Shown: one piece after another, positions 1 through 64,000 of the stretch
Layout: every line of letters begins with the position of its first letter
How positions within the stretch are numbered: the stretch's first letter is position 1
Assembly: GCA_947494205.1 (NCBI GenBank)
Contig: CANLUH010000002.1
Location: forward strand, 186,001-250,000
DNA: 64,000 nt
Direction: 5' to 3'
Source of the DNA: an uncultured Flavobacteriaceae bacterium
Lineage (GTDB): Bacteria; Bacteroidota; Bacteroidia; Flavobacteriales; Flavobacteriaceae
The notes under the pieces: model-generated
Told to the model about the DNA's origin: nothing
Databases searched by the model: none
Seen by the model: only the letters and a program-made list of their open reading frames with translations
Made by a program: the position numbers and the translations under genes

Positions 1-887
1 CTTATAAAGAGGAAGGAATAGATATATGGGGTTTTACAGTAGAAAATGAACCCTTAGGTAATGATAAAAATTGGGAGAGTATGCATTTCTCTGCAGAAGA
101 AATGACGCATTTTGTAAAAGACTATCTCGGTCCAAAATTAGAAGGAGACCAGCACGATGTTAAAATTCTAGGTTATGATCAAAATCGTGAACATTTAAAG
201 CATTGGGTGGATGAAATGTATAAAACCGAAGAAACTTCAAAATATTACGACGGTACTGCTATACATTGGTATGCAAGTACTTTCGAGGTGTTTCCAGAAG
301 CATTACAATATGCACACCAAAAAGCACCAAACAAATACCTTATACAATCGGAAGCTTGTGTAGATTCTGAAATACCAAAATGGAAAGACGATCAGTGGTA
401 TTGGACTAAAGAAGCTACAGATTGGGGTTGGGATTGGGCACCAGAACAAGACAAACATTTACACCCAAAATATGCGCCAGTTAATCGTTATGCAAGAGAT
501 ATTATAGGATGCCTTAATAATTGGGTAGACGGTTGGATAGATTGGAATATGGTTCTAGATAGACAAGGAGGACCTAACTGGTTTAAAAATTGGTGTGTTG
601 CACCGGTAATTGTAGACCCCGATAAAGATGAAGTATACTTTACTCCAATTTACTATACTTTAAGTCACTTTAGTAAATACATAAGGCCTAATGCTGTAGT
701 TATAGGGCTAGAGAAAACCGATGAAACACTTATGGCGACAGCGGCAAAAAATCCAGATGGCTCAATTGCTGTAGTTATTTTTAATGAAGGTAAAAAAGCT
801 AAGAATTTCAATTTAGTATTAAATGATAAAACTATAAATATCAAGGTAAATGCGCAAGCATTACAAACGATTATGATTGCAGATTAA
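1..887 (+). CDS. GH30 family beta-glucanase/glucosidase, 5' end missing
   Basis: The reading frame is open from base 3 to the stop at 885-887, so the gene begins before the window and the internal Met at 81 is not the start. The fragment carries the GH30 acid/base motif NEP (Glu codon at 48-50, context TVENEPLG) and the probable nucleophile in LIQSEACV (Glu codon at 351-353), so both catalytic residues are visible. The tail (about residues 220 onward) looks like the small beta domain that follows the TIM barrel in GH30. In laminarin clusters of marine Bacteroidota, GH30 enzymes remove beta-1,6-linked glucose branches; that role is inferred here from the downstream GH17 genes. The missing 5' part would show whether it is secreted. 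It is 42 bp ahead of the transporter fusion and probably in one operon. Confidence 0.85.
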   Translation, partial: YKEEGIDIWGFTVENEPLGNDKNWESMHFSAEEMTHFVKDYLGPKLEGDQHDVKILGYDQNREHLKHWVDEMYKTEETSKYYDGTAIHWYASTFEVFPEALQYAHQKAPNKYLIQSEACVDSEIPKWKDDQWYWTKEATDWGWDWAPEQDKHLHPKYAPVNRYARDIIGCLNNWVDGWIDWNMVLDRQGGPNWFKNWCVAPVIVDPDKDEVYFTPIYYTLSHFSKYIRPNAVVIGLEKTDETLMATAAKNPDGSIAVVIFNEGKKAKNFNLVLNDKTINIKVNAQALQTIMIAD

Positions 888-929
888 GCATATTAAATAA
901 TAAATTAATTAACTAAAAACCATATAATT

Positions 930-3281
930 ATGTCAAACACAGGAACGTCATCGAAAGTCCCAATAGGTCAAAAAATCGCTTTTGGATTTGGAATGTTAGC
1001 TAATCAAATGTTTCCAGCAGCACTAGGAATTTTTATGGTTGTATTAATTCAAGATTTAGGGTTTCCAACTTGGATGTGGGGAGTTTTATTTTTTCTTCCA
1101 CGGGTATTCGATTCTATAACCGATCCAGTAATGGGATTTATTTCAGATAATACAAGATCTGTTTGGGGTAGACGTAGGCAATATGTGCTTATAGGAGCTA
1201 TTATAATGGGGATTTCGTTTGCATTAATGTGGCAATTATATAAAGATGATAGCTTAACATATAATTTTACTTACTTTTTATTATGGTCTCTTGTATTTTA
1301 CTTAGGGCTTACTATTTTTTCCGTCCCTTATGTTGCTATGGGGTATGAGATGAGCGATGATTTCCATGAGCGTACAAATATAATGGCAGTTGCACAATGG
1401 ATAGGGCAATGGGCTTGGGTAATTGCACCGTGGTTTTGGGTAATAATGTACGATCCCTCTTGGTTTGAAGAAGGCGCAGATGTTGCCACTAGAACTATTG
1501 CAATTTGGGTTGCTGTTATTTGTGCAATTTTCGCGATGATTCCTGCTCTTTTTATAAAAAGTAAATCGACTTTAGACGATGATAGCTTAACACCTTTAAC
1601 TTTAAAAACAATTGGAGGTAGTTTAAAGCAGATTTTAGATAATTTTAAAGAAGCGTTTAAAATTGAAGTATTTAAAAAACTATGTTTTTCTACTTTTCTA
1701 ATTTTTAATGCATTTAATACCGTTGCTGGCTTTTCGTTTTTTATTGTAGTCTATTATTTATTTAATGGAGATGCTGGAGCAGCTGGTATTTGGCCTACTT
1801 TATTAGGAAGTGTAGGTGCTTTAGTAACAACTTTCTTAGTGATTCCTATTGTTGCAAAAATGTCGAAAGTTTTAGGGAAAAAGAAAGCTTTTATGGTGTC
1901 GCAAGGTATTTCTGTTTTGGGATATCTAATGCTTTGGTTCTTGTTTATTCCTGGTAAACCTTATATGTTTTTATTCGCTTTACCCTTTTTCTCTTTTGGA
2001 ATAGGAAGTTTATTTACACTTATGATGTCTATGACGTCTGACGTTATTGATATAGATGAATTAAATACAGGAAAGAGAAGAGAAGGGGTTTTTGGAGCTA
2101 TTTATTGGTGGATGGTAAAATTTGGTTTTGCAATTGCAGGATTATTAACAGGCGCAATTATGGCATTAGTTGGCTTTGTGCCAGATGCAGAAAATACAGA
2201 AGCTTCTATTACAGGAATAAGGCTTTTTTACTCAGGTTTACCAATAGTTGGGACACTTGCAGCGATGTGGATAATGCGTAATTACGATCTTACAGAAGAA
2301 AAAGCCTTAGAAATTAGTAACGAATTAGAAAAACGAAAAAATAAAACTAAAAAGTTATCATCAGCTTATGGTGCAGGAAACTTATTGTCTATTACAGGGA
2401 AACTAAAATTAGAAGAATATAAAACGGTAGACCTTAATAATAAAAGTTTAAAAGAATTAAAAACAATGTTTTCTGAAAAGCTAAAAGGACAATTACATGG
2501 TTTGTGCTTTAGCCCATATATTGAAGGGCAAGAAGCTGGAGATATTTTATCTGAAAAACAAATTAAACGACGTATGGAAATTATTTCGCCTTATACAAGA
2601 TGGGTGCGATCATTTTCGTGTACAGAAGGAAATGAGTTAATTCCTGAAATTGCAAATGTAGCACATTTGAAATCTATTGTTGGTGCTTGGATTAGTGATG
2701 ATAAAGAAAGAAATAATAGAGAAATAGATGCATTAATAAAACTAGCTAAATCAGGACATGTAAGTATTGCAGCTATAGGTAATGAAGTATTATTACGAGG
2801 TGAAATCACAGAAGAGGAGTTAATAACTTACATAAATAAAGTTAAGAACGCATTATCGGGTTTAAATATACCGGTTGGTTATGTAGACACTTATTATGAG
2901 TTTTATAAACGACCAAATTTGGTTGAAGCATCAGATATCATTTTAGCAAATTGCTATCCTTTTTGGGAAGGTTTTAGTATAGACGATTCTCTTAGCCATT
3001 TAAGAGAAATGCATGCTATAACTAAAGAAGTAGCTAAAGGAAAGAAAGTTATTATTGCAGAAACAGGTTGGCCGAGTCAAGGTGAATCTGTAGACGATGC
3101 ACAACCTTCACAAATAAATGCGATGAAATATTTTATTCAAACTCAAGAATGGGCACAAACAGAAAATGTCGAAATATTTCACTTCTCTTCATTTGATGAA
3201 TCTTGGAAAGTGCGTATTGAAGGTGAACTAGGAGCGCGTTGGGGAATATGGGATAAAGATGAACAATTAAAATATAACTAA
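930..3281 (+). CDS. GPH/MFS sugar symporter fused to a C-terminal GH17-like glycosidase
   Basis: 783 aa in two parts. Residues 1 to about 455 form a 12-helix GPH-type (MFS_2) cation:sugar symporter, with the family signature RVFDSITDPVMGFISDNT near residue 55 and WGRRRQYVLIG after it. After a charged linker, residues about 505-783 are a GH17-like glycosidase: GNEV acid/base motif (Glu619) and AETGWPS nucleophile motif (Glu711). With an even number of helices, the enzyme domain should lie in the cytoplasm beside the exit of the transporter, so imported beta-1,3-gluco-oligosaccharides could be cut on arrival. A separate close GH17 paralogue follows after 1 bp. The frame is continuous with no sign of a missed stop, so this is a true fusion in this assembly. 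Substrate is inferred from context. Confidence 0.87.
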   Translation: MSNTGTSSKVPIGQKIAFGFGMLANQMFPAALGIFMVVLIQDLGFPTWMWGVLFFLPRVFDSITDPVMGFISDNTRSVWGRRRQYVLIGAIIMGISFALMWQLYKDDSLTYNFTYFLLWSLVFYLGLTIFSVPYVAMGYEMSDDFHERTNIMAVAQWIGQWAWVIAPWFWVIMYDPSWFEEGADVATRTIAIWVAVICAIFAMIPALFIKSKSTLDDDSLTPLTLKTIGGSLKQILDNFKEAFKIEVFKKLCFSTFLIFNAFNTVAGFSFFIVVYYLFNGDAGAAGIWPTLLGSVGALVTTFLVIPIVAKMSKVLGKKKAFMVSQGISVLGYLMLWFLFIPGKPYMFLFALPFFSFGIGSLFTLMMSMTSDVIDIDELNTGKRREGVFGAIYWWMVKFGFAIAGLLTGAIMALVGFVPDAENTEASITGIRLFYSGLPIVGTLAAMWIMRNYDLTEEKALEISNELEKRKNKTKKLSSAYGAGNLLSITGKLKLEEYKTVDLNNKSLKELKTMFSEKLKGQLHGLCFSPYIEGQEAGDILSEKQIKRRMEIISPYTRWVRSFSCTEGNELIPEIANVAHLKSIVGAWISDDKERNNREIDALIKLAKSGHVSIAAIGNEVLLRGEITEEELITYINKVKNALSGLNIPVGYVDTYYEFYKRPNLVEASDIILANCYPFWEGFSIDDSLSHLREMHAITKEVAKGKKVIIAETGWPSQGESVDDAQPSQINAMKYFIQTQEWAQTENVEIFHFSSFDESWKVRIEGELGARWGIWDKDEQLKYN

Positions 3282-3282
3282 A

Positions 3283-4194
3283 ATGTCATATAGAGAAGAA
3301 TCCTATTATAAAGCTAATTACAGCCAAATTAATACACAAGGGCTTGATGCTTCAAAATATTCCTTAGAAGAATTAAAAACGTTATGGAGAAAAACCATCC
3401 AAGATGGTATGCATGGTATCTGTTTTAGTATGTATGAAGACGGACAAGAACCAGGTGATCAAATTAGTATAGAGCAAGTAGAGCGTCGTGTAAAAATATT
3501 AAAACCTCATACTACTGCAATACGTTCTTTTTCGTGTATAGAAGGTAATGAGCATATACCAGTTGTTGCAAAAAAACACGGACTAAAAACTTTAGTTGGT
3601 GCTTGGTTAAGCGATGATAAAGATGATAATGAAAAAGAAATTGAAGGACTTATTGCGCTTGCTAAAGCAGGTCATGTAGATGTTGCTGCTGTTGGTAATG
3701 AAGTACTGTATAGGAATGACTTATCTCTTGAAGAGTTATTAGGCTATATTAAAAGGGTTAAAGAAGCATTAGCTGGGTTAGACATACCAGTTGGTTATGT
3801 AGATGCTTATTATGAATTTTCACGTCATCCAGAATTAGTAGAGAACTCAGATGTTATTCTTGCTAATCTTTACCCATATTGGGAAGGTTGCCCAATAGAA
3901 TATGCTTTAGGGCATATGCAAGCCATGTATGGACAAGTTGTAGATGCTGCGCAAAACAAGCCTATTATAATTACCGAAACAGGTTGGCCAAGTGAAGGCG
4001 GTGAGCTTAAAGGTGCGCAAGCAGGACCAGAAGCAGCAATGAAATATTTTATTGATACGATACGTTGGACAAACGAAAATAAAATTCCAATTTTCTATTT
4101 TTCATCTTTTGATGAATCATGGAAAGTAGGAGATGAAGGTGATGTAGGTGCATATTGGGGGCTTTGGGATAAACACGAAAACCTTAAATTTTAA
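3283..4194 (+). CDS. GH17-like beta-1,3-glucan hydrolase, cytoplasmic
   Basis: 303 aa, closely similar to the C-terminal domain of the preceding symporter fusion (shared blocks such as AIRSFSCIEGNEHIP, HVDVAAVGNEV, LDIPVGYVDAYYEF). Catalytic glutamates are Glu140 (GNEV) and Glu232 (TETGWPS), as expected for GH17. There is no signal peptide, so it should act in the cytoplasm on oligosaccharides brought in by the symporter. The start is 1 bp after the upstream stop, implying translational coupling. It is shorter than plant GH17 glucanases but keeps the whole core barrel. The likely origin is a duplication of the fused domain, or the fused domain was captured from it. Confidence 0.85.
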   Translation: MSYREESYYKANYSQINTQGLDASKYSLEELKTLWRKTIQDGMHGICFSMYEDGQEPGDQISIEQVERRVKILKPHTTAIRSFSCIEGNEHIPVVAKKHGLKTLVGAWLSDDKDDNEKEIEGLIALAKAGHVDVAAVGNEVLYRNDLSLEELLGYIKRVKEALAGLDIPVGYVDAYYEFSRHPELVENSDVILANLYPYWEGCPIEYALGHMQAMYGQVVDAAQNKPIIITETGWPSEGGELKGAQAGPEAAMKYFIDTIRWTNENKIPIFYFSSFDESWKVGDEGDVGAYWGLWDKHENLKF

Positions 4195-4224
4195 AACAGA
4201 CAGAACTTAACCTAATTGTATTTA

Positions 4225-5172
4225 ATGAAGTATACTAAAGCACTTAATATAAAACTAGGTAACGCTATTTGTTATTCTGGTTTTAGAGAAGGACAACGGC
4301 CAGGAGAGAGCTATCCAACATACGAAGAAGTAAAAGAAGATTTATTAATTCTCCAAAAGCACTGGAAATACCTTCGACTTTACGATTGCGACCAGCACGC
4401 AGATACCGTTTTAGAAGTTATTAAAAAGGAAAATTTAGACTTTCAAGTCATGTTAGGGGCCTATATAGTAGCCGAAATGAATAACCATGGTTGTCCATGG
4501 GGAGGTACTTATACCGAAGAAGAATTGATTCGAAATAAAGCACAAAATAAATATCAAATTCAGAAATTAATACAATTAGCAAATCATTATCCAGAAATTA
4601 TATTCTCTCTATCTGCAGGAAATGAAGCTTGTGTAGATTGGACAGATCATTATGTCCCAGTAGAAAGTGTTATTAATTATGTGAAAATAATAAAAGAAGG
4701 CGCAAAACAACCTGTTACGTTTTGTGAAAACTATTTACCATGGCTTAATAAACTAAAAGATTTGGTAAATGCAGTCGATTTTATTTCCATACATACCTAT
4801 CCAGTTTGGGAATATAAAAATATACATGAAGCCTTAGAGTATACAAAACAGAATTACTACGCAGTAGCAGATATGTATCCAGATATCTTAGTGGTTATAA
4901 CAGAAGCAGGTTGGGCAACCAATTCTAATGGTAGAGGAATAGATCCACATAATGTTAATGAAGAATTACAAAAAATATACTACAACGATTTGGTAAATTG
5001 GTGTGAAGAAGATGAGATTTTAACCTTTGTTTTTGAAGCTTTCGATGAAACTTGGAAAGGATCTAGCGAAGCTATGGAACCAGAAAAACATTGGGGGTTA
5101 TTTAATGTAGATAGAACCCCAAAATTAGTGATGAAAGAACACTATTTAATTAAAGAAGATAACTTTATTTAG
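4225..5172 (+). CDS. divergent GH17-like glycosidase, cytoplasmic
   Basis: 315 aa from the ATG at 4225; an in-frame TTG lies three codons upstream but the ATG is the better start. It is a more distant GH17 relative: the acid/base motif is GNEAC (Glu134) and the nucleophile lies in VITEAGW (Glu227), with TFVFEAFDETWKG near the end matching the FSSFDESWKV block of its neighbours. No signal peptide is present. As the last gene of the glucan operon it probably works on a different linkage or chain length than the two close paralogues. The residue changes around both glutamates make exact specificity unclear. Confidence 0.8.
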   Translation: MKYTKALNIKLGNAICYSGFREGQRPGESYPTYEEVKEDLLILQKHWKYLRLYDCDQHADTVLEVIKKENLDFQVMLGAYIVAEMNNHGCPWGGTYTEEELIRNKAQNKYQIQKLIQLANHYPEIIFSLSAGNEACVDWTDHYVPVESVINYVKIIKEGAKQPVTFCENYLPWLNKLKDLVNAVDFISIHTYPVWEYKNIHEALEYTKQNYYAVADMYPDILVVITEAGWATNSNGRGIDPHNVNEELQKIYYNDLVNWCEEDEILTFVFEAFDETWKGSSEAMEPEKHWGLFNVDRTPKLVMKEHYLIKEDNFI

Positions 5173-5460
5173 TATAAATAATTTTACCAGATAAAAGCGT
5201 CAGTGTTTTACCACAACATTACCAATACAAAACACAAAAACTGTAAAATTGCAACTATTCAAAACGATTTAAGTAGCCTGCTTAAGTATTGCTATTGTTG
5301 ATAAAGTTAATTATTCTGTGTCTAAATATGTTTTTTTTGTTTTGTATGTTTTTTATAGGGGTCTATTTTGTTAATTCTGTAATAATTAGGGTGTATTTTT
5401 ATTAATATAAAAAACGTTTGCTTGTTTTTTTATCGAATATTAATTATACAACTGTAAATT
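5173..5460. other. intergenic region between glucan operon and secreted binding protein
   Basis: AT-rich spacer with long T runs (about 5331-5430) and no coding potential that I can see. It probably holds the promoter of the gene at 5461, but no clean TAnnTTTG element was found. No strong hairpin terminator for the glucan operon is visible. Confidence 0.4.
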
Positions 5461-7041
5461 ATGAAGAAAATTACTATTTTATTATTCTTATTAACAGCTA
5501 GTTTTGCATTTGCACAACCAGCAACAAATTCAACGCCACCAACAAATAATGCTGTAGACGTTATTTCAATATACGGCAGTACCTATTCTAATGGTGTTAC
5601 TAACTATGATCCAAACTGGGGACAATCTGGACATACTCAGGTGAATCCTTCATACGATCCCGGAACAGGGAACGTTATATTAGCATATCCTAACTTTAAC
5701 TACCAAGGTACGGAACTGGCAGCAGTAAATGCTTCAGCAATGGAATATTTGCATGTAGATATATGGACTGCAGCAGATCCTATGGCAACAGATATACAAG
5801 TAAGCCCAATAAATAATGGAACAGGAGCAGGAGAAACACTGGTTTCCATAGTATATACATCTGGTACATGGACCAGTGTAGATTTACCAATAGCTAGTTT
5901 TACAGGAATGACATGGGATAGTGTTTTCCAAATGAAATTTGCAGCAAACGGAGCAGGAAGTACAGTACCCGTTGATATTTATTTAGATAATGTTTATTTC
6001 TGGAAAACACCAACAGCAGCGGGAACAGATGCTACTTTAAGCGACTTACAAGTAGATATGGTAACTGTAGCTGGTTTCTCTTCAATAACAGAGGATTATT
6101 CAGTAGAGTTACCTATGGGAACAACTGTTGTACCACAAATAACATTTGTTGAAACTACAGATCCTACAGCGACTACAGCTATTACTCAAGCTTCAGCTAT
6201 TCCAGGCGACGCAACTGTTTTAGTAACAGCTCAAAATGGTACTACAACAAAAACATATACAGTATCATTTTCTGAAGCAGTACAAACTGCACCAACAAAT
6301 AATCCAGCTGCGCCAACTGTAGCTGCTGCAGATGTTATTTCTATATACGGCAGTACGTATTCAAATGGAGTAACAAATTATGATCCTAACTGGGGGCAAT
6401 CTGGACATACACAAGTAAATGCAGCATATGATCCAGGAACAGGAAATGTTTTATTAGCTTACCCTAACTTTAATTATCAAGGAACAGAATTAGCAGCAGT
6501 AGATGCTTCTGCTATGGATTTTTTACATGTAGATATATGGACTGCAGCAGACCCTATGGCTACAGATATACAAGTAAGTCCAATAAATAATGGAACAGGA
6601 GCTGGCGAAACACTTGTTTCTATAGCATACACGTCAGGTACATGGACTAGTGTAGATTTACCAATAGCTAGTTTTACAGGAATGACATGGGATAGTGTTT
6701 TTCAAATGAAATTTGCAGCAAACGGAGCAGGAAGTACGGTGCCTGTAGATATCTATTTAGACAACGTTTATTTTTGGAATGATCCTACATTAAGTACTGA
6801 AGACTTTTCTATAGGTACATTTAATGTATTTCCAAATCCAACACAAAATACATGGAATATTAACGCAACACAAAAAGTTAAAACAGTTGAAGTATTTGAT
6901 GTTTTAGGAAAACAAGTGATGAGTTTAGAACCAAATTTAGAAGAAGTCATTATTGATGCTTCAACATTAAATACTGGATTATATTTAGCAAAAATCACTA
7001 CAAATTCAGGAATTAAAACAATTAAACTTGTAAAAGAATAA
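5461..7041 (+). CDS. secreted tandem-repeat carbohydrate-binding-like protein with T9SS sorting domain
   Basis: 526 aa. The order is: signal peptide (1-18, ends AFAQ); repeat 1 (33-181); a cadherin-like beta-sandwich resembling PF12733 (about 185-270, context TLSDLQVDMVTVAGF); repeat 2 (291-439); a C-terminal type A T9SS sorting domain (about 455-526, starts FNVFPNPTQ). The two 149-residue repeats are almost identical, from DVISIYGSTYSNGV to DNVYFW. They look like beta-sandwich carbohydrate-binding modules with many Trp, Tyr and Asn residues. There is no catalytic domain. Location after the glucan operon suggests a surface or released glucan-binding protein, but it is preceded by 288 bp and probably has its own promoter. 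Binding is inference; export by T9SS is well supported by the tail. Confidence 0.8.
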   Translation: MKKITILLFLLTASFAFAQPATNSTPPTNNAVDVISIYGSTYSNGVTNYDPNWGQSGHTQVNPSYDPGTGNVILAYPNFNYQGTELAAVNASAMEYLHVDIWTAADPMATDIQVSPINNGTGAGETLVSIVYTSGTWTSVDLPIASFTGMTWDSVFQMKFAANGAGSTVPVDIYLDNVYFWKTPTAAGTDATLSDLQVDMVTVAGFSSITEDYSVELPMGTTVVPQITFVETTDPTATTAITQASAIPGDATVLVTAQNGTTTKTYTVSFSEAVQTAPTNNPAAPTVAAADVISIYGSTYSNGVTNYDPNWGQSGHTQVNAAYDPGTGNVLLAYPNFNYQGTELAAVDASAMDFLHVDIWTAADPMATDIQVSPINNGTGAGETLVSIAYTSGTWTSVDLPIASFTGMTWDSVFQMKFAANGAGSTVPVDIYLDNVYFWNDPTLSTEDFSIGTFNVFPNPTQNTWNINATQKVKTVEVFDVLGKQVMSLEPNLEEVIIDASTLNTGLYLAKITTNSGIKTIKLVKE

Positions 7042-7312
7042 ATTACCAACTCTACTAAAGAGGTGTGTGTTTTTCCCTAACTAAAATGCATGCCTCTATT
7101 ATTTTATTTAAGTTTATTAAAAATATGAAGGACTATTCTTATGTTTTTTAATAGAGGTTTAGAAGTTGATTATTAGATGTTTCCATAAGATTTTATTAAT
7201 AGACTATATAAAGTTGTTAAATAATAATTATTGCTTATATTGCAAGAGTAAAAATATTTAAAAATTATTTTTGCTAACTAAAGACTTTTTTTGAGGGACT
7301 GAGTCTTTATAT

Positions 7313-7342
7313 AAAACCATCCAAAAATTTGGATGGTTTTTT
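7313..7342 (+). terminator. intrinsic terminator
   Basis: A 10-bp stem AAAACCATCC/GGATGGTTTT with an 8-nt loop, ending in a run of six T. It lies about 270 bp after the secreted binding-protein gene, so it may end a long 3' UTR or a separate small RNA. Confidence 0.75.
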
Positions 7343-7451
7343 AGTTATAATACAATCTTTTTAATATAACTAGAATACACTATTACTCATAAAAGGTACC
7401 ACTTTACTCAATATAACTTTTCTATATAAAATATATTTCACATATTTATAT

Positions 7452-7507
7452 ATGTCTAAGTATATGGTACAATTATTGTGTATAATACTACAGACTTACT
7501 TAGACAT
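7452..7507. repeat. perfect 11-bp inverted repeat
   Basis: ATGTCTAAGTA at 7452-7462 is matched by its exact reverse complement at 7497-7507, with a 34-nt spacer. It lies in gene-free DNA. It could form a long-loop hairpin, or be a pair of binding sites or the ends of a very short element. Confidence 0.6.
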
Positions 7508-7738
7508 TAATATCTTAATTATTGGGTAATGTTTTATACAAAACGTGACCTATATAATAGAAGTATACATATAAAAGAAACTATACTTTAAAATAAGATA
7601 AGAATAATATTATTAAACATTAAAAACCTAGATTACTGCTTTTGTTAGTAAGATTTTTAACACATATTTATTAATGTTAACTAAAATAAATAAGTGCTTA
7701 TTCAGTTTAATAATAAAGCTATTAAAACAAATAAATTA

Positions 7739-7755
7739 GAGTATAAATTATACTC
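7739..7755. promoter_or_regulatory. palindrome upstream of the 172-aa gene
   Basis: GAGTATAA and TTATACTC flank a single A, a perfect 8+1+8 palindrome, 24 bp before the GTG at 7780. It could be an operator or a leader hairpin. Confidence 0.4.
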
Positions 7756-7779
7756 TTTCCCCAAAACCCCTTTTATACT

Positions 7780-8298
7780 GTGACCGAGTTAAATAGAATA
7801 GATAATAATATTAATGGAGAATTACCAAAGGAAAATTATAATATAGTAATAGTAGAAAACATTATAAACCCTAAGGAAGAATTAGCACAGTTTAAAAAAA
7901 CAATACAAGTTTTTTTAAACCATAAAGAATTGAGTATTTACAGTATTACATGGGAAAAACTATTACCAAAACCATTAGTCGCATTTACCAAACAATTGGA
8001 TAACGAAGATTATCATAAAGATGATTTACTGTTTCCTAGTATAGATATCTTAATTTATAATTTAAGATATTTAAGGACTTGGGAGTGGTATAGTTCTCAA
8101 CTTACTGAAACAGGATTTAAACTAATAGTAAACGGAGGGTTTAAAACACAGTTTTTACAAATGTTGCATCATCAAGGCATTTCGCATAGTAATCTGTTTA
8201 TAGTTAAAAATAAACAACTATATCCAACAAGAGCAGGAACAGATGTTTTAACTTATAAAACATGGAATAGAGAAACATTAGAGTTAAAAAGGAACTAA
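7780..8298 (+). CDS. unknown protein, 172 aa, GTG start
   Basis: I do not recognise this family. The only plausible start is GTG at 7780; no in-frame ATG precedes it. The protein is mixed alpha/beta with no signal peptide or membrane segment. A patterned stretch, FPSIDILIYNLRYLRTWEW near residue 87, followed by GFKLIVNGGFKTQFLQML, suggests a compact domain. It stands alone between two AT-rich spacers at the head of an accessory region. Codon use resembles the neighbours. Function unknown. Confidence 0.6.
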   Translation: MTELNRIDNNINGELPKENYNIVIVENIINPKEELAQFKKTIQVFLNHKELSIYSITWEKLLPKPLVAFTKQLDNEDYHKDDLLFPSIDILIYNLRYLRTWEWYSSQLTETGFKLIVNGGFKTQFLQMLHHQGISHSNLFIVKNKQLYPTRAGTDVLTYKTWNRETLELKRN

Positions 8299-8482
8299 AT
8301 TATAAAAAGGGTGTTTTTCCTGTACAAAAAACAGTGATATAACCCATAATAAAAAACGTGATACACCCCTTAATATAGTATAAAATTTAAACTAACTTAA
8401 CTTGCTAAATCACTTTTAGATATACTTATAAAATAGTAACTTTAAAGAAGAAAATAATATAAAACCCTTTTAATCAATAATT

Positions 8483-8989
8483 ATGAAACAAATTAAAATA
8501 AGAACAATGCTTGTAACCAATGCTCTAAAAAAACAAACTAGCATAGTTTTAGTGGCTTTGGTAATGTTATTAACGACCTCTTGCGATTCCTTAAAAACAG
8601 CTGTTTACGATCAGCATTCTTACCAGAAAAGTGTAGAAATTAAAGTGGAAGCCTCTAGTTTAATGGATAAAGCAACGACAGCCTATTCAGATAATTTAGT
8701 AGAAATTGAAGCTTTAGATAAAGAGATTCAGAAGATAGTAGAGTACGAAAAAAATAAGCCCAACAATGAGATTACTTATGCTATGTGGAAAATATTAAGC
8801 AATAAAGAAAAAAATCTATTATCAGGATTTTTTAAACGTTGGAAAGAAAAAGGGCAACTATCTCAGTTCTTTATAACGGAAGCTAAAGCTCAAGTATTGG
8901 AAGCTATGGATTTATTAATACAATACGAAGGTAAAAAAGACAAAGAGTCTAAAGACAAGTTACTAGACATTATAACAAGTAACAACTAA
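8483..8989 (+). CDS. unknown lipoprotein, helical
   Basis: 168 aa. A hydrophobic N-terminal segment ends in the lipobox LTTSC (Cys34), so the mature protein should be a membrane-anchored lipoprotein. The first Met (8483) is used here, though Met9 gives a more normal signal length. The mature part is highly charged and helical (residues about 45-165), with no motif that I recognise. It is followed after 37 bp by a small helical protein and then a patatin-like membrane enzyme on the same strand. This looks like a small accessory cassette, which is inference. Confidence 0.65.
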   Translation: MKQIKIRTMLVTNALKKQTSIVLVALVMLLTTSCDSLKTAVYDQHSYQKSVEIKVEASSLMDKATTAYSDNLVEIEALDKEIQKIVEYEKNKPNNEITYAMWKILSNKEKNLLSGFFKRWKEKGQLSQFFITEAKAQVLEAMDLLIQYEGKKDKESKDKLLDIITSNN

Positions 8990-9026
8990 CAATCAAACTA
9001 TTAATTAATAAAAACACAATACAGAT

Positions 9027-9353
9027 ATGGATTTCGAAGCATTATTAAAAGACTTAAAAGCATCAATATTAGGATTGTTTGGAGAGAAGTGGGATGATTT
9101 AAAAAAAGAGTCTAAAAAAGATGTAGAACAATTTTTAGCAGAAAGTAAAGTAAAACTGGAACGTTGGACTAAATTATTGGCTAATGGAGATATTACTTTA
9201 GACGATTTTGAATGGTTATTAAAAAGCCAGAAAGATTTGTTATTAATGAAAGCATTACATAAAGCTGGTGTTAGTAAAATTAGTCTAGGACACTTCAAAA
9301 ATAAAATTATAAAAACAATAGTAGATACTGTTAAAACAATAGTATTAACTTAA
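9027..9353 (+). CDS. small helical protein, 108 aa, unknown
   Basis: 108 aa without a signal peptide. It is strongly amphipathic and helical throughout; the N-terminal half is rich in Lys and Asp (KWDDLKKESKKDVEQFL) and the C-terminal end is hydrophobic and basic (KNKIIKTIVDTVKTIVLT). The gene lies between the lipoprotein and the patatin-like gene, with a strong terminator just after it. It could be a peripheral membrane protein or a lipid-binding partner of its neighbours. No family was recognised. Confidence 0.6.
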   Translation: MDFEALLKDLKASILGLFGEKWDDLKKESKKDVEQFLAESKVKLERWTKLLANGDITLDDFEWLLKSQKDLLLMKALHKAGVSKISLGHFKNKIIKTIVDTVKTIVLT

Positions 9354-9384
9354 AATAGTAAGAATATATAGTAAATAAGTATTT

Positions 9385-9430
9385 AAATTAACGTGATAGT
9401 GTAGTGTCGCTTTCACGTTAATTTATTTTT
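9385..9430 (+). terminator. strong hairpin terminator
   Basis: A perfect 12-bp stem (9385-9396 with 9413-9424), 16-nt loop, then ATTTTT. It ends the lipoprotein/small-protein unit and lies 22 bp before the patatin-like gene, so that gene needs read-through or its own promoter. Confidence 0.75.
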
Positions 9431-9451
9431 ATACCCCAAAAAATAATCTAT

Positions 9452-11815
9452 ATGAATATAATAATGTCATTCTTTAATGGTTTTGGCATCTGGTTTAAGG
9501 TGTTAATTTCAGAGTTACTTAATAATATTATTAGTGTGCTATTAGTAGCATTAATTTATTTTATGCTATGGTTCTTTCCGCAAACTTTAGATTTACTTTT
9601 GGTTTTAAATCAGAACAGTGCTATTAGTATTTGGGAGGTTTTTACTTTAGAAGTTCCATTGTATTTCTCATTGTTAGTCATTATTTCTTTTTTCATTTGG
9701 AATGCGCCAAAGTATTTCTACAGGGCAAATTATTCACAAATTACACTTAAAAACATTTTAAAGTTTAGTCCTACAAAACACTATGCAACAATAACAAAAA
9801 GTAGTAAGTATAGTTATAATTGTAAATATCATGTTAGAAAAGTATTGCCAAGAGTTTTAGGCTGTTTAGTCTTATTTGTATCTGCATTTGCCATTTTAAA
9901 TGCGATGGAGTTGTTTGATATAGAAAACAATTTAAGTAATTTATTAAATCCATCAAACACATTAGTAATTATTGCAGTAGTACTATTATTGCTATTAGAA
10001 TATAATATTTATAGTTTTTTAAGACGATTAGTACGTAAGTTGCCTAAACGTAATTATATTGTAGTAGGCGCTATCTTTTTATTATTCATTTTTATTTTGG
10101 GACTTGGAGCAGCTAATAATCAAGCAGAAAAGGATTTAATATTATTGTTTTATTCTAACTTATCATTAGCGTTAATTTTCTTCATTTTATCATTCAATAC
10201 TAAAGATTTATTAACGCAACGTACTAAACCTATTTTCTATGGTGGTATTATTGCTTCTGGTGTATTAGTATTGTTAGTGTCGCTCATTTTTAATATAAAA
10301 CCAGATATCGCAATGCTTATAAATCCATTATCGGTATTACTTATTTGTTTAATGGCTTTATATCTTATTTCTTTTGTATTTGTATTTATAGGTAAAAAAA
10401 TACAATTTCCATTATTTACATTTGTTGTTATTATTGGGTTGTTATTATCTAAATACAATGCTAATAGCGATAGCTTTAATCATTACGAATTAGATACTAC
10501 AGTAAGGAGTAATCAAGATCGAACACTTTTAAAAGCTTATGTTAAAGATTGGATAAATAATAGAAAAACTAAAATAGAACAAGCTAAGGATGCGTCTTAT
10601 CCTATACTATTTGTGTCTTCAGAAGGAGGCGGGTCTAGAGCAGGATTATGGTCGTTTTTAATACATAGTTATTTATCTGAAAACTCTAATAATAAATATT
10701 ATACAGACCATTTATTTTCGTTAACAGGAGCTTCTGGTGGAGGCGCAGGAAATGCAATGTATTTTGCTGCTGCACAGCAAGCAGAATTAAATAATAAAAC
10801 GGTAGATTATAAACACAATAATGCCAAATTTAAATATAAGGCCAGTACTATATATTCTAAAAATTATTTATCAACCTCAATAGTAGGATTGCTAGGAAGA
10901 GATTTTTTTAAAAGTATACTCAGTATTTTTCCTTTCGATAATAGGGGAGAGCTATTACAAAACGAATGGCAAAATGCATACAACGAAGTCTTTAAATCTA
11001 ATAGTAACGATTTAGAAAAGGAAGTATTATCTTTTTATTCTAAAAGTGATACCTCTGGATTTGTTCCGCCATTATTATTTATGAATAGTACACACGCCCA
11101 AACAGGTAAGTACAGTGTGATTAGTCCTGTAGATTTTAGCGATTCTAAATTATTTTCTGGTTACTTTGATTACATAGATAAAATAAGAACGATAAAAGGA
11201 AAAACACATTCTGTAAAATTAGTAGAAGCCATGCGTATTAATGCGGCATTTCCTTATCTAACACCAGCAGGAGAAGTTAAAGATGTAGGCTTATTTGGAG
11301 ACTCTGGCTATTATGATAATATTGGAGGAACCGTAACTACAGCCTTACAATATGTTTTTAAAGAAGTATTAAATGAAACACCAGAATTTAGTACTATTAA
11401 AAGTAAAATAAAGCTACAAAGTGTTTTAATTTATAGTGATTTGGATAATGAAAGTTTAGAAGGGGAGCAGTATAAGCCCATTTCTCAGTTAGATGCACCT
11501 TTAAAAATATTATTAAATGTTAGATCCGGGCATACAAAAGAGCAAATAGCTAAGTTAGATGAAGTACCATTAAAACTTAGACGTTCTTATATAATTCCTG
11601 GAACTAAAACGAGTACAATGCTTCAAGCACGTATTAGAAATTTAAAAGAAGAGCAAAGCGATAGTATTAAACCCATATTACCTTTAGGACGTTATTTGTC
11701 TAGTACAGCAATAAAAGCCATGGAAAAGAGTTTAGAATTAAAGGACGTTAAATCTAAATTAGATAAATTATTAATTTACGAAACCGTTTCTAAAACAAAA
11801 GATACTATTAAATAG
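9452..11815 (+). CDS. patatin-like phospholipase with N-terminal membrane domain
   Basis: 787 aa. The N-terminal half (about residues 10-345) has a series of hydrophobic membrane segments. The C-terminal half is a patatin domain: the oxyanion motif GGGSR (392-396), the nucleophile elbow GASGG (Ser428) and the dyad Asp617 in GDSGYYDNIGG. These are the parts needed for a serine/aspartate lipid acyl hydrolase. The enzyme domain should lie at the membrane face and act on phospholipids or lysolipids. Patatin effectors occur in CBASS defence, but no nucleotide cyclase is present nearby, so a defence role is only a weak possibility. Substrate is unknown. Confidence 0.82.
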   Translation: MNIIMSFFNGFGIWFKVLISELLNNIISVLLVALIYFMLWFFPQTLDLLLVLNQNSAISIWEVFTLEVPLYFSLLVIISFFIWNAPKYFYRANYSQITLKNILKFSPTKHYATITKSSKYSYNCKYHVRKVLPRVLGCLVLFVSAFAILNAMELFDIENNLSNLLNPSNTLVIIAVVLLLLLEYNIYSFLRRLVRKLPKRNYIVVGAIFLLFIFILGLGAANNQAEKDLILLFYSNLSLALIFFILSFNTKDLLTQRTKPIFYGGIIASGVLVLLVSLIFNIKPDIAMLINPLSVLLICLMALYLISFVFVFIGKKIQFPLFTFVVIIGLLLSKYNANSDSFNHYELDTTVRSNQDRTLLKAYVKDWINNRKTKIEQAKDASYPILFVSSEGGGSRAGLWSFLIHSYLSENSNNKYYTDHLFSLTGASGGGAGNAMYFAAAQQAELNNKTVDYKHNNAKFKYKASTIYSKNYLSTSIVGLLGRDFFKSILSIFPFDNRGELLQNEWQNAYNEVFKSNSNDLEKEVLSFYSKSDTSGFVPPLLFMNSTHAQTGKYSVISPVDFSDSKLFSGYFDYIDKIRTIKGKTHSVKLVEAMRINAAFPYLTPAGEVKDVGLFGDSGYYDNIGGTVTTALQYVFKEVLNETPEFSTIKSKIKLQSVLIYSDLDNESLEGEQYKPISQLDAPLKILLNVRSGHTKEQIAKLDEVPLKLRRSYIIPGTKTSTMLQARIRNLKEEQSDSIKPILPLGRYLSSTAIKAMEKSLELKDVKSKLDKLLIYETVSKTKDTIK

Positions 11816-11825
11816 TTAAAATTTA

Positions 11826-11856
11826 GACAAATGTCGTTTTATTTTGTATATTTGTC
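11826..11856. promoter_or_regulatory. inverted-repeat operator overlapping TA promoter
   Basis: GACAAAT (11826-11832) and ATTTGTC (11850-11856) form an inverted repeat with a 17-nt spacer. The right arm overlaps the promoter element TATATTTG (11847-11854, a perfect TAnnTTTG). The antitoxin ATG follows at 11877. This is the layout expected for antitoxin autorepression. Confidence 0.6.
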
Positions 11857-11876
11857 ATGTTTAAAAATTTAAAACT

Positions 11877-12329
11877 ATGAACACAGCTATACAGCACTCG
11901 TTGTCAGACGATGGAACAGGGGGACTATTACGTTATTTAAATTTAGATATTCCATTGCATAATGTTTACGATTTTATCGAATTATCAAGGAATGGTATTA
12001 ATAAGAAAAACTTATTATTTCTTGCTAAAAAAATTGAGTTCGATTTAAAAGAACTGGCATCTATACTTCATATCTCTGAGCGTACATTACAACGTTATAC
12101 AACTTCAAAAATATTAAGTCCAGATGTAAGTGAGCGCGCTATACAATTAGCACGTTTATATTGTAAAGGAGAAGATGTTTTTGGAGATTTAGAACAGTTT
12201 AAAAAATGGATGCAATATCCTAGTACGGCTTTAGGTATGAAAAAACCCAAAGAGTTATTAGATACTACATTTGGATTTCAATTATTAAACGAAGAACTTA
12301 CAAAAATAGAATACGGTATTTTTTCATAA
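11877..12329 (+). CDS. Xre/MbcA/ParS-type antitoxin of RES toxin
   Basis: 150 aa. The middle contains a helix-turn-helix-like segment (about residues 55-85, KELASILHISERTLQRYT). The C-terminal part resembles the DUF2384 (MbcA/ParS/Xre toxin-binding) domain, in the region from VFGDLEQFKKWMQYPSTALG to PKELLDTTFGFQLL. Such proteins bind and inhibit RES toxins and repress their own operon. The stop codon overlaps the toxin ATG by one base (TAATG), typical for this pair. An inverted repeat overlapping the promoter lies just upstream. Confidence 0.88.
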   Translation: MNTAIQHSLSDDGTGGLLRYLNLDIPLHNVYDFIELSRNGINKKNLLFLAKKIEFDLKELASILHISERTLQRYTTSKILSPDVSERAIQLARLYCKGEDVFGDLEQFKKWMQYPSTALGMKKPKELLDTTFGFQLLNEELTKIEYGIFS

Positions 12330-12781
12330 TGTTAGTATATCGCATAGCAAGAGACATTTACATAAACGATTTAACAGGTGTTGGAGCTAAAACAGTAGGA
12401 GGGCGCTGGAATTTTAAAGGCGTTTCTGTATTGTATACTAGTAGTTCTATAGCATTGAGTATGCTAGAATGTTTAGCACATTTTCCAGCGGCATTTGCAC
12501 CAAAAGATATGGCGTTAGCGTGTATAGAATTACCTGAAGACTCTATAAGTGAAATAACTATAGATGAATTACCAGAAAACTGGAGAGCTGTCCCGTCTCC
12601 AAGAGATTTAAAACAATTATCCTATAATTGGATTAAAAAACAAGACACATTAATCTTAAAAGTGCCTAGTATTATTGTGCCTCAAGAACCTAATTACATT
12701 ATTAATCCATTTCATAAAGACTTTAAAGATGTCGTTTTAAAAGAGGTAGTGCCTTTTTATTTTGATAATAGGGTGTTGTAA
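12329..12781 (+). CDS. RES domain toxin (NAD+-degrading type)
   Basis: 150 aa. It matches the RES family: N-terminal VYRIAR, GGRWNFKGVSVLYTS (about residues 27-42, with the conserved Arg, Tyr and Ser) and the conserved Glu in SMLECLAH (about residue 51). Characterised RES toxins deplete cellular NAD+, stopping growth; that activity is known for the family and inferred here. The gene is coupled to the antitoxin by a one-base overlap. Length is normal for the family and all motifs look intact, so the toxin is probably active. Confidence 0.9.
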   Translation: MLVYRIARDIYINDLTGVGAKTVGGRWNFKGVSVLYTSSSIALSMLECLAHFPAAFAPKDMALACIELPEDSISEITIDELPENWRAVPSPRDLKQLSYNWIKKQDTLILKVPSIIVPQEPNYIINPFHKDFKDVVLKEVVPFYFDNRVL

Positions 12782-12880
12782 CATTTGAAAGAGCGTTAAC
12801 TAACTGAGAATTGCCATTCACTCATTTAGATTTTTTGAACAACTAAACAAGGAATAGATTTGAAAATAAATCTAAACCAA

Positions 12881-13333
12881 ATGAAGAAAACTATAGTATT
12901 ATACTTGACAATATTTCTGAATCTTAACTTTTGTCTCTCACAAACCAAACCTGAAATTAATTCATTATTAAACGAAGTTGCAAAAACAGAAAATTCTATC
13001 GGAATTGTAAAAACAAAGCAAACTGAAAAAATTATGGCTTTCGGAGAAAAGTCGTTACCTATTCTTGCGGAATTTTTTACTGATTCAAATGTGACTGAAA
13101 TAAAATCTGAATGTAATAATCGCAATATAACTAAAGGAGAATTAGCGATAATTATTGCTGACCGAATTAAAGGAATGCCGTTTGCTCTTTTGACAGGAGT
13201 TCAAAATTGCACAATGGAATTTTGCATAAACAATCCAAACTTGATAGAGTATTATTTACCTTGGATTGAAATAGATAGCGGAAAATCATTTAAAGAAAAA
13301 TATCTCAGTTGGTTGAAAAATAAAGATTTGTAA
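12881..13333 (+). CDS. secreted unknown protein, 150 aa
   Basis: The ATG at 12881 is chosen because a signal peptide starts there (MKKTIVLYLTIFL, cleavage after about residue 20, SQ); an upstream in-frame TTG at 12860 would spoil it. The mature protein of about 130 aa contains a segment, KIMAFGEKSLPILAEFFTD, that resembles HEAT-like helical repeats, and four Cys residues that could pair after export. I recognise no family. It follows the toxin-antitoxin pair by about 100 bp and looks like a single-gene insertion in an accessory region. Confidence 0.6.
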   Translation: MKKTIVLYLTIFLNLNFCLSQTKPEINSLLNEVAKTENSIGIVKTKQTEKIMAFGEKSLPILAEFFTDSNVTEIKSECNNRNITKGELAIIIADRIKGMPFALLTGVQNCTMEFCINNPNLIEYYLPWIEIDSGKSFKEKYLSWLKNKDL

Positions 13334-13355
13334 CAGTGTTATATATAAAAATAAA

Positions 13356-13916
13356 ATGAAAAAGTATTTTGAATGTTTTATAATTATAATGCTATGCTTA
13401 AGTGTACAATCTCTTTATGCTCAAAGTTCATTTAGATTATTAAAAAAATCTGAAAATTTATTTAATAAAGGAAAGTATGACAAAGCATTAAAAAAAATAG
13501 TTCGAGCAGAAAATGCTGATTATTGTTCATGTGGAAACTGTGATATAGAATTAAATTGGCAAGCTAATTTATTACGTTATAAAATTTATAATAAATTAGG
13601 TAAGCATAGTGAGTCTAGACAAGCTTTGGATTCTATATACTTTATAAGTAATAAAACGGATTCATTAAAGTTTATAACCTATCAAATAGAATATGGTAAA
13701 GCTTTTATTTCTGAAAATATTGACTTGTCATTATCTAAAATAAAAATTATCTATAATAAAAAGAAAGAGTGTTATATTGATATTCCATTAGGACGTGAGG
13801 AGAAACCAATGCGATTTAAGGTTGGTTATGAATATTCTATTGTTGAACATAATGAAGAAAAAATAAAACTATTTTTAAAATCTTCAATATATAAAATGAT
13901 AAAAAATAACCAATAG
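13356..13916 (+). CDS. secreted unknown protein with TPR-like helices
   Basis: 186 aa. A signal peptide covers residues 1-22 (ends LYAQ). The following part (about 25-110) has helix pairs in the style of tetratricopeptide repeats (KSENLFNKGKYDKALKKI; QANLLRYKIYNKLGKHSES), interrupted by a Cys-rich loop CSCGNC. The C-terminal third is beta-like and basic. It lies 22 bp after the preceding secreted protein and may share its transcript. Function unknown. Confidence 0.6.
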   Translation: MKKYFECFIIIMLCLSVQSLYAQSSFRLLKKSENLFNKGKYDKALKKIVRAENADYCSCGNCDIELNWQANLLRYKIYNKLGKHSESRQALDSIYFISNKTDSLKFITYQIEYGKAFISENIDLSLSKIKIIYNKKKECYIDIPLGREEKPMRFKVGYEYSIVEHNEEKIKLFLKSSIYKMIKNNQ

Positions 13917-13940
13917 ATTAAACTGTACTAGTACACTAAA

Positions 13941-15683
13941 TTAATGCTTCCCTATTTCCGAAAGCTCTAAACCACTATCATCTTTATTAGGGTTAATAGC
14001 CTGTAAAATAAAAGCTATTGCAATAACAATAATACATCCCACGAAATTCAACCATAAAAACGGAAGGTTTATATATTCGAATTCATTTAATAAAAATAGA
14101 GCAATAACAATTGCTTGTGTAATTACAGCGCCTACAAATACTGCATTAGACTTTACAAACTTAAAGAAGAAAGCTAATAGAAATATACCTAAAACATTAC
14201 CATAGAAAATGGAACCAATAATATTTACTAATTGAATTAGATTCTCTGCTAAGTTGGCAACGCAGGCTACTCCAATGGCTATAACTCCCCAAGCTAATGT
14301 AAATAGCTTAGACACTTTAACCATCTCTTCTTCGCTTTTCTCTCCTGCATTACGCTTGTATAAATCTATAGTTGTTGTACTCGCTAAGGCATTTAGTTCA
14401 CTAGCAGTACTAGACATTGCTGCACTTAAAATAACAGCTAATAGTAAGCCAATTAAACCACGAGGTAAGTTGTTTAGTATAAAATGAATAAATACATAAT
14501 CTTTATCATTAGATTCTACTTTTATATTTTGTTCATCTCCAACTTTTTCTATTAACGCTCTTGCTTCCGCTCTTAAAGCATCATGTTCTGCATTAGCAAT
14601 AACAACGGCATCAATATAACTTGGAGCTTTATCTTCTATAAAACTATTATCAATATAATTCGTTATCGCTTCTTTTTTAGCAGTAAATAGGTCTAATTGT
14701 TTATGTTCTAAAGCTTTATATTCATCGGCATACGTAGAGTTTAAAACAGCAGTCTCGGCAGTAGGATTAAAGTTTAAAGGCGCTTCATTAAACTGATAGA
14801 ATACAAATACCATAACACCAACCAATAATATAAAAAATTGCATAGGGACTTTTAGAAGCCCATTAAATATTAAACCTAATTGCATTTCTTTTACCGATTT
14901 ACCAGATAAATAACGTTGTACTTGGCTTTGATCTGTACCAAAATAGGAGAGCATTAAAAAAGTACCGCCAATAATACCACTCCAAAAAGTATAACGATTG
15001 TTTAAATCGAAAGAGAAATCTAAAATTTCCATCTTTCCACTTGCACCAGCTATATCTAAAGCATTTGTAAAGTTTATATTTTCTGGAAGTTGATTCATTA
15101 TTAAAACGAAAGCAATAACCATTCCTGTGAAAATAACTACCATTTGATGTTTTTGCGTCACATTTACAGCTTTAGTACCACCAGAAACTGTGTAAATAAT
15201 AACCAAAACACCAATAATAACATTTAATAATAAAAGATTCCAACCTAAAACAGCCGATAAAATAATAGCAGGTGCAAAAATGGTAATTCCAGCTGCTAAT
15301 CCGCGTTGAATTAAGAATAAAATAGCTGCTAAAGTTCTCGTTTTTAAGTCGAAACGACTTTCAAGAAATTCATAAGCAGTATAAACTTTTAAACGATGGT
15401 ATAACGGAATAAATACCATACAAATAACAATCATGGCTATAGGAATTCCGAAATAAAACTGAACAAAGCCCATTCCAGAATGAAAGGCTTGTCCTGGAGT
15501 AGATAAAAAGGTAATGGCACTTGCTTGTGTTGCCATAACAGATAAGCCAATGGTCCACCATTTAGAGCTTTTACCGCCACCAATATAATCTTTAACGTTT
15601 TGGCTACCTCGTGTTTGCCACGTACCATAACCTACTATTAATAAAAGTGTACCTATAAGGATAATCCAGTCTAGAGTTTGCAT
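13941..15683 (-). CDS. sodium:solute symporter (SSS family)
   Basis: 580 aa, inner-membrane Na+-coupled transporter. It shows the SSS features: an N-terminal YGTWQTRGSQNVKDYIGGGKSSKWWTIG region (about 19-46), ATQASAITFLSTPGQAF, and the helix LLAVILSAAMSSTASELNALAS (about residue 416) that includes conserved Na+-site Ser residues. A charged insert (about 330-390) separates two helix groups. Upstream on the same strand are a 33-aa membrane peptide (3-bp gap) and a PIG-L deacetylase, so this is probably the last gene of a three-gene operon. The substrate may be a sugar or acid released by the deacetylase product; this is inference. Confidence 0.88.
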   Translation of the reverse strand: MQTLDWIILIGTLLLIVGYGTWQTRGSQNVKDYIGGGKSSKWWTIGLSVMATQASAITFLSTPGQAFHSGMGFVQFYFGIPIAMIVICMVFIPLYHRLKVYTAYEFLESRFDLKTRTLAAILFLIQRGLAAGITIFAPAIILSAVLGWNLLLLNVIIGVLVIIYTVSGGTKAVNVTQKHQMVVIFTGMVIAFVLIMNQLPENINFTNALDIAGASGKMEILDFSFDLNNRYTFWSGIIGGTFLMLSYFGTDQSQVQRYLSGKSVKEMQLGLIFNGLLKVPMQFFILLVGVMVFVFYQFNEAPLNFNPTAETAVLNSTYADEYKALEHKQLDLFTAKKEAITNYIDNSFIEDKAPSYIDAVVIANAEHDALRAEARALIEKVGDEQNIKVESNDKDYVFIHFILNNLPRGLIGLLLAVILSAAMSSTASELNALASTTTIDLYKRNAGEKSEEEMVKVSKLFTLAWGVIAIGVACVANLAENLIQLVNIIGSIFYGNVLGIFLLAFFFKFVKSNAVFVGAVITQAIVIALFLLNEFEYINLPFLWLNFVGCIIVIAIAFILQAINPNKDDSGLELSEIGKH

Positions 15684-15686
15684 AAT

Positions 15687-15788
15687 TTAAAAGGCTTGCA
15701 TGATTAAATGAAAAATAATAAAGTATAGGGCATTAGCTGCAAGTACTAAAGTGTACAGCTTTTTCCATTTATATTTAGACTGTTCCAT
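15687..15788 (-). CDS. 33-aa single-span membrane peptide preceding SSS symporter
   Basis: A short open frame with ATG at 15788 and stop at 15687, only 3 bp before the symporter start. It encodes 33 residues: a basic, hydrophilic N-terminus (MEQSKYKWKKLYT) then one hydrophobic helix (LVLAANALYFIIFHLIMQAF). This is the pattern of a small membrane subunit or regulator of a transporter, comparable in layout to YhdT preceding PanF, but not recognisably homologous. It lies 45 bp after the PIG-L gene stop. Coupling and composition support it as a real gene; function is inferred. Confidence 0.65.
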   Translation of the reverse strand: MEQSKYKWKKLYTLVLAANALYFIIFHLIMQAF

Positions 15789-15833
15789 AAGGACTATATT
15801 AAATGTGGGGTTAAAGACTTACTATAAATAAGT

Positions 15834-18359
15834 CTAGTTTTTAATTTCTGGGTTGTTATTAATATTATCCTTACCTATAGATAACATATTTGCGAATAAT
15901 CTGTATGCTCCAGATACACCTGCAGGAAACTCTCTAAAAAAGCTTAAACCTGTGTAGATGTAATGGCCTTTACCATGTTTTGCTACCAATAAACTTCCTG
16001 TTTTTGGTGTTTCTCCTTTATCGTGCATAGATAGGAGTGGGGTAAATTCTGGTCCCCAATCACTAGGAAAGTATAAACCACGTTCTTGAGTCCAACCTTC
16101 AAAATCCTTTTGTGTAATTTTATTAGGGAAGTTTAATAATTCATGTTTAGGGTTTAAAAGTGAAACCTCTGCAAACTCATCTGTAACACGATCTCTAGAT
16201 AATACTAATTTATAAGGTGCTAGTTCATCTACTTTTACTCTATGTCTTGTATTATATTGTACAACCATGTTTCCACCTCTAGCAACATAATCGAATAGTA
16301 TTTGCTGTTTAAAGTTTAATGCTTCAACAGTATTATATGCTCTAATGCCAACAACTACAGCATCAAAACGATCTAATGTTTCGGCATTAATATCTTCCGG
16401 TTTAATGGTCACAACATTGTAACCAATTTGCTGTAAGCTTTCAGGAACAACATCTCCAGCACCTTCTATGTACCCAATGTTTTCGCCTCGTTTTTGAATG
16501 TCTAACCTAACAATTTTACTTTCGCTAGGTAATAATACAGTTTGAAATGGAATGTGGTCGTAATCTATTTCTATTAGTTCTTTTGTATACGTTTTATCAC
16601 CTACTTTAACCATCGGTGTTATGTAACCTTCACTTTGATTTTTTGGAGGTATCACTGTAAACGTTAGTATTTGTTCTTGCCCTTTGTTAGCAATAGACAC
16701 TTTTTGTTGTTTTGGGTAAACGTTCCAGTTGTTTGGATGTGCTATTTCAATAACACCTTCTAAATTATCTTTTCCAGCTTTTACAATAACTAGGATATCC
16801 TTCTGTTTATCATTTTCAAAAATAATCACCTTTTCTGCTATTTTTGCAGATGCTTCAGGAATAATTTCAAACGGTTTGTAGACCTCTCCCTTTACAGGGT
16901 CATTAGTTTTATATACTATTGGAGTAGTGTATGGAATCATTACATTTCCAAAGTTTATATTAAAGGTAACATTAAATGGTCTAGGCGTTTCTGGTTTGCC
17001 TATTAAGGTTTCATCTTCTACAGAGTACATACCTAAAGACCCTTTTTTTACTAACCAATAAGGAGTTGTTATCGCATTTTGTTCTACAGGTTTAAAAGAT
17101 TCTTCAAGGTTTATCTTTACATTTTCATCTAAAGTTATCCCTTTGTTAATATAAATATGATTTGCTGAAGTTATAGAGACTAGATTCATCTTATAATTAC
17201 TTCTATTAATCGCTTCTAATTTTAAGTTTACCTGATCTGTTATTGTTGAATGATTAGTCTCTGCAACGGCTTCTAAATACAAACCAGAACATGCAGCTAT
17301 AATAGCTTTAATTTCTTTGGTTTTAATGGTTTTCCAATGGGTATCTTTTAACTGCTGTATTAAACTGTAAGCTTCTAATAACTTTGGTAATGATGCTGAA
17401 GGATTTTTAAAATCGAAATCAGCTTGTACTTTTTCAAGAATTGCACCAATAATTTGTCCGCCTTCTATACGATTCCAAGTCGTATTAATACCATCGAAAA
17501 CATTAGATTTATCCTTTGGTAAGTCTCCTTTTATTAATTCTATGTATTCGGTTTGTGTACCACGAGTTCCTGTATTACCAAAGCCTTGAGATTTATGCTG
17601 ACTTCTGCTTAACGAAGCAATTTCGGTATTACTTAATCCGCTAGAAGGGTAGTAGGTACCAATATCAAAATTTAATAAATTGGTTTTATCAGCTTTTTCA
17701 AACTTCTCTTTACTTCCGTAAAACCACCAAGATGTATTAAAGAATAAGCGTTTTGGTTGCCATGTACTTGTTCTTTTTAATTGATCAGAAAATATAGTTT
17801 TATCATTAGTAATATCAAAAGCTTCAACACTTAACATTGCCGAACTTGTATGATGTCCGTGTGTAGTTCCTGGTGTTCTATGGTTAAAACGATTAATAAT
17901 AATATCTGGTTTAAACTGTCTAATAGCTAAAACGACATCGCTTAGTACTTCGTCTTTATTCCATATCGCTAGAGTTTCATCTGGATGTTTAGAGTATCCA
18001 AAGTCGTTTGCTCTTGTAAAACGTTGTTCTCCACCATCTGTGCGTCTTGCTGCTAGTAATTCTTGGGTTCTAATAACACCTAGTAATTCTCTTATTTCCG
18101 GACCAATTAAATTTTGTCCGCCATCTCCTCTGGTTAACGATAAATATGCAGTACGTGCTTTTACATGGTTAGCCATGTAAGATATTAATCTGGTATTCTC
18201 ATCGTCTGGATGTGCTGCAACATATAAAACGGAACCTAAAAAGTTAAGTTTCTCTATAGATTCGTATATTTCTGAAGCGTTTGGTTTTTGGGGTTGCTGT
18301 GCATTTACAGTATTAAAACTGATTATAAATGCAATAAAGAAAACAAAGTAGTTTCGCAT
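15834..18359 (-). CDS. secreted PIG-L family deacetylase, large form
   Basis: 841 aa. Signal peptide at 1-20 (ends VNAQ). The catalytic PIG-L/LmbE domain follows, with the zinc motif AHPDD (49-53) and the second metal-site region THGHH near residue 160. The long rest includes beta-sandwich segments (about 380-600) and a C-terminal Rossmann/GATase1-like part (about 640-760, FDAVVVGIRAYNTVEAL). Such enzymes remove N-acetyl groups from amino sugars or related compounds. Export and the adjoining symporter point to processing of an outside substrate. A TAnnTTTG promoter lies 26 bp upstream of the ATG. Confidence 0.85.
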   Translation of the reverse strand: MRNYFVFFIAFIISFNTVNAQQPQKPNASEIYESIEKLNFLGSVLYVAAHPDDENTRLISYMANHVKARTAYLSLTRGDGGQNLIGPEIRELLGVIRTQELLAARRTDGGEQRFTRANDFGYSKHPDETLAIWNKDEVLSDVVLAIRQFKPDIIINRFNHRTPGTTHGHHTSSAMLSVEAFDITNDKTIFSDQLKRTSTWQPKRLFFNTSWWFYGSKEKFEKADKTNLLNFDIGTYYPSSGLSNTEIASLSRSQHKSQGFGNTGTRGTQTEYIELIKGDLPKDKSNVFDGINTTWNRIEGGQIIGAILEKVQADFDFKNPSASLPKLLEAYSLIQQLKDTHWKTIKTKEIKAIIAACSGLYLEAVAETNHSTITDQVNLKLEAINRSNYKMNLVSITSANHIYINKGITLDENVKINLEESFKPVEQNAITTPYWLVKKGSLGMYSVEDETLIGKPETPRPFNVTFNINFGNVMIPYTTPIVYKTNDPVKGEVYKPFEIIPEASAKIAEKVIIFENDKQKDILVIVKAGKDNLEGVIEIAHPNNWNVYPKQQKVSIANKGQEQILTFTVIPPKNQSEGYITPMVKVGDKTYTKELIEIDYDHIPFQTVLLPSESKIVRLDIQKRGENIGYIEGAGDVVPESLQQIGYNVVTIKPEDINAETLDRFDAVVVGIRAYNTVEALNFKQQILFDYVARGGNMVVQYNTRHRVKVDELAPYKLVLSRDRVTDEFAEVSLLNPKHELLNFPNKITQKDFEGWTQERGLYFPSDWGPEFTPLLSMHDKGETPKTGSLLVAKHGKGHYIYTGLSFFREFPAGVSGAYRLFANMLSIGKDNINNNPEIKN

Positions 18360-18384
18360 TATATTTTGATAGTTAGATAAGCAT

Positions 18385-18392
18385 CAAATATA
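18385..18392 (-). promoter_or_regulatory. -7 promoter element of PIG-L operon
   Basis: On the minus strand this reads TATATTTG, a perfect TAnnTTTG, giving a leader of about 20 nt before the ATG at 18359. No clear -33 TTTG. Confidence 0.5.
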
Positions 18393-18441
18393 AAAAGAAA
18401 AGTACTATTTAACTTTGTTTTAGTGTTTCTTTAACGTATTG

Positions 18442-18990
18442 TTAAATTGCAGCGCTACCGTCATCATTATCATCATCTATAGCATCCTTTTTTATTAGAG
18501 TAACCGCTTTTTGAAGTATTAGATTATTAGGATAAGTCACTAAATCTCCATTATCTAAACGTAAATGTAGTTGAAACGCTCTAATGTCTTCAATTATGGC
18601 TTCAATAGGATAGTCTTTATCATGTATTTTTATTTTATCGCCAACTTTGTATGGGAATGAGAAAAACATGATAATTCCAGTAGTAACATTACTTAATATA
18701 GACCAAATGGCAAATAGAGCAATACCAATAACGGCAAATAAAGAAGAAAAAATAACGGTTAGGTCTTTAAATTCTGCACCTAAAATATATGCTTCTACTA
18801 ATACAAATATAATTAGTAGCGTCACTGTAGAATAACGACCAATAAGACGAATTCTAGCTTCGTTTACACCATTTCTTCGTCCTATTTTTCTAACTAAAGT
18901 TTTGGTAATATACCGAATTAAGAAAAAAACAATTACAGCAATTAATGTATATGTAAGTTTACTGTTATTACCTTCAAATAGAATATCCAT
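18442..18990 (-). CDS. MscS family small-conductance mechanosensitive channel
   Basis: 182 aa, short form of MscS. Three N-terminal membrane helices are visible (about 10-28, 50-72, 76-110); the third contains the Gly/Ala-rich pore helix followed by IIMFFSFPYKVGDKIKI, the classic entry to the beta domain. The C-terminal cytoplasmic domain is cut short compared with E. coli MscS and ends in an Asp-rich tail (DDDNDDGS). The role is pressure release during osmotic downshock. It stands alone between the PIG-L operon and a lipoprotein gene. Confidence 0.88.
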   Translation of the reverse strand: MDILFEGNNSKLTYTLIAVIVFFLIRYITKTLVRKIGRRNGVNEARIRLIGRYSTVTLLIIFVLVEAYILGAEFKDLTVIFSSLFAVIGIALFAIWSILSNVTTGIIMFFSFPYKVGDKIKIHDKDYPIEAIIEDIRAFQLHLRLDNGDLVTYPNNLILQKAVTLIKKDAIDDDNDDGSAAI

Positions 18991-19028
18991 ATAATTGGGA
19001 AATTAGACAGCAAAGATAAATAACTTGT

Positions 19029-19952
19029 TTAGTCTAGTTGAAGCGTTTTACGTAAAATTGCATCTTTATTGCCATTTTTACTCCAGTAGGCAGATTTTAT
19101 CGTTTTCAATTTTGTAGCTTTTGTTGTTAAACCATTTATAGTTTCTTCCCAACTTTCAATGCTATGCGGAAAGTCTGCTGTGAAGTTAATACTTAATGTA
19201 CGATTTAATTCTGGGAAAGTAATGGTGTAATTAGTGGCTTTCAATTCAGCAGAAGCATTATAAGCTTTTAATGGTTTGTGTTTTAAACGAACAAACTCTA
19301 ATGCTGGAATAGCTTTAAATGTACCAACAGGTAACGATTTTGGGTCGATGCGTAATTGTGTCCATAATTCGTTTTCTAAAACGGCTTTATCTAAGCTAAA
19401 ATTTTGGTCGGCTTCACTTTCAAAATAAGAATGCGACATCACATCAAATTGTGTTCTGTTATTTAATTGCGAATAAACATGACCGCACCATTCTTGTACA
19501 GAACAGCTTACTTTTACAGCATGTGCATTGTTTGCAACTGGATAAAATGTACTCTGCATTATAGAATAAGGATAGATACCAGTATTAAATTTTTTAGTGC
19601 TATTTAGTTTTAAAACAGGAATATTAGTGTCTTTATGATTATCTGCTTTTACTTGCTTGTCATTTAAAAAGGGTTCAGTTACGTAAACTAATACAGCGTT
19701 ACCATTTCTAAGTTCTCCATAACGTACTTGTTCTAATGCATAAGAAGATATTTCGGCAGTTCCAGCATACCAATAATCATTAAACTCTTGAGAGGCTTTA
19801 AATGCAGGTTTTGTTGGGGTAGGAGCTGGAGGTGTTTCTAACTTAACATATTCTCCTACTGGAAATTTAACTTCATTTTTACAACTAGTAAAGCATGAGA
19901 ATAGTATAGTAAGACTTAATATAAATATGGTAGTGTTGTGTAAACGTTTCAT
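19029..19952 (-). CDS. unknown lipoprotein, 307 aa
   Basis: The N-terminal signal (MKRLHNTTIFILSLTIL) ends in a lipobox, with Cys24 of FTSCKNE the likelier anchor (Cys20 is the alternative). A Pro/Thr-rich linker (PPAPTPTKPAF) follows, then a mature domain with conserved-looking WYAGTAEISSYALEQVRYGELR and SVQEWCGHVYSQL. I recognise no functional family. It lies directly upstream of nothing on its strand but downstream of maf; proteins of this kind are sometimes mislabelled Maf because of this neighbour. It probably faces the periplasm. Confidence 0.7.
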   Translation of the reverse strand: MKRLHNTTIFILSLTILFSCFTSCKNEVKFPVGEYVKLETPPAPTPTKPAFKASQEFNDYWYAGTAEISSYALEQVRYGELRNGNAVLVYVTEPFLNDKQVKADNHKDTNIPVLKLNSTKKFNTGIYPYSIMQSTFYPVANNAHAVKVSCSVQEWCGHVYSQLNNRTQFDVMSHSYFESEADQNFSLDKAVLENELWTQLRIDPKSLPVGTFKAIPALEFVRLKHKPLKAYNASAELKATNYTITFPELNRTLSINFTADFPHSIESWEETINGLTTKATKLKTIKSAYWSKNGNKDAILRKTLQLD

Positions 19953-19987
19953 TATAATCTGTATTAGATTATAAAGTTACGATTCTA

Positions 19988-20578
19988 TTACTTTTCAGCA
20001 ATAGCATTTAACGTTTCATAAACAAGGTGAGTCGGTAAGCCCATAACATTAAAATAAGAGCCTTCTAATTTTGTAACGCCAATAAGACCAATCCATTCTT
20101 GTATGCCGTAGGCACCAGCTTTATCATAAGGTTTATACGTATTTATGTAATACCAAATTTCGTCTTCTGTAAAGGTTTTAAACGTTACTTTAGTAACATT
20201 ACTAACTGTTTTTTGGTAGTTATTTGTACGCATACAAACAGAAGTAATAACCTCGTGTGTTTTACCACTCATAGAAGATAACATGCTAAAAGCTTCGGCA
20301 TCGCTTCGTGGTTTACCTAAGGCTTGCTCGTTATGCCAAACAATAGTATCACTTGTAATTAAAATGTCATTATCCTTTAATGTTTCCAAAAGAGGCATAG
20401 ATTTTAATTGCGCTAAGTAATTAGTAATTTCAAAGTGCCTTAATGTAGGAGGGAATTCTTCCTTTATCGGTTTTAATCTAATTTCAAAATCAAGACCTAA
20501 ATCTTTAAAAAATTGTTGGCGTCTGGGAGAACCAGAGGCTAATATAATGGTATAGTTTTTTAGTTTGTCGTTAAGCAT
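19988..20578 (-). CDS. maf: Maf-like nucleoside triphosphate pyrophosphatase
   Basis: 196 aa from the ATG at 20578; a further in-frame Met at 20596 would overlap the upstream gene by 16 bp, so the later start is preferred. The motif ASGSPRRQQFF near the N-terminus, ITSDTIVWHNEQALGKP and AYGIQEWIG are characteristic of Maf proteins, which hydrolyse non-canonical or pyrimidine NTPs to monophosphates (house-cleaning), in the cytoplasm. The gene follows the UbiA stop by 2 bp, so it is the downstream member of a UbiA-maf unit. Confidence 0.92.
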   Translation of the reverse strand: MLNDKLKNYTIILASGSPRRQQFFKDLGLDFEIRLKPIKEEFPPTLRHFEITNYLAQLKSMPLLETLKDNDILITSDTIVWHNEQALGKPRSDAEAFSMLSSMSGKTHEVITSVCMRTNNYQKTVSNVTKVTFKTFTEDEIWYYINTYKPYDKAGAYGIQEWIGLIGVTKLEGSYFNVMGLPTHLVYETLNAIAEK

Positions 20579-20580
20579 GC

Positions 20581-21489
20581 TTAAAAGATAAGCCAATATA
20601 ATATCATTACCAACATTCCCATTAGCATGATAATTTTTAGTATTAAACTAATATGTTTAAAATGGTTCTTTTTTTCTGCAGTAAACAACTTAATAGCAAC
20701 GTAAATTAACGGGCCTACAACAGCAACAAGAAAGTAAATAACAACTTCTGTATGCATAGAGATGTATGCATTAACGTAATAAACGATTAAAATAATGCTC
20801 GCTATAGTTAAACCAAAAGCAATTTTAGCCGTTCTATTTTTTCCGAGTATAATGGGTAGTGTTCTCATTTCTGAATTGTAATCGCCGTCTACATCTTGTA
20901 TATCTTTAACAATTTCTCTAATAAAATTAATTAAAAAAGCAAAAATCCCGAAGTCTGCTAAAATTTCAAATAATGTGGCTTGCACATTTTGATTTTGCTC
21001 TGTAATTGCTGGCAACAACTCAAAAACACCAACAATTAAAAGACTAGAACTTACTAAAGCAGAAACCACAATATTACCTACAACGGCTATACGTTTTAAA
21101 GATGTAGAATAAACATAGAGTAGCGCAGCTATAATTACGAAAAAACCAAAAAATTGAGGACGTCCTATACTGTTTGCTAAATAAAACCCAATAAGCGCGC
21201 CAATAAAAGTTAAGGTTATGTAGAGTGCATTTGCGTTTTTTTCAGAGATGTGTTTGTCTATTATTACTAATTCTGGTTTGTTAACAGTATCGGTTTCTAC
21301 ATCGTAAATATCGTTTATAATGTACCCTCCAGCTGCAATACAAAGTGTAGCGAGTATTAACAATAGAAAATGCGGTGTATCTAGTGTCGTGTCTACAGCA
21401 ACTGCATTAAATAAAGCATATCTAACTAATAACTGCACCAATGCAATCATTAATAAGTTTTTCCAGCGAATAAGATTAAGTATGTGCAT
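20581..21489 (-). CDS. UbiA family prenyltransferase
   Basis: 302 aa, integral membrane protein of 8-9 helices. The two Asp-rich motifs that bind prenyl diphosphate through Mg2+ are visible: NDIYDVETD (about residue 58) and DIQDVDGDYNSE (about 195). Flavobacterial members are usually named geranylgeranylglycerol-phosphate geranylgeranyltransferase-like; actual substrates here are not known. Its ATG overlaps the stop of the TonB-like gene by one base (TAATG), and maf follows after 2 bp, so these three genes are co-transcribed. Confidence 0.88.
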   Translation of the reverse strand: MHILNLIRWKNLLMIALVQLLVRYALFNAVAVDTTLDTPHFLLLILATLCIAAGGYIINDIYDVETDTVNKPELVIIDKHISEKNANALYITLTFIGALIGFYLANSIGRPQFFGFFVIIAALLYVYSTSLKRIAVVGNIVVSALVSSSLLIVGVFELLPAITEQNQNVQATLFEILADFGIFAFLINFIREIVKDIQDVDGDYNSEMRTLPIILGKNRTAKIAFGLTIASIILIVYYVNAYISMHTEVVIYFLVAVVGPLIYVAIKLFTAEKKNHFKHISLILKIIMLMGMLVMILYWLIF

Positions 21490-22355
21490 TAGTTAGTAAT
21501 TTGAAATTTTATAGGTAATGTATAACTTACATTAATAGGTTTGCCATTATGTTTGCCAGGAATCATTTTTGGAATTAGGTTAACAGCTCTAATGGCTTCA
21601 TTAGATAAGGTTTTATTAGGAGCTTCTGCTTCTATATTAACAATGTCTCCATTTGTATTAATAATAAAAGAAGTTTTTATTTCTATCTTTCCTGAAAGAT
21701 CCATATCTAATGCTAACTCTATATTAAATTTTCGTCTAATATGTTTTCTGAAGCTACTATTAACACATTTTCTAAGAGCATCTCCAGTAAATTTTAAATC
21801 ACACTCTAATGAAATAGGAATAACATCAACCGCTTTAAAAGCTATGATGTCTTCTTCTTTTATCGTTTCATTTTTAAGTGGTTTAGACGGTGATACAGTA
21901 GTTCGTCTTTTAGATTTAGTTTTTTCTAACTTAACTTTATCTTTTATTTTTTTTACTTTAAGAATAATACCCACCAAATTAAAATAGAACACATTATTGT
22001 TTTTGGATATTCCAATATTCATAATGTTTTTTCCTTTTCTGGATTGTCCAACTTCTATAATATTTGAGTTTAGGCTATAATAGAATGTTTCTTCAAACAT
22101 AGCATCGTTAAAAGGTTCTGGAGCATTTTCTGCCATTTCTATTTTAAATAAGCCAGACTTGCTAAAAGAAAATTTAGACCCTGTAAAACCGTTTTTTATA
22201 ATAGTAATTTTATCTGAATCGTTTGTAGGAATAACATCTTCATTTATAGAAACAGCTTCTGCTACCCATACACCTAACAATTCTTTATTTGAAACGGTTT
22301 GAGATATTGATTGATAAGTAATTAATAAAGTAAATAGAATTATTAGTCTTGACAT
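21489..22355 (-). CDS. secreted protein with TonB C-terminal-like domain
   Basis: 288 aa. Signal peptide 1-19 (ends SISQ). The N-terminal part (about 25-130) is a lipocalin-like or unknown beta domain starting NKELLGVWVAEAV. A basic linker (KSKRRTTVSPSKPL) leads to a C-terminal domain (about 190-288) that fits TonB_C: INTNGDIVNIEAEAPN then MIPGKHNGKPINVSYTLPIKF. Unlike true TonB it has no N-terminal membrane anchor, so it may be a periplasmic protein using the fold for another partner. It is translationally coupled to UbiA. Confidence 0.72.
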   Translation of the reverse strand: MSRLIILFTLLITYQSISQTVSNKELLGVWVAEAVSINEDVIPTNDSDKITIIKNGFTGSKFSFSKSGLFKIEMAENAPEPFNDAMFEETFYYSLNSNIIEVGQSRKGKNIMNIGISKNNNVFYFNLVGIILKVKKIKDKVKLEKTKSKRRTTVSPSKPLKNETIKEEDIIAFKAVDVIPISLECDLKFTGDALRKCVNSSFRKHIRRKFNIELALDMDLSGKIEIKTSFIINTNGDIVNIEAEAPNKTLSNEAIRAVNLIPKMIPGKHNGKPINVSYTLPIKFQITN

Positions 22356-22431
22356 TTTAAAATTATTTATTTAAAAATAAGAATTTTATCTAAAAAGATA
22401 TCATCTTTAAATTATGATTTTATAAAGACAA

Positions 22432-22962
22432 TTAATGAGCTTCGGCATTGACATTAACTTCCCATTTCCCTTGTACTTTCAAAACTTGCTCTATAACATC
22501 ACGTACACAGCCTTTGCCACCATATTTATGTGAAATATATTTTGATGCAGCTTTTACTTCAGGTACTGCATCTACAGGACATGTTGCCAAACCTACTTGA
22601 TACATTACAGGTAAATCTGGAATATCATCTCCCATATACAACACGTTTTCTGGTTTTATATTGTTTTTAGAAATGTAGTCGTTAAAAGGATCTAACTTTT
22701 GGTGTGCACCTAAATACACGTCTTTAATCCCTAGCGTATTTAATCTACTTTTAACGCCTTCATTAGTACCACCAGAGATAATACAAATGTTGAATCCTTG
22801 GTTTAATGCTTGTTTCATAGCATAACCATCCTTAACATTCATAGTTCTTAATAAATCACCATTGGTGGTTACGGTTAATAGCCCGTTAGTTAAAACACCA
22901 TCTACATCAAAAATAAAAGTGGTTATATGTTCTAAGTATTCCTTGTAGCTTTTATCTTCCAT
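22432..22962 (-). CDS. KdsC-like HAD phosphatase
   Basis: 176 aa. HAD motif I is FIFDVDGVLTNG (about 17-28), motif II IISGG, and motif IV MGDDIPDLPVM (about 120). The small size with no cap matches the KdsC (3-deoxy-manno-octulosonate 8-phosphate phosphatase) group, which acts in Kdo synthesis for lipopolysaccharide. The 5' end overlaps the upstream DUF2520 gene by 11 bp, showing tight coupling. Precise substrate is inferred from family. Confidence 0.88.
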   Translation of the reverse strand: MEDKSYKEYLEHITTFIFDVDGVLTNGLLTVTTNGDLLRTMNVKDGYAMKQALNQGFNICIISGGTNEGVKSRLNTLGIKDVYLGAHQKLDPFNDYISKNNIKPENVLYMGDDIPDLPVMYQVGLATCPVDAVPEVKAASKYISHKYGGKGCVRDVIEQVLKVQGKWEVNVNAEAH

Positions 22963-23710
22963 GTGTTTTTTGTATCGATTTTGTTAATAGGTTGTAAATA
23001 TCTTTATGGTGCTCGTTTTCCAACTGTTTTAAGTGTCGCTTTATTGTTTTTTTATCTCTGCGAAGTGCAGGGCCAGTTTGTGCTAAATAAGGAGATAGAG
23101 ACTCTATTTTATTAGCAGTTTCTTTAATTAAAGGTTTTAAAATATCAAACTCGGCACCTTGAGACTCAGTAATTTCATGAGCAACTCTATACAATTGATT
23201 TGTGAAATTATTTACAAATACTGCGGCTAAGTGTAAAGCCTGTCTTTGATCGGAATTTACTTTATGGCTTTTACTTCCTATAGCTTCGGCTAGTGCTTTT
23301 AAAATAGGAAGGTCTTCTTTTTTTAAAGCCTCTATGCACAGTGGTACATCTTTAAAATCTACAGGAGCATCTTTAGAAAAAGTTTGTAACGGGTAAAATA
23401 CACCACGTTTATGTTTTTTGTCTGCAGTATACAAACTAGAACTTCCAGAAGTGTGTACAACCAAACGATTCTGGAAAGGTAAAGCTATAGAAAGTGCTTC
23501 AATAGCATCATCGCTTACAGCTAGTATATATACATCAGCGTCTACTAATTCCGATAAATCATCGGTTATAGAGACGCTGTTTTTATATTTTGAAATGGAA
23601 GTTAAGTTTCTATTGTACCACTGTGCAACAGTAACTGTTTCCGAAGCATTAAAAGCTTTAAATAAATGTGTGGCTACATTACCAGCACCAAGTATTACGG
23701 TTTTTATCAT
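22952..23710 (-). CDS. Rossmann-fold/DUF2520 protein
   Basis: 252 aa. An N-terminal NAD(P)-binding fold carries GAGNVATHL (8-16); the C-terminal DUF2520 helical domain follows (about 130-250, HLAAVFVNNFTNQLYRVA). The arrangement resembles 6-phosphogluconate dehydrogenase or pyrroline carboxylate reductase-like oxidoreductases, but activity is unknown. The start ATG at 23710 has a TAnnTTTG element only 5 bp upstream, so the transcript may have almost no leader. kdsC-like overlaps its end. Confidence 0.85.
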   Translation of the reverse strand: MIKTVILGAGNVATHLFKAFNASETVTVAQWYNRNLTSISKYKNSVSITDDLSELVDADVYILAVSDDAIEALSIALPFQNRLVVHTSGSSSLYTADKKHKRGVFYPLQTFSKDAPVDFKDVPLCIEALKKEDLPILKALAEAIGSKSHKVNSDQRQALHLAAVFVNNFTNQLYRVAHEITESQGAEFDILKPLIKETANKIESLSPYLAQTGPALRRDKKTIKRHLKQLENEHHKDIYNLLTKSIQKTHGR

Positions 23711-23714
23711 AAAG

Positions 23715-23722
23715 CAAAAATA
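23715..23722 (-). promoter_or_regulatory. -7 promoter element of DUF2520/kdsC operon
   Basis: Minus strand reads TATTTTTG (TAnnTTTG). Transcription would begin at or within a few bases of the ATG at 23710, suggesting a leaderless mRNA. Confidence 0.4.
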
Positions 23723-23762
23723 AACATATCTTGCTTTTACTAAAGTGAAATACTTAAATTAT

Positions 23763-24140
23763 TTAAGCACAAGAAATAGTTATAGAATGTGTATGTCCGC
23801 TATCGCTTGAAGAAGTAGCTGTAATCTGTTGGTTATTTTGTAAACTAGCAAATTGTGCAGCACTTACTGTTACAGAATGCATATGCGCAGAACTACCTTG
23901 AATGTTATACGTTTTATCTACACCAGCAGAAACATCTGCAGCAGAAACTACAAGATTGTGTCCGTGATTAGTTCCTATAGCACTAGAGGTACCATTAGTA
24001 CCACAATTTGCTCCTGTACTTTGTGGAGGTGCAGCTGCTGGTTCAGAATCATCCGAAGTAGAACAACTTAAAACAGCATAAGCAGGAATAGCTAATGCAA
24101 CTGCAGTCAATGATTTTTTTATAAATGTCTTTCTGTCCAT
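23763..24140 (-). CDS. small His-rich lipoprotein
   Basis: 125 aa. The N-terminus MDRKTFIKKSLTAVALAIPAY with LSC (Cys26) gives a lipoprotein signal. After a Pro/Ala linker the mature part has three related short segments with His clusters: GTNHGHNLVVSAADV, SSAHMHSVTVSAAQF and SDSGHTHSITISCA. Repeated H-x-H-x-hydrophobic spacing suggests a metal-binding beta structure. Two further Cys lie at GANCG and the C-terminus. No function is known to me. It stands alone between DUF2520 and crp. Confidence 0.7.
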   Translation of the reverse strand: MDRKTFIKKSLTAVALAIPAYAVLSCSTSDDSEPAAAPPQSTGANCGTNGTSSAIGTNHGHNLVVSAADVSAGVDKTYNIQGSSAHMHSVTVSAAQFASLQNNQQITATSSSDSGHTHSITISCA

Positions 24141-24224
24141 AATAATTTGTTTTAATGATTAGTGTTATTTTCTTTACTCATGGCAAAGTATTTTAAATAA
24201 CTGCGTATTAGCAATTTAAATGTG

Positions 24225-24812
24225 CTAAAAGTGAATTTTACGCTTTAAAATGGAAAGATTACCAGATTTTTCTAACTTTTTTACAGCCCTAATTACTGTT
24301 TCTACTCTTAATCCTGTTAGGTCAGAAATTTGTTGTCTGGTTAAATTTACTTCATATAAATCTTTAGTGTTTGCTGTAGTTTTTAAATGATTTAATAATG
24401 TTAGAATACGATGTTCTGGTGGATGTATAGAAACCTCTTTCATTATTTTAGCTTTATATACCATTCGTTTACAAAGTAGCTTTGTTATATTTAAATGAAT
24501 ATCTGGGTGTTGTTTTAAAAGATTTAAAAACACAGCTTTTGGTAAAACATAAATAAACGATGCTGCTAAAGAAATTGCTGAAGCGGGATATTTAAATTCT
24601 CCAAAAAGAGGAGGTTCTCCAAAAGATTGATTGTTTTCAAAAAAGCCCTGCACAAATTCTTTTCCATCTTCGGTTAAGTTGTACATTTTAATATGCCCAG
24701 TTTTTATTTGATAGTAATATTGAGGTGTATCTAACTCATTAAATATAACTTGGTCTTTTGCATACTGTTTTACCTGTGCATGGTATTGTTCTAAAATAAT
24801 AGGCGGTATCAT
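24225..24812 (-). CDS. Crp/Fnr family transcription regulator
   Basis: 195 aa from ATG 24812 (MIPPIILEQYHAQ). A longer frame to 24881 exists but would cover the TAnnTTTG element at 24840-24847, so the shorter form is preferred. The cyclic-nucleotide-like sensor domain spans about 20-120 (GHIKMYNLTEDGKEFVQGFF, FGEPPLF). The C-terminal helix-turn-helix is VNLTRQQISDLTGLRVETVIRAVKKLEKSG (shown in parts: LTRQQISDLTG, RVETVIRAVKKL). No Cys cluster for an Fe-S centre is seen. It is divergent from a membrane protein and a group III truncated haemoglobin, hinting at NO or oxygen stress control. Confidence 0.88.
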   Translation of the reverse strand: MIPPIILEQYHAQVKQYAKDQVIFNELDTPQYYYQIKTGHIKMYNLTEDGKEFVQGFFENNQSFGEPPLFGEFKYPASAISLAASFIYVLPKAVFLNLLKQHPDIHLNITKLLCKRMVYKAKIMKEVSIHPPEHRILTLLNHLKTTANTKDLYEVNLTRQQISDLTGLRVETVIRAVKKLEKSGNLSILKRKIHF

Positions 24813-24817
24813 GAGCT

Positions 24818-24833
24818 TATGATTTGAATCATA
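24818..24833. promoter_or_regulatory. Crp/Fnr-like palindromic box
   Basis: A 16-bp palindrome with core TGAT-N4-ATCA, close to the classical Crp/Fnr box TTGAT-N4-ATCAA. It lies between the TAnnTTTG element and the ATG of the Crp-like gene, a good position for autorepression, and also upstream of the divergent haemoglobin unit. Confidence 0.6.
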
Positions 24834-24839
24834 TAAAAA

Positions 24840-24847
24840 CAAATATA
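24840..24847 (-). promoter_or_regulatory. -7 promoter element of Crp-like gene
   Basis: Minus strand reads TATATTTG (perfect TAnnTTTG), which places the start of transcription about 20 nt before ATG 24812 and decides the start codon. Confidence 0.55.
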
Positions 24848-24890
24848 AGCTATCGAAATTTGTCCTGTTAATCATAAACACCTAAGACAA

Positions 24891-25172
24891 ATGAGTTATT
24901 ATAATTTTTTATTATCCGATTTTAAAAAACGATTTATAATATACATACCATTAACTATTATTTTACAGAGTTGCATAGGTTCTATTGCAGCTATGTATAT
25001 TTTAATGAGTAGCACATCCGATTATTTTCCGTTTTTTCAATTAACACTCTGTGTTATTTTATCGATGTTATATAATGCTTCTGTATTAGCACAACTACAT
25101 TATAAATGGGTTTTTAATTTACTGTTGTTGTCACTATTCACTAATATTGTATTGTGTATTATTAATCTATAA
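24891..25172 (+). CDS. small membrane protein next to truncated haemoglobin
   Basis: 93 aa with three likely membrane helices (about 15-38, 43-65, 70-92) and a short cytoplasmic N-terminus MSYYNFLLSDFKKRF. I recognise no family. It is followed after 8 bp by a truncated haemoglobin and faces a Crp/Fnr regulator whose palindromic box lies in the shared upstream region. Context suggests a role in NO or oxygen response; this is inference. Confidence 0.65.
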   Translation: MSYYNFLLSDFKKRFIIYIPLTIILQSCIGSIAAMYILMSSTSDYFPFFQLTLCVILSMLYNASVLAQLHYKWVFNLLLLSLFTNIVLCIINL

Positions 25173-25180
25173 TTCTAACA

Positions 25181-25582
25181 ATGAATTCTATAAAAAAAGA
25201 TATAAATACCAGAGAAGATGTTTTTCTGTTAGTTTCTAGTTTTTACAAAAAAGTAAGAGCAGAAAAAGTATTAGGACCTATATTTAATGCACAAATTAAA
25301 GATTGGGATGCTCATTTAGAACATTTAACAACCTTTTGGGAGACGAGTTTGTTTTTTACTAAAAAGTTAGAAAAAAAATATAAAGGCAATCCTTTAGAAG
25401 TACATGTTGAAGTCGATAAAGCTATTAATAATAGTATAACCGAACACCATTTCGGGATTTGGTTAAACCTATGGGCACAAACCATTAATGAACTATTTGA
25501 AGGTGATTATGCCGAGAATGCTAAGCGTAGAGCCCGTAAAATGGGAACATTTTTGTATTTAAAGATATTTGAAGCTAGATAA
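25181..25582 (+). CDS. group III truncated haemoglobin
   Basis: 133 aa. The sequence fits the group III truncated globin family: DVFLLVSSFYKKVRAEKVLGPIFN near the N-terminus, LTTFWETSLFF in the middle, and the F-helix region with HHFGIWLNLWAQTINELF, where His near residue 88-89 should be the proximal haem ligand. Such globins bind O2 or NO in the cytoplasm and may help detoxify NO. The gene is probably co-transcribed with the preceding small membrane protein under control of the divergent Crp/Fnr-like regulator. Confidence 0.88.
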   Translation: MNSIKKDINTREDVFLLVSSFYKKVRAEKVLGPIFNAQIKDWDAHLEHLTTFWETSLFFTKKLEKKYKGNPLEVHVEVDKAINNSITEHHFGIWLNLWAQTINELFEGDYAENAKRRARKMGTFLYLKIFEAR

Positions 25583-25652
25583 AGAATAAGTAACTAAGAA
25601 GTTTAACAGAATATTAGCCGATTTTCGTTTTAAAGAAACGAACAAAAAGAGT

Positions 25653-25660
25653 TATCTTTG
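25653..25660 (+). promoter_or_regulatory. -7 promoter element of cytochrome c synthase gene
   Basis: TATCTTTG (TAnnTTTG) 24 bp before the ATG at 25685. It makes the TTG-initiated longer frame at 25658 impossible, because that codon would overlap the promoter. Confidence 0.55.
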
Positions 25661-25684
25661 CACGAGCTAAAAAAGGCTATAATT

Positions 25685-28600
25685 ATGCAGAATAAACTCG
25701 CCAAAATTCTATTTTCTACAAGACTTACTGCCATTTTATTTATTGTCTTTGCTATCGCAATGGCAACTGGTACTATTTTAGATAGAAACATGGATACCTC
25801 TCCAACACCATACACTAGAACATTAATATATAACGCTTGGTGGTTCGAAGCAATACTTGTATTCTTTATTGTCAATTTTGTTGGAAACATTTTTAGGTAT
25901 AGATTATATAAACTAAAAAAATGGGCAACTTTAACATTACACTTGTCGTTTATATTTATCATTTTTGGAGCGTTTATAACACGATACTATAGTTTTGAAG
26001 GGATGATGCCAATACGAGAAGGCGTTACCGAGAAAGTGTTTTTATCTCAAAAAACATACGTTTCAGGGTTTGTAAATGGTGATTATAAAATTAATGGTGT
26101 ACCACAACGCCTAAAAATAGAAGAAGAAGTTGATTTCTCTCCACGCTTAAATAATGATTTTGAAATTGATAGAGATTACAACGGACAGCCTTTTACAGTA
26201 ACATTAGAAAAATTTGTAGCAGGAGCAGAGCAAGATATAATTCCAGATGATACAGGAGAAGAATATCTTAAAATTGTAGAAGCAGGCAATGGAATGCCGC
26301 ACAATCACTTTTTAAAAGTGGGAACTATTGAAAATATTCATAACACACTAATTGCTTTAAATAAACCAACAAAAGGGGCTATAAATATTACTTATAAAGA
26401 GGATGCTTTAACCATAGAATCCCCGTTTGAAGGCGAATATTTGCAAATGGCAACAATGACCGAAGGAAAGTTGGTTAAAGACAGTGTTCAGCCATTAATG
26501 CTACGTTCACGTTACCTTATAGGAGACATGCAAATGGTGTTTCCAAAACCTGTGGTAAAAGGAACATTCGATGTGGTTAAAAAATCAAGAATATTAAAAA
26601 ATGATGAAGACGGTATTGTATTAAATGTTACAAGCAACGGCGAAACTAAAAAAGTAAACTTACTAGGAGGAAAAGGGAGTAATAATGGATGGGAGCGTGT
26701 AAATGTTGGCGGATTAGATTTCGATTTTCAATACGGCTCTAAAGTTTTAGAATTACCATTTAGCGTAAAACTTAACGATTTTAATGCCGAACGCTATCCA
26801 GGAACAGATAAAGGGTATTCCGCATTTTCTAGTCAAGTCACTATTATAGACGACACTGTAGACGATTTCGATTATAAAATATTTATGAATAATATTCTGG
26901 ATCACAGAGGATATCGTTTCTTTCAATCAGGATTTGATCCAGATGAAAAAGGAACCATTCTTTCTGTAAATCATGATTATTGGGGATCATGGTTTACCTA
27001 TTTAGGCTACTTCTTGCTATACTTTGGTTTAATGGCTATTCTATTCGATAAAAACACACGTTTTGCAGACCTTAAAAAAGCTTTAGATAAAGTAAAAGCT
27101 AAAAAATCGAAACTATTAACTATACTATTGGTGTGTTTTACATTAACAGGATTTGCACAAGAACAGCATACCGAAGGAGATGGACACAATCACGATAAAA
27201 AAGAAGAAAGACAACGTCCTACAAAAACGCAAATAGATTCTATTTTAGTAGCCAATGTAGCCCCAAAAGAACATGCCGAAAAGTTTGGTTACATGGTAAT
27301 ACAAGATATAGGTGGACGTATGATGCCTGTAAATACCTATGCTTCAGAATTACTAAGAAAACTAAGTAAAAAAGACCATTACGAAACTTTAGATGCTAAC
27401 CAAGCCTTTCTATCCATTCAAGAAAGCCCAATGCTTTGGTACAATGTACCAATCATCTATTTAAGAGCAAGAAAAGCAGACTCTATTCGAAAAATAATAG
27501 GTGTTTCAAAAGGCACAGAATATGCGACTTTACTAGATTTCTTTACAGAAGACTTCCGTTATAAATTAGACCCATATATTGATGAAGCTTCTAAAGCACA
27601 AGTGAAAAATGGCTTCGAAAAAGAATTTATGGAAACACATCAGCGTGTTACCTTACTGTCTAATGCTATAGATGGAAGAGCATTAAAGATTTTTCCAATA
27701 CCAAATGACGAGAATAATAAATGGATCTCTACATTCGATTATAGAAACGAAGGCTATAACGAGAAAATACAAGACAGTTCTTATGGCAGTTTTATAGATT
27801 TAGGTTTTAACTGGTACTTACAAACTTTAAATGAAGCTAAAAAGAAAAATGATTTTAAAGATGCTGAAAAACTTTTAGAATCCTTTAAAAAAGTACAAAA
27901 TAATATTGGTAGCGAAGTCATGTTAAGTGACGATAAAATAAATGCAGAAATCACCTATAATAAGTACGATATTTTTAAGAAGCTATTTAGCTGGTATATG
28001 TATGCTGGAACATTATTATTTGTACTTCTAATTTTTCAGATTTTTAAAGACAGAAGTAAAGGGTTAAATCGAGCAATAACTATTTTTAAATTCATAGTAT
28101 TAGGACTGTTTATAATCCACACATTAGGCCTAATAGCCCGTTGGTATATTTCTGGTCACGCCCCATGGAGTGATGCTTACGAATCTATGATTTACGTTGC
28201 ATGGGCAACCATGTTTTTTGGACTAGCCTTTGGTAGAAAAAGTGATTTAACTATTGCGTCTACAGCCTTTGTAACCTCAATGATTTTAATGATTGCACAT
28301 TGGAACTGGATGGATCCAGCAATAGCCAACCTACAACCTGTATTAGATAGTTATTGGTTAATGATTCACGTAGCAGTAATTGTAGCAAGTTACGGGCCAT
28401 TTACATTAGCGGCAATTCTTGGAATTGTAACGTTGTTATTAATGATTCTAACCAACGAAAATAACAAAACTAAAATGCTCTTAAACATTAAAGAGTTAAC
28501 CATAATAAATGAAATGGCACTAACTGTAGGTTTGGTTATGTTAACTATTGGAAACTTTTTAGGAGGACAATGGGCAAACGAAAGTTGGGGACGTTATTGG

Positions 28601-28897
28601 GGATGGGATCCAAAAGAAACATGGGCATTAATAAGTATTATGGTTTATGCTTTTGTAATACACATGCGTTTAGTTCCAGGACTTAGAGGACGTTGGACGT
28701 ATAACTTGTTTTCTATTATTGCATATGCGAGCATTTTAATGACGTATTTTGGAGTAAACTTCTATCTAGCAGGATTGCACTCTTATGCCAGTGGAGATCA
28801 AATATTAAGTTTTAAAATTGTTGGAATTGCTGGATTCTTAGTAGCTACTTTAGGAACCTTTTCTTATATAAAATATGTAAAATACTATAAGAAGTAA
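25685..28897 (+). CDS. fused ResB-CcsA cytochrome c haem lyase (System II)
   Basis: 1070 aa from ATG 25685. The N-terminal part (about 1-450) is ResB-like, with four membrane helices around a large periplasmic domain. The centre (about 470-505) contains a hydrophobic stretch ending GFAQEQHTEGDGHNHDKK, an internal signal-like segment with a His-rich patch. The C-terminal part (about 760-1070) is CcsA, with the haem-handling WWD-type motif GRYWGWDPKETWALI (about 975) and His residues in flanking helices. The protein exports haem and attaches it to apocytochromes c at the outer face of the inner membrane. Fusion of the two subunits is known in Bacteroidota. Confidence 0.93.
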   Translation: MQNKLAKILFSTRLTAILFIVFAIAMATGTILDRNMDTSPTPYTRTLIYNAWWFEAILVFFIVNFVGNIFRYRLYKLKKWATLTLHLSFIFIIFGAFITRYYSFEGMMPIREGVTEKVFLSQKTYVSGFVNGDYKINGVPQRLKIEEEVDFSPRLNNDFEIDRDYNGQPFTVTLEKFVAGAEQDIIPDDTGEEYLKIVEAGNGMPHNHFLKVGTIENIHNTLIALNKPTKGAINITYKEDALTIESPFEGEYLQMATMTEGKLVKDSVQPLMLRSRYLIGDMQMVFPKPVVKGTFDVVKKSRILKNDEDGIVLNVTSNGETKKVNLLGGKGSNNGWERVNVGGLDFDFQYGSKVLELPFSVKLNDFNAERYPGTDKGYSAFSSQVTIIDDTVDDFDYKIFMNNILDHRGYRFFQSGFDPDEKGTILSVNHDYWGSWFTYLGYFLLYFGLMAILFDKNTRFADLKKALDKVKAKKSKLLTILLVCFTLTGFAQEQHTEGDGHNHDKKEERQRPTKTQIDSILVANVAPKEHAEKFGYMVIQDIGGRMMPVNTYASELLRKLSKKDHYETLDANQAFLSIQESPMLWYNVPIIYLRARKADSIRKIIGVSKGTEYATLLDFFTEDFRYKLDPYIDEASKAQVKNGFEKEFMETHQRVTLLSNAIDGRALKIFPIPNDENNKWISTFDYRNEGYNEKIQDSSYGSFIDLGFNWYLQTLNEAKKKNDFKDAEKLLESFKKVQNNIGSEVMLSDDKINAEITYNKYDIFKKLFSWYMYAGTLLFVLLIFQIFKDRSKGLNRAITIFKFIVLGLFIIHTLGLIARWYISGHAPWSDAYESMIYVAWATMFFGLAFGRKSDLTIASTAFVTSMILMIAHWNWMDPAIANLQPVLDSYWLMIHVAVIVASYGPFTLAAILGIVTLLLMILTNENNKTKMLLNIKELTIINEMALTVGLVMLTIGNFLGGQWANESWGRYWGWDPKETWALISIMVYAFVIHMRLVPGLRGRWTYNLFSIIAYASILMTYFGVNFYLAGLHSYASGDQILSFKIVGIAGFLVATLGTFSYIKYVKYYKK

Positions 28898-28908
28898 CCC
28901 CTAAAACC

Positions 28909-28977
28909 TTAATACCATTTCACTTTTAATAAAATTAAAATTGCAAGAATCGAAATAAATAGCCATATTTGTTTCAT
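28909..28977 (-). CDS. possible 22-aa membrane peptide
   Basis: ATG at 28977, stop at 28909. The predicted peptide (MKQIWLFISILAILILLKVK plus WY) is one hydrophobic helix with a basic end. There is no promoter element nearby and it is very short, so it may be chance in AT-rich DNA. It lies in the 190-bp gap between the cytochrome synthase and MATE genes. A small GTCGAA/TTCGAC hairpin follows at 29008-29023. Confidence 0.3.
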   Translation of the reverse strand: MKQIWLFISILAILILLKVKWY

Positions 28978-29089
28978 TATGATTGATTAATTTATGTTTC
29001 CGGTCTCGTCGAATCTTTTCGACCTTTAAGTATCAAATGCTGTGCTTCATTCAGTATTTGATGATGCTTCATATATAACATAAACACAC

Positions 29090-30496
29090 ATGCAATCCAA
29101 TAAAATTACCTTAAACCAATTCTTCAAATATTTTAAAGAAGCCCTAAGCGGCAAAGAACAAGATTTCACATCAGGAAGCATAAGGCGCGCCGTTTTTATG
29201 CTGTCGATTCCTATGATTTTAGAAATGCTTATGGAATCCGTTTTCGCAATAGTAGACATCATGTATGTCTCTAAAGTTAGCGTTAATGCTGTAGCAACAA
29301 TAGGTCTAACCGAATCTGTAGTCACTCTAATTTATGCAGTAGCCATAGGCTTAAGTATGGCAGCAACAGCTGTCGTTGCCAGACGAATAGGGGAGAAAGA
29401 TGTAAAAGGAGCAGGAGAAGCTACAGTACAAGTTCTATTTTTAGGTATAGTAATTTCTATAATTATTAGTACCATAGGTATTTTCTATTCAAAAGAAATT
29501 TTAGCATTAATGGGAGCGGAGCCCGATTTAATAGCAGAAGGTTCTGGTTATACCAAAGTTTTATTAGGTGGAAATATTACTATCATGCTTCTATTTTTAA
29601 TAAATGCCATATTTAGAGGCGCAGGAAACGCATCGGTAGCCATGTGGACTTTAATACTATCTAATGGACTAAACATTATTTTGGATCCTATGTTTATTTT
29701 CGGATTTGGCCCTATTCCAGCGTATGGAGTAGAAGGAGCAGCCATTGCTACAACCATAGGAAGAGGAACAGCAGTCGTTTTTCAATTAATCATTTTGTTT
29801 TACGGATACAGTACCATAAAACTAAAACTAAAAGATTTAGTGATTCGTGTAAAGGTTATGTTAAATCTAATAAAAGTGTCTTTAGGTGGTATAGGTCAGT
29901 TTTTAATAGGCACCTCTAGCTGGGTGTTTTTAATGCGAATAATGAGCGAATTTGGAAGCGAAGTATTAGCAGGCTACACCATAGCTATTAGAGTTATGCT
30001 CTTTACATTAATGCCAGCTTGGGGAATGAGTAATGCTGCAGCAACTTTAGTTGGGCAAAATCTTGGTGCAAAAAAGCCAGACAGAGCAGAAGCATCAGTA
30101 TGGAAAACAGGACGATATAATGGCATATTTATGGCTATAGTGTCTGTTATTTATTTAGCTTTTGCGCCACAAATAATAACACTTTTTAATAGTACGCCAG
30201 AAGTTGTTAAGTATGGTAGTATGTGTTTACGTATTATAGCAGCAGGCTATGTATTTTATGGTTATGGTATGACGGTTATTCAGTCTTTTAATGGAGCGGG
30301 AGATACCAAAACACCAACATATATTAACTTTATATGTTTTTGGATATTTCAATTACCATTTGCTTACGTTATTGCGATTACTTTAGAATATGGACCTGTA
30401 GGCGTCTTTTGGGCCATTACTTTAGCAGAAATACTAATCGCAGTTATTGGAATACTTTGGTTTAAAAGAGGAAAATGGAAAACGGTAAAAGTGTAA
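29090..30496 (+). CDS. MATE family efflux transporter
   Basis: 468 aa with 12 membrane helices in two related halves. The opening block TSGSIRRAVFMLSIPMILEMLMESVFAIVDIMYV (seen as SIRRAVFMLSIPMILE and VFAIVDIMYVSKV) and GRGTAVVFQL/GIGQFLIGTSSWVF segments are typical for bacterial MATE exporters, which use Na+ or H+ to expel cationic drugs or metabolites. The N-terminus has a 35-residue cytoplasmic extension. An inverted repeat just after the stop (30505-30546) may serve as part of a 3' structure. Substrate unknown. Confidence 0.9.
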   Translation: MQSNKITLNQFFKYFKEALSGKEQDFTSGSIRRAVFMLSIPMILEMLMESVFAIVDIMYVSKVSVNAVATIGLTESVVTLIYAVAIGLSMAATAVVARRIGEKDVKGAGEATVQVLFLGIVISIIISTIGIFYSKEILALMGAEPDLIAEGSGYTKVLLGGNITIMLLFLINAIFRGAGNASVAMWTLILSNGLNIILDPMFIFGFGPIPAYGVEGAAIATTIGRGTAVVFQLIILFYGYSTIKLKLKDLVIRVKVMLNLIKVSLGGIGQFLIGTSSWVFLMRIMSEFGSEVLAGYTIAIRVMLFTLMPAWGMSNAAATLVGQNLGAKKPDRAEASVWKTGRYNGIFMAIVSVIYLAFAPQIITLFNSTPEVVKYGSMCLRIIAAGYVFYGYGMTVIQSFNGAGDTKTPTYINFICFWIFQLPFAYVIAITLEYGPVGVFWAITLAEILIAVIGILWFKRGKWKTVKV

Positions 30497-30504
30497 TAAA
30501 AATA

Positions 30505-30546
30505 GTATCGAGAGTAGTTTTTAGTTTACAAGATTATTCTCGATAC
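30505..30546. repeat. GTATCGAGA inverted repeat, relative of dispersed repeat
   Basis: GTATCGAGA (30505-30513) and TCTCGATAC (30538-30546) form a perfect 9-bp inverted repeat right after the MATE stop. The same TCGAGAA/TTCTCGA core occurs in the repeats near 50862 and 58524. Confidence 0.5.
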
Positions 30547-30756
30547 CTAAGTTTTACTCATATTCCAATCAAAAAATAGCTTAAGTTGATAAACTTTATC
30601 AAAATTTAAAATATAATAATAGTATAAAACATAAGTAAAGTCAATCTATACTTGCGATTGCTAAATATGCGATTATTATTATTAGATTCAAGTGTATAAT
30701 AGAATGTGAAAAATTGTTAAATTTTTCATAACTTAGAAAAGTAATTATTACCGTAA
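30547..30756. other. intergenic region
   Basis: AT-rich, no coding frame and no clear terminator. It probably contains the promoter of the two small membrane protein genes. Confidence 0.3.
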
Positions 30757-30945
30757 ATGAATTTTTTAAAGAACCTCGGAGGTGGAAGCTTATTTATGCT
30801 TTTACTTTGTTTAGCAATTATTTTAGTTGCAGAATATTTATTTTTAACTGGAGACCAACTTCACGGAATATTTTTAGGGCTATGGGCACCAACGCTATTA
30901 GGCGTTATGATATTTCTTAAACTCGTACAAAATGGACGCAAATAA
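30757..30945 (+). CDS. 62-aa membrane protein
   Basis: A short protein with two hydrophobic helices (about 11-31 and 37-56) joined by LTGDQLHGI, and a basic end NGRK. The ATG at 30757 begins MNFLKNLGGGSLFM. I recognise no family. Its 3' end overlaps by 14 bp a second small membrane gene in another frame, showing a coupled pair. It precedes the PLP-dependent trans-sulfuration gene, but a separate promoter-like element stands before that gene. Confidence 0.65.
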   Translation: MNFLKNLGGGSLFMLLLCLAIILVAEYLFLTGDQLHGIFLGLWAPTLLGVMIFLKLVQNGRK

Positions 30946-31042
30946 CATCGTTTTATGGTTTTCTGTCATCGTGTTTTGTTGCGTTGTTATATGGGCGGGA
31001 GCAATGATATATGCTTATAATAAAACAACACGAAACGATTAA
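30932..31042 (+). CDS. 36-aa membrane peptide overlapping the 62-aa gene
   Basis: ATG at 30932, stop at 31040-31042, shifted in frame and overlapping the previous gene by 14 bp. The peptide begins MDANNIVLWFSVIVFCC, has one membrane helix (about 6-28) and ends in a polar KTTRND. The overlap and clean single-helix pattern suggest a genuine small subunit translated by coupling with its neighbour. Function unknown. Confidence 0.55.
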   Translation: MDANNIVLWFSVIVFCCVVIWAGAMIYAYNKTTRND

Positions 31043-31083
31043 AACTTTTACTTTAAAGTTTATCTATTGTAAAGACATCTTTT

Positions 31084-31091
31084 TATCTTTA
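31084..31091 (+). promoter_or_regulatory. possible -7 element of trans-sulfuration gene
   Basis: TATCTTTA, one base off TAnnTTTG, with TTG 14 bp upstream (31067-31069). It ends 4 bp before the ATG at 31096, so transcription would start at about the first codon. Confidence 0.35.
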
Positions 31092-31095
31092 CAAG

Positions 31096-32253
31096 ATGAG
31101 TAAAAAAAAGTTAGGTTTAAATACCATTTGTGCCCACGTAGGAGAAATAAAAGACGAACAATTTAAAGGTGCTGTTTCTCCTATATATTTATCATCTTCA
31201 TACGAGTTTTTAGATGTAGATGTAAAACGTTATCCACGATATTTTAATACACCAAACCAAGAGTTTTTATCTAAAAAAATAGCAGCTTTAGAACATACAG
31301 ATTCGGCTATGATTTTTGGTTCAGGCATGGCAGCTATTAGCCATTTATTTCTAGCTTTCTTAAAAGCTGGAGATCATATTGTAGTACAAAATACACTATA
31401 TGGCGGCACCAGTAATTTTATAAGAGAAGAATTTCCAAAACTAAATATAGAATTTACCTTTACTAACGGTTACGATGTAAAAGATTTTGAAGCGGCAATA
31501 CAGCCTAATACAAAACTAATACACATAGAAACGCCTTCTAATCCTTTATTAACTATTACAGATATAAAAGCAGTTGCAGAATTGGCAAAATCCAAGCAAA
31601 TTGTATCTAGTATAGATAATACATTTGCAAGTTCGGTAAATCAAACGCCAGCAGATTTTGGTATAGATATTATTATGCATTCTGCAACAAAGTATTTTGG
31701 AGGACATAGCGATATCTGTGCAGGAGCATTAGCAGCATCTTCCGAGCATATAGAACGCATTTGGAATGTTTCTAAAAACCTAGGAGGAAGTTTAAGTGAT
31801 CTAACCGTATGGATGCTAGAACGAAGTATGAAAACGTTAGGTTTGCGTGTTAAAACGCAAACTAAAGGTGCTAAAAAAATGGCTAAGTGGTTAGAAAATC
31901 ACGATGCCATTAAAAAAGTATATTATCCAGGACTAAAAAGTCATCCGCAATATGCATTAGCAAAATCACAAATGAAAGGATTTGGAGCCATGTTATCTTT
32001 CGAGTTGAAGGATGCTATCGATTCTGTTCAATTTCAGAAAGCCTTAAAATTAATAAAGCCATCAATGAGTTTAGCAGGAGTAGAAAGTACAATGCTAAAT
32101 CCCGCACAAACCTCACATGCTTTATTGACACAAGAACAAAGAGATACTTTAGGTATTAGTGATGGATTAATTCGTTTTTCTGTAGGAATAGAAGAAATAA
32201 AAGATTTAAAAGCCGATATAAATCAAGCAATTAAAGTAATTACGAATTTGTAA
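31096..32253 (+). CDS. PLP-dependent trans-sulfuration enzyme (cystathionine synthase/lyase type)
   Basis: 385 aa, Cys/Met metabolism PLP enzyme family. The PLP lysine lies in IIMHSATKYFGGHSD (about 198-212); IHIETPSNPLLTITD and GSGMAAISHLFLAFLKAGDH match the family. Such enzymes include cystathionine gamma-synthase, cystathionine lyases and methionine gamma-lyase; the sequence does not settle which. It acts in the cytoplasm on sulfur amino acids. A cysteine dioxygenase operon lies at 54368, 22 kb away, so sulfur amino acid use is represented twice in this window, with no direct link. Confidence 0.88.
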   Translation: MSKKKLGLNTICAHVGEIKDEQFKGAVSPIYLSSSYEFLDVDVKRYPRYFNTPNQEFLSKKIAALEHTDSAMIFGSGMAAISHLFLAFLKAGDHIVVQNTLYGGTSNFIREEFPKLNIEFTFTNGYDVKDFEAAIQPNTKLIHIETPSNPLLTITDIKAVAELAKSKQIVSSIDNTFASSVNQTPADFGIDIIMHSATKYFGGHSDICAGALAASSEHIERIWNVSKNLGGSLSDLTVWMLERSMKTLGLRVKTQTKGAKKMAKWLENHDAIKKVYYPGLKSHPQYALAKSQMKGFGAMLSFELKDAIDSVQFQKALKLIKPSMSLAGVESTMLNPAQTSHALLTQEQRDTLGISDGLIRFSVGIEEIKDLKADINQAIKVITNL

Positions 32254-32677
32254 TTATGAATTATGGGTATCAATTAATAAAATGAAAAAAGATAATGTAG
32301 TTCAAACTAAAAGTTATGATTTTGCGATTAAAATTGTAAACATATATAAATATTTATGTGAAGAAAAAAATGAATATATCTTATCAAAACAGCTATTAAA
32401 ATCTGGAACTTCTATTGGAGCAAATATTGAAGAAGCCATAGGAGGACAATCGAGAAAAGACTTTTATGCGAAATTGACTATTTCTTATAAAGAAGCTAGA
32501 GAAACTAAATATTGGTTAAGATTATTAAGAGATACTAATTATTTAGATGAAGAAAGAAGCAAACCTTTAATTGAAGCAATAGACGAATTGTTAAGAATCA
32601 TTGGAAGTATTCAAAAAACAATACGTAATTCAAACTCATAATTCACACCCGAGTAATTTATACGTAATTCATAATTT
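32251..32677. repeat. inverted repeats flanking four-helix-bundle gene
   Basis: TAATTATGAATTA at 32251-32263 (overlapping the upstream stop codon) is matched in inverted form at 32665-32677 (12 of 13 bases). A second related AATTC-rich segment overlaps the end of the gene (32624-32645). The repeats frame one gene exactly. Confidence 0.5.
32282..32641 (+). CDS. four-helix bundle protein (S23/IVS family)
   Basis: 119 aa, belonging to the four-helix bundle family first found in intervening sequences of 23S rRNA genes. Seen here: SYDFAIKIVNIYKYLCEEKNEYIL, LLKSGTSIGANIEEA (helix 2), FYAKLTISYKEARETKYWLRLL (helix 3) and the last helix ELLRIIGSIQKTI. It is a cytoplasmic protein that forms pentamers in known structures, and the function is uncertain. 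The gene is bounded by inverted repeats, and sits directly between two housekeeping genes, which suggests it arrived as a small mobile unit. No reverse transcriptase is near, so it is not part of a diversity-generating retroelement. Confidence 0.85.
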   Translation: MKKDNVVQTKSYDFAIKIVNIYKYLCEEKNEYILSKQLLKSGTSIGANIEEAIGGQSRKDFYAKLTISYKEARETKYWLRLLRDTNYLDEERSKPLIEAIDELLRIIGSIQKTIRNSNS

Positions 32678-32699
32678 AAAATTCCTAATTAATTAGATT

Positions 32700-33593
32700 T
32701 TGCATAAAAATAATATACATAATAAAGGTTACAATTTAAGTCTATTAAAGATTGAAGCCCCAGAGTTAACCCCTTTTGTTTTTACAAACGATTTTGGAAA
32801 AGAAACCATAGATTTTTCAAAACCAGAAGCAGTAAAAGTTTTAAATACAGCATTGTTAAAAACACATTACGACATTGCATTTTGGGAATTTCCAAATACT
32901 AATTTATGTCCTGCAATTCCGGGGCGCGTCGATTATATTCACTACACAAACGATTTACTAAAGGAAAGTAATCTTACAGAGACCATTACTGTTTTAGATA
33001 TTGGTACAGGCGCAAACTGTATCTATCCATTATTAGGACATAAAGTATACCAATGGAAGTATGTAGCAACCGATGTAAATACTCAAGCCATAAAAGTTGC
33101 AGAAACGATTGTTTCTAAAAATGGATTAAGTGAGCATATAGTATTAAAACAGCAACCAAATGAAAATAATATTTTTAAAGGTATTTTAACTGAAACAGAT
33201 AGGTTTACTTTAACACTATGCAATCCTCCTTTTTATAAAAATGAAATGGAAGCTTTACAAGCTACAACAAGAAAACTGAAAGGTTTAGGACAAGGAACAG
33301 ACAAAGTGATTAGAAATTTTGCGGGACAAGCACAAGAGTTATGGTATACAGGAGGAGAAAAAGCTTTTTTGCATACCTATTTATACGAAAGCTCCTTATT
33401 TAAAACTAATTGTTTTTGGTATACCAGTTTAGTATCAAATAAAGACAATATAAAGTCCATGCAAAAGTCCCTTAAGAAGTTAGGTGCGACAACAGTAAAA
33501 ATTATAGAAATGTCTCAAGGCAATAAAAAGAGTAGAATTGTTGCTTGGACGTTTTTAAATGAAAAAGAACAACGAACTTGGAATAAAAAATAA
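32700..33593 (+). CDS. rlmF: 23S rRNA (adenine1618-N6)-methyltransferase
   Basis: 297 aa. The SAM-binding motif is VLDIGTGANCIYPLL (about 99-113) and the catalytic motif LCNPPFYKN (about 174-182, NPPF for N6-adenine transfer). The beginning HKNNIHNKGYNL corresponds to the HPRN..H..YDL start of known RlmF. A stop codon lies in frame two codons before the TTG at 32700 and no ATG is available, so TTG (or ATT at 32697) must start translation. The upstream boundary touches the repeats of the four-helix gene, which may have replaced the native start. It modifies 23S rRNA in the cytoplasm. Confidence 0.9.
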   Translation: MHKNNIHNKGYNLSLLKIEAPELTPFVFTNDFGKETIDFSKPEAVKVLNTALLKTHYDIAFWEFPNTNLCPAIPGRVDYIHYTNDLLKESNLTETITVLDIGTGANCIYPLLGHKVYQWKYVATDVNTQAIKVAETIVSKNGLSEHIVLKQQPNENNIFKGILTETDRFTLTLCNPPFYKNEMEALQATTRKLKGLGQGTDKVIRNFAGQAQELWYTGGEKAFLHTYLYESSLFKTNCFWYTSLVSNKDNIKSMQKSLKKLGATTVKIIEMSQGNKKSRIVAWTFLNEKEQRTWNKK

Positions 33594-33630
33594 TAAACTC
33601 CGTTTTGCGGTAATATAAAGAGAACTATTT

Positions 33631-34347
33631 ATGAAATTAGACATATTAGCATTTGGTGCACACCCCGATGATGTTGAACTTGGAGCAGGAGGAACAGTTG
33701 CAAAAGCTGTAGCAGAAGGTAAAAAAGTAGGAATAGTAGATTTAACTAAAGGAGAACTTGGAACACGAGGTACCGAATTTACTAGATTTGAAGAAGCAGC
33801 TAATGCTTCAAAAATATTAGGGGTTTCAGTAAGAGAAAATCTAGGATTTGCAGATGGTTTTTTTGTAAATGATAAAACACATCAATTAGAAATAATAAAA
33901 ATGATACGTAAGTATCAACCAGAAATAGTAATCTGCAATGCTATAGACGATAGACACATAGATCATGGAAAAGGTAGTAAATTAGTAAGCGATGCTTGTT
34001 TTTTAAGTGGGTTATTAAAAATAGAAACCGAAGTAGAAGGAGAGTTACAAGAAAAATGGAGACCTAAACATGTATACCATTATATACAATGGAAAAATTT
34101 AGAACCCGATTTTGTAGTTGACATCTCTGGATTTATAGAAAAGAAGATGGATTCGGTATTTGCATACAAAACACAATTTTTTGACCCTAACAGTAAAGAA
34201 CCTGAAACGCCAATTACAAGTAAAAACTTTACAGATAGTATAGATTATAGAGCAAGAGAATTGGGACGTTTAGTAGGTGTTGAACACGCAGAAGGCTTTA
34301 CTGTAGAACGTTACGTTGCTGTAGACAGTTTATTCGATTTGAAATAA
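33631..34347 (+). CDS. bshB1: bacillithiol biosynthesis deacetylase BshB1
   Basis: 238 aa. PIG-L/LmbE fold with the zinc motif AHPDDVELGAGG (10-21) and the second His region DDRHIDHGKGS (about 109-119). The block KGELGTRGT is diagnostic for BshB1, which removes the acetyl group from GlcNAc-malate in bacillithiol synthesis. It is cytoplasmic. bshA and bshC are not in the window. The gene lies 37 bp after rlmF. Length is normal and all metal ligands are present. Confidence 0.92.
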   Translation: MKLDILAFGAHPDDVELGAGGTVAKAVAEGKKVGIVDLTKGELGTRGTEFTRFEEAANASKILGVSVRENLGFADGFFVNDKTHQLEIIKMIRKYQPEIVICNAIDDRHIDHGKGSKLVSDACFLSGLLKIETEVEGELQEKWRPKHVYHYIQWKNLEPDFVVDISGFIEKKMDSVFAYKTQFFDPNSKEPETPITSKNFTDSIDYRARELGRLVGVEHAEGFTVERYVAVDSLFDLK

Positions 34348-34389
34348 AAAATAAGACTAAAAAAATATTTAAAAATTTTAAAAAAAGTC

Positions 34390-34420
34390 TTTGTAGTAAC
34401 TATTAAATCTTTTACATTTG
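34390..34420 (+). promoter_or_regulatory. promoter of tRNA-His
   Basis: TTTG (34390-34393), 19 bp, then TACATTTG (34413-34420): an exact match to the Bacteroidota consensus TTTG-N19-TAnnTTTG. Transcription would start about 20 bp before the tRNA. Confidence 0.75.
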
Positions 34421-34446
34421 CACTCGCATTAGCAATAATGTTACAC

Positions 34447-34521
34447 GGTGGTTGTAGCTCAGTTGGTTAGAGCATCGGTTTGTGGTACCGAGGGTCGCCG
34501 GTTCGAATCCGGTCTTCCACC
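34447..34521 (+). tRNA. tRNA-His (anticodon GTG)
   Basis: Cloverleaf: G-1 at 34447, acceptor 5' strand GTGGTTG, D arm GCTC/GAGC, anticodon stem TCGGT/ACCGA around the loop TTGTGGT (anticodon GTG), T arm GCCGG-TTCGAAT-CCGGT, acceptor 3' strand CTTCCAC and C73, which pairs with the extra G-1 as required for tRNA-His. The acceptor stem has two adjacent U-U mismatches (positions 5-68 and 6-67). The full CCA end is not encoded. A strong promoter stands before it and a terminator after it. Confidence 0.93.
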
Positions 34522-34528
34522 CAAAAGC

Positions 34529-34560
34529 AAAAGCTTCTCTTAATAAGAGAAGCTTTTTTT
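34529..34560 (+). terminator. terminator of tRNA-His
   Basis: A near-perfect stem AAAAGCTTCTCTTA/TAAGAGAAGCTTTT followed by seven T, 8 bp after the tRNA. Confidence 0.9.
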
Positions 34561-34752
34561 GTATTACTATATATCTTAATAACTAACTAGTATGGGATCA
34601 AGACAAAAAGTTGTGGGATTTTTTATTTAAGCAAAAACTTTAGTTAATCTAAATAAGAAAAAACAAAAGGTGAGTACTGCTAATGTAAAGAAAATGAAAA
34701 CTTATGTAAATACTTTAAATTAGTAAACTACTAATAATAATTATCCCAAAAC

Positions 34753-34783
34753 AAAAAAACTTCTCATTATGAGAAGTTTTTTT
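34753..34783. terminator. bidirectional terminator
   Basis: AAAAAAACTTCTCAT/ATGAGAAGTTTTTTT, symmetrical with A and T runs on either side, so it can stop transcription in both directions. The ACTTCTC/GAGAAGT core echoes the tRNA-His terminator. It may end a short RNA from the 34561-34752 interval or the minus-strand ORF transcript. Confidence 0.75.
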
Positions 34784-34870
34784 GTACTTTAATTTTACAA
34801 TGGATAATGTGTAAAATATTAAGATTAAACTTAATACTAGAAATCAACAATCTGTATAGTTTATAATCTT

Positions 34871-34984
34871 TTAGCAGTTTATCACACAAGTGATAACACA
34901 AATGGCGATAATAGGTAATAAAATGATTTCCCATTTCGACAAGTTTTGTAAAACTGCTTTCTTCTTAAATAGTTTATTATTCAT
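34871..34984 (-). CDS. 37-aa membrane peptide, Cys-rich tail
   Basis: ATG at 34984, stop at 34871. The peptide has a basic N-terminus (MNNKLFKKKAVLQNLSKWE) followed by one hydrophobic helix with three Cys (IILLPIIAICVITCVINC). A TAnnTTTG element (34990-34997, minus strand TAATTTTG) ends 5 bp before the ATG, suggesting a leaderless message. A terminator stands about 90 bp downstream. These flanks support a real small gene, perhaps a membrane regulator or a toxin-like peptide; function unknown. Confidence 0.5.
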   Translation of the reverse strand: MNNKLFKKKAVLQNLSKWEIILLPIIAICVITCVINC

Positions 34985-34989
34985 AGTTA

Positions 34990-34997
34990 CAAAATTA
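34990..34997 (-). promoter_or_regulatory. -7 element of the 37-aa ORF
   Basis: Minus strand TAATTTTG (TAnnTTTG), 5 bp before ATG 34984. Predicted start of transcription is at the ATG. Confidence 0.4.
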
Positions 34998-35189
34998 TAC
35001 AATATTAATGTCTTATACAATACGTATATCTACGTATATTTTTAGAATTGAAAATGTAATTAAGTATTTGATTTTTAATTGCTAGTTTTTTTTTTGTTTG
35101 CTTTTAACTTAACCTAAGAATAACATAGAAAATAACGACTTAATAATTACCTATGTAGCCAGCAATAATTATCTTAAAAGAATATACTA

Positions 35190-35372
35190 CTAAACACAAA
35201 ACAAGGAGGTGTTTTGTTGGTAGTATTAAAAAGAAAGTTTGTCTTTTTAATATAATTAAGTGTGAAGTTTTTAAATTATGTTTATAGTAAAATTAGAAAG
35301 AGCTCTTTAAAATGTTTCTTTTTAGAGGTACCGTTGTACTTAATTTATGTTTCATTTAAAGAACTCTTTTTA
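35190..35372. repeat. cluster of inverted repeats, possible structured RNA
   Basis: Three stems follow each other: CAAAACA-AGGAGG-TGTTTTG with partly paired flanks (about 35190-35228), TTAAAAAGA/TCTTTTTAA (about 35227-35251), and an 18-bp imperfect pair 35297-35314 with 35353-35370. No coding frame covers them. Confidence 0.45.
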
Positions 35373-35483
35373 TAATGTTAGTAATAGCACATTACTTAAT
35401 TAATAGCAGTACAAATAACCTATTTTTTATTTGTTCTAACTAGAGTGATATAACTGTTTGTAGTAGGGGAAAACACCCTTTGT

Positions 35484-37232
35484 TTACCAACCTAGATAAT
35501 AATCTTCAGGAATCCATTTTGGTCGGTCTAATCCAAAGAAGTCTTCTAGCATATTTTCTGCGACACAAAAAGCACCTTCTACCCAACCTTGTTGATCTGA
35601 ATAAGCTTCTCCGCAAATATAAATTGCTTCAGCTTGATCTGGATTTCTCATGTATTCCATCATTTCTTTTACATTGTAGTTTGCTTTCCAAGCATGATAA
35701 CCACCACCATAAGGATCTTCTCCCCAGTCTTTATACCACGTTACATAAGGTTCTGGAATATCTCGTCTACCATGCAGTTCTTTAACTTGGTACATGGCTT
35801 CATTTACCATAACTTCTGTAGCTTGATTAGAGAGTAGTTCACTACCAAATCTAGCGGCTTTTAATCTTTTGGTTGGTTTAGGCGTAAAAAGTTTTCTAGA
35901 GTTACCACCTTTTCTTCTAGAGTTTGCTAAAGCTTGCCAAAAGGTAACCGTTCGCATATCATTATAGCTTCCTAAAAATAGCGAGTGACTATTTTCTGGG
36001 TCTGTACCAAAATAATAACATTGTCGCATAGGTAAATCTGTAATGGAGTGTCCAGATAATGTTCCGAAGTCATCTTTCCACCAAGGGTATTCAAACCCCA
36101 TTAAAATTTTAAGAGAAGGCTCTTTAATTACAGAAGCCATGTTTTTTTGTAATACTGTTTTGGTATCTTGATTAAAGAAGAAGTTGTTTTGATCTAATAA
36201 CTCTAAAGAACGTCTTGGCATTGCTAATACAATTTTATTAGCTTGAAGCGTCCAATTGGTTTGTGTATGTTCATTAAAGAACTCTAAAATATATTTATAA
36301 TCTCCAGTGGCTTGTTTGCTAAAAGTAACCAAACGGTTTTCCATCCAAATATTTGCACCAGATTGTTTTAAGTAAGCATTAGCAAGTGCATAAGCAATTA
36401 AGTCGTAACCTCCATCTATTGTTTTATACTCTGAACCTGCATTAGAAAAATCGCCTACCATATATGGAAATGCTTCTGCAGCATTCCAGTTAATGGTGTT
36501 GGAGTAGTAGCCGCCACCTTCTGCCAAAAAAGTATAACCTTCTTCTGATACTTGATCTTTTATTAAATTCCAAAATCCAATATCATTAACTTTTAACCCA
36601 TTATATGGTCCTTTAAAGTTATACGTTAAATTTGGTTTAATATCATTCCATTGTTCTCTAGTAATTTTAAAGCTGTATTCGTATTCTTCAGGGTTTTCTA
36701 TTAAAGACCCATATTTTTTCATAAACCAAGGGTCGTTGGCTAATACACTATATATTACTTTATTAAACAATTGGTCGGCACTGTAACCAATATCATCTTC
36801 ATTTAAAAAATAGCGTGTTACCAGTTTTTCACCTTTACTCTGTGCTTCGGTCCAAGCATTCATTCTTACACGTTCTTTTCTAAAGTATCCAAATAAATCG
36901 GCATTGTTTCCCATAGGGAATTCTATAGCATCTAATTCGTTTTTAAAAACATCTTCAATAAGTGCAGTAACAATTTCTTGAGACGTCATATAACGCATAC
37001 CACCTAATTCGCCTGTTATTGACATTCCCGGTAATTCTACAGACTCTAAACGCCCACCGATACGATTACTCATTTCAAATATTTGTACTTGATTTGGGTC
37101 TAACGGGGTATTCGCATCATTTGTTAAACGATATGCTGTATATAGACCAGAAACACCTGCACCAATAATAGCAGTATCTATAGTTGTATTTGTAGGTACA
37201 CTATGTTGTAATTTTAAATCTTTTAAACTCAT
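35484..37232 (-). CDS. FAD-dependent amine oxidase family protein
   Basis: 582 aa. The N-terminal dinucleotide motif is TAIIGAGVSGLYTAYRL (about 20-36) followed by the acidic residue of QIFEMSNRIGGR (about 50-61), the standard flavin monoamine oxidase pattern. The C-terminal FAD block is IYICGEAYSDQQGWVEGAF (about 545-563). No signal peptide. Such enzymes oxidise amines or L-amino acids, releasing H2O2 and ammonia. A second FAD oxidase of the sarcosine oxidase type lies upstream on the same strand with about 110 bp between, so the two may act on related amino compounds. Confidence 0.85.
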   Translation of the reverse strand: MSLKDLKLQHSVPTNTTIDTAIIGAGVSGLYTAYRLTNDANTPLDPNQVQIFEMSNRIGGRLESVELPGMSITGELGGMRYMTSQEIVTALIEDVFKNELDAIEFPMGNNADLFGYFRKERVRMNAWTEAQSKGEKLVTRYFLNEDDIGYSADQLFNKVIYSVLANDPWFMKKYGSLIENPEEYEYSFKITREQWNDIKPNLTYNFKGPYNGLKVNDIGFWNLIKDQVSEEGYTFLAEGGGYYSNTINWNAAEAFPYMVGDFSNAGSEYKTIDGGYDLIAYALANAYLKQSGANIWMENRLVTFSKQATGDYKYILEFFNEHTQTNWTLQANKIVLAMPRRSLELLDQNNFFFNQDTKTVLQKNMASVIKEPSLKILMGFEYPWWKDDFGTLSGHSITDLPMRQCYYFGTDPENSHSLFLGSYNDMRTVTFWQALANSRRKGGNSRKLFTPKPTKRLKAARFGSELLSNQATEVMVNEAMYQVKELHGRRDIPEPYVTWYKDWGEDPYGGGYHAWKANYNVKEMMEYMRNPDQAEAIYICGEAYSDQQGWVEGAFCVAENMLEDFFGLDRPKWIPEDYYLGW

Positions 37233-37265
37233 AATTTTGGTTGTAATTAATATAAAAGAATTCCT

Positions 37266-37320
37266 CGACGTTTTACGTCGAAGTTTCCTATAAAATTGTC
37301 ATTCCCGTGAAGACGGGAAT
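37266..37320. repeat. two short palindromes between FAD oxidase genes
   Basis: CGACGTTTTACGTCG at 37266-37280 and ATTCCCGTGAAGACGGGAAT at 37301-37320 (8-bp stem, 4-nt loop). The second resembles short palindromic repeats scattered in many bacterial genomes; on the minus strand both would sit in the spacer mRNA. Confidence 0.55.
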
Positions 37321-37341
37321 CTAAATGCAAATTTTCTATTT

Positions 37342-38508
37342 TTATTTAGCAGGTAAATAATCTATTTTAAAATTAGAAATATCATATTCGGTTGTATTAG
37401 TAAGAGCTAAATCGGATAGTATTTTTCCTAATAAAGGTACAAATTTAGCAGCCCAACCTCCTGTGTATAGAATAATATTTTCGTTATTATTAACACTATC
37501 TGGTAACGTATCTAATAATAGTTCTTTGTTATTATTACTTAATGTAATTAAACAAGTTGCAGTAAACTGAGAAGTAGTGTCTAGTCCAATCATGTGATCT
37601 CTAACCCATGCTTCATTATAACCTAGACTTTTTTCACTTGGTACTCCTGTACGTTGAGAAGGATCTTTAATAATACGGTCTGGAATATCTGGAGCTACTC
37701 TAATATAACCAGGGTGAGACCAATCTACTTCTGGGAAACCATAGAATAGGCTAGTGTTTTGTGGCTCTTGAAATACAAACCATGTAGGTAATTCAATATC
37801 TTCTGTTTTTTTATAATATGCTGAAGACATTTCCCAAATATCTATATCTACAGATAAGTTGAAAAAGCGTAAAATATCGTTTACATAAGCACCTGGTGTT
37901 AATACTAGCTTTTCAGTTGTAATATCTTCCCCGTTAGCTGTAACAATAATATTACCGTTTTCTAATGATTGAATGTTTGTAACAGGCGTATTTGCCTTTA
38001 AATCTACATTTTTTGCGCCATTACATATAGTATAAAGTGCTTTCTGTGTGGCATTAAAATCTATAATTCCGCCATCTTTTTGAAAGAAACCATTATATTT
38101 TTTTGGAATATCTTTAAAAGGAAATTGTGCTTCTATTTGCTCAGCAGTTAAAGGTGTATAGGGAATACAAAGTTCATCCATAACATCCATTGCAGCTTGT
38201 ATACCTCCTTCTTGAGAACTTAGAGCAGGATCACCAAACCATAAAGACCCAACTTTCCCAATTAACTCATCGTTTGTAGTTTCTTGTAATGCATCCCAAT
38301 AGCGAATAGACTCAACGGCCAATTCTGCCATATATTTTTGAGCATACTGTACTCTAAATTGTCTGGACATTCCTGCAGAACTCCCTTTTTCATTAATAAA
38401 ATTATACTGCTCAATAAGCAATGTACTTTTATCTGTTTTAGAGAGTTCGGCTGCTGTAGCTAACCCCATTGGACCGCCACCAATAACTATAACATCATAG
38501 TGTTTCAT
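37342..38508 (-). CDS. FAD oxidoreductase, sarcosine/N-methyltryptophan oxidase type
   Basis: 388 aa. It begins with the FAD motif DVIVIGGGPMGLATAAEL (5-22). The following GSSAGMSRQFRVQYAQKYMAELA is typical of the monomeric sarcosine oxidase/SolA group, where FAD is held covalently by a Cys; YTGGWAAKFVPLLG near residue 355 lacks the usual Cys-Gly-like pattern at this spot, so covalent attachment is uncertain. It oxidises N-methyl or amino groups of small amino acids, producing H2O2. It is probably transcribed together with the amine oxidase downstream. Confidence 0.83.
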   Translation of the reverse strand: MKHYDVIVIGGGPMGLATAAELSKTDKSTLLIEQYNFINEKGSSAGMSRQFRVQYAQKYMAELAVESIRYWDALQETTNDELIGKVGSLWFGDPALSSQEGGIQAAMDVMDELCIPYTPLTAEQIEAQFPFKDIPKKYNGFFQKDGGIIDFNATQKALYTICNGAKNVDLKANTPVTNIQSLENGNIIVTANGEDITTEKLVLTPGAYVNDILRFFNLSVDIDIWEMSSAYYKKTEDIELPTWFVFQEPQNTSLFYGFPEVDWSHPGYIRVAPDIPDRIIKDPSQRTGVPSEKSLGYNEAWVRDHMIGLDTTSQFTATCLITLSNNNKELLLDTLPDSVNNNENIILYTGGWAAKFVPLLGKILSDLALTNTTEYDISNFKIDYLPAK

Positions 38509-38607
38509 ACCTTAAATAGTTCGTTTATTTATGAGCTATCCAAGATCGTAAAGTTTGATGTAAAATTTATGCGTAGAATTACGTGTTTTTTTAATATAAA
38601 AATTTAA

Positions 38608-38748
38608 TTAAAAGTGATTGTTTCTTTCATCGAAATAATCATCATATCTATCTTCATTAGTTTTTTTATGCGAATATATATTAATCGCTATAAAAACGAT
38701 TAATAAAACAGGTATACCAATATAAGTTAAGAGTTCTTCCATAAACAT
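38608..38748 (-). CDS. 46-aa membrane peptide
   Basis: ATG at 38748 (or Met3 at 38742), stop at 38608. One hydrophobic helix (about 5-25, LLTYIGIPVLLIVFIAINIY) is followed by a charged tail SHKKTNEDRYDDYFDERN. The pattern is that of a small inner-membrane protein with a cytoplasmic acidic tail. It lies between a fatty acid hydroxylase-like gene and the oxidase gene, on the same strand. No family recognised. Confidence 0.55.
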   Translation of the reverse strand: MFMEELLTYIGIPVLLIVFIAINIYSHKKTNEDRYDDYFDERNNHF

Positions 38749-38814
38749 TTACTTATAAGAATAGAAATAATGTAAAATGTTACAATACTATTAATTTTCA
38801 ATAGTTAAAAATAA

Positions 38815-39951
38815 TCAACGCTCACTTGGATTTTCTAAATTTTGTTCTTTTGATGGATCTGTAGTAAAAGAATATACAAACTGCTTTAAAAAACCTTTAG
38901 GGAATTTTACATCGCCTAAACCTGTACCTTCAGGCCAAGTATTGCCCATAGGATAGTAGGTGCCAAAAATCATGTCTATAAAGGGGAAATGAATAGCAAA
39001 ATTTTTATCGTAAGCTTTTGGATCGTCAGAGTGATGCCAATGGTGGTATTGTGGGGTTACAAATACATATTTTAAAAATCCAAAATTAATACGGGTATTG
39101 GCATGTGCTAAAACGGCTTGAAAGGATACAATAACAATGTATGTTAAGAATACAGAGCTACTAAAGCCACAAACATAAATAGGAATAAACGCAACAGATC
39201 TTACAACGATTAAGTCAAGAAAGTGAGTTCTAGATCCTGCTAACCAATCTAAATGTTTAGTTGAGTGGTGCACGGCGTGAAATCGCCATAAATAAGGCAC
39301 TTTATGGAAGAAATAGTGTGCTGTATATTGAAATAAATCGGAGACAAATAAGGCAACAAACAATTGTGGTATAAAAGGGATGGATTGTATAGTGCTTTGA
39401 AAACCTTCTAAACCAATATTTTTAAATGCAAATACAGCAGGAATTTGTATAATAACTCCAGTGACTTGAATAAGTAAATGGCTAATAATAAAGTAAACTA
39501 AATCGGTGCGCCATTCGCCATGAAACTTAGATTGATTTATACGTTTTGGTAAAAATAATTCTATAGGTATAAATACAATGGCAGATACTAAAATGTCTAT
39601 TAATAGCCAATCTAAACCTATCGTTACAGATTTATCATGTATACCATAGGTTTCTGGTAATGCAGAACCTAAAAATATGGTTGCAGTTATAAGTAATGTA
39701 GCAATAAATCCATAACGTTTTTTCTTACTTAAAATAAAACTAGTAAACGCAAAAATAAAAGATAGGATTAAGACTCCTAAAATAGACCATTTTACAATTT
39801 GAGGGTCGTAAATATCTCTAAAGTCTTTGGTTGTAAAGGTATCTGGAAAATAAGCACAGATAACAAAGCCTAAAGAGATTACAGCTAAAAAGATAGAGAG
39901 ATAACCACTTATTTTACCTTCTCCTATTTGTAAACGTTTTTGTTCTTGCAT
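38815..39951 (-). CDS. sterol desaturase/fatty acid hydroxylase superfamily protein
   Basis: 378 aa. Five or more membrane helices in the N-terminal half, then the His motifs of the membrane di-iron hydroxylase family: HYFFH (about 215), HAVHHS (about 227) and HHWHH (about 305). These bind two irons for oxygen-dependent hydroxylation or desaturation of a lipid chain. The precise lipid is unknown. The C-terminal end TDPSKEQNLENPSER is hydrophilic. A terminator from the upstream gene separates it from the M28 peptidases, so it has its own promoter. Confidence 0.87.
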   Translation of the reverse strand: MQEQKRLQIGEGKISGYLSIFLAVISLGFVICAYFPDTFTTKDFRDIYDPQIVKWSILGVLILSFIFAFTSFILSKKKRYGFIATLLITATIFLGSALPETYGIHDKSVTIGLDWLLIDILVSAIVFIPIELFLPKRINQSKFHGEWRTDLVYFIISHLLIQVTGVIIQIPAVFAFKNIGLEGFQSTIQSIPFIPQLFVALFVSDLFQYTAHYFFHKVPYLWRFHAVHHSTKHLDWLAGSRTHFLDLIVVRSVAFIPIYVCGFSSSVFLTYIVIVSFQAVLAHANTRINFGFLKYVFVTPQYHHWHHSDDPKAYDKNFAIHFPFIDMIFGTYYPMGNTWPEGTGLGDVKFPKGFLKQFVYSFTTDPSKEQNLENPSER

Positions 39952-39967
39952 GTAGATGAGTTCATAA

Positions 39968-40009
39968 TTAAAAAAGCCGTTCTTTTTAATTACTAAAAAG
40001 AACGGCTTT
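39968..40009 (-). terminator. terminator of M28 peptidase gene
   Basis: A perfect 16-bp stem (39973-39988 with 39994-40009), 5-nt loop, followed on the minus strand by a T run. Confidence 0.9.
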
Positions 40010-40028
40010 CAATATAATAAATAATATC

Positions 40029-41576
40029 TTACTCTTCGGCTTTATCTACTACAAGTCGCTCATCACGATTAGCAATTTCCCATGCAGTATAAAATACTAA
40101 ACGCGCACGGTTTTCTAATAAATCGTATTCTATTTTGTCTGGTGTATCACCAGGTTGGTGATAATCTTCGTGAGTTCCATTAAAATAAAAGATGACTGGA
40201 ATATTGTTTTTTGCAAAGTTGTAATGATCTGATCTATAGTAAAAACGATTAGGGTCATTTTTCTTATTGTAAGTATAATCTAACTCCACATTCATGTACT
40301 TTTGGTTCATGGCTTCAGATATGTTATGCAAATCTGTACTTAACTTGTCACTTCCAATTAAATAAATGTAGTTACGATCTCCTTCCTTACGCTTTGGGTC
40401 TGTACGCCCAATCATGTCTATATTTAAGTTCGCTACTGTATTCGCTAATGGAAATATAGGATCATTGTCTGTATAATGACGAGAACCTAATAATCCTTTT
40501 TCTTCTCCAGTTACATTTAAGAATAAAATAGAGCGTTTTGGTCCGTTACCATCCTTTACTGCTTTTGCAAATGCCTCCGCAATTTCTACTACAGCTACAG
40601 TTCCAGAACCATCATCATCTGCTCCATTGTAAACTTCTCCATTTTTAACACCTTCGTGATCCAAATGTGCAGAGATAACAATAACTTCGTCTGGTTTTTC
40701 TGAACCTTTAATGTAAGCAGCAACATTTTCAGAAGAAATAGATTTAGATTTCTTTTTAAAATCTAATGTCATATTGGCCTTAACGATTCTTGAGTTATCA
40801 TTAGTTTCAATATCACTAACTAGACTTTTAGCTAAGTCTTCTCCCATTAAGAAATAGTACATATTATCGTTTTTACCAACTAAAGACATACGTCCACTAG
40901 AAGTGCCAAAACGCATTCTAGCCATTGGGAAAACTTCTGGGTAATAGAATAATACAGCTACAGCACCACGGGATTTAGCAATGTCTCTTTTAAGAGCATA
41001 TTGTTGTCTAAATTCCGACCACTTAGAATCTTCATCATTTCCAGAGATTAAGTAAGTACCATCTGCATTTTTAGGTTCACCAGATTTAATAACAACAACT
41101 TTTCCTTTAACATCTATGTTAGTATAGCTAGAATACTTATCGTCTTCTATACCAAAACCAGCATAAACAAAATCTGAAGTATTTAATACATTAGTTTCTC
41201 CAGAACCTACAGATACTAGATGGTCTGTAGCACTAAAGTTTTTTCCGTTTATAGAAACTGTTACGTCTGGTGGCGACATAACTTCTAGAGGTACATTTTG
41301 AAAGTAATCCCCATCTTTTTTTGCTGCAGGGATACCATATTTAATATAGTGATTTTTTAAAAAATCGACAGCCATTTTTTGCCCAGGTTCTCCAGTCTCA
41401 CGACCTTGAAACTCATCTGATGCATATTTGTATAATGCTGTTTTAAGATCTTCTTGTGTAATAGTGTTTGCATAATCCATAGGGTTTGCAACTGCCTTTT
41501 TACTTGCGGTTTTGTTAGATGTACCACAAGCTGCAACAAGTATTGCTAAGGCTAAAAGAGATAATCCTTTTTTCAT
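40029..41576 (-). CDS. M28 family zinc aminopeptidase lipoprotein with PA domain
   Basis: 515 aa. Lipoprotein signal with Cys17 (LVAACGTS). Residues about 95-265 form a protease-associated (PA) domain insert. The peptidase core has the zinc ligands in SAHLDHEG, ADDDGSGT, TGEEKGLLGS, IDMIGR and YRSDHYNF, all intact. It should trim peptides at the cell envelope. A shorter paralogue without the PA domain lies 170 bp upstream in the same direction, and a strong terminator stands after this gene. Confidence 0.9.
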   Translation of the reverse strand: MKKGLSLLALAILVAACGTSNKTASKKAVANPMDYANTITQEDLKTALYKYASDEFQGRETGEPGQKMAVDFLKNHYIKYGIPAAKKDGDYFQNVPLEVMSPPDVTVSINGKNFSATDHLVSVGSGETNVLNTSDFVYAGFGIEDDKYSSYTNIDVKGKVVVIKSGEPKNADGTYLISGNDEDSKWSEFRQQYALKRDIAKSRGAVAVLFYYPEVFPMARMRFGTSSGRMSLVGKNDNMYYFLMGEDLAKSLVSDIETNDNSRIVKANMTLDFKKKSKSISSENVAAYIKGSEKPDEVIVISAHLDHEGVKNGEVYNGADDDGSGTVAVVEIAEAFAKAVKDGNGPKRSILFLNVTGEEKGLLGSRHYTDNDPIFPLANTVANLNIDMIGRTDPKRKEGDRNYIYLIGSDKLSTDLHNISEAMNQKYMNVELDYTYNKKNDPNRFYYRSDHYNFAKNNIPVIFYFNGTHEDYHQPGDTPDKIEYDLLENRARLVFYTAWEIANRDERLVVDKAEE

Positions 41577-41749
41577 AAATTTAATTTCATTTTAAAATAG
41601 TTGTCTATGTTTATTAATATAAAAAGACAACCTAACAATGTTCTTATAATTAAAGCCATTGTTATTAGGTGTTGATCAGTTAACTCGGTTGGGGTAAAAG
41701 TACAAGAAAATTAACGGTTTATTGGGAGTGTTTAACACTTTTTAACACC

Positions 41750-42784
41750 TTAAAGCACAGCATTATCTATAGGTCTGTGTTGTTGGTTTACTAGCTGCCA
41801 AGCTGTAGCAAAAATAAGTTTAGTTCGTTTTTCTAATAAACTGTAAATTATTTTATCTGGTGTATCTGTAGGTTTATGATAATCGTTGTGTTCTCCATTA
41901 AAATAAAAAATAACAGGAATATTTTGTTGTGCAAAATTATAGTGGTCTGATCTATAGTAGTATTTGTTAGGATCATCTTCCTCATTATAGGTGTAATCTA
42001 ATTCTAAATTATAAAAGGTTGTATTTACTTTTTCTGAAATAAAATGAAGCTCTTTACTAATACGATCAGAACCAATAAGATATATATAGTCTGGATTGTT
42101 TTCATGTTTAGAATCTACACGCCCAATCATATCAATATTTAAGTTAGCTACTGTATTTTCTAATGGAAACACAGGGTTTTCAATATAATATTGTGACCCT
42201 TGAAGTCCAATTTCTTCTGCTGTTAAGTGTAAAAATAGAATACTACGTTTTGGTACATAACCTTCTTTTTCTGCTATTTTAAAGGCTTGTGCTATTTCTA
42301 AAATAGCCATAGATCCAGAGCCGTTATCGTCTGCTCCAAAGTGAATAGTATCATTTTCTACACCTAAATGATCCATATGGCCAGATATAATAAGCAGTTC
42401 TTCTGGTTTTTCAGAGCCTTTTATATAGGCTAATACATTTTCTGAAGCTCCCATGCCTTCAGGAAGAAAATCAATAGGAATATGCTGAAAATAGGATGAG
42501 TCTAGGGCAGGGGCAATGTTCTCTTTTTTGTAATAGTCTTTTAAAAAACGAGATGCTTTTCTTTGCCCTTCTTCTCCTGTTTTACGTCCTTCAAAATCTT
42601 CTGAAGCAAATGCATATAGATTTTCTTCTAGCTCTTTTGCAGTAATAGTATTTGCATATTTAGCTATTACTATACTATCATTTATTGCAATATTATTTTT
42701 TAGATTTTCAATTTTCGTACTATACTTAGTTGTAGCGCAAGAACCAACTAATGCAAAAGCAGAAAGTATTATAAGAGATTTCAT
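41750..42784 (-). CDS. M28 family zinc aminopeptidase lipoprotein without PA domain
   Basis: 344 aa from ATG 42784 (an in-frame TTG lies two codons earlier). Lipoprotein signal with Cys16 (LVGSCATT). It matches the neighbouring 515-aa peptidase on both sides of the PA insert: YFQHIPIDFLPEGMG is followed at once by ASENVLAYIKGSEKPEE. Zinc-site blocks GHMDHLG, ADDNGSGS, TAEEIGLQGS and YRSDHYNF are kept. The short form either lost the PA domain or represents the form before its gain. A TAnnTTTG element lies upstream at 42840-42847. Confidence 0.88.
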   Translation of the reverse strand: MKSLIILSAFALVGSCATTKYSTKIENLKNNIAINDSIVIAKYANTITAKELEENLYAFASEDFEGRKTGEEGQRKASRFLKDYYKKENIAPALDSSYFQHIPIDFLPEGMGASENVLAYIKGSEKPEELLIISGHMDHLGVENDTIHFGADDNGSGSMAILEIAQAFKIAEKEGYVPKRSILFLHLTAEEIGLQGSQYYIENPVFPLENTVANLNIDMIGRVDSKHENNPDYIYLIGSDRISKELHFISEKVNTTFYNLELDYTYNEEDDPNKYYYRSDHYNFAQQNIPVIFYFNGEHNDYHKPTDTPDKIIYSLLEKRTKLIFATAWQLVNQQHRPIDNAVL

Positions 42785-42839
42785 TAGCAATTATGTCTTC
42801 GATTTGGGCAAGTTAACCATGTATTGTTATTATTGCAAC

Positions 42840-42847
42840 CAAAGATA
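42840..42847 (-). promoter_or_regulatory. -7 promoter element of short M28 peptidase gene
   Basis: Minus strand TATCTTTG (TAnnTTTG), giving a leader of about 50 nt before ATG 42784. Confidence 0.5.
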
Positions 42848-42924
42848 TAAAATCGATTTAAATATGATTTTAGTATTTATTAGCATAATTTTTAAAGTGT
42901 AGAGTCGATATATACTGCCTAAAC

Positions 42925-43266
42925 TTATTCGGAAATATCTATATCTTCCAACTCTTCATCTAACTCTTCTATAGAATCTTCTAGAGACTCTTCTTCTCGC
43001 TGCTCTAATTTTTCGGTATTACCAATTTCGTTAGTTTCAAAAATAGATTTATAGGTTGCTAAAGACAAGGCTATAATACTGAATAAAAATATAAGCTGAA
43101 CAGTATGTTTAGAAGAACCTTCTTTTTTAACTTGTAGAAAAGCAAGTAATCCAAAAATAAAAGCTAGTCCCGCAGGTATAAAGGCAATTTTAAATGTTGG
43201 TAATACAGATAGTATAACTGCTAAAACGCCTGTGATAAGTCCTAAAATAATAAATAATTTTTTCAT
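42925..43266 (-). CDS. small membrane protein with acidic coiled tail
   Basis: 113 aa. Three hydrophobic segments (about 3-20, 25-46, 57-72) are followed by a very acidic tail rich in Glu and Asp (EKLEQREEESLEDSIEEL and after). No family that I recognise. It lies 12 bp after the DUF3108 gene in the same operon. The tail faces one side of the membrane and could bind a basic partner or cations; this is inference. Confidence 0.65.
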   Translation of the reverse strand: MKKLFIILGLITGVLAVILSVLPTFKIAFIPAGLAFIFGLLAFLQVKKEGSSKHTVQLIFLFSIIALSLATYKSIFETNEIGNTEKLEQREEESLEDSIEELDEELEDIDISE

Positions 43267-43278
43267 TAGTTTCTGTTA

Positions 43279-44061
43279 TTAGTTTTTTAGTCCTGTTGCC
43301 GATTTAATTTTTAATTCACCATTACCTACTGCTACTTTAAATTTTGCGAATACTGGTATTTTGTTTTCGTCTGCAGTTAGCCATAAAAAATTACTATTAC
43401 TTCCTTTTAATACATCGCTAGCAACGCTTATTTTTAATTTATAGCATTCCTTAGATCCTATTGCTGTGTTAATAGTTTCTTTTTTTACATAAGTGAAAGA
43501 AAATTTAGTTTCTTTATTATCAAACAATACGGTAAAGGTATCGCTAGCTCCAATGGGTGCTTTTTTAATATCTAAGCTTCTTAAATAGTATATAGTAGAC
43601 ACAATATCTCTAGTACCAGATTTAATTTTCACGGTATTATTACGATCCCAAAAACCTGATTCGAAATTTTTACTCTTTTTTCTAATTAAGCTTTTTACCG
43701 TTTTACTTTTATGCTTAAAATTATATTTTACATATTTGTAATAGCCACCTTCGCTAATTTCTCTTTTATACAAGTAAGGCGTTACTGTTTTTGGGTTTAT
43801 AAAACTTTCGTATAAATCTCTAACTTTAAAAAAGTTGTCCCATTTTTTATAAGTAGTGGCAGCACATTTTAAGTGTAATAGTGTACCGCTTTTTGTTTTT
43901 ACATTATTAGCTTCCATACTAACCTGTGCAATATCCGTCATAAGACCAGACATATTGTATGAGGCAGTAAAAACTAGCTTTTCGCCAGATTGGAATGCAT
44001 TGTTTTGTGCATTCATTATAAATGCCAAACTGAATAATACTATTGATAAAAAAGACTTCAT
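43279..44061 (-). CDS. DUF3108 domain secreted protein
   Basis: 260 aa. Signal peptide 1-18 (ends MNAQ). The body fits DUF3108: GEKLVFTASYNMSGLMTDIAQVSMEA near the start, DNKETKFSFTYVKKETI and IPVFAKFKVAVGNGELKI near the end. This family is a periplasmic beta-barrel-like fold, possibly lipid-binding, function not established. The gene opens the operon, with TAnnTTTG 18 bp before the ATG; the small membrane protein gene follows. Confidence 0.82.
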   Translation of the reverse strand: MKSFLSIVLFSLAFIMNAQNNAFQSGEKLVFTASYNMSGLMTDIAQVSMEANNVKTKSGTLLHLKCAATTYKKWDNFFKVRDLYESFINPKTVTPYLYKREISEGGYYKYVKYNFKHKSKTVKSLIRKKSKNFESGFWDRNNTVKIKSGTRDIVSTIYYLRSLDIKKAPIGASDTFTVLFDNKETKFSFTYVKKETINTAIGSKECYKLKISVASDVLKGSNSNFLWLTADENKIPVFAKFKVAVGNGELKIKSATGLKN

Positions 44062-44078
44062 AATTTATAATTAAGTTT

Positions 44079-44086
44079 CAAAGATA
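44079..44086 (-). promoter_or_regulatory. -7 promoter element of DUF3108 gene
   Basis: Minus strand TATCTTTG (TAnnTTTG), 17 bp before the ATG at 44061. Confidence 0.5.
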
Positions 44087-44170
44087 AGAATACAAACATT
44101 AATTATGCCGAAGTATTGTGTTGGGTTAAATAAAATTGAAAATATGCTATTTTATTTGGAGACATAACAT

Positions 44171-44203
44171 AAAAAAACCGCAAGCGATAACTTGCGGTTT
44201 TTA
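44171..44203 (-). terminator. hairpin terminator
   Basis: AAAAACCGCAAG/CTTGCGGTTTTT with a 6-nt loop, with A and T runs at both sides. It lies after the stop of the minus-strand gene at 44241. Confidence 0.85.
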
Positions 44204-44240
44204 TTAATAATGCAAAATATGCATTGTATTATATAACTAA

Positions 44241-45032
44241 TTAACTAAAGTTAATTTTTGTACATGTTTTTCCGTATACAAATGTTAATACTGCTTGCAC
44301 AGCTTCGTCTGGTGTTGTAGCAGTACCAATTTTACGGCTACCGTCCATTACATCGCCATTTTCTGCCCAGATAAATGTTTTATCATTATTTCCTCTGTTT
44401 ACAATAGTACGTTTACCATCTTTAATACTTACTCTATAAGACTTGTATTCTCTTTCGTACTTTACACCTGCAGGGTAGTAAGTTTCTGCATTAAAGAATG
44501 CTTTTCCTTTAGAGAATAAGTAACATACGCAGTTTCCTATTTCACTTTCTTCTGAAACTCTTACGGTGTTGTTTTGAGTAATTTTCCATTCACCTTGAGA
44601 TTTAGTAGCAACGATGTTCATTAAAATAGTTCCTTTTTCTGCTACTTTACCATCAATTTTAGATTCAAAATTAATTAAAGCAGATACAGTACCAGAGCTT
44701 TCTTTTTGAGATTCGTATACTGTTTTATCCAAAGACATTGTAAAATTATAGTTCTGGTTTTTAATGTCTTCTTCTATTTGCTCTGCAAATTCTCCGTAAG
44801 TAGTAGATGTTCTTTCTAAAGCACCAGTTAACCCAATATAAGCGGTGTTGTTTTGATAGTTCTTATCTAGTAACATTAAAATATTATCTGGTGTTTCCTC
44901 TGCACTTAAATTGTTAGTTGCGCTTATGTAGGATTTAAGTAATTCTGTTACAGGCTTATCTTGTGAGAATCCTGAAAAAAACGATAAAAATGCAATAGAT
45001 AATACTAATGTAAACGTGGTAGATTTTTTCAT
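44241..45032 (-). CDS. secreted unknown protein, 263 aa
   Basis: Signal peptide 1-23 (ends SGFSQ). The middle segment (about 30-165) contains AEETPDNILMLLDKNYQNNTAYIG and GEWKITQNNTVRV, which resembles an NTF2/SnoaL-like cone fold, but this is not certain. A C-terminal part has four Cys (CVC at about 170 and a final KTC) and a beta pattern, GKRTIVNRGNNDKTFIWAENG. A terminator follows. No clear promoter element found in the 380 bp upstream. Function unknown. Confidence 0.65.
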   Translation of the reverse strand: MKKSTTFTLVLSIAFLSFFSGFSQDKPVTELLKSYISATNNLSAEETPDNILMLLDKNYQNNTAYIGLTGALERTSTTYGEFAEQIEEDIKNQNYNFTMSLDKTVYESQKESSGTVSALINFESKIDGKVAEKGTILMNIVATKSQGEWKITQNNTVRVSEESEIGNCVCYLFSKGKAFFNAETYYPAGVKYEREYKSYRVSIKDGKRTIVNRGNNDKTFIWAENGDVMDGSRKIGTATTPDEAVQAVLTFVYGKTCTKINFS

Positions 45033-45411
45033 AAGGGAGTAATTAGTTTTTTATAGTTAACGTTAAGATTTTTTTAATAATGTTCGCTAATATATGAAAA
45101 AGAAAAGGATCTAAAGACTGGATTTTAACAAATCTTTAAGAGTGTTTCTTAAGTGTTGATTTTGTTGTGTTTATGCTGTATTTTGAAATCAAATTTAACA
45201 CAAAAATCGAATAGTCTTTTACTTACTTTGTAGGTTTCAAACGTTATAAGAAAGGGTGTTTTGCCTCTTGAATTACTTTGCGTAATTGTTTAATTTTCAG
45301 AACTATAAAAATACTAGCTATTGGGTATCATTTCAAAATTAATTCTATTGTAATATTGAAACATTAAAAATAGCTATCCTTTTAACTATTAATCTATTAA
45401 AACCATAAATC
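45033..45411. other. divergent intergenic region
   Basis: 379 bp between two divergent genes. AT-rich, no coding frame, no TAnnTTTG element recognised; it must hold promoters for both sides. Confidence 0.35.
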
Positions 45412-45774
45412 ATGTTTAGTTTTCATTCTAAATTAATTCGAGCACTCCTAATTATTTGCGTAGCCTTGTCATTACAATCTTGTTATTCTATTAGAGTAAT
45501 GAGTACAGAAGGCGAAAGGCAACCAGACCCTGTAAGCGAGCGTACGGATGATTACCGTAATGTAAGTGTTATAGAGCTAGATACTACATTAACCATTAAA
45601 GCAACAACTAGTATTCCTACATTTTTAATAAAGCGAACACCTAAATGTAAATCGGGGCAATTACATACCGTAGAGTATAGAAACACTTTTGGTGGTGTAT
45701 TACTAAGCGCTGTTACTTTAGGTAGAAAGCGAAGAATGAAAATAAAATATGTTTGTGTTAAACCTTCTAATTAA
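45412..45774 (+). CDS. small lipoprotein, 120 aa
   Basis: Lipoprotein signal MFSFHSKLIRALLIICVALS with Cys24 in LQSCYS. The mature part is beta-rich, has a conserved-looking TPKCKSGQLHTVEYRNTFGG and ends in basic residues. It shares a vague pattern with outer-membrane lipoproteins of the Bor type but cannot be placed there. It is 6 bp before the FAD oxidoreductase gene and probably heads this operon. Confidence 0.6.
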   Translation: MFSFHSKLIRALLIICVALSLQSCYSIRVMSTEGERQPDPVSERTDDYRNVSVIELDTTLTIKATTSIPTFLIKRTPKCKSGQLHTVEYRNTFGGVLLSAVTLGRKRRMKIKYVCVKPSN

Positions 45775-45780
45775 AAAACT

Positions 45781-47385
45781 ATGGCAACTACAATAGCACA
45801 CCCAAAAACATCATGGGATACTTTACATAATAACGGACCTTTTCCATTAAAAACATTGTATGTAACAGAATTAGCAGGCGATGGTAATATCCCTGTTAAA
45901 ATAGATAGATATAATGATGCTGCTAAAGAGATACAGCGATTAATACAGGAAACAGCCAATAGTGATGAAGGTTTTAGAGCTTATGGTTCGCGTTGGTCTA
46001 TGAATAATATAGCACACCATAAAGACCGTATGCACTTTAATGGGTTTATGAATATTCATTTACCAATTGCTACAACCGATTGTCATGAAAATACTGCTTT
46101 CGATGCTTCAAATTTATTTTTATTTGAATGTGGTAACACCATTAAAGAGATTTCTAAGCAATTATCATCGCATGGAAAATCGCTTAAAACAACAGGGGCA
46201 AGTAATGGACAAACTATTGCAGGTTGTATTTCTACAGGAGTACATGGTTCTGCATTAAATGTTGGATCAGTACAAGATTATGTAGTGGGTTTAAACTTAA
46301 TAGTTGGTCCTAATCCAGAAGATATTATTTACATAGAACGCCATACACAACCTGCATTAAGTAATGCTTTTGCAGCAAAGCTAAAAGCTAGAGTGATTAG
46401 AAACGACAAGTTATTTAATGCGGCTTTGGTAAGTTTAGGATCATATGGATTTATACATGGTGTGGTTATAGAAGCAGAACCTCGTTTTTTATTAAAGCGC
46501 TATGTAAAGAAGATAGATAAAAATGTAGCTTTAAAATTAGCTAGAACTATGGACTTTAAAAATTCAACATTTAAAATTCCAGAAGAAACCGATGCACAAG
46601 GTAATGGTAATAGACCATATCACTATAAAATATTTGTAAACCAATATAACGACGATTCGGAATATGTAGTGGAATTAATGTATAAAAAACCATATGTTGT
46701 ACCTTATGAAGATCCTTTTCCTATAATTAAGGAATCCTTATACAGAGATTTAATTTATTTGTTTGTAAAAATTGCAGAGAAGTTCCCTAAACGAATTCCT
46801 TGGTTAGTAAGGCGTTTACGAAAAACAATATTACCTACCGTTAATGAAGAATTAATAGGAACGCTACCAGAGATTTTCTGGGATGCACCATATCAAGGTC
46901 CTGCCTTTGCTTGTGCTTTTGGTATAGATCATACCGATGCGCCAAAAGCAATGAAAGTATTAGGCGATTTAACTGTAGATGAAGGCCCAATACCAGGCAT
47001 TTTCGCTATGCGTTTTGTAAAGCAATCTGAAGCTACTTTAGCGTTTACAAAATTCCCGATAACTTGTATGATAGAAATAGACGGCGTACTTTGGAAAAAG
47101 ACCAAACGTATTATGAGTATTACTGAATTTTCTAGACGTATGATTGAAGTTTTAAAACAGCATAACATTCCGTTTACCATTCATTGGGGAAAAACAAGCG
47201 ATTGGGCATTTCCTAATTTAGTAAATGAGATGTACGATGCTGCATCTATTAAAGAATGGAAAAACTTTAGAAATGGTTTGTTATCTCCAGAAATGGCTAA
47301 AGTGTTTTCTAACGACTTTTTAGAAACGATTGGTTTACATACAAAAGACATCGATAATACAGACGATTGGATTGTGTCTTTATAA
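45781..47385 (+). CDS. FAD-binding oxidoreductase of VAO/PCMH family
   Basis: 534 aa. The FAD-binding PCMH domain lies at about 40-230: FRAYGSRWSMNNI, LFECGNTIKEISKQL and the pyrophosphate-binding NGQTIAGCISTGVHGSAL (about 143-160). The C-terminal half resembles aldonolactone oxidase-type substrate domains (KTSDWAFPNL). There is no signal peptide. Family members oxidise sugars, alcohols or lactones. Downstream, 66 bp away, starts the KAP ATPase gene; shared transcription is possible but functional linkage is doubtful. Confidence 0.8.
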   Translation: MATTIAHPKTSWDTLHNNGPFPLKTLYVTELAGDGNIPVKIDRYNDAAKEIQRLIQETANSDEGFRAYGSRWSMNNIAHHKDRMHFNGFMNIHLPIATTDCHENTAFDASNLFLFECGNTIKEISKQLSSHGKSLKTTGASNGQTIAGCISTGVHGSALNVGSVQDYVVGLNLIVGPNPEDIIYIERHTQPALSNAFAAKLKARVIRNDKLFNAALVSLGSYGFIHGVVIEAEPRFLLKRYVKKIDKNVALKLARTMDFKNSTFKIPEETDAQGNGNRPYHYKIFVNQYNDDSEYVVELMYKKPYVVPYEDPFPIIKESLYRDLIYLFVKIAEKFPKRIPWLVRRLRKTILPTVNEELIGTLPEIFWDAPYQGPAFACAFGIDHTDAPKAMKVLGDLTVDEGPIPGIFAMRFVKQSEATLAFTKFPITCMIEIDGVLWKKTKRIMSITEFSRRMIEVLKQHNIPFTIHWGKTSDWAFPNLVNEMYDAASIKEWKNFRNGLLSPEMAKVFSNDFLETIGLHTKDIDNTDDWIVSL

Positions 47386-47451
47386 TGTAAATTAAGGCAT
47401 TACAATATCAATAGGTTTTCTTATTTTTAAGAACTAAACACGCTTTAATCG

Positions 47452-50400
47452 ATGGATAAAACTAACACTGGGCTTGCCATGGCTATTGGTAATTCGCCAT
47501 TAAACTACGATATGGCTCTCGTTTCTGTTAATACACAAGGAACTTTAGGCACATTAAATCAACAAGTATTAAAAGAATACGATTATAAATTAAACCCAAT
47601 AAATAGTATTGCACTAAGTAAAGGTTACGAGCTATTACAGCAAAAAGGATTAAAACCCATTTTATTTGTAGTAACAGTAGGGCAAGGGAATACAGAAAAT
47701 AGCTTGATTAACAACCTTACAAACGCTATAGATAATAATATAAGTATATTAGAAGGTAAACGCGTTTGGGTGCCTTTAATGGGCACTGGAGCAGGTGGTT
47801 TAAGCTTTAAGCAAAGTTATGAGATTACTGTAAATATTCTTAATAAGTTTTCATCTAACGCGGATTTTGTATTATCATTTCCAGAAAATAAAGAAGGGGT
47901 TGAATTGTATAATGAATTAAGAGCACAAAATTACGATGACCCATCTAGTAGTGTTGTTGAAGATGATTTAGCTACAAAAGGAGGCGGGTTAGGTGACCTT
48001 GTAAGTAAAGGATCTTCAATACCAGAAACAAAACAAGTAACAAGCACAGATACACCAGAAAAAGTAACTAAAAAAGAAACAACAGAACCTTTAGAACCTG
48101 TTTTAAAAGAACTATTGCAACGCAATTATTATTTAGCAGAGTTTAATGACCTTGAAGAACACGGTATTTTAAACTATATATTTTCTGGAGTTTGGGAAAA
48201 TAGAAGTAATAATAAAGTTACTAAAAGAACTATAAATTCTGTGAAAGCAGGAGATGTTTTATTGTTACTCTATGGAGCCGAAGCAGAAAATACTAATGTT
48301 TTACAAGTGTACGGCGTTGGTATTGTAAAAGAGAATGAAAAAAATGGAACTACATTAAATGTTGCTTGGCATAAGTTCGATGCTAGGTATTTAATAGATA
48401 GTACTATAAAGTTTCAAGGTTTTACTAGAATTCTTCCAAGAGATATTAAAGATATTTTAAAGAAGTATTTAAAAATCATACCCAATTTTCAGGAGAAATT
48501 AGAAGAAGTAAATAGAGCTACATACCAAGCGCTAAAAGAAGAGCCAGAAGACACGCCAAAAGAGGAAGACTTTAATAAACAATCCAACATCACTACAATA
48601 GCAGGCTTAGTTAGCGATGCCGATTCTGGAGACGACTATTTAGAAATAGATAAAGATGTTAATGCGTTTGCGCGTGTTATTTCAGCAAAAAACTTTATTC
48701 CACCATTAGCAATAGCTTTATTAGGTAAATGGGGATCGGGGAAGAGTTTCTTTATGCGAAAGTTAAAAGAACAAATTCAAAGCTATTCTAAAGACGCCGA
48801 GCAAGAAGTATATTGTACAGGTATAGCACATGTTCATTTTAATGCATGGTCCTATGTAGATTCTAATTTATGGGCAGGCATTATTACTAAAATATTTGAA
48901 GGCTTACAAGAGTACATTAGTAATCAAAGTAAAGCCGATGCACAGAAAAAAGAAATAGAAAAAATACTTTTAGAACAATTAAGCTCTAGTAAGCAACATT
49001 TTCAAGAATTAGAGCAGCGAAAGCTTGATATAGATGAGAAAATTGAAAGTTTAAAGGATAAAAAAATAGCTTCGGAAGCCTTATTAGAAGCAAAAATTGA
49101 AGACATAAAAAAGAAATCAATTAAAAACCTATTTAAGCAAATAGACCATAAATTTAATGTTAAGGAACAAGTACAAACAGCATTACAAGCCAATGATTCT
49201 TTTAACCAATCTACAGAAGAATTTAGTAAAATAATACCCGAAAAATATTGGCAAAGTCCAGATGAGCTTTATACTAAATCTAAAACAGCATTAACTTTTA
49301 TAAAAACCTTTTTCGGCAAGTCGGTTTGGAAGAATAATCTGTTATGGCTAGCTATAGTTTTAATAGTAGTAATAGGTGTTCCTATTGTTATGCAGTTTAC
49401 AGAGTATAAAATAAAGAACATTGATTTCAAAATAGCTTCTAAATATTGGTTTGCAATATCTTTAGTAGGAACCATACTACTCAGAATTTATAAAACAGCA
49501 AGGCATTTACACCCTTTAATAGCATCGTTTTGGAAACTAAAAGAAGCTTATATATTAGAAAAAGAAAATGCTTTATTCAAATTTAAGCAAGAAGAGAAGG
49601 CGATAACACTTCAAATTGAAAATTATAAGCAAAACATACAGCAACTAAATCTTAAAATAGGAGAGGCGGAAGCACAGAAAAAAGATATAGAATACCGTTT
49701 AGATAATACACATACAACCGAAGCGTTATTTAAATTTATAGAAAACCGCTCAACAAGCGATGATTATAAAAAGCATTTAGGTATTGTGTCTGTAATACGA
49801 AAAGACTTCGAAATTTTAAGTGATTTATTCACGGATCATAATACCGAATTAAATGAAGCAAAAACCAAAGAAACTTACGAAGCGTTTAGAAGTAAGTTCG
49901 AAAGACCTCTAGAGCGCATTATATTATATATAGACGATTTAGATCGTTGTACAGACGACCGTGTTATACAAGTATTGGAGGCTGTAAATTTATTAATGGC
50001 GTATCCGTTATTTGTAGTTGTAGTAGGAGTAGACCCCCGTTGGGTAAAAAACGCATTAATTAAAAAGCACGAATTACAATTTGGAGGCAATGGTGAAGCT
50101 GCCAAGTTAATAGAGCGCGTAGAACCATCAGGTTATTTAGAAAAAATATTTCAAATACCATTTCATTTACAAGAAGCATCAGATGATAACGTGAAATACA
50201 TGTTAAAAACCTTAGCCGAATCTAATCCGAATTTAAAAATAGTAGTAAAAGAAGACGATAAAGACGTTGATACAGGAGAAATAGATTCCGAAGTTATACC
50301 AAACCCAAAAACAAGTGTGAAGGAGGAAAGTACAACTTACAGTTCTGTAAAAGATATAGAAAATGAAGATCTAGAGGTACCACCGCAAGAAACTAGCGAA

Positions 50401-50844
50401 GAGGTTATAGCGTCTTTAAAATTTGTAACCAAGGAAATAGAATTAATACAAGAACTCTCTAAAGTGCTTGGCGCAAACCCTAGAACCTTAAAACGTTTTG
50501 TAAATATTTTTAGAATAATAAAAGCTCATAAAGGCTTTAAATATTCTGAAGAAGCAAAAGACGAAGAGGTTTTAGCGATTATATTTTTAATAGCATTGCC
50601 AATTGGTAAATATAAGTGTTTAGCAAAACCGTTTGAAACCTTTTTAAACGCAGAAAATAAACCTAATGAAAAGACTTTAAATCACTTTTTAACTAAAGAA
50701 TCTGCAATAGCAAAAGAAAGAGAAGCACAAGAAGCGTTGTTAACGGTATTTAAAGCTAATGCTAGTAAATTATTAAAACAAGACAAAGCTATATTTAAAA
50801 AGTACAATGCATTTATAAAACGCTTTACCTTTAATGGTGTTTAG
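47452..50844 (+). CDS. macro-like/PUA-like/KAP P-loop NTPase
   Basis: 1130 aa, several parts. Residues 1-165 look like a macro (ADP-ribose-binding) domain: DMALVSVNTQGTLG, ILFVVTVGQG and VWVPLMGTGAGGLSF (about 104-119). Residues about 224-345 look like a PUA/EVE-type domain (YYLAEFNDLEEHGI, AGDVLLLLYG, VYGVGIVKEN). From about 390 comes a KAP-family NTPase: Walker A GKWGSGKS (425-432), Walker B LYIDDLDRC (Asp828, Asp829, Asp831), with long coiled segments and two membrane helices (about 628-650 and 665-682) inserted between. KAP proteins with membrane insertions are common in phage defence. The macro and EVE parts are judged by pattern only. It is about 400 bp before two nuclease-like genes. 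Confidence 0.82.
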   Translation: MDKTNTGLAMAIGNSPLNYDMALVSVNTQGTLGTLNQQVLKEYDYKLNPINSIALSKGYELLQQKGLKPILFVVTVGQGNTENSLINNLTNAIDNNISILEGKRVWVPLMGTGAGGLSFKQSYEITVNILNKFSSNADFVLSFPENKEGVELYNELRAQNYDDPSSSVVEDDLATKGGGLGDLVSKGSSIPETKQVTSTDTPEKVTKKETTEPLEPVLKELLQRNYYLAEFNDLEEHGILNYIFSGVWENRSNNKVTKRTINSVKAGDVLLLLYGAEAENTNVLQVYGVGIVKENEKNGTTLNVAWHKFDARYLIDSTIKFQGFTRILPRDIKDILKKYLKIIPNFQEKLEEVNRATYQALKEEPEDTPKEEDFNKQSNITTIAGLVSDADSGDDYLEIDKDVNAFARVISAKNFIPPLAIALLGKWGSGKSFFMRKLKEQIQSYSKDAEQEVYCTGIAHVHFNAWSYVDSNLWAGIITKIFEGLQEYISNQSKADAQKKEIEKILLEQLSSSKQHFQELEQRKLDIDEKIESLKDKKIASEALLEAKIEDIKKKSIKNLFKQIDHKFNVKEQVQTALQANDSFNQSTEEFSKIIPEKYWQSPDELYTKSKTALTFIKTFFGKSVWKNNLLWLAIVLIVVIGVPIVMQFTEYKIKNIDFKIASKYWFAISLVGTILLRIYKTARHLHPLIASFWKLKEAYILEKENALFKFKQEEKAITLQIENYKQNIQQLNLKIGEAEAQKKDIEYRLDNTHTTEALFKFIENRSTSDDYKKHLGIVSVIRKDFEILSDLFTDHNTELNEAKTKETYEAFRSKFERPLERIILYIDDLDRCTDDRVIQVLEAVNLLMAYPLFVVVVGVDPRWVKNALIKKHELQFGGNGEAAKLIERVEPSGYLEKIFQIPFHLQEASDDNVKYMLKTLAESNPNLKIVVKEDDKDVDTGEIDSEVIPNPKTSVKEESTTYSSVKDIENEDLEVPPQETSEEVIASLKFVTKEIELIQELSKVLGANPRTLKRFVNIFRIIKAHKGFKYSEEAKDEEVLAIIFLIALPIGKYKCLAKPFETFLNAENKPNEKTLNHFLTKESAIAKEREAQEALLTVFKANASKLLKQDKAIFKKYNAFIKRFTFNGV

Positions 50845-50861
50845 TATGTTGAAGAGAAAAA

Positions 50862-50981
50862 CGTCAATTCGAGTATTTTGGCGTAATGCAATGAAGGCAA
50901 AAGGTGTCGAGAATAAGAGTTCTGTTATTAAACCTGTTCTCGATACAATTTTTTTATCAAAAAATCACTCGAACTGACGTC
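50862..50981. repeat. dispersed inverted-repeat element, copy 1
   Basis: About 120 bp bounded by CGTCAATTCGAGT (left) and ACTCGAACTGACG (right, reverse complement with one mismatch), with an inner TCGAGAA/TTCTCGA pair. Its first 41 bp recur at 51041 with one difference. It lies just after the KAP gene and may act as a terminator-like structure. Confidence 0.65.
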
Positions 50982-51040
50982 ATAGATAAAATGTTTTACA
51001 TTTAATTGTGTTTAATACGTTTATAATGTTTAAGGAAAAA

Positions 51041-51165
51041 CGTCAATTCGAGTGTTTTGGCGTAATGCAATGAAGGCAAAATGTATAGAGAATAGTTTTT
51101 TCATGGATGCATCTAATTCTCTATGCTTCATTCGTACCTTACGGTACACGAATTAACGAGATTTA
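51041..51165. repeat. dispersed repeat, copy 2 (partial)
   Basis: Bases 51041-51081 repeat 50862-50902 with a single A/G change. The right part differs: a GTACC-TTAC-GGTAC hairpin (about 51134-51147) and an imperfect CACGAATTAACGAG end. No coding frame. Together with copy 1 it fills the 400-bp gap before the restriction enzyme gene. Confidence 0.6.
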
Positions 51166-51245
51166 ATTTAAAAAACAATCTAAACCCACAACGAGTCCAT
51201 TTTATTAATAAAATAAAGTATTTTTAAGTTCTAATAGATAACCTA

Positions 51246-51872
51246 ATGAATTTTGTAACCACTGCTTTTAGGCATGCCGATGCTATTTTAATTCAAGATG
51301 AATTTGAAGAGCAATACAGCGATTTGTTAACTATTATTGATGGTATTTCTGATGATGATATTATTAATAAACATGAAAGTTATGGTGAAACTACTATAGA
51401 AAAAACACCCAAAAGCCTATCTGTAGCTATTAATGCTTTGCTAAAAGAACGCTTTGAAGCGAATGGATGGATTGGAGAATCAGGAATATTTCAGGATACC
51501 GAATACACAGGCGATACTTGGCGACTAGATTTTGCTAAAGACGATATTTCTGTTGAGGTAGCCTTTAACCATTCGTCTGTAATAGCGTGGAACTTAATAA
51601 AACCTGTTTTAGCAAGCGAATTAAATCATGTGCAAAAAGCCATTCAAACAAAAATAGGAGTAGTAATTACAGCTACAAATGCTATGCGAAAATTAGGCGG
51701 GTTCGATGGCGCTATTGGTACATACGAAAAATACTTAGACTATTTACCACCACTGCAAAATATACTAACAGTACCTTTATTAATCATTGGTTTAACACCT
51801 CCAGAAACTTTTAAAATAACACAAGAGCAAATTGCACCTAGAAAAAAGATAGGTAGAATAGAGCGATACTAG
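51246..51872 (+). CDS. BglII/BstYI-like restriction endonuclease
   Basis: 208 aa, about the size of BstYI and BglII. The catalytic region WRLDFAKDDISVEVAFNH (about 97-114) has the Asp and, nine residues on, Glu expected in BglII-type sites; the following Gln of BglII is Ala here. VIAWNLIKPVLASELNHVQKAIQTKIGVVI and GGFDGAIGTYEKYLDYL (shown in parts) also match the family. Members of this family cut at GATC-centred sites. No DNA methyltransferase is present in the window. A second nuclease-like gene starts 2 bp after the stop. Specificity and activity are inferred. Confidence 0.82.
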   Translation: MNFVTTAFRHADAILIQDEFEEQYSDLLTIIDGISDDDIINKHESYGETTIEKTPKSLSVAINALLKERFEANGWIGESGIFQDTEYTGDTWRLDFAKDDISVEVAFNHSSVIAWNLIKPVLASELNHVQKAIQTKIGVVITATNAMRKLGGFDGAIGTYEKYLDYLPPLQNILTVPLLIIGLTPPETFKITQEQIAPRKKIGRIERY

Positions 51873-51874
51873 TT

Positions 51875-52504
51875 ATGCAATCATATTATAAAAGAGATCT
51901 TAACAAAGAAGAAAAACTAGGCATATACTTAGACACAGTTTATAAAAAACTAAACCTAGAGGTTACTAGAATAACAGATACAAATAAACAGCATAGAGGT
52001 ATAGATTTAATATATACAAAGAATAACAAAGACATTTATATAGACGAAAAAGGACAATTAGACTATGTAAATAAAGAGTTACCAACCTTTACTTTTGAAT
52101 TATCTTATCTAAAACACAACACCTTAAAAAAAGGTTGGCTGTTTGATGTTAATAAACACACCCATTACTACTTTTTGGTGACAAGTATTAAAGCTAAAAA
52201 CCCTGAAAAGCACGATTACTACAATTGCAAAATTACCAGTGTTAATAGAAGTAAATTACTACAGTTTTTAAACAGCATTAACCTTACCGAACAACAGTTA
52301 GATATTTACCAAGATGCTATTAGAGCTGGGGAATACACAAAGAACAAAATTGAAATTAAAGAACTAGATATAAAAAAAGAAGGGTGTTTGTTTTTTTCTC
52401 CCCAATTAAATGAACGTTCCATTAATTTACAATTACGATTACAGTTTTTAATAGATTCTAAAATAGCAAAACAAATATACCCTTTAAGTGCACTACAGGT
52501 ATAG
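51875..52504 (+). CDS. PD-(D/E)XK nuclease-like partner protein
   Basis: 209 aa, no recognised family name. The N-terminal half carries a PD-(D/E)XK-like pattern: RGIDLIYTKNNKDIYIDEKGQ (Asp about 44, then Asp-Glu-Lys about 57-59), preceded by a helix with Leu/Glu and followed by FTFELSYL. The C-terminal half is helical and basic and ends in KIAKQIYPLSALQV. It starts 2 bp after the restriction enzyme gene, so the two are made together. It could be a second nuclease, a specificity or a regulatory subunit. Confidence 0.65.
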   Translation: MQSYYKRDLNKEEKLGIYLDTVYKKLNLEVTRITDTNKQHRGIDLIYTKNNKDIYIDEKGQLDYVNKELPTFTFELSYLKHNTLKKGWLFDVNKHTHYYFLVTSIKAKNPEKHDYYNCKITSVNRSKLLQFLNSINLTEQQLDIYQDAIRAGEYTKNKIEIKELDIKKEGCLFFSPQLNERSINLQLRLQFLIDSKIAKQIYPLSALQV

Positions 52505-52551
52505 AATATATTTTGTACTTTATAATGTCTCCTATAGCACAACAGAAAACA

Positions 52552-54099
52552 CTATGCGTTCTCATTTAATTCAGCATCAATAGCTTCAATTTGCTTTACA
52601 GCTTCAGCCCTAGGAGGATATTTTTTAGAAACAATAACGCCAACAAGCATAGCCACAATAAAAGCAGGAAAAAGCACATCCATGGCAACGAAATATTGTC
52701 CAACACTTTCCAATTCTTTAAAAACAAAATTAAAAAGTATAACGGCAATAAACCCAGAAATCATGGATGCTATAGCGCCTTTTTCGGAATAACCCTTCCA
52801 AAATAACGTAAGTATAATAACGGGGCAAAAGGTAGCGGCAATGCCAGACCATCCAAAAATTATGACCCAAAATATTTGTCTATCGGGCGATACATAATTC
52901 ATAATAATAGCAATAATTAGAGCCGTAAAAGCCATAATAATTGTAGCGATTCTAGATATAGAAGTTAAATTCTCATCTTTTAAATTGGGTCTAAATATTT
53001 TCTGATAAAAATCACGAGTTATAGCGCTAGAAGCCAATATTAAAAGCGAATCTATGGTAGACATTATTGCCGATAAAACAATAGCAATAAATATGGCAAC
53101 CAGTAATGTTGGCAAGAAGCTCTCTGTAATCATACTTAAAACATTTTCACCATTATTACCTAAAATGGCTTCAGGATCTTGTCCAGATTTTGTAAAGTAA
53201 ATACGCCCAAGAATTCCTATAGTAACAGCAGCAGCATCGGTTAAAAGTGTAAAAATAGCAGCAACCCATTTTCCTTTATCTATTTCTTTTTCATCTTTTA
53301 TAGACATAAATCGTACATACACCTGTGGAGAACCAAGGAAGCCTAAACCAATCATAGAGAATCCTAAAATTGTAAAAAGATTCATCCAACCATCGCTACT
53401 TCTGCCCATTACTTGCGTAAGCGTTGGATCTATTGCATTTAATCCGTTAGTAATACCAGTACCATGATCCATAGAAAACCAAACGACAATGGGTAATAAA
53501 ACCAAACCAAAAAACATGAGTAATCCTTGAAATAAATCGGACCAAACAGCGGCTACAAACCCACCAAAAAAGATGTAAGCAAGCACAATTAAAAAGCCAA
53601 TTAAAGCCCCAAGTTTATAATCTATACCCAACATAGACCTAAAAGCAACACCAGTAACATCTATTTGCGACGCCACATAAATAACAATAAATATTACTAG
53701 AACAGCAGCAGCAATAATACGAAGCGTATGCGTTCTAGACATAAAATGATTATGCAGATAATCTGGAATAGTAATAGCACGAAAATGGTCTGATCGTTTT
53801 TTAAAACGTTTTGCCATAAATTGCCAGGATACAAAAACACCCAGTAGTTCTCCTAAAACCACCCAATAACCAGAATAGCCGGCCATAGCACCCATCCCTG
53901 TGAGCCCAATAAGTAACCAGCCTGATTCGCCAGTGGCTCTTGCAGAAAAAGCAACGGCCCAAAACCCCATTTTTTTTCCGCCAACATAATAGTCGCTCAT
54001 ACTTTTAATACGGCGAGAGGCAAAAATTCCAATTAAAAATAAAATACCGACATAAACAGCTAATACCGCTATTTTAATTACTAAATCTGAATCTTGCAT
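52552..54099 (-). CDS. sodium/proline-type symporter (SSS family)
   Basis: 515 aa, 12-13 membrane helices. It resembles PutP: SDYYVGGKKMGFWAVAFSARATGESGWLLIGLTGMG near the N-terminus (shown in parts: SDYYVGGKKMGFW, SARATGESGW) and the Na+-site helix FIAIVLSAIMSTIDSLLILASSAI (about 336-358, with Ser-Thr-Ser-type residues). It imports proline or a related small solute with Na+. It is divergent from the cysteine dioxygenase operon, with a 268-bp shared region. A link to taurine or osmolyte handling is possible but unproven. Confidence 0.88.
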   Translation of the reverse strand: MQDSDLVIKIAVLAVYVGILFLIGIFASRRIKSMSDYYVGGKKMGFWAVAFSARATGESGWLLIGLTGMGAMAGYSGYWVVLGELLGVFVSWQFMAKRFKKRSDHFRAITIPDYLHNHFMSRTHTLRIIAAAVLVIFIVIYVASQIDVTGVAFRSMLGIDYKLGALIGFLIVLAYIFFGGFVAAVWSDLFQGLLMFFGLVLLPIVVWFSMDHGTGITNGLNAIDPTLTQVMGRSSDGWMNLFTILGFSMIGLGFLGSPQVYVRFMSIKDEKEIDKGKWVAAIFTLLTDAAAVTIGILGRIYFTKSGQDPEAILGNNGENVLSMITESFLPTLLVAIFIAIVLSAIMSTIDSLLILASSAITRDFYQKIFRPNLKDENLTSISRIATIIMAFTALIIAIIMNYVSPDRQIFWVIIFGWSGIAATFCPVIILTLFWKGYSEKGAIASMISGFIAVILFNFVFKELESVGQYFVAMDVLFPAFIVAMLVGVIVSKKYPPRAEAVKQIEAIDAELNENA

Positions 54100-54263
54100 A
54101 CGGGTTAAAATTAGGATGGGTTAGTGTTGGTTTGTATAAAAAGAACCTTAAAAATAACTAAGAGTCATTTTTTAAGATTCTGAAAAATACTTAAAATAAA
54201 TGCAGTAAAGCGTGCTTTTTTTTAAAAAGAATGCGAAATATATAATAACAACACATAATTGGT

Positions 54264-54271
54264 TATATTTG
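54264..54271 (+). promoter_or_regulatory. -7 promoter element of cysteine dioxygenase operon
   Basis: TATATTTG, perfect TAnnTTTG, about 100 bp before the TTG start of the dioxygenase. No clear -33 TTTG. Confidence 0.45.
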
Positions 54272-54367
54272 TGAAACTAGGATGATTACAAAATCTCATT
54301 AAGTTCGATTTGAAAATTGGCTTTGAATTTGTACATTTAATATGAACAAAAAAAAGTATCAAATTAT

Positions 54368-54901
54368 TTGAATTTTAACGATAACACTTCTTTAGTACTT
54401 CAATCATTAGACGCATTAATTTTAGCCCTTTCTGAAGAGAAAACAGAACGGTTTAATGCTATAATACATTCTGTAGAACTCTCTATAGATGATTTTAAAA
54501 AATACAGTTCATGGTCTAACGATTGTTACACTAGAAACTGTATTATAGATAACGACAAATTTGAACTCATTTTAATTTGTTGGTGCGAAGGCCATCAAAC
54601 TCCTATTCACGACCACGGGGGTGAAGAATGTTGGGTGAAAGTGATTGAAGGTGAATTTAAAGAAACGATTTATAAAAAAGATGAAGTTGGCGAATTAATT
54701 AGCGTAAAATCTTCAATTTCGAAAGCGAATGAAGTCACTTATATGAAAGACTTTATGGGCTTTCATCGCTTAGAAAATATAGCTAATAAAAGAAGTATGT
54801 CGCTTCATTTATACGCAAAACCTATTCGTAACTGTAATATTTTTGATGAACATTCTAAAACGTTTGTAAACAAGAATATGTTTTACGATACTACTGCATA
54901 A
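54368..54901 (+). CDS. cysteine dioxygenase with Cys-Tyr cofactor residues
   Basis: 177 aa. Iron ligands His81 and His83 (PIHDHGGEEC) and His133 (GFHRLEN) are present. Cys88 lies five after the second His and Tyr149 in SLHLYAKP, matching the Cys93/Tyr157 pair that forms the crosslinked cofactor in mammalian enzymes; substrate Arg56 is in YTRN. The enzyme oxidises cysteine to cysteine sulfinate in the cytoplasm. The start is TTG at 54368; an out-of-frame ATG at 54342 is followed by eight A, and one extra A would bring it into frame. The decarboxylase gene follows after 32 bp. Confidence 0.9.
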   Translation: MNFNDNTSLVLQSLDALILALSEEKTERFNAIIHSVELSIDDFKKYSSWSNDCYTRNCIIDNDKFELILICWCEGHQTPIHDHGGEECWVKVIEGEFKETIYKKDEVGELISVKSSISKANEVTYMKDFMGFHRLENIANKRSMSLHLYAKPIRNCNIFDEHSKTFVNKNMFYDTTA

Positions 54902-54933
54902 CGATTACCAAACCTAAAAAAAGAAAAAGAAAA

Positions 54934-56331
54934 ATGTCTAATATTAGTAAAGACTTAGCACTATTTAATGAATTAGTTGACGCTTTAATTAGCGAGGAAC
55001 ATAAAAACCCTGTTGCCGAAAGAATAGAAGCCAGTAAGCTATACAATGCTATAGATTTGTCGTTGCAAGACAGCGCAATGCTAGACGATAACTTTAAGGC
55101 CTTACTTCGGGAGGTGCTTATTTCTACCCCAAAAACAGCGACAAGCTTATTTTTTAATCAACTATTTGGTGGTAGACAAAGCAAAGCCGTTTTAGGAGAT
55201 TTACTAGCAGTAATGCTTAATAATAGCATGTATACCTATAAGGTTGCCGGACCACAAGTTGGTATAGAGCAGGAGATTATTAAACAATCGTGCGACTTAA
55301 TTGGGTATGGCCCTAAAAGTAACGGGACATTTCCAACAGGTGGCTCTATGAGTAATTATATGGCATTGGTTATGGCCAGAGATGCCAAAGACCCAGATTG
55401 TAGATTAAATGGTATGACGAAACCGTTGATTATTTACACCTCTAAAGAGTCTCACTATTCTAATGCTAAAAATGCAAGTTTCGCCGGTATTGGAAGAAAC
55501 AATATTCGTTACATTACTGCCGATGCTAAAGGCCGTATGATTCCTGAGCAGTTAGAAGCACAAATACAAGAAGATATAAAAAATGGAGGCATTCCTACCT
55601 ATGTTAATGCAACAGCAGGAACAACCGTTTTAGGTGCTTTTGATCCCATTAACGAAATAGCAGACATTACAGAACGTTATGATATGTGGCTTCACGTAGA
55701 TGGCGCTTATTGCGGAAGCGTTATTTTTAGTGAACAGTACAAACACCTTGTAAAAGGAGTAGAGCGTTCTAATTCGTTTAGTTACAATGCACATAAAATG
55801 TTGGGGACACCATTAACCTGTTCCATTATTTTAGTAAACGATAAAAAGCACTTACACGATTCCTTTAGTAATGATGCCGATTATTTATACCAAACCGATG
55901 GCGACGATTTTAATTTAGGTAAAACCTCTTTTCAATGCGGTAGAAGAAACGATGCTTTAAAGTTTTGGACCTTATGGAAATCTATAGGAACACAAGGCTT
56001 AAAAACCATTGTAGATCAACAATTTGAATTGGCTAATGTGGCACTAGACTATATAAAAAGTAATCCAGATTATACACTTTATAGTTTTGATGATTCTATT
56101 TCTGTATGTTTTAATTATAAAGATATAGATCCCACAGTACTTTGTACAGCTTTATACGAGCATCAAGTAACTGTTGTAGGCTTTGGGTCTTTTAAAGACG
56201 ATACGTTTATTAGATTGGTTACTATTAATGCCAATAACGAAAAACAAGATATTTTAAACTTCTTTAAAGTTTTAGAGGATTTTGTTGAAAGGACGCCGAG
56301 TTTGAAGCGAGTAGAGGCGGTGAGTGTTTAG
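54934..56331 (+). CDS. group II PLP decarboxylase, probable cysteine sulfinate decarboxylase
   Basis: 465 aa. PLP-dependent group II decarboxylase fold: NSMYTYKVAGPQVGIEQEI, FPTGGSMSNYMALVMAR, HVDGAYCGS and the Schiff-base lysine Lys288 in SFSYNAHKML. The family includes glutamate, aspartate and cysteine sulfinate decarboxylases. Position directly after a cysteine dioxygenase makes cysteine sulfinate the likely substrate, giving hypotaurine. It is cytoplasmic. A strong terminator at 56357 ends the two-gene operon. The specificity is inferred from the neighbour, not proved by sequence. Confidence 0.85.
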   Translation: MSNISKDLALFNELVDALISEEHKNPVAERIEASKLYNAIDLSLQDSAMLDDNFKALLREVLISTPKTATSLFFNQLFGGRQSKAVLGDLLAVMLNNSMYTYKVAGPQVGIEQEIIKQSCDLIGYGPKSNGTFPTGGSMSNYMALVMARDAKDPDCRLNGMTKPLIIYTSKESHYSNAKNASFAGIGRNNIRYITADAKGRMIPEQLEAQIQEDIKNGGIPTYVNATAGTTVLGAFDPINEIADITERYDMWLHVDGAYCGSVIFSEQYKHLVKGVERSNSFSYNAHKMLGTPLTCSIILVNDKKHLHDSFSNDADYLYQTDGDDFNLGKTSFQCGRRNDALKFWTLWKSIGTQGLKTIVDQQFELANVALDYIKSNPDYTLYSFDDSISVCFNYKDIDPTVLCTALYEHQVTVVGFGSFKDDTFIRLVTINANNEKQDILNFFKVLEDFVERTPSLKRVEAVSV

Positions 56332-56356
56332 ATACTACTGTTTTACTGAAAATATT

Positions 56357-56391
56357 AAAAAACCAGAGCGATTGATTGCTCTGGTTTTTTT
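56357..56391 (+). terminator. terminator of dioxygenase/decarboxylase operon
   Basis: AAAAAACCAGAGC/GCTCTGGTTTTTT with an 8-nt loop, followed by T residues, about 25 bp after the stop codon. Confidence 0.9.
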
Positions 56392-56400
56392 GTTTTCCTT

Positions 56401-56490
56401 CTAAAGCCAAAGCATGCTTTACTTTTTCCATAAAACAAAAAAAACATAACTTTCGTTATGGTTTTCCTTTTGCGGAGAAAGAGGGATTAC
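56401..56490. repeat. duplicate of tRNA-Ser 3' end and downstream region
   Basis: Resembles 56581-56664 over about 85-90 bp, including the hairpin CATAAC-TTTC-GTTATG and the 15-bp tRNA 3' end at 56474-56488 (identical to 56648-56662). It then changes to unrelated sequence, so only a fragment of the tRNA is present. Confidence 0.7.
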
Positions 56491-56610
56491 TTCCAGTCAT
56501 CCAAAAAAAATATCCAGAACAAGCATAGAAAACCACAAGCAAGCTATCACTTGCTTTATTTTTTTATTTCATCTCAAAAGCTAAAGCCCGCTTTGCTTTT
56601 TCCCTAAAAT

Positions 56611-56640
56611 AAAAAAACCATAACTTTCGTTATGGTTTTC
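56611..56640 (-). terminator. terminator of tRNA-Ser
   Basis: AAAACCATAAC/GTTATGGTTTT with a TTTC loop; on the minus strand a T run follows the stem just after the tRNA. Confidence 0.8.
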
Positions 56641-56647
56641 CTTTTGC

Positions 56648-56731
56648 GGAGAAAGAGGGATTCGAACCCCCGGAGGTGTGACCCTCAACAGTTTTCAAGA
56701 CTGCCGCATTCGACCACTCTGCCATTTCTCC
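56648..56731 (-). tRNA. tRNA-Ser (anticodon TGA)
   Basis: 84 nt on the minus strand. Acceptor GGAGAAA/TTTCTCC, anticodon loop CTTGAAA between CAGT and ACTG (anticodon TGA), a long variable arm as expected for serine, and T loop TTCGAAT. CCA is not encoded. A terminator follows, and a broken copy of the tRNA 3' end lies about 174 bp further downstream. Confidence 0.93.
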
Positions 56732-56825
56732 TTGAGTGTCTCATCAGGTATTCCCTGATTGCGGGTGCAAATATATAACCCTTTTTAGATTTAAAAAAAT
56801 AAAAAAACCATTTTTTTTAAATTTT

Positions 56826-57215
56826 TTAATCCTGTATTGGTATTGGTTTCATGTCTTCATTAACCGCCACAAATGTAAAGAACCCAGTAACAGATAGTTC
56901 GCGAGATTGGTCGTACATTTTTTCCATAAAAATATCTACTTTTACTACGCAACTGGTACGCCCCACTTTGTTTACTGTAGCTACTAATTCTACAATAGTT
57001 CCTTCGGGAATAGGTTTTGTAAAGTCAATTTTATCTGTAGAAATAGTCACTACCTTTTTTCTGCTAAAACGCGTAGCACATATAAAAGAAGCTTCGTCCA
57101 TCATGTGTAAAGCAGTACCACCAAAAAGCGTGTTGTAATGGTTGGTTGTATTGGGGAAAATAGCTTTGAAAATTCTGGTTTCGGAAGCTTTAATTAAATC
57201 ATCAGTTAATTTCAT
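56826..57215 (-). CDS. acyl-CoA thioesterase, hotdog fold
   Basis: 129 aa, YciA-like. The hotdog helix motif FPNTTNHYNTLFGGTALHMMDEASFICA (about 20-46, in parts NTLFGGTALHMMDEA) contains the Asp/Glu used by this family. The strand VVTISTDKIDFTKPIPEGTIV follows. The protein should act as a hexamer in the cytoplasm, releasing fatty acids from CoA. It is divergent from the nitroreductase gene. Chain-length preference is unknown. Confidence 0.88.
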   Translation of the reverse strand: MKLTDDLIKASETRIFKAIFPNTTNHYNTLFGGTALHMMDEASFICATRFSRKKVVTISTDKIDFTKPIPEGTIVELVATVNKVGRTSCVVKVDIFMEKMYDQSRELSVTGFFTFVAVNEDMKPIPIQD

Positions 57216-57272
57216 AATAGTAGTATCATTTTTTATTATTACAACAAGCGTCGTAATGTAACGATCAAATAG

Positions 57273-57280
57273 TATTTTTG
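57273..57280 (+). promoter_or_regulatory. -7 promoter element of nitroreductase gene
   Basis: TATTTTTG (TAnnTTTG) 21 bp before ATG 57302. It rules out the TTG at 57278 as a start. Confidence 0.5.
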
Positions 57281-57301
57281 CGTAAAGATAAACCGTATTT
57301 A

Positions 57302-57931
57302 ATGAATATTATAGATAAATTACAATGGCGTTACGCTACTAAAAGCTTTGATGCCACGAAACTCATTTCAGAAAACAAATTAAACACTATATATCAAGCC
57401 TTTAACCTTACCGCGACTTCTTATGGACTACAACCATTAAAATTGGTAGTTATAAGTAATAAAGCGTTGCAAGAAGAGTTAGTAGCTGCTTCTATGAACC
57501 AACAACAAGTAGCGCAAGCCTCTCATGTACTAGTATTTTGTATAGAAACCGCAGTAGACAAAGCCTATATAGAAAATTATTTTGAACGCGTTAAAAGCAT
57601 ACGCAACACACCAGATAGTGTTTTAGCAGGCTTTAGAGACTTTTTAATTAATGATTTTGAAGGTAAAACAGAAGACGCTATTGCACTTTGGGCAACCAAA
57701 CAAGCCTATTTAACCATGGGGAATTTAATGACTGTCTGTGCTGTAGAAGGCGTAGATGCGTGCCCAATGGAAGGTTTTGAACCTTCTAAATATGATGCCA
57801 TTTTAGATTTAAAAACTAAAGGATTACAATCGGTTTTAGTGATGCCAATTGGCTACCGTGCTGAAGATGATATGTTTGCAGGGTTTAAGAAAGTAAGAAA
57901 ACCTTTAGAGGAATCGGTTATTGTATTATAG
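57302..57931 (+). CDS. NAD(P)H-dependent nitroreductase family flavoprotein
   Basis: 209 aa from ATG 57302. Matches the NfsB-like nitroreductase fold: WRYATKSFD near residue 9-17 (FMN phosphate site), NLTATSYGLQPLKLVVI, WATKQAYLTMGNLMTVCAVEGVDACPMEGF (in parts: KQAYLTMGNLM, DACPMEGF) and PIGYRAEDD near the end. It binds FMN, acts as a dimer, and reduces quinones or nitro compounds with NAD(P)H. Length is normal. It is a single gene divergent from the thioesterase. Confidence 0.9.
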   Translation: MNIIDKLQWRYATKSFDATKLISENKLNTIYQAFNLTATSYGLQPLKLVVISNKALQEELVAASMNQQQVAQASHVLVFCIETAVDKAYIENYFERVKSIRNTPDSVLAGFRDFLINDFEGKTEDAIALWATKQAYLTMGNLMTVCAVEGVDACPMEGFEPSKYDAILDLKTKGLQSVLVMPIGYRAEDDMFAGFKKVRKPLEESVIVL

Positions 57932-58006
57932 CACAATATAATGGCAAGATTTTTGTTATTTAGATAAAATCTTTATTATTGTATTATTAACGAGACGAAA
58001 AACGAC

Positions 58007-58474
58007 ATGAAAAAACTACTTTTAATATTAACTTTATGTTTTGCTGCACAAGGATTTGCACAGTATGATGAAGAAGAAGTCTCTAACCTAAATTGGTTAA
58101 CAGATATAGACGAAGCTAAAAAGGAAGCAGTAGCTGCTAAAAAGCCGATATTACTATTTTTTACAGGAAGCGATTGGTGCCCACCATGTAAAACATTGAA
58201 AAAAGACTTTTTTAATTCGGAAGCTTTCGAAAAGAAATCAGAACAATTTGTATTAGTAATGGTAGATATACCAAGACGAACAGATATTATTACGCCAGAA
58301 CAACGTAAAAAGAACGAAGTATTAGTTGGTAAATATAATAAAGGCGGAGGTTACCCAAATTTAGTAGCTTTAAACAGTAACTTAAATGTAATTGGCGAAT
58401 TGTCGGGATATACATTTTTACGCGAAACCGATACGCACTTTAATTTTATAGACTCTGTTTTAGAAAACTATTAA
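58007..58474 (+). CDS. secreted thioredoxin-fold protein
   Basis: 155 aa. Signal peptide 1-18 (ends QGFAQ). The thioredoxin-like domain starts with WLTDIDEAKKEAVAAKKPILL and contains the redox motif GSDWCPPCKTLKK (CPPC, about residues 56-59) and the cis-Pro region GGGYPNLVAL (about 118-127). It should act in the periplasm as a disulfide reductase or isomerase, maybe in haem protein maturation. It lies alone, with a repeat element after it. Confidence 0.87.
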   Translation: MKKLLLILTLCFAAQGFAQYDEEEVSNLNWLTDIDEAKKEAVAAKKPILLFFTGSDWCPPCKTLKKDFFNSEAFEKKSEQFVLVMVDIPRRTDIITPEQRKKNEVLVGKYNKGGGYPNLVALNSNLNVIGELSGYTFLRETDTHFNFIDSVLENY

Positions 58475-58523
58475 AGTTGTTCGAAATAGAAACTGAAGTT
58501 GAAATTATAAAAATAAATCGATA

Positions 58524-58610
58524 CGTCAGTTTTAGTGATTCCAAAGTATGAGGAATCGTATCGAGAACCAATTTTACTCATTTTAAATCGTAAAATCCAC
58601 TAGAACTAAC
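58524..58610. repeat. dispersed inverted-repeat element, divergent copy
   Basis: An imperfect inverted repeat, left ACGTCAGTTTTAGTGATT and right AATCCACTAGAACTAAC, with an inner ATCGTATCGAGAACC. It has the same plan as the element at 50862-50981. Confidence 0.5.
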
Positions 58611-58655
58611 AAATTTCATTAAAAGGCATAACACTTGTACCTTAATAAAAACTTT

Positions 58656-58693
58656 AAAAAGCCTGTATAACTTACATTATACAGGCTTTTTTT
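58656..58693 (+). terminator. hairpin terminator
   Basis: AAAAAGCCTGTATAA/TTATACAGGCTTTTT with a 6-nt loop and a long T run. It stands after the thioredoxin gene and its trailing repeat. Confidence 0.85.
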
Positions 58694-58709
58694 ATTGACT
58701 AATTTCTGT

Positions 58710-58717
58710 TAGTTTTG
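58710..58717 (+). promoter_or_regulatory. -7 promoter element of DegT-type gene
   Basis: TAGTTTTG (TAnnTTTG), 25 bp before ATG 58743. Confidence 0.45.
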
Positions 58718-58742
58718 GCATTATAACTATAATCTATATATA

Positions 58743-59936
58743 ATGCCAGGATTTGAACGCTTTGGAGATCAAGAACGACAAGAAGTACAAGATGTTTTAG
58801 ACAATGGAGTATTAATGCGATATGGCTTCGATGGCATGCGAAATGGCCATTGGAAAGCTAAATCTTTAGAAGAGGCTTTACAGCAAACCTTTAATGTAAA
58901 ACATGCACAATTAGTCTCTAGCGGAACAGCAGCAGTATCTGTAGCATTAGCGGCAGCAGGAGTAGGAGCAGGAGACGAAGTAATTATGCCCACTTTTACA
59001 TTTGTAGCCAGTTTTGAAGCGATTACAATGTTAGGCGCTATCCCTGTTTTAGTTGATATAGACGATACATTAACTTTAGATCCTAAAGCTGTAGAAGCTG
59101 CTATAACACCAAAAACAAAAGCAGTTATGGTAGTGCAAATGTGTGGTAGTATGGGCGATATGAACGCTTTAAAAACAGTTTGCGACAAGCATAACTTATT
59201 ATTAGTAGAAGATGCTTGCCAAGCTATTGGTGGCACGTATAACGGTAAAGCATTAGGAAGTATTGGAGATTTAGGATGTTTCTCTTTCGACTTTGTTAAA
59301 ACCGTAACCTGTGGAGAAGGCGGTGCAGTTATTACCAATACTACAGAATATTATACACATGCCGATCATTACAGTGACCACGGCCATGATCACGTTGGTA
59401 ACGATAGAGGCGCAGAGACACACCCGTTTTTAGGATATAACTTTAGAATTTCAGAATTACACGCTGCTGTTGGTTTAGCGCAAATAAAACGCTTATCAGA
59501 ATTTTTAGCAGTGCAAAAGAAAAACTATACGACATTAAGAACGGCTTTAGCCGACATACCAGAAGTAACTTTTAGAACTGTACCGGAAGGCGGAGAAGAA
59601 AGCTATGCGTTTTTAAACTTCTTTTTACCGGATTTAGAATCGGCAAGAAAAGCTTCAAAAGGTTTTAAAGAAGCTGGTGTAGATGTTTGCTTTCATTATT
59701 ACGATAATAATTGGCATTATGTACGTAAATGGGACCATTTAAAAGATGTAAAATCATTATATCCAGTGAGTCCAGCTATAAAAGAAGGCTTAAAAACATT
59801 GTCTAATAAAACGTTTACGCAATCCGATCATTATATTGCTCGAAATATTTCAGCATTAATTAAACTGTCTTGGACAGAAGAAGAAGTCGCTGCAAGAGCA
59901 GCAAAAATGGTTGAAGTGATTAAAGCTTCAATTTAA
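58743..59936 (+). CDS. DegT/DnrJ/EryC1/StrS family aminotransferase
   Basis: 397 aa, PLP-dependent sugar aminotransferase type. Family blocks: VSSGTAAVSVALAAAGVGAGDEVIMPTFTFVAS (in parts SSGTAAVSVALAA, GDEVIMPTFTF), VEDACQAIGGTYNGKALGSIGD and the PLP lysine in CFSFDFVKTVTCGEGG (about residue 187). It usually makes amino sugars for surface polysaccharides; however it stands alone without other sugar genes, so the true substrate is not clear. The long His-rich segment DHYSDHGHDHVGND (about 205-218) is unusual. The large secreted protein gene follows after 28 bp. Confidence 0.88.
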   Translation: MPGFERFGDQERQEVQDVLDNGVLMRYGFDGMRNGHWKAKSLEEALQQTFNVKHAQLVSSGTAAVSVALAAAGVGAGDEVIMPTFTFVASFEAITMLGAIPVLVDIDDTLTLDPKAVEAAITPKTKAVMVVQMCGSMGDMNALKTVCDKHNLLLVEDACQAIGGTYNGKALGSIGDLGCFSFDFVKTVTCGEGGAVITNTTEYYTHADHYSDHGHDHVGNDRGAETHPFLGYNFRISELHAAVGLAQIKRLSEFLAVQKKNYTTLRTALADIPEVTFRTVPEGGEESYAFLNFFLPDLESARKASKGFKEAGVDVCFHYYDNNWHYVRKWDHLKDVKSLYPVSPAIKEGLKTLSNKTFTQSDHYIARNISALIKLSWTEEEVAARAAKMVEVIKASI

Positions 59937-59964
59937 TAAGTAACCAATAACCAACCCTAACTAC

Positions 59965-62900
59965 ATGAAAAAAATACTAGTACTATTAGCATTTGCGTGC
60001 TTAAGTTTCTCTAATGCTCAAGAAAGTTATTCCGATTTTTGGTCGGCATTATTAAGTAATGATAGAGAAAACGCTACTAAACTATACAAATCTGTAAAGG
60101 ATAAAGAAAATATAAAGGCGTTAATTACTAATCGTATTTTAAATTTTCAAAAAGGTATTTATAAAGAAGATAAAGCCTTTTTAAAAGCCTTTGTAACTAA
60201 AGCAGATTACGAAAACTATTTATATGCGCTTTGGAACGAACAATACGTATTTACCTCTTATTTAGAAACAGGGTTAAATAATACAATAAAAAACAAGATA
60301 GCGTTGGTTTCTAATGCAACGTCTAAAAGTACAACAATAGACGATGCTTTATTATACTTAAATGGTGTAACGGCAAGGCACTCTAACGATTTAAAAGCTT
60401 ATACAGATGCTATGATTAGTATGAAAGCTTTTAAAAATTGGCAATATTGTGGCGTTTTCGAAAACTTAAATAAAAGTGGATTAGACCGTGTGTATGCACC
60501 AGAAGCTAACGCGCAGTCTACAACACCCTTTAATGCAGAAAGTAACGGTTATGTTAATTGGTATACTGCAAACCATACACAAGATGCCTATCAGTTTTTT
60601 ACAAATCATGAAGAGTATGGTAGCGGAGTGCATTATGCACAATCCTTTATTACTGCAGAAAAAGATGAAGAAGTTATTTTAAGAGTAGGAAACGGATCTG
60701 CCTTTAAACTTTGGTTAAACGATGTGTTAATTTATGAAAATATTGAAGACGTAACTACAGATTTAAACGCCTATCAAGTTAAAGTAAAAATACCAAAAGG
60801 AACAAACAGGCTTTTAATTAAAAATGCTGAAAGTGGTTACGGAAGCTATTTTATTATCACGCCATTTAATTTAGATGGAACACACAATACAACTTTAAAA
60901 GATAGCGCAGAATATAGCGATTATAATAATAGTACAGAGCAAACTATTAATCCTGAAGTGATTGAAAATGAGTTTGAAATATTTTTTAAAACTAAAGTAA
61001 AAGAAAACCCTAACGATTTCTTTTATGCCTATTGCTTAATCAATACTTACTTTAGAAACTCTAAACACGAAGAAGCAAAACTAGTTTTAGAGCCGTATTT
61101 AAAACAATACCCTAAAAGTTCTCTTTTAAGACAATTACAAATTAAAATAAATAAGTACGCAAAAGATTATACAACTATAGACGAGCTTAATAAAAACATA
61201 CAGTTAGACGATCCAACACACCATTATCCTATTGTATTAAAAGCTGCAGATTACGAAAAGTTATCTCGTATGACTATAGATGAGTTAAAAACGTTTTTAA
61301 AAACATTAGAGAACGCTACAGACATAAAATTAATACACATTTTAGGCGATTTTGTATATAATGCAAGACAAGAAGATAGAGCGAAACTTAAGAAGAATAT
61401 AGATAATATTATTAAAGAGTTAGATGGTAATACGTCTATGATTTTAAAATTCGCACCGTTCTATGGTACGTTATTCGAAGAAGAAAATAAATCTATTAAG
61501 ATTTTAGAAAACTTTAGTAAAGACCACTGGTCTTATGCCTTAGAAAGTAGATTAGCAGGATATTACGATAAGCGAAATAATAAAAAGGCCTCTTTAAACA
61601 TTGTTAAAGAGAAGTTAGAGTATTTTAAAACTAATACGTCTTATCTAAATCGTATAATCGATAAACTACACGATTACCAAGAGTACGAAGCCTCTTTAGA
61701 TTACATAGAACAAGGTTTAGTAAACTTTCCATATTCCTTTACCTTTTACGAATATAAGGGAGATGCCTTATTACAAATGGGTAAAAAACAAGAAGCCGTA
61801 AAAGCTTACGAAAAATCTTTAGAACATAACAGTAATTACAAAGCGTTACGTAAAAAAATTAAGGATTTAAAAAGTGAAACTAACGTGCTAACCACATTAG
61901 TAAAAGAAGAAGCTTACGATTATATAGAGCAGGAGAGAGGTAAAGTAACCGATAATAATTATGGGTTTAATATTTTATTAGACAACATAGCCATAGAATT
62001 GTATGGTGAAGGTGGTGGACAGTACAGAAATGTATTTGTATATGAAATTACATCTAATAGCGGATTAGAGCGTTTTAAAGAATATAACTTAGGTCTAACA
62101 GGTAGTTATAATATAATAAAATCTGAAATTGTTAAAGCAGATAAAAGCATTGTACCAGCAGACAAAAGCGGATCTAATTTAGTTTTTAATGGTTTAGCTT
62201 TAGGAGATATCATTTATTTAGATTACGAAAATTCGTTTTCTAGCTCTGGACGCTTTTATAAAGATTATACAGATAGTTTTATGATGGAGTCTTTCCATCC
62301 AGTAGTATCATCTTCATTAAAAATAATAACACCAAAAGATTATAAGTTAGTATACAAAGTTGTAAATGGAGATATAAAGCCTACGATTACAGATAAAGAT
62401 GGTTATACATTATATGAATGGGGAGTAAAGAACTTTCCTGGTTTAGAGCAAGGAGAAGACTACATGCTAGAAGGCGTAGATATGGCAGAACATATACATG
62501 TTAGTACTATAAAAGATTGGAATGAAGTATCGGTTTGGTATTCCGATTTAGTACGCTCACGAATGGAATACGATTCTACAGTAGAAACGGCATTTAATAC
62601 TGTTTTCCCTAAAGGTTACAAAAACTTAAGCGAAGACGAACGTGCTAAAGCTATATATAACTACATGATGGCTAATTTTACGTACAGTTATGTTAGTTTT
62701 AGACAAAGTGGTTTTGTACCGCAGAAACCAGCAAAAACAATTAAAACAAACCTAGGCGACTGTAAAGATTTTTCTACAGTATTTGTAACATTAGCAAAAA
62801 AAGCAGAATTAAAATCTAATCTAGTATTAATACTTACGGCAGATTATGGTGATAATAGTTTAGTATTGCCAAGTACAGATTTTAATCACTGTATTGCAAA

Positions 62901-63717
62901 AGTAATGATAGATGGAAAAGAGCAATTTTTAGAATTAACAGACAAATATTTACCGTATAAATCTTTACCAACTTCTTTAAGAGGAGCAACAGCTTTAGAA
63001 ATCCCTATTAACTTTAATCAAACTAATAATTTCGATTTATTTAAACTAGATAATGTTTCTAGAGAAAAAGCAATTGTTAGAAGTAATGCAAAACTTAATA
63101 TAAAGGAAGACCAAATAAAAATGGTTATAGATGCCGAAGTTACAGGACATACTAACTCGTATTATGCAGGGATATTTGCAGAACCTAATCAAGAGGTTGT
63201 TAAAAAATCTATATACGATGATTTCGATTCACGTATTAAAGAAGACTTCACTTTAGATGCTATTAGAGATATAAAAAGAGAAGATAATGATCGCGTTATT
63301 TCTTATACTTCAGACATTACAATAAATAAGAAAACGAGTAAAATTGGTAAAATAAATATTTTACAATTGCCAATTATAGCAACACCATACACAAGTTCTA
63401 TTATTAGTTTAGAAAAAAGAGTACATACTATAGATTATACTAAATATGAAACGATGGATGGCTATTATGTAGATTATGATATCATTTTAGATAGCAATCA
63501 GAAGTTTACAGAAATTCCTGAAAATGTAGATTTAAAATTTAAAAAGCACAGTTACAAGCTAACTTCTACATTAGAAAAAGACAATCACTTAAAAGTAATT
63601 ATAGAAGCTAACCCAGATTTAGATAGAATAACTCCAGAAGATTATTTAGAGTTTAAAAACTATGTAAAGCAAATACTGGAAGCAGAAGAAGCTTTTATAG
63701 GTTACAAATCTGTTTAA
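59965..63717 (+). CDS. large secreted TPR/DUF3857/transglutaminase-like protein
   Basis: 1250 aa. Signal peptide 1-18 (ends SNAQ). The N-terminal half contains a beta segment (about 170-310) and TPR-like helices (about 345-650, e.g. KGDALLQMGKKQEAVKAYEKSLEHN). DUF3857 follows at about 670-880. The transglutaminase-like core has Cys in LGDCKDFSTVFVTLAKKA (about 933), His in DFNHCIAK (about 974) and Asp in LELTDKYLPY, forming an intact triad. It is periplasmic or surface-exposed. Such proteins are common in Bacteroidota; role unknown, maybe peptide cleavage or crosslinking. Confidence 0.87.
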   Translation: MKKILVLLAFACLSFSNAQESYSDFWSALLSNDRENATKLYKSVKDKENIKALITNRILNFQKGIYKEDKAFLKAFVTKADYENYLYALWNEQYVFTSYLETGLNNTIKNKIALVSNATSKSTTIDDALLYLNGVTARHSNDLKAYTDAMISMKAFKNWQYCGVFENLNKSGLDRVYAPEANAQSTTPFNAESNGYVNWYTANHTQDAYQFFTNHEEYGSGVHYAQSFITAEKDEEVILRVGNGSAFKLWLNDVLIYENIEDVTTDLNAYQVKVKIPKGTNRLLIKNAESGYGSYFIITPFNLDGTHNTTLKDSAEYSDYNNSTEQTINPEVIENEFEIFFKTKVKENPNDFFYAYCLINTYFRNSKHEEAKLVLEPYLKQYPKSSLLRQLQIKINKYAKDYTTIDELNKNIQLDDPTHHYPIVLKAADYEKLSRMTIDELKTFLKTLENATDIKLIHILGDFVYNARQEDRAKLKKNIDNIIKELDGNTSMILKFAPFYGTLFEEENKSIKILENFSKDHWSYALESRLAGYYDKRNNKKASLNIVKEKLEYFKTNTSYLNRIIDKLHDYQEYEASLDYIEQGLVNFPYSFTFYEYKGDALLQMGKKQEAVKAYEKSLEHNSNYKALRKKIKDLKSETNVLTTLVKEEAYDYIEQERGKVTDNNYGFNILLDNIAIELYGEGGGQYRNVFVYEITSNSGLERFKEYNLGLTGSYNIIKSEIVKADKSIVPADKSGSNLVFNGLALGDIIYLDYENSFSSSGRFYKDYTDSFMMESFHPVVSSSLKIITPKDYKLVYKVVNGDIKPTITDKDGYTLYEWGVKNFPGLEQGEDYMLEGVDMAEHIHVSTIKDWNEVSVWYSDLVRSRMEYDSTVETAFNTVFPKGYKNLSEDERAKAIYNYMMANFTYSYVSFRQSGFVPQKPAKTIKTNLGDCKDFSTVFVTLAKKAELKSNLVLILTADYGDNSLVLPSTDFNHCIAKVMIDGKEQFLELTDKYLPYKSLPTSLRGATALEIPINFNQTNNFDLFKLDNVSREKAIVRSNAKLNIKEDQIKMVIDAEVTGHTNSYYAGIFAEPNQEVVKKSIYDDFDSRIKEDFTLDAIRDIKREDNDRVISYTSDITINKKTSKIGKINILQLPIIATPYTSSIISLEKRVHTIDYTKYETMDGYYVDYDIILDSNQKFTEIPENVDLKFKKHSYKLTSTLEKDNHLKVIIEANPDLDRITPEDYLEFKNYVKQILEAEEAFIGYKSV

Positions 63718-63732
63718 GATAGAAGAGTGTAT

Positions 63733-63767
63733 AAAAAAAGCGTTATTTATTAAATAACGCTTTTTTT
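63733..63767. terminator. bidirectional terminator between convergent genes
   Basis: A near-perfect palindrome AAAAAAAGCGTTATTTA/TAAATAACGCTTTTTTT. It serves both the transglutaminase-like gene and the convergent riboflavin gene. Confidence 0.9.
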
Positions 63768-63789
63768 ATGTTGTATGGGTAATGTAAAC

Positions 63790-64000
63790 TTAATACGTAA
63801 CATATTCTACAATTTCTAAGCCATAACCAATCATACCTACACGTTTGCCTTGTTCTGTATTAGATACTAATTTTAGTTTATGAATATTTAAATCGTGTAA
63901 TATCTGCGCGCCAATACCAAAATCTCTATCATCCATTTTAATAGCTGGTGCTTTTGTTACCTCATTGTCTTTTTGAGCGTCTTTTAAAAGACTTAAACGC
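63790..64000 (-). CDS. GTP cyclohydrolase II (RibA/RibBA), C-terminal end
   Basis: The last 70 codons of a gene that continues past the window edge, stop at 63790. The end [19 protein letters not shown] followed by [19 protein letters not shown] is the typical C-terminus of RibA domains, which open the GTP ring in riboflavin synthesis. In Bacteroidota the domain is usually fused to RibB (RibBA); this cannot be checked here. The protein is cytoplasmic. Confidence 0.87.

Follow-up and report, generated by a model that had tools for sequence, protein, structure and literature searches.

Here, we report a KAP-family ATPase with an N-terminal macro domain and an EVE-type domain whose protein family has type I restriction-modification (R-M) as its recurrent partner. 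The gene lies in a 64,000-nucleotide stretch of the genome of an uncultured Flavobacteriaceae bacterium (the window), where it is followed by two nuclease-type genes, P0002 and P0003. A preliminary description of this DNA had proposed that the ATPase and the two nucleases form one defence system. The defence context of the locus was judged rightly; as to its organization, we consider it probable that the three genes are two neighboring but separate defence units, i.e., a putative KAP ATPase effector and the restriction enzymes of a type II system whose genes are split between two loci.

All three ORFs were verified on the forward strand (Table 1), and the layout described before, with a repeat-containing gap of about 400 bp, is correct: 401 bp separate the ATPase gene from the nuclease pair, and 2 bp lie between both nuclease genes. 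The pair of repeats in the gap is found at this place only in the genome, and another motif of the gap (50961-50979) belongs to a dispersed intergenic element with 35 genome matches at ≤2 mismatches. The gap repeats were considered as a component of the system and rejected, a motif within the gap being dispersed genome-wide. Upstream, 66 bp separate the ATPase gene from the end of a gene for an FAD-linked oxidoreductase; downstream of the nuclease pair, a symporter gene is located on the opposite strand. Both sampled congeners retain the oxidoreductase; their sequences cease to match at its end or slightly before it, and neither genome has the ATPase or the two nucleases.

Table 1. Coordinates of the ATPase gene, its domains and motifs, the gap repeats, and the nuclease pair in the window.
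Feature	Positions	Strand	Size or basis
KAP-family ATPase gene (macro + EVE-like + KAP)	47452..50844	+	1130 aa; PF07693 E 2e-30
Macro domain, residues ~8-160	47473..47931	+	AlphaFold; Foldseek vs PDB macro domains
EVE/PUA-like domain, residues ~220-345, McrB N-terminal-domain homologue	48109..48486	+	hhalign, tblastn, predicted strand order
KAP NTPase domain, residues 404-1024	48661..50523	+	Pfam; QatA models match same region
Walker A GKWGSGKS, residues 425-432	48724..48747	+	Sequence motif
Membrane helix, residues ~624-654	49321..49413	+	Hydropathy; conserved in homologues
Walker B region IILYIDDLDRC	49918..49950	+	Sequence motif; DDLDR at residue 828
Two 60-bp repeats, 93% identical	50856-50915 and 51035-51094	.	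In ATPase-nuclease gap
BglII/BstYI-family type II restriction endonuclease (P0002)	51246..51872	+	208 aa; PF09195 E 2.5e-11; BstYI 1sdo
PD-(D/E)XK-like protein (P0003), inferred second restriction endonuclease of P0002's R-M family	51875..52504	+	209 aa; invariant D44, D57-E58-K59

The ATPase had been described as carrying macro-like and PUA/EVE-like domains in front of the KAP core, and both domain calls were borne out by our modeling and profile comparisons. An AlphaFold model covering residues 1-380, built with 20 homologues, has pLDDT values of mostly 80-95 across residues 11-160, and Foldseek matched this N-terminus to the macro domains of VEEV, macroH2A, and YmdB with E values of ~5e-7 and a probability of 1.00, the TM-scores normalized by the target being mostly 0.65-0.70. 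Sequence profiles detect the domain weakly (Pfam Macro in eight and ThsA_Macro in two of 20 homologues). On the predicted structure, the ATPase N-terminus has the macro fold, and it probably binds an ADP-ribose-type signal. The second domain was aligned by hhalign to the N-terminal domains of McrB with a probability of 99.7 and an E value of 3.2e-26; tblastn with the corresponding domain of an ATPase homologue retrieved McrB-type AAA ATPases on plasmids, and mcrC follows the AAA ATPase gene in all three plasmid matches examined. The order of strands and helices predicted by AlphaFold for this region, b-a-b-a-b-b-b-b, is that of the EVE barrel (PMC7641849), and Pfam EVE and PDB sequence searches with the domain returned nothing usable. 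By homology, we assign this region to the EVE-type readers found in McrB; in analogy to McrB, it probably recognizes modified DNA or nucleic acid.

The KAP-family assignment also stands. PF07693 scores 106 bits against a cut-off of 20, Walker A and Walker B are intact, and a membrane segment is inserted in the P-loop domain. As for the membrane helices noted before, we found one strong segment, which sits inside the KAP domain between coiled-coil stretches. A KAP core is used in phage defence by QatA and PifA, the KAP NTPases of PADLOC. The ATPase does not belong to Qat: its score to the NCBIfam QatA model is 67 bits against a cut-off of 600, the match is confined to the core, and inspection of the neighboring ORFs revealed no QatBCD-like gene set beside it. 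Nor is it placed in Thoeris, as inspection of the ORF list showed no TIR-like ORF adjoining the window ATPase.

The partner of the family became visible in the gene neighborhoods. A scan of the collection gave 27 ATPase homologue loci, with at most 10 kb of flanking sequence, nearly all of them labelled Bacteroidota; L155, L160, L002, and L003 are the genomes of L050, L063, L064, and L061, respectively, and no locus was counted twice. Full-length relatives of the ATPase were not found in phages, and those on plasmids are partial and distant ones only. The order hsdM-KAP-hsdS, in which neighboring genes overlap by up to 8 bp or are up to 5 bp apart, is present in seven independent loci, six from the 27-locus scan (L049, L050, L062, L070, L073, and L074, with hsdR next in four of the six) and L158. 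The hsd identities were verified with Pfam in L049 and L158, and the other operons were assigned by similarity to these. In a comparison of the seven operons, identities are 70-90% for HsdM, 56-83% for HsdR, 36-53% for HsdS, and 23-68% for KAP; by these values, the KAP gene changes at roughly the pace of the specificity subunit HsdS. In L158, HsdM is 87-90% identical to that of L049 and L050 and KAP is 26-28% identical, and this KAP protein has a different N-terminal domain along with EVE and a macro-like stretch. In L156, a broken hsdM precedes a divergent KAP with macro and EVE domains plus one more macro-like stretch. L158 and L156 have, in this hsd slot, a divergent KAP of a second type, again with EVE and a macro-like stretch. 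Two more loci (L057 and L075) have hsd genes near the ATPase homologue in other gene orders. In the open-licence literature, we encountered no account of a KAP protein that has macro and EVE domains and is encoded in hsd operons.

The N-terminal part of the family is exchanged between members. There is an HU-like domain in L073, and there are different, possibly nuclease-like, ones in L061, L063, L064, and L075; the plasmid relative L093 has a TIR domain at the N-terminus, and L095 has WD40-like repeats (by inspection). Such an exchange of putative sensor domains would be typical of conflict systems. TIR-domain genes adjoin the ATPase homologues at L058 and L158, the latter matching ThsB_TIR above the cut-off. 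Please note that hsd genes are missing from most of the 27 ATPase loci, so there must also be a function that does not depend on type I R-M. The window copy itself is solitary, i.e., it is not within an hsd operon and does not qualify there as a type I R-M accessory gene, and a search for L049-type hsdM in the window genome, for which that genome offered no positive control, retrieved none. When 26 KAP cores were placed in a tree, the five nearest rows to the window ATPase were all hsd-linked, a grouping that is not strongly supported; the window copy is an orphan member of the family, and its nearest relatives may be the operon-linked ones.

The nuclease pair has a different partner. The BglII/BstYI-like call for P0002 is supported by a match to Pfam Endonuc-BglII above the cut-off, and its conserved D95 and E104 align with acidic residues of the BstYI motif. 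An alanine replaces the glutamine of the BstYI E-V-Q motif, and the same alanine is present in methyltransferase-linked homologues. For P0003, called PD-(D/E)XK-like before, there is no family match, D44 and D57-E58-K59 are invariant among homologues, and the AlphaFold model (pLDDT 93.6) gives weak Foldseek matches to Hjc, RecU, and I-Ssp6803I, which makes a PD-(D/E)XK protein likely but not proven. P0003 as a DNA primase-like protein was rejected, the match (E 0.05) being at chance level.

A gene for a cytosine-C5 methyltransferase adjoins every one of the 29 P0003 homologue loci and all four P0002 homologue loci from the family search, plus L082, where the methyltransferase and both restriction enzymes are together in one locus. 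Among BglII/BstYI-family enzymes, the P0002 homologues are paired with a C5-methyltransferase family, and two genomes add a second, unrelated restriction enzyme. The window genome encodes an intact C5-methyltransferase of this type on another contig (C7:95978-97255), as expected of a type II R-M system, and the methyltransferases linked to restriction enzymes are 51-68% identical to it end to end. There is no restriction enzyme gene beside the C7 methyltransferase, and the sampled congeners are without a close copy of it. Since the restriction enzyme families are beside one methyltransferase family in every locus examined and that methyltransferase is on C7, P0002 and P0003 are most likely the two restriction enzymes of one split type II system, and both, if active, would share the C7-encoded methyltransferase. 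In the window genome, the restriction enzyme and methyltransferase genes are unlinked, and their functional pairing is inferred from the relatives.

For the ATPase, we propose a membrane-anchored KAP NTPase that would act as a signal-gated effector. The macro domain would bind an ADP-ribose-type nucleotide, and the EVE-like domain would read modified DNA or nucleic acid; on activation, oligomerization via the KAP core, or KAP hydrolysis, may drive the membrane part, and the membrane would then be disabled, leading to abortive infection. In the hsdM-KAP-hsdS-hsdR operons, the ATPase may serve as a back-up or guard that fires once restriction is overcome, as PrrC does. PrrC, the latent anticodon nuclease encoded in the EcoprrI type IC R-M operon, shares with the ATPase family the position of an accessory, potentially cell-disabling gene embedded in a type I hsd operon (PMC3874165). 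The ATPase, however, is a KAP protein to which macro, EVE, and membrane parts belong, and its gene is often found alone; guarding type I R-M is not the whole function since most ATPase loci have no hsd genes. ShdA is also located in type I R-M loci (PMC11090510).

Two other readings of the ATPase were weighed with this proposal. It could be a stand-alone effector resembling Thoeris: an ADP-ribose derivative made by a TIR enzyme elsewhere would be bound by the macro domain, and the KAP/transmembrane part would form clusters that break the membrane, the type I R-M link being secondary. TM-macro ThsA is the precedent for a macro-gated membrane effector and, with its macro domain and membrane helices, an abortive-infection effector of similar architecture (PMC11204291). 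The weak ThsA_Macro matches, the TIR-domain genes beside L058 and L158, the TIR of L093's own N-terminus, and the many solitary ATPase copies agree with such a role. ThsA, however, is paired with ThsB and has neither a KAP nor an EVE domain, whereas TIR neighbors of the ATPase family occur in two loci only, without regular ThsB pairing, and most loci, the window copy included, have no TIR gene nearby; we regard this role as somewhat unlikely. A modification-dependent, McrB-like motor without its own nuclease, whose EVE domain reads modified phage DNA while KAP translocates or remodels it and hands the DNA to HsdR or other nucleases, is less plausible still and in our judgment improbable. The EVE-type reader fused to a P-loop NTPase is homologous between the ATPase and EVE-McrB of the type IV McrBC systems (PMC7641849, PMC11090510), the ATPase gene is inserted in nuclease-encoding operons, and its rapid divergence is like that of HsdS. 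But a KAP domain takes the place of the AAA GTPase, no McrC or McrC-like partner is found, a membrane helix and a macro domain are added, and the solitary copies have no nuclease at all.

As to the locus as a whole, a single system, with the ATPase as a sensor of modified DNA that directs or licenses both nucleases, was suggested by three adjacent genes on one strand, and, with the ATPase relatives tied to another restriction system, the type II pairing could be a local swap. Co-occurrence decides against it, and we reject the three-gene single system as very unlikely: none of the 27 ATPase loci carries a homologue of either nuclease, an outcome that the preliminary description had itself named as a refutation, and the nuclease families instead adjoin the C5-methyltransferase in 33 of 33 loci, never the ATPase in the loci examined; the gap with repeats also separates the two parts. 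The nuclease pair could also be a decaying remnant, or a restriction pair without working methylation in this cell, in line with the unlinked position of the methyltransferase and the alanine in the E-V-Q motif of P0002. This is hard to reconcile with two intact restriction enzyme ORFs, with an intact C7 methyltransferase so similar to the cognate ones, and with the same alanine in methyltransferase-linked P0002 homologues, and we think it quite improbable. Two separate units, the putative KAP effector and the split type II enzymes, thus remain our preferred explanation of the three genes.

More tentatively, it is possible that hsdM-KAP-hsdS-hsdR represents a type of restriction system made up of four genes in Bacteroidota. 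A fast-diversifying membrane KAP protein with interchangeable sensors (macro, EVE, HU-like, and others) would then guard type I restriction and, with ADP-ribose or modified DNA as the signal, trigger abortive infection, the solitary copies being escaped or independent versions of the effector. One protein joins here three immunity modules that were known separately, i.e., a nucleotide-sensing macro domain, a modified-base reader, and a KAP membrane ATPase, and the same protein family is tied to type I restriction; we consider the hsd-embedded macro/EVE/KAP family a notable finding. If the ATPase is a guard, the idea of PrrC would extend to a fast-evolving family across Bacteroidota, and how restriction systems provide their own back-up could be tested directly in this family.

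Upstream of the window's KAP-family ATPase, synteny with two congeners is lost where the FAD-oxidoreductase gene ends or just short of that point, and this break marks the boundary of the lineage-specific region. The motif AAAATCACTCGAACTGACG is part of a dispersed intergenic element and has 35 matches genome-wide when up to 2 mismatches are allowed.

A second KAP type was seen at L158, occupying the slot between hsdM and hsdS, and at L156, behind a broken hsdM; it is very divergent (core identity ~25%), and the EVE domain is again present, plus one or two macro-like stretches. An EVE-type domain as in the window ATPase family lies at the N-terminus of a possibly McrB-like protein (L164), which adjoins a type I R-M-like locus.

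Two TIR-domain genes, one of CAP12/Pycsar type (E 3e-40), lie directly upstream of a macro-EVE-KAP gene in Prolixibacter, and a plasmid KAP ATPase (L093) carries a TIR domain at its N-terminus, with DUF4062, macro-domain, DarT and SIR2 genes as neighbours.

Coordinates of the features described
Locus	Position	Feature
Window	47385	Synteny break
Window	50961-50979	Motif
L158	6744-9884	Second KAP type
L156	5844-9020	Second KAP type
L164	6775-9769	EVE-domain protein
L058 (Prolixibacter)	8257-9865	TIR-domain genes
L093 (plasmid)	6621-10115	TIR-KAP ATPase
L082	5182-7661	C5-MTase, P0003-like and P0002-like genes

The L082 region, holding a C5-MTase together with relatives of the PD-(D/E)XK-like P0003 and the BglII/BstYI-family endonuclease P0002 (the latter 73% identical), looks mobile, and its arrangement probably represents the type II system in unsplit form.
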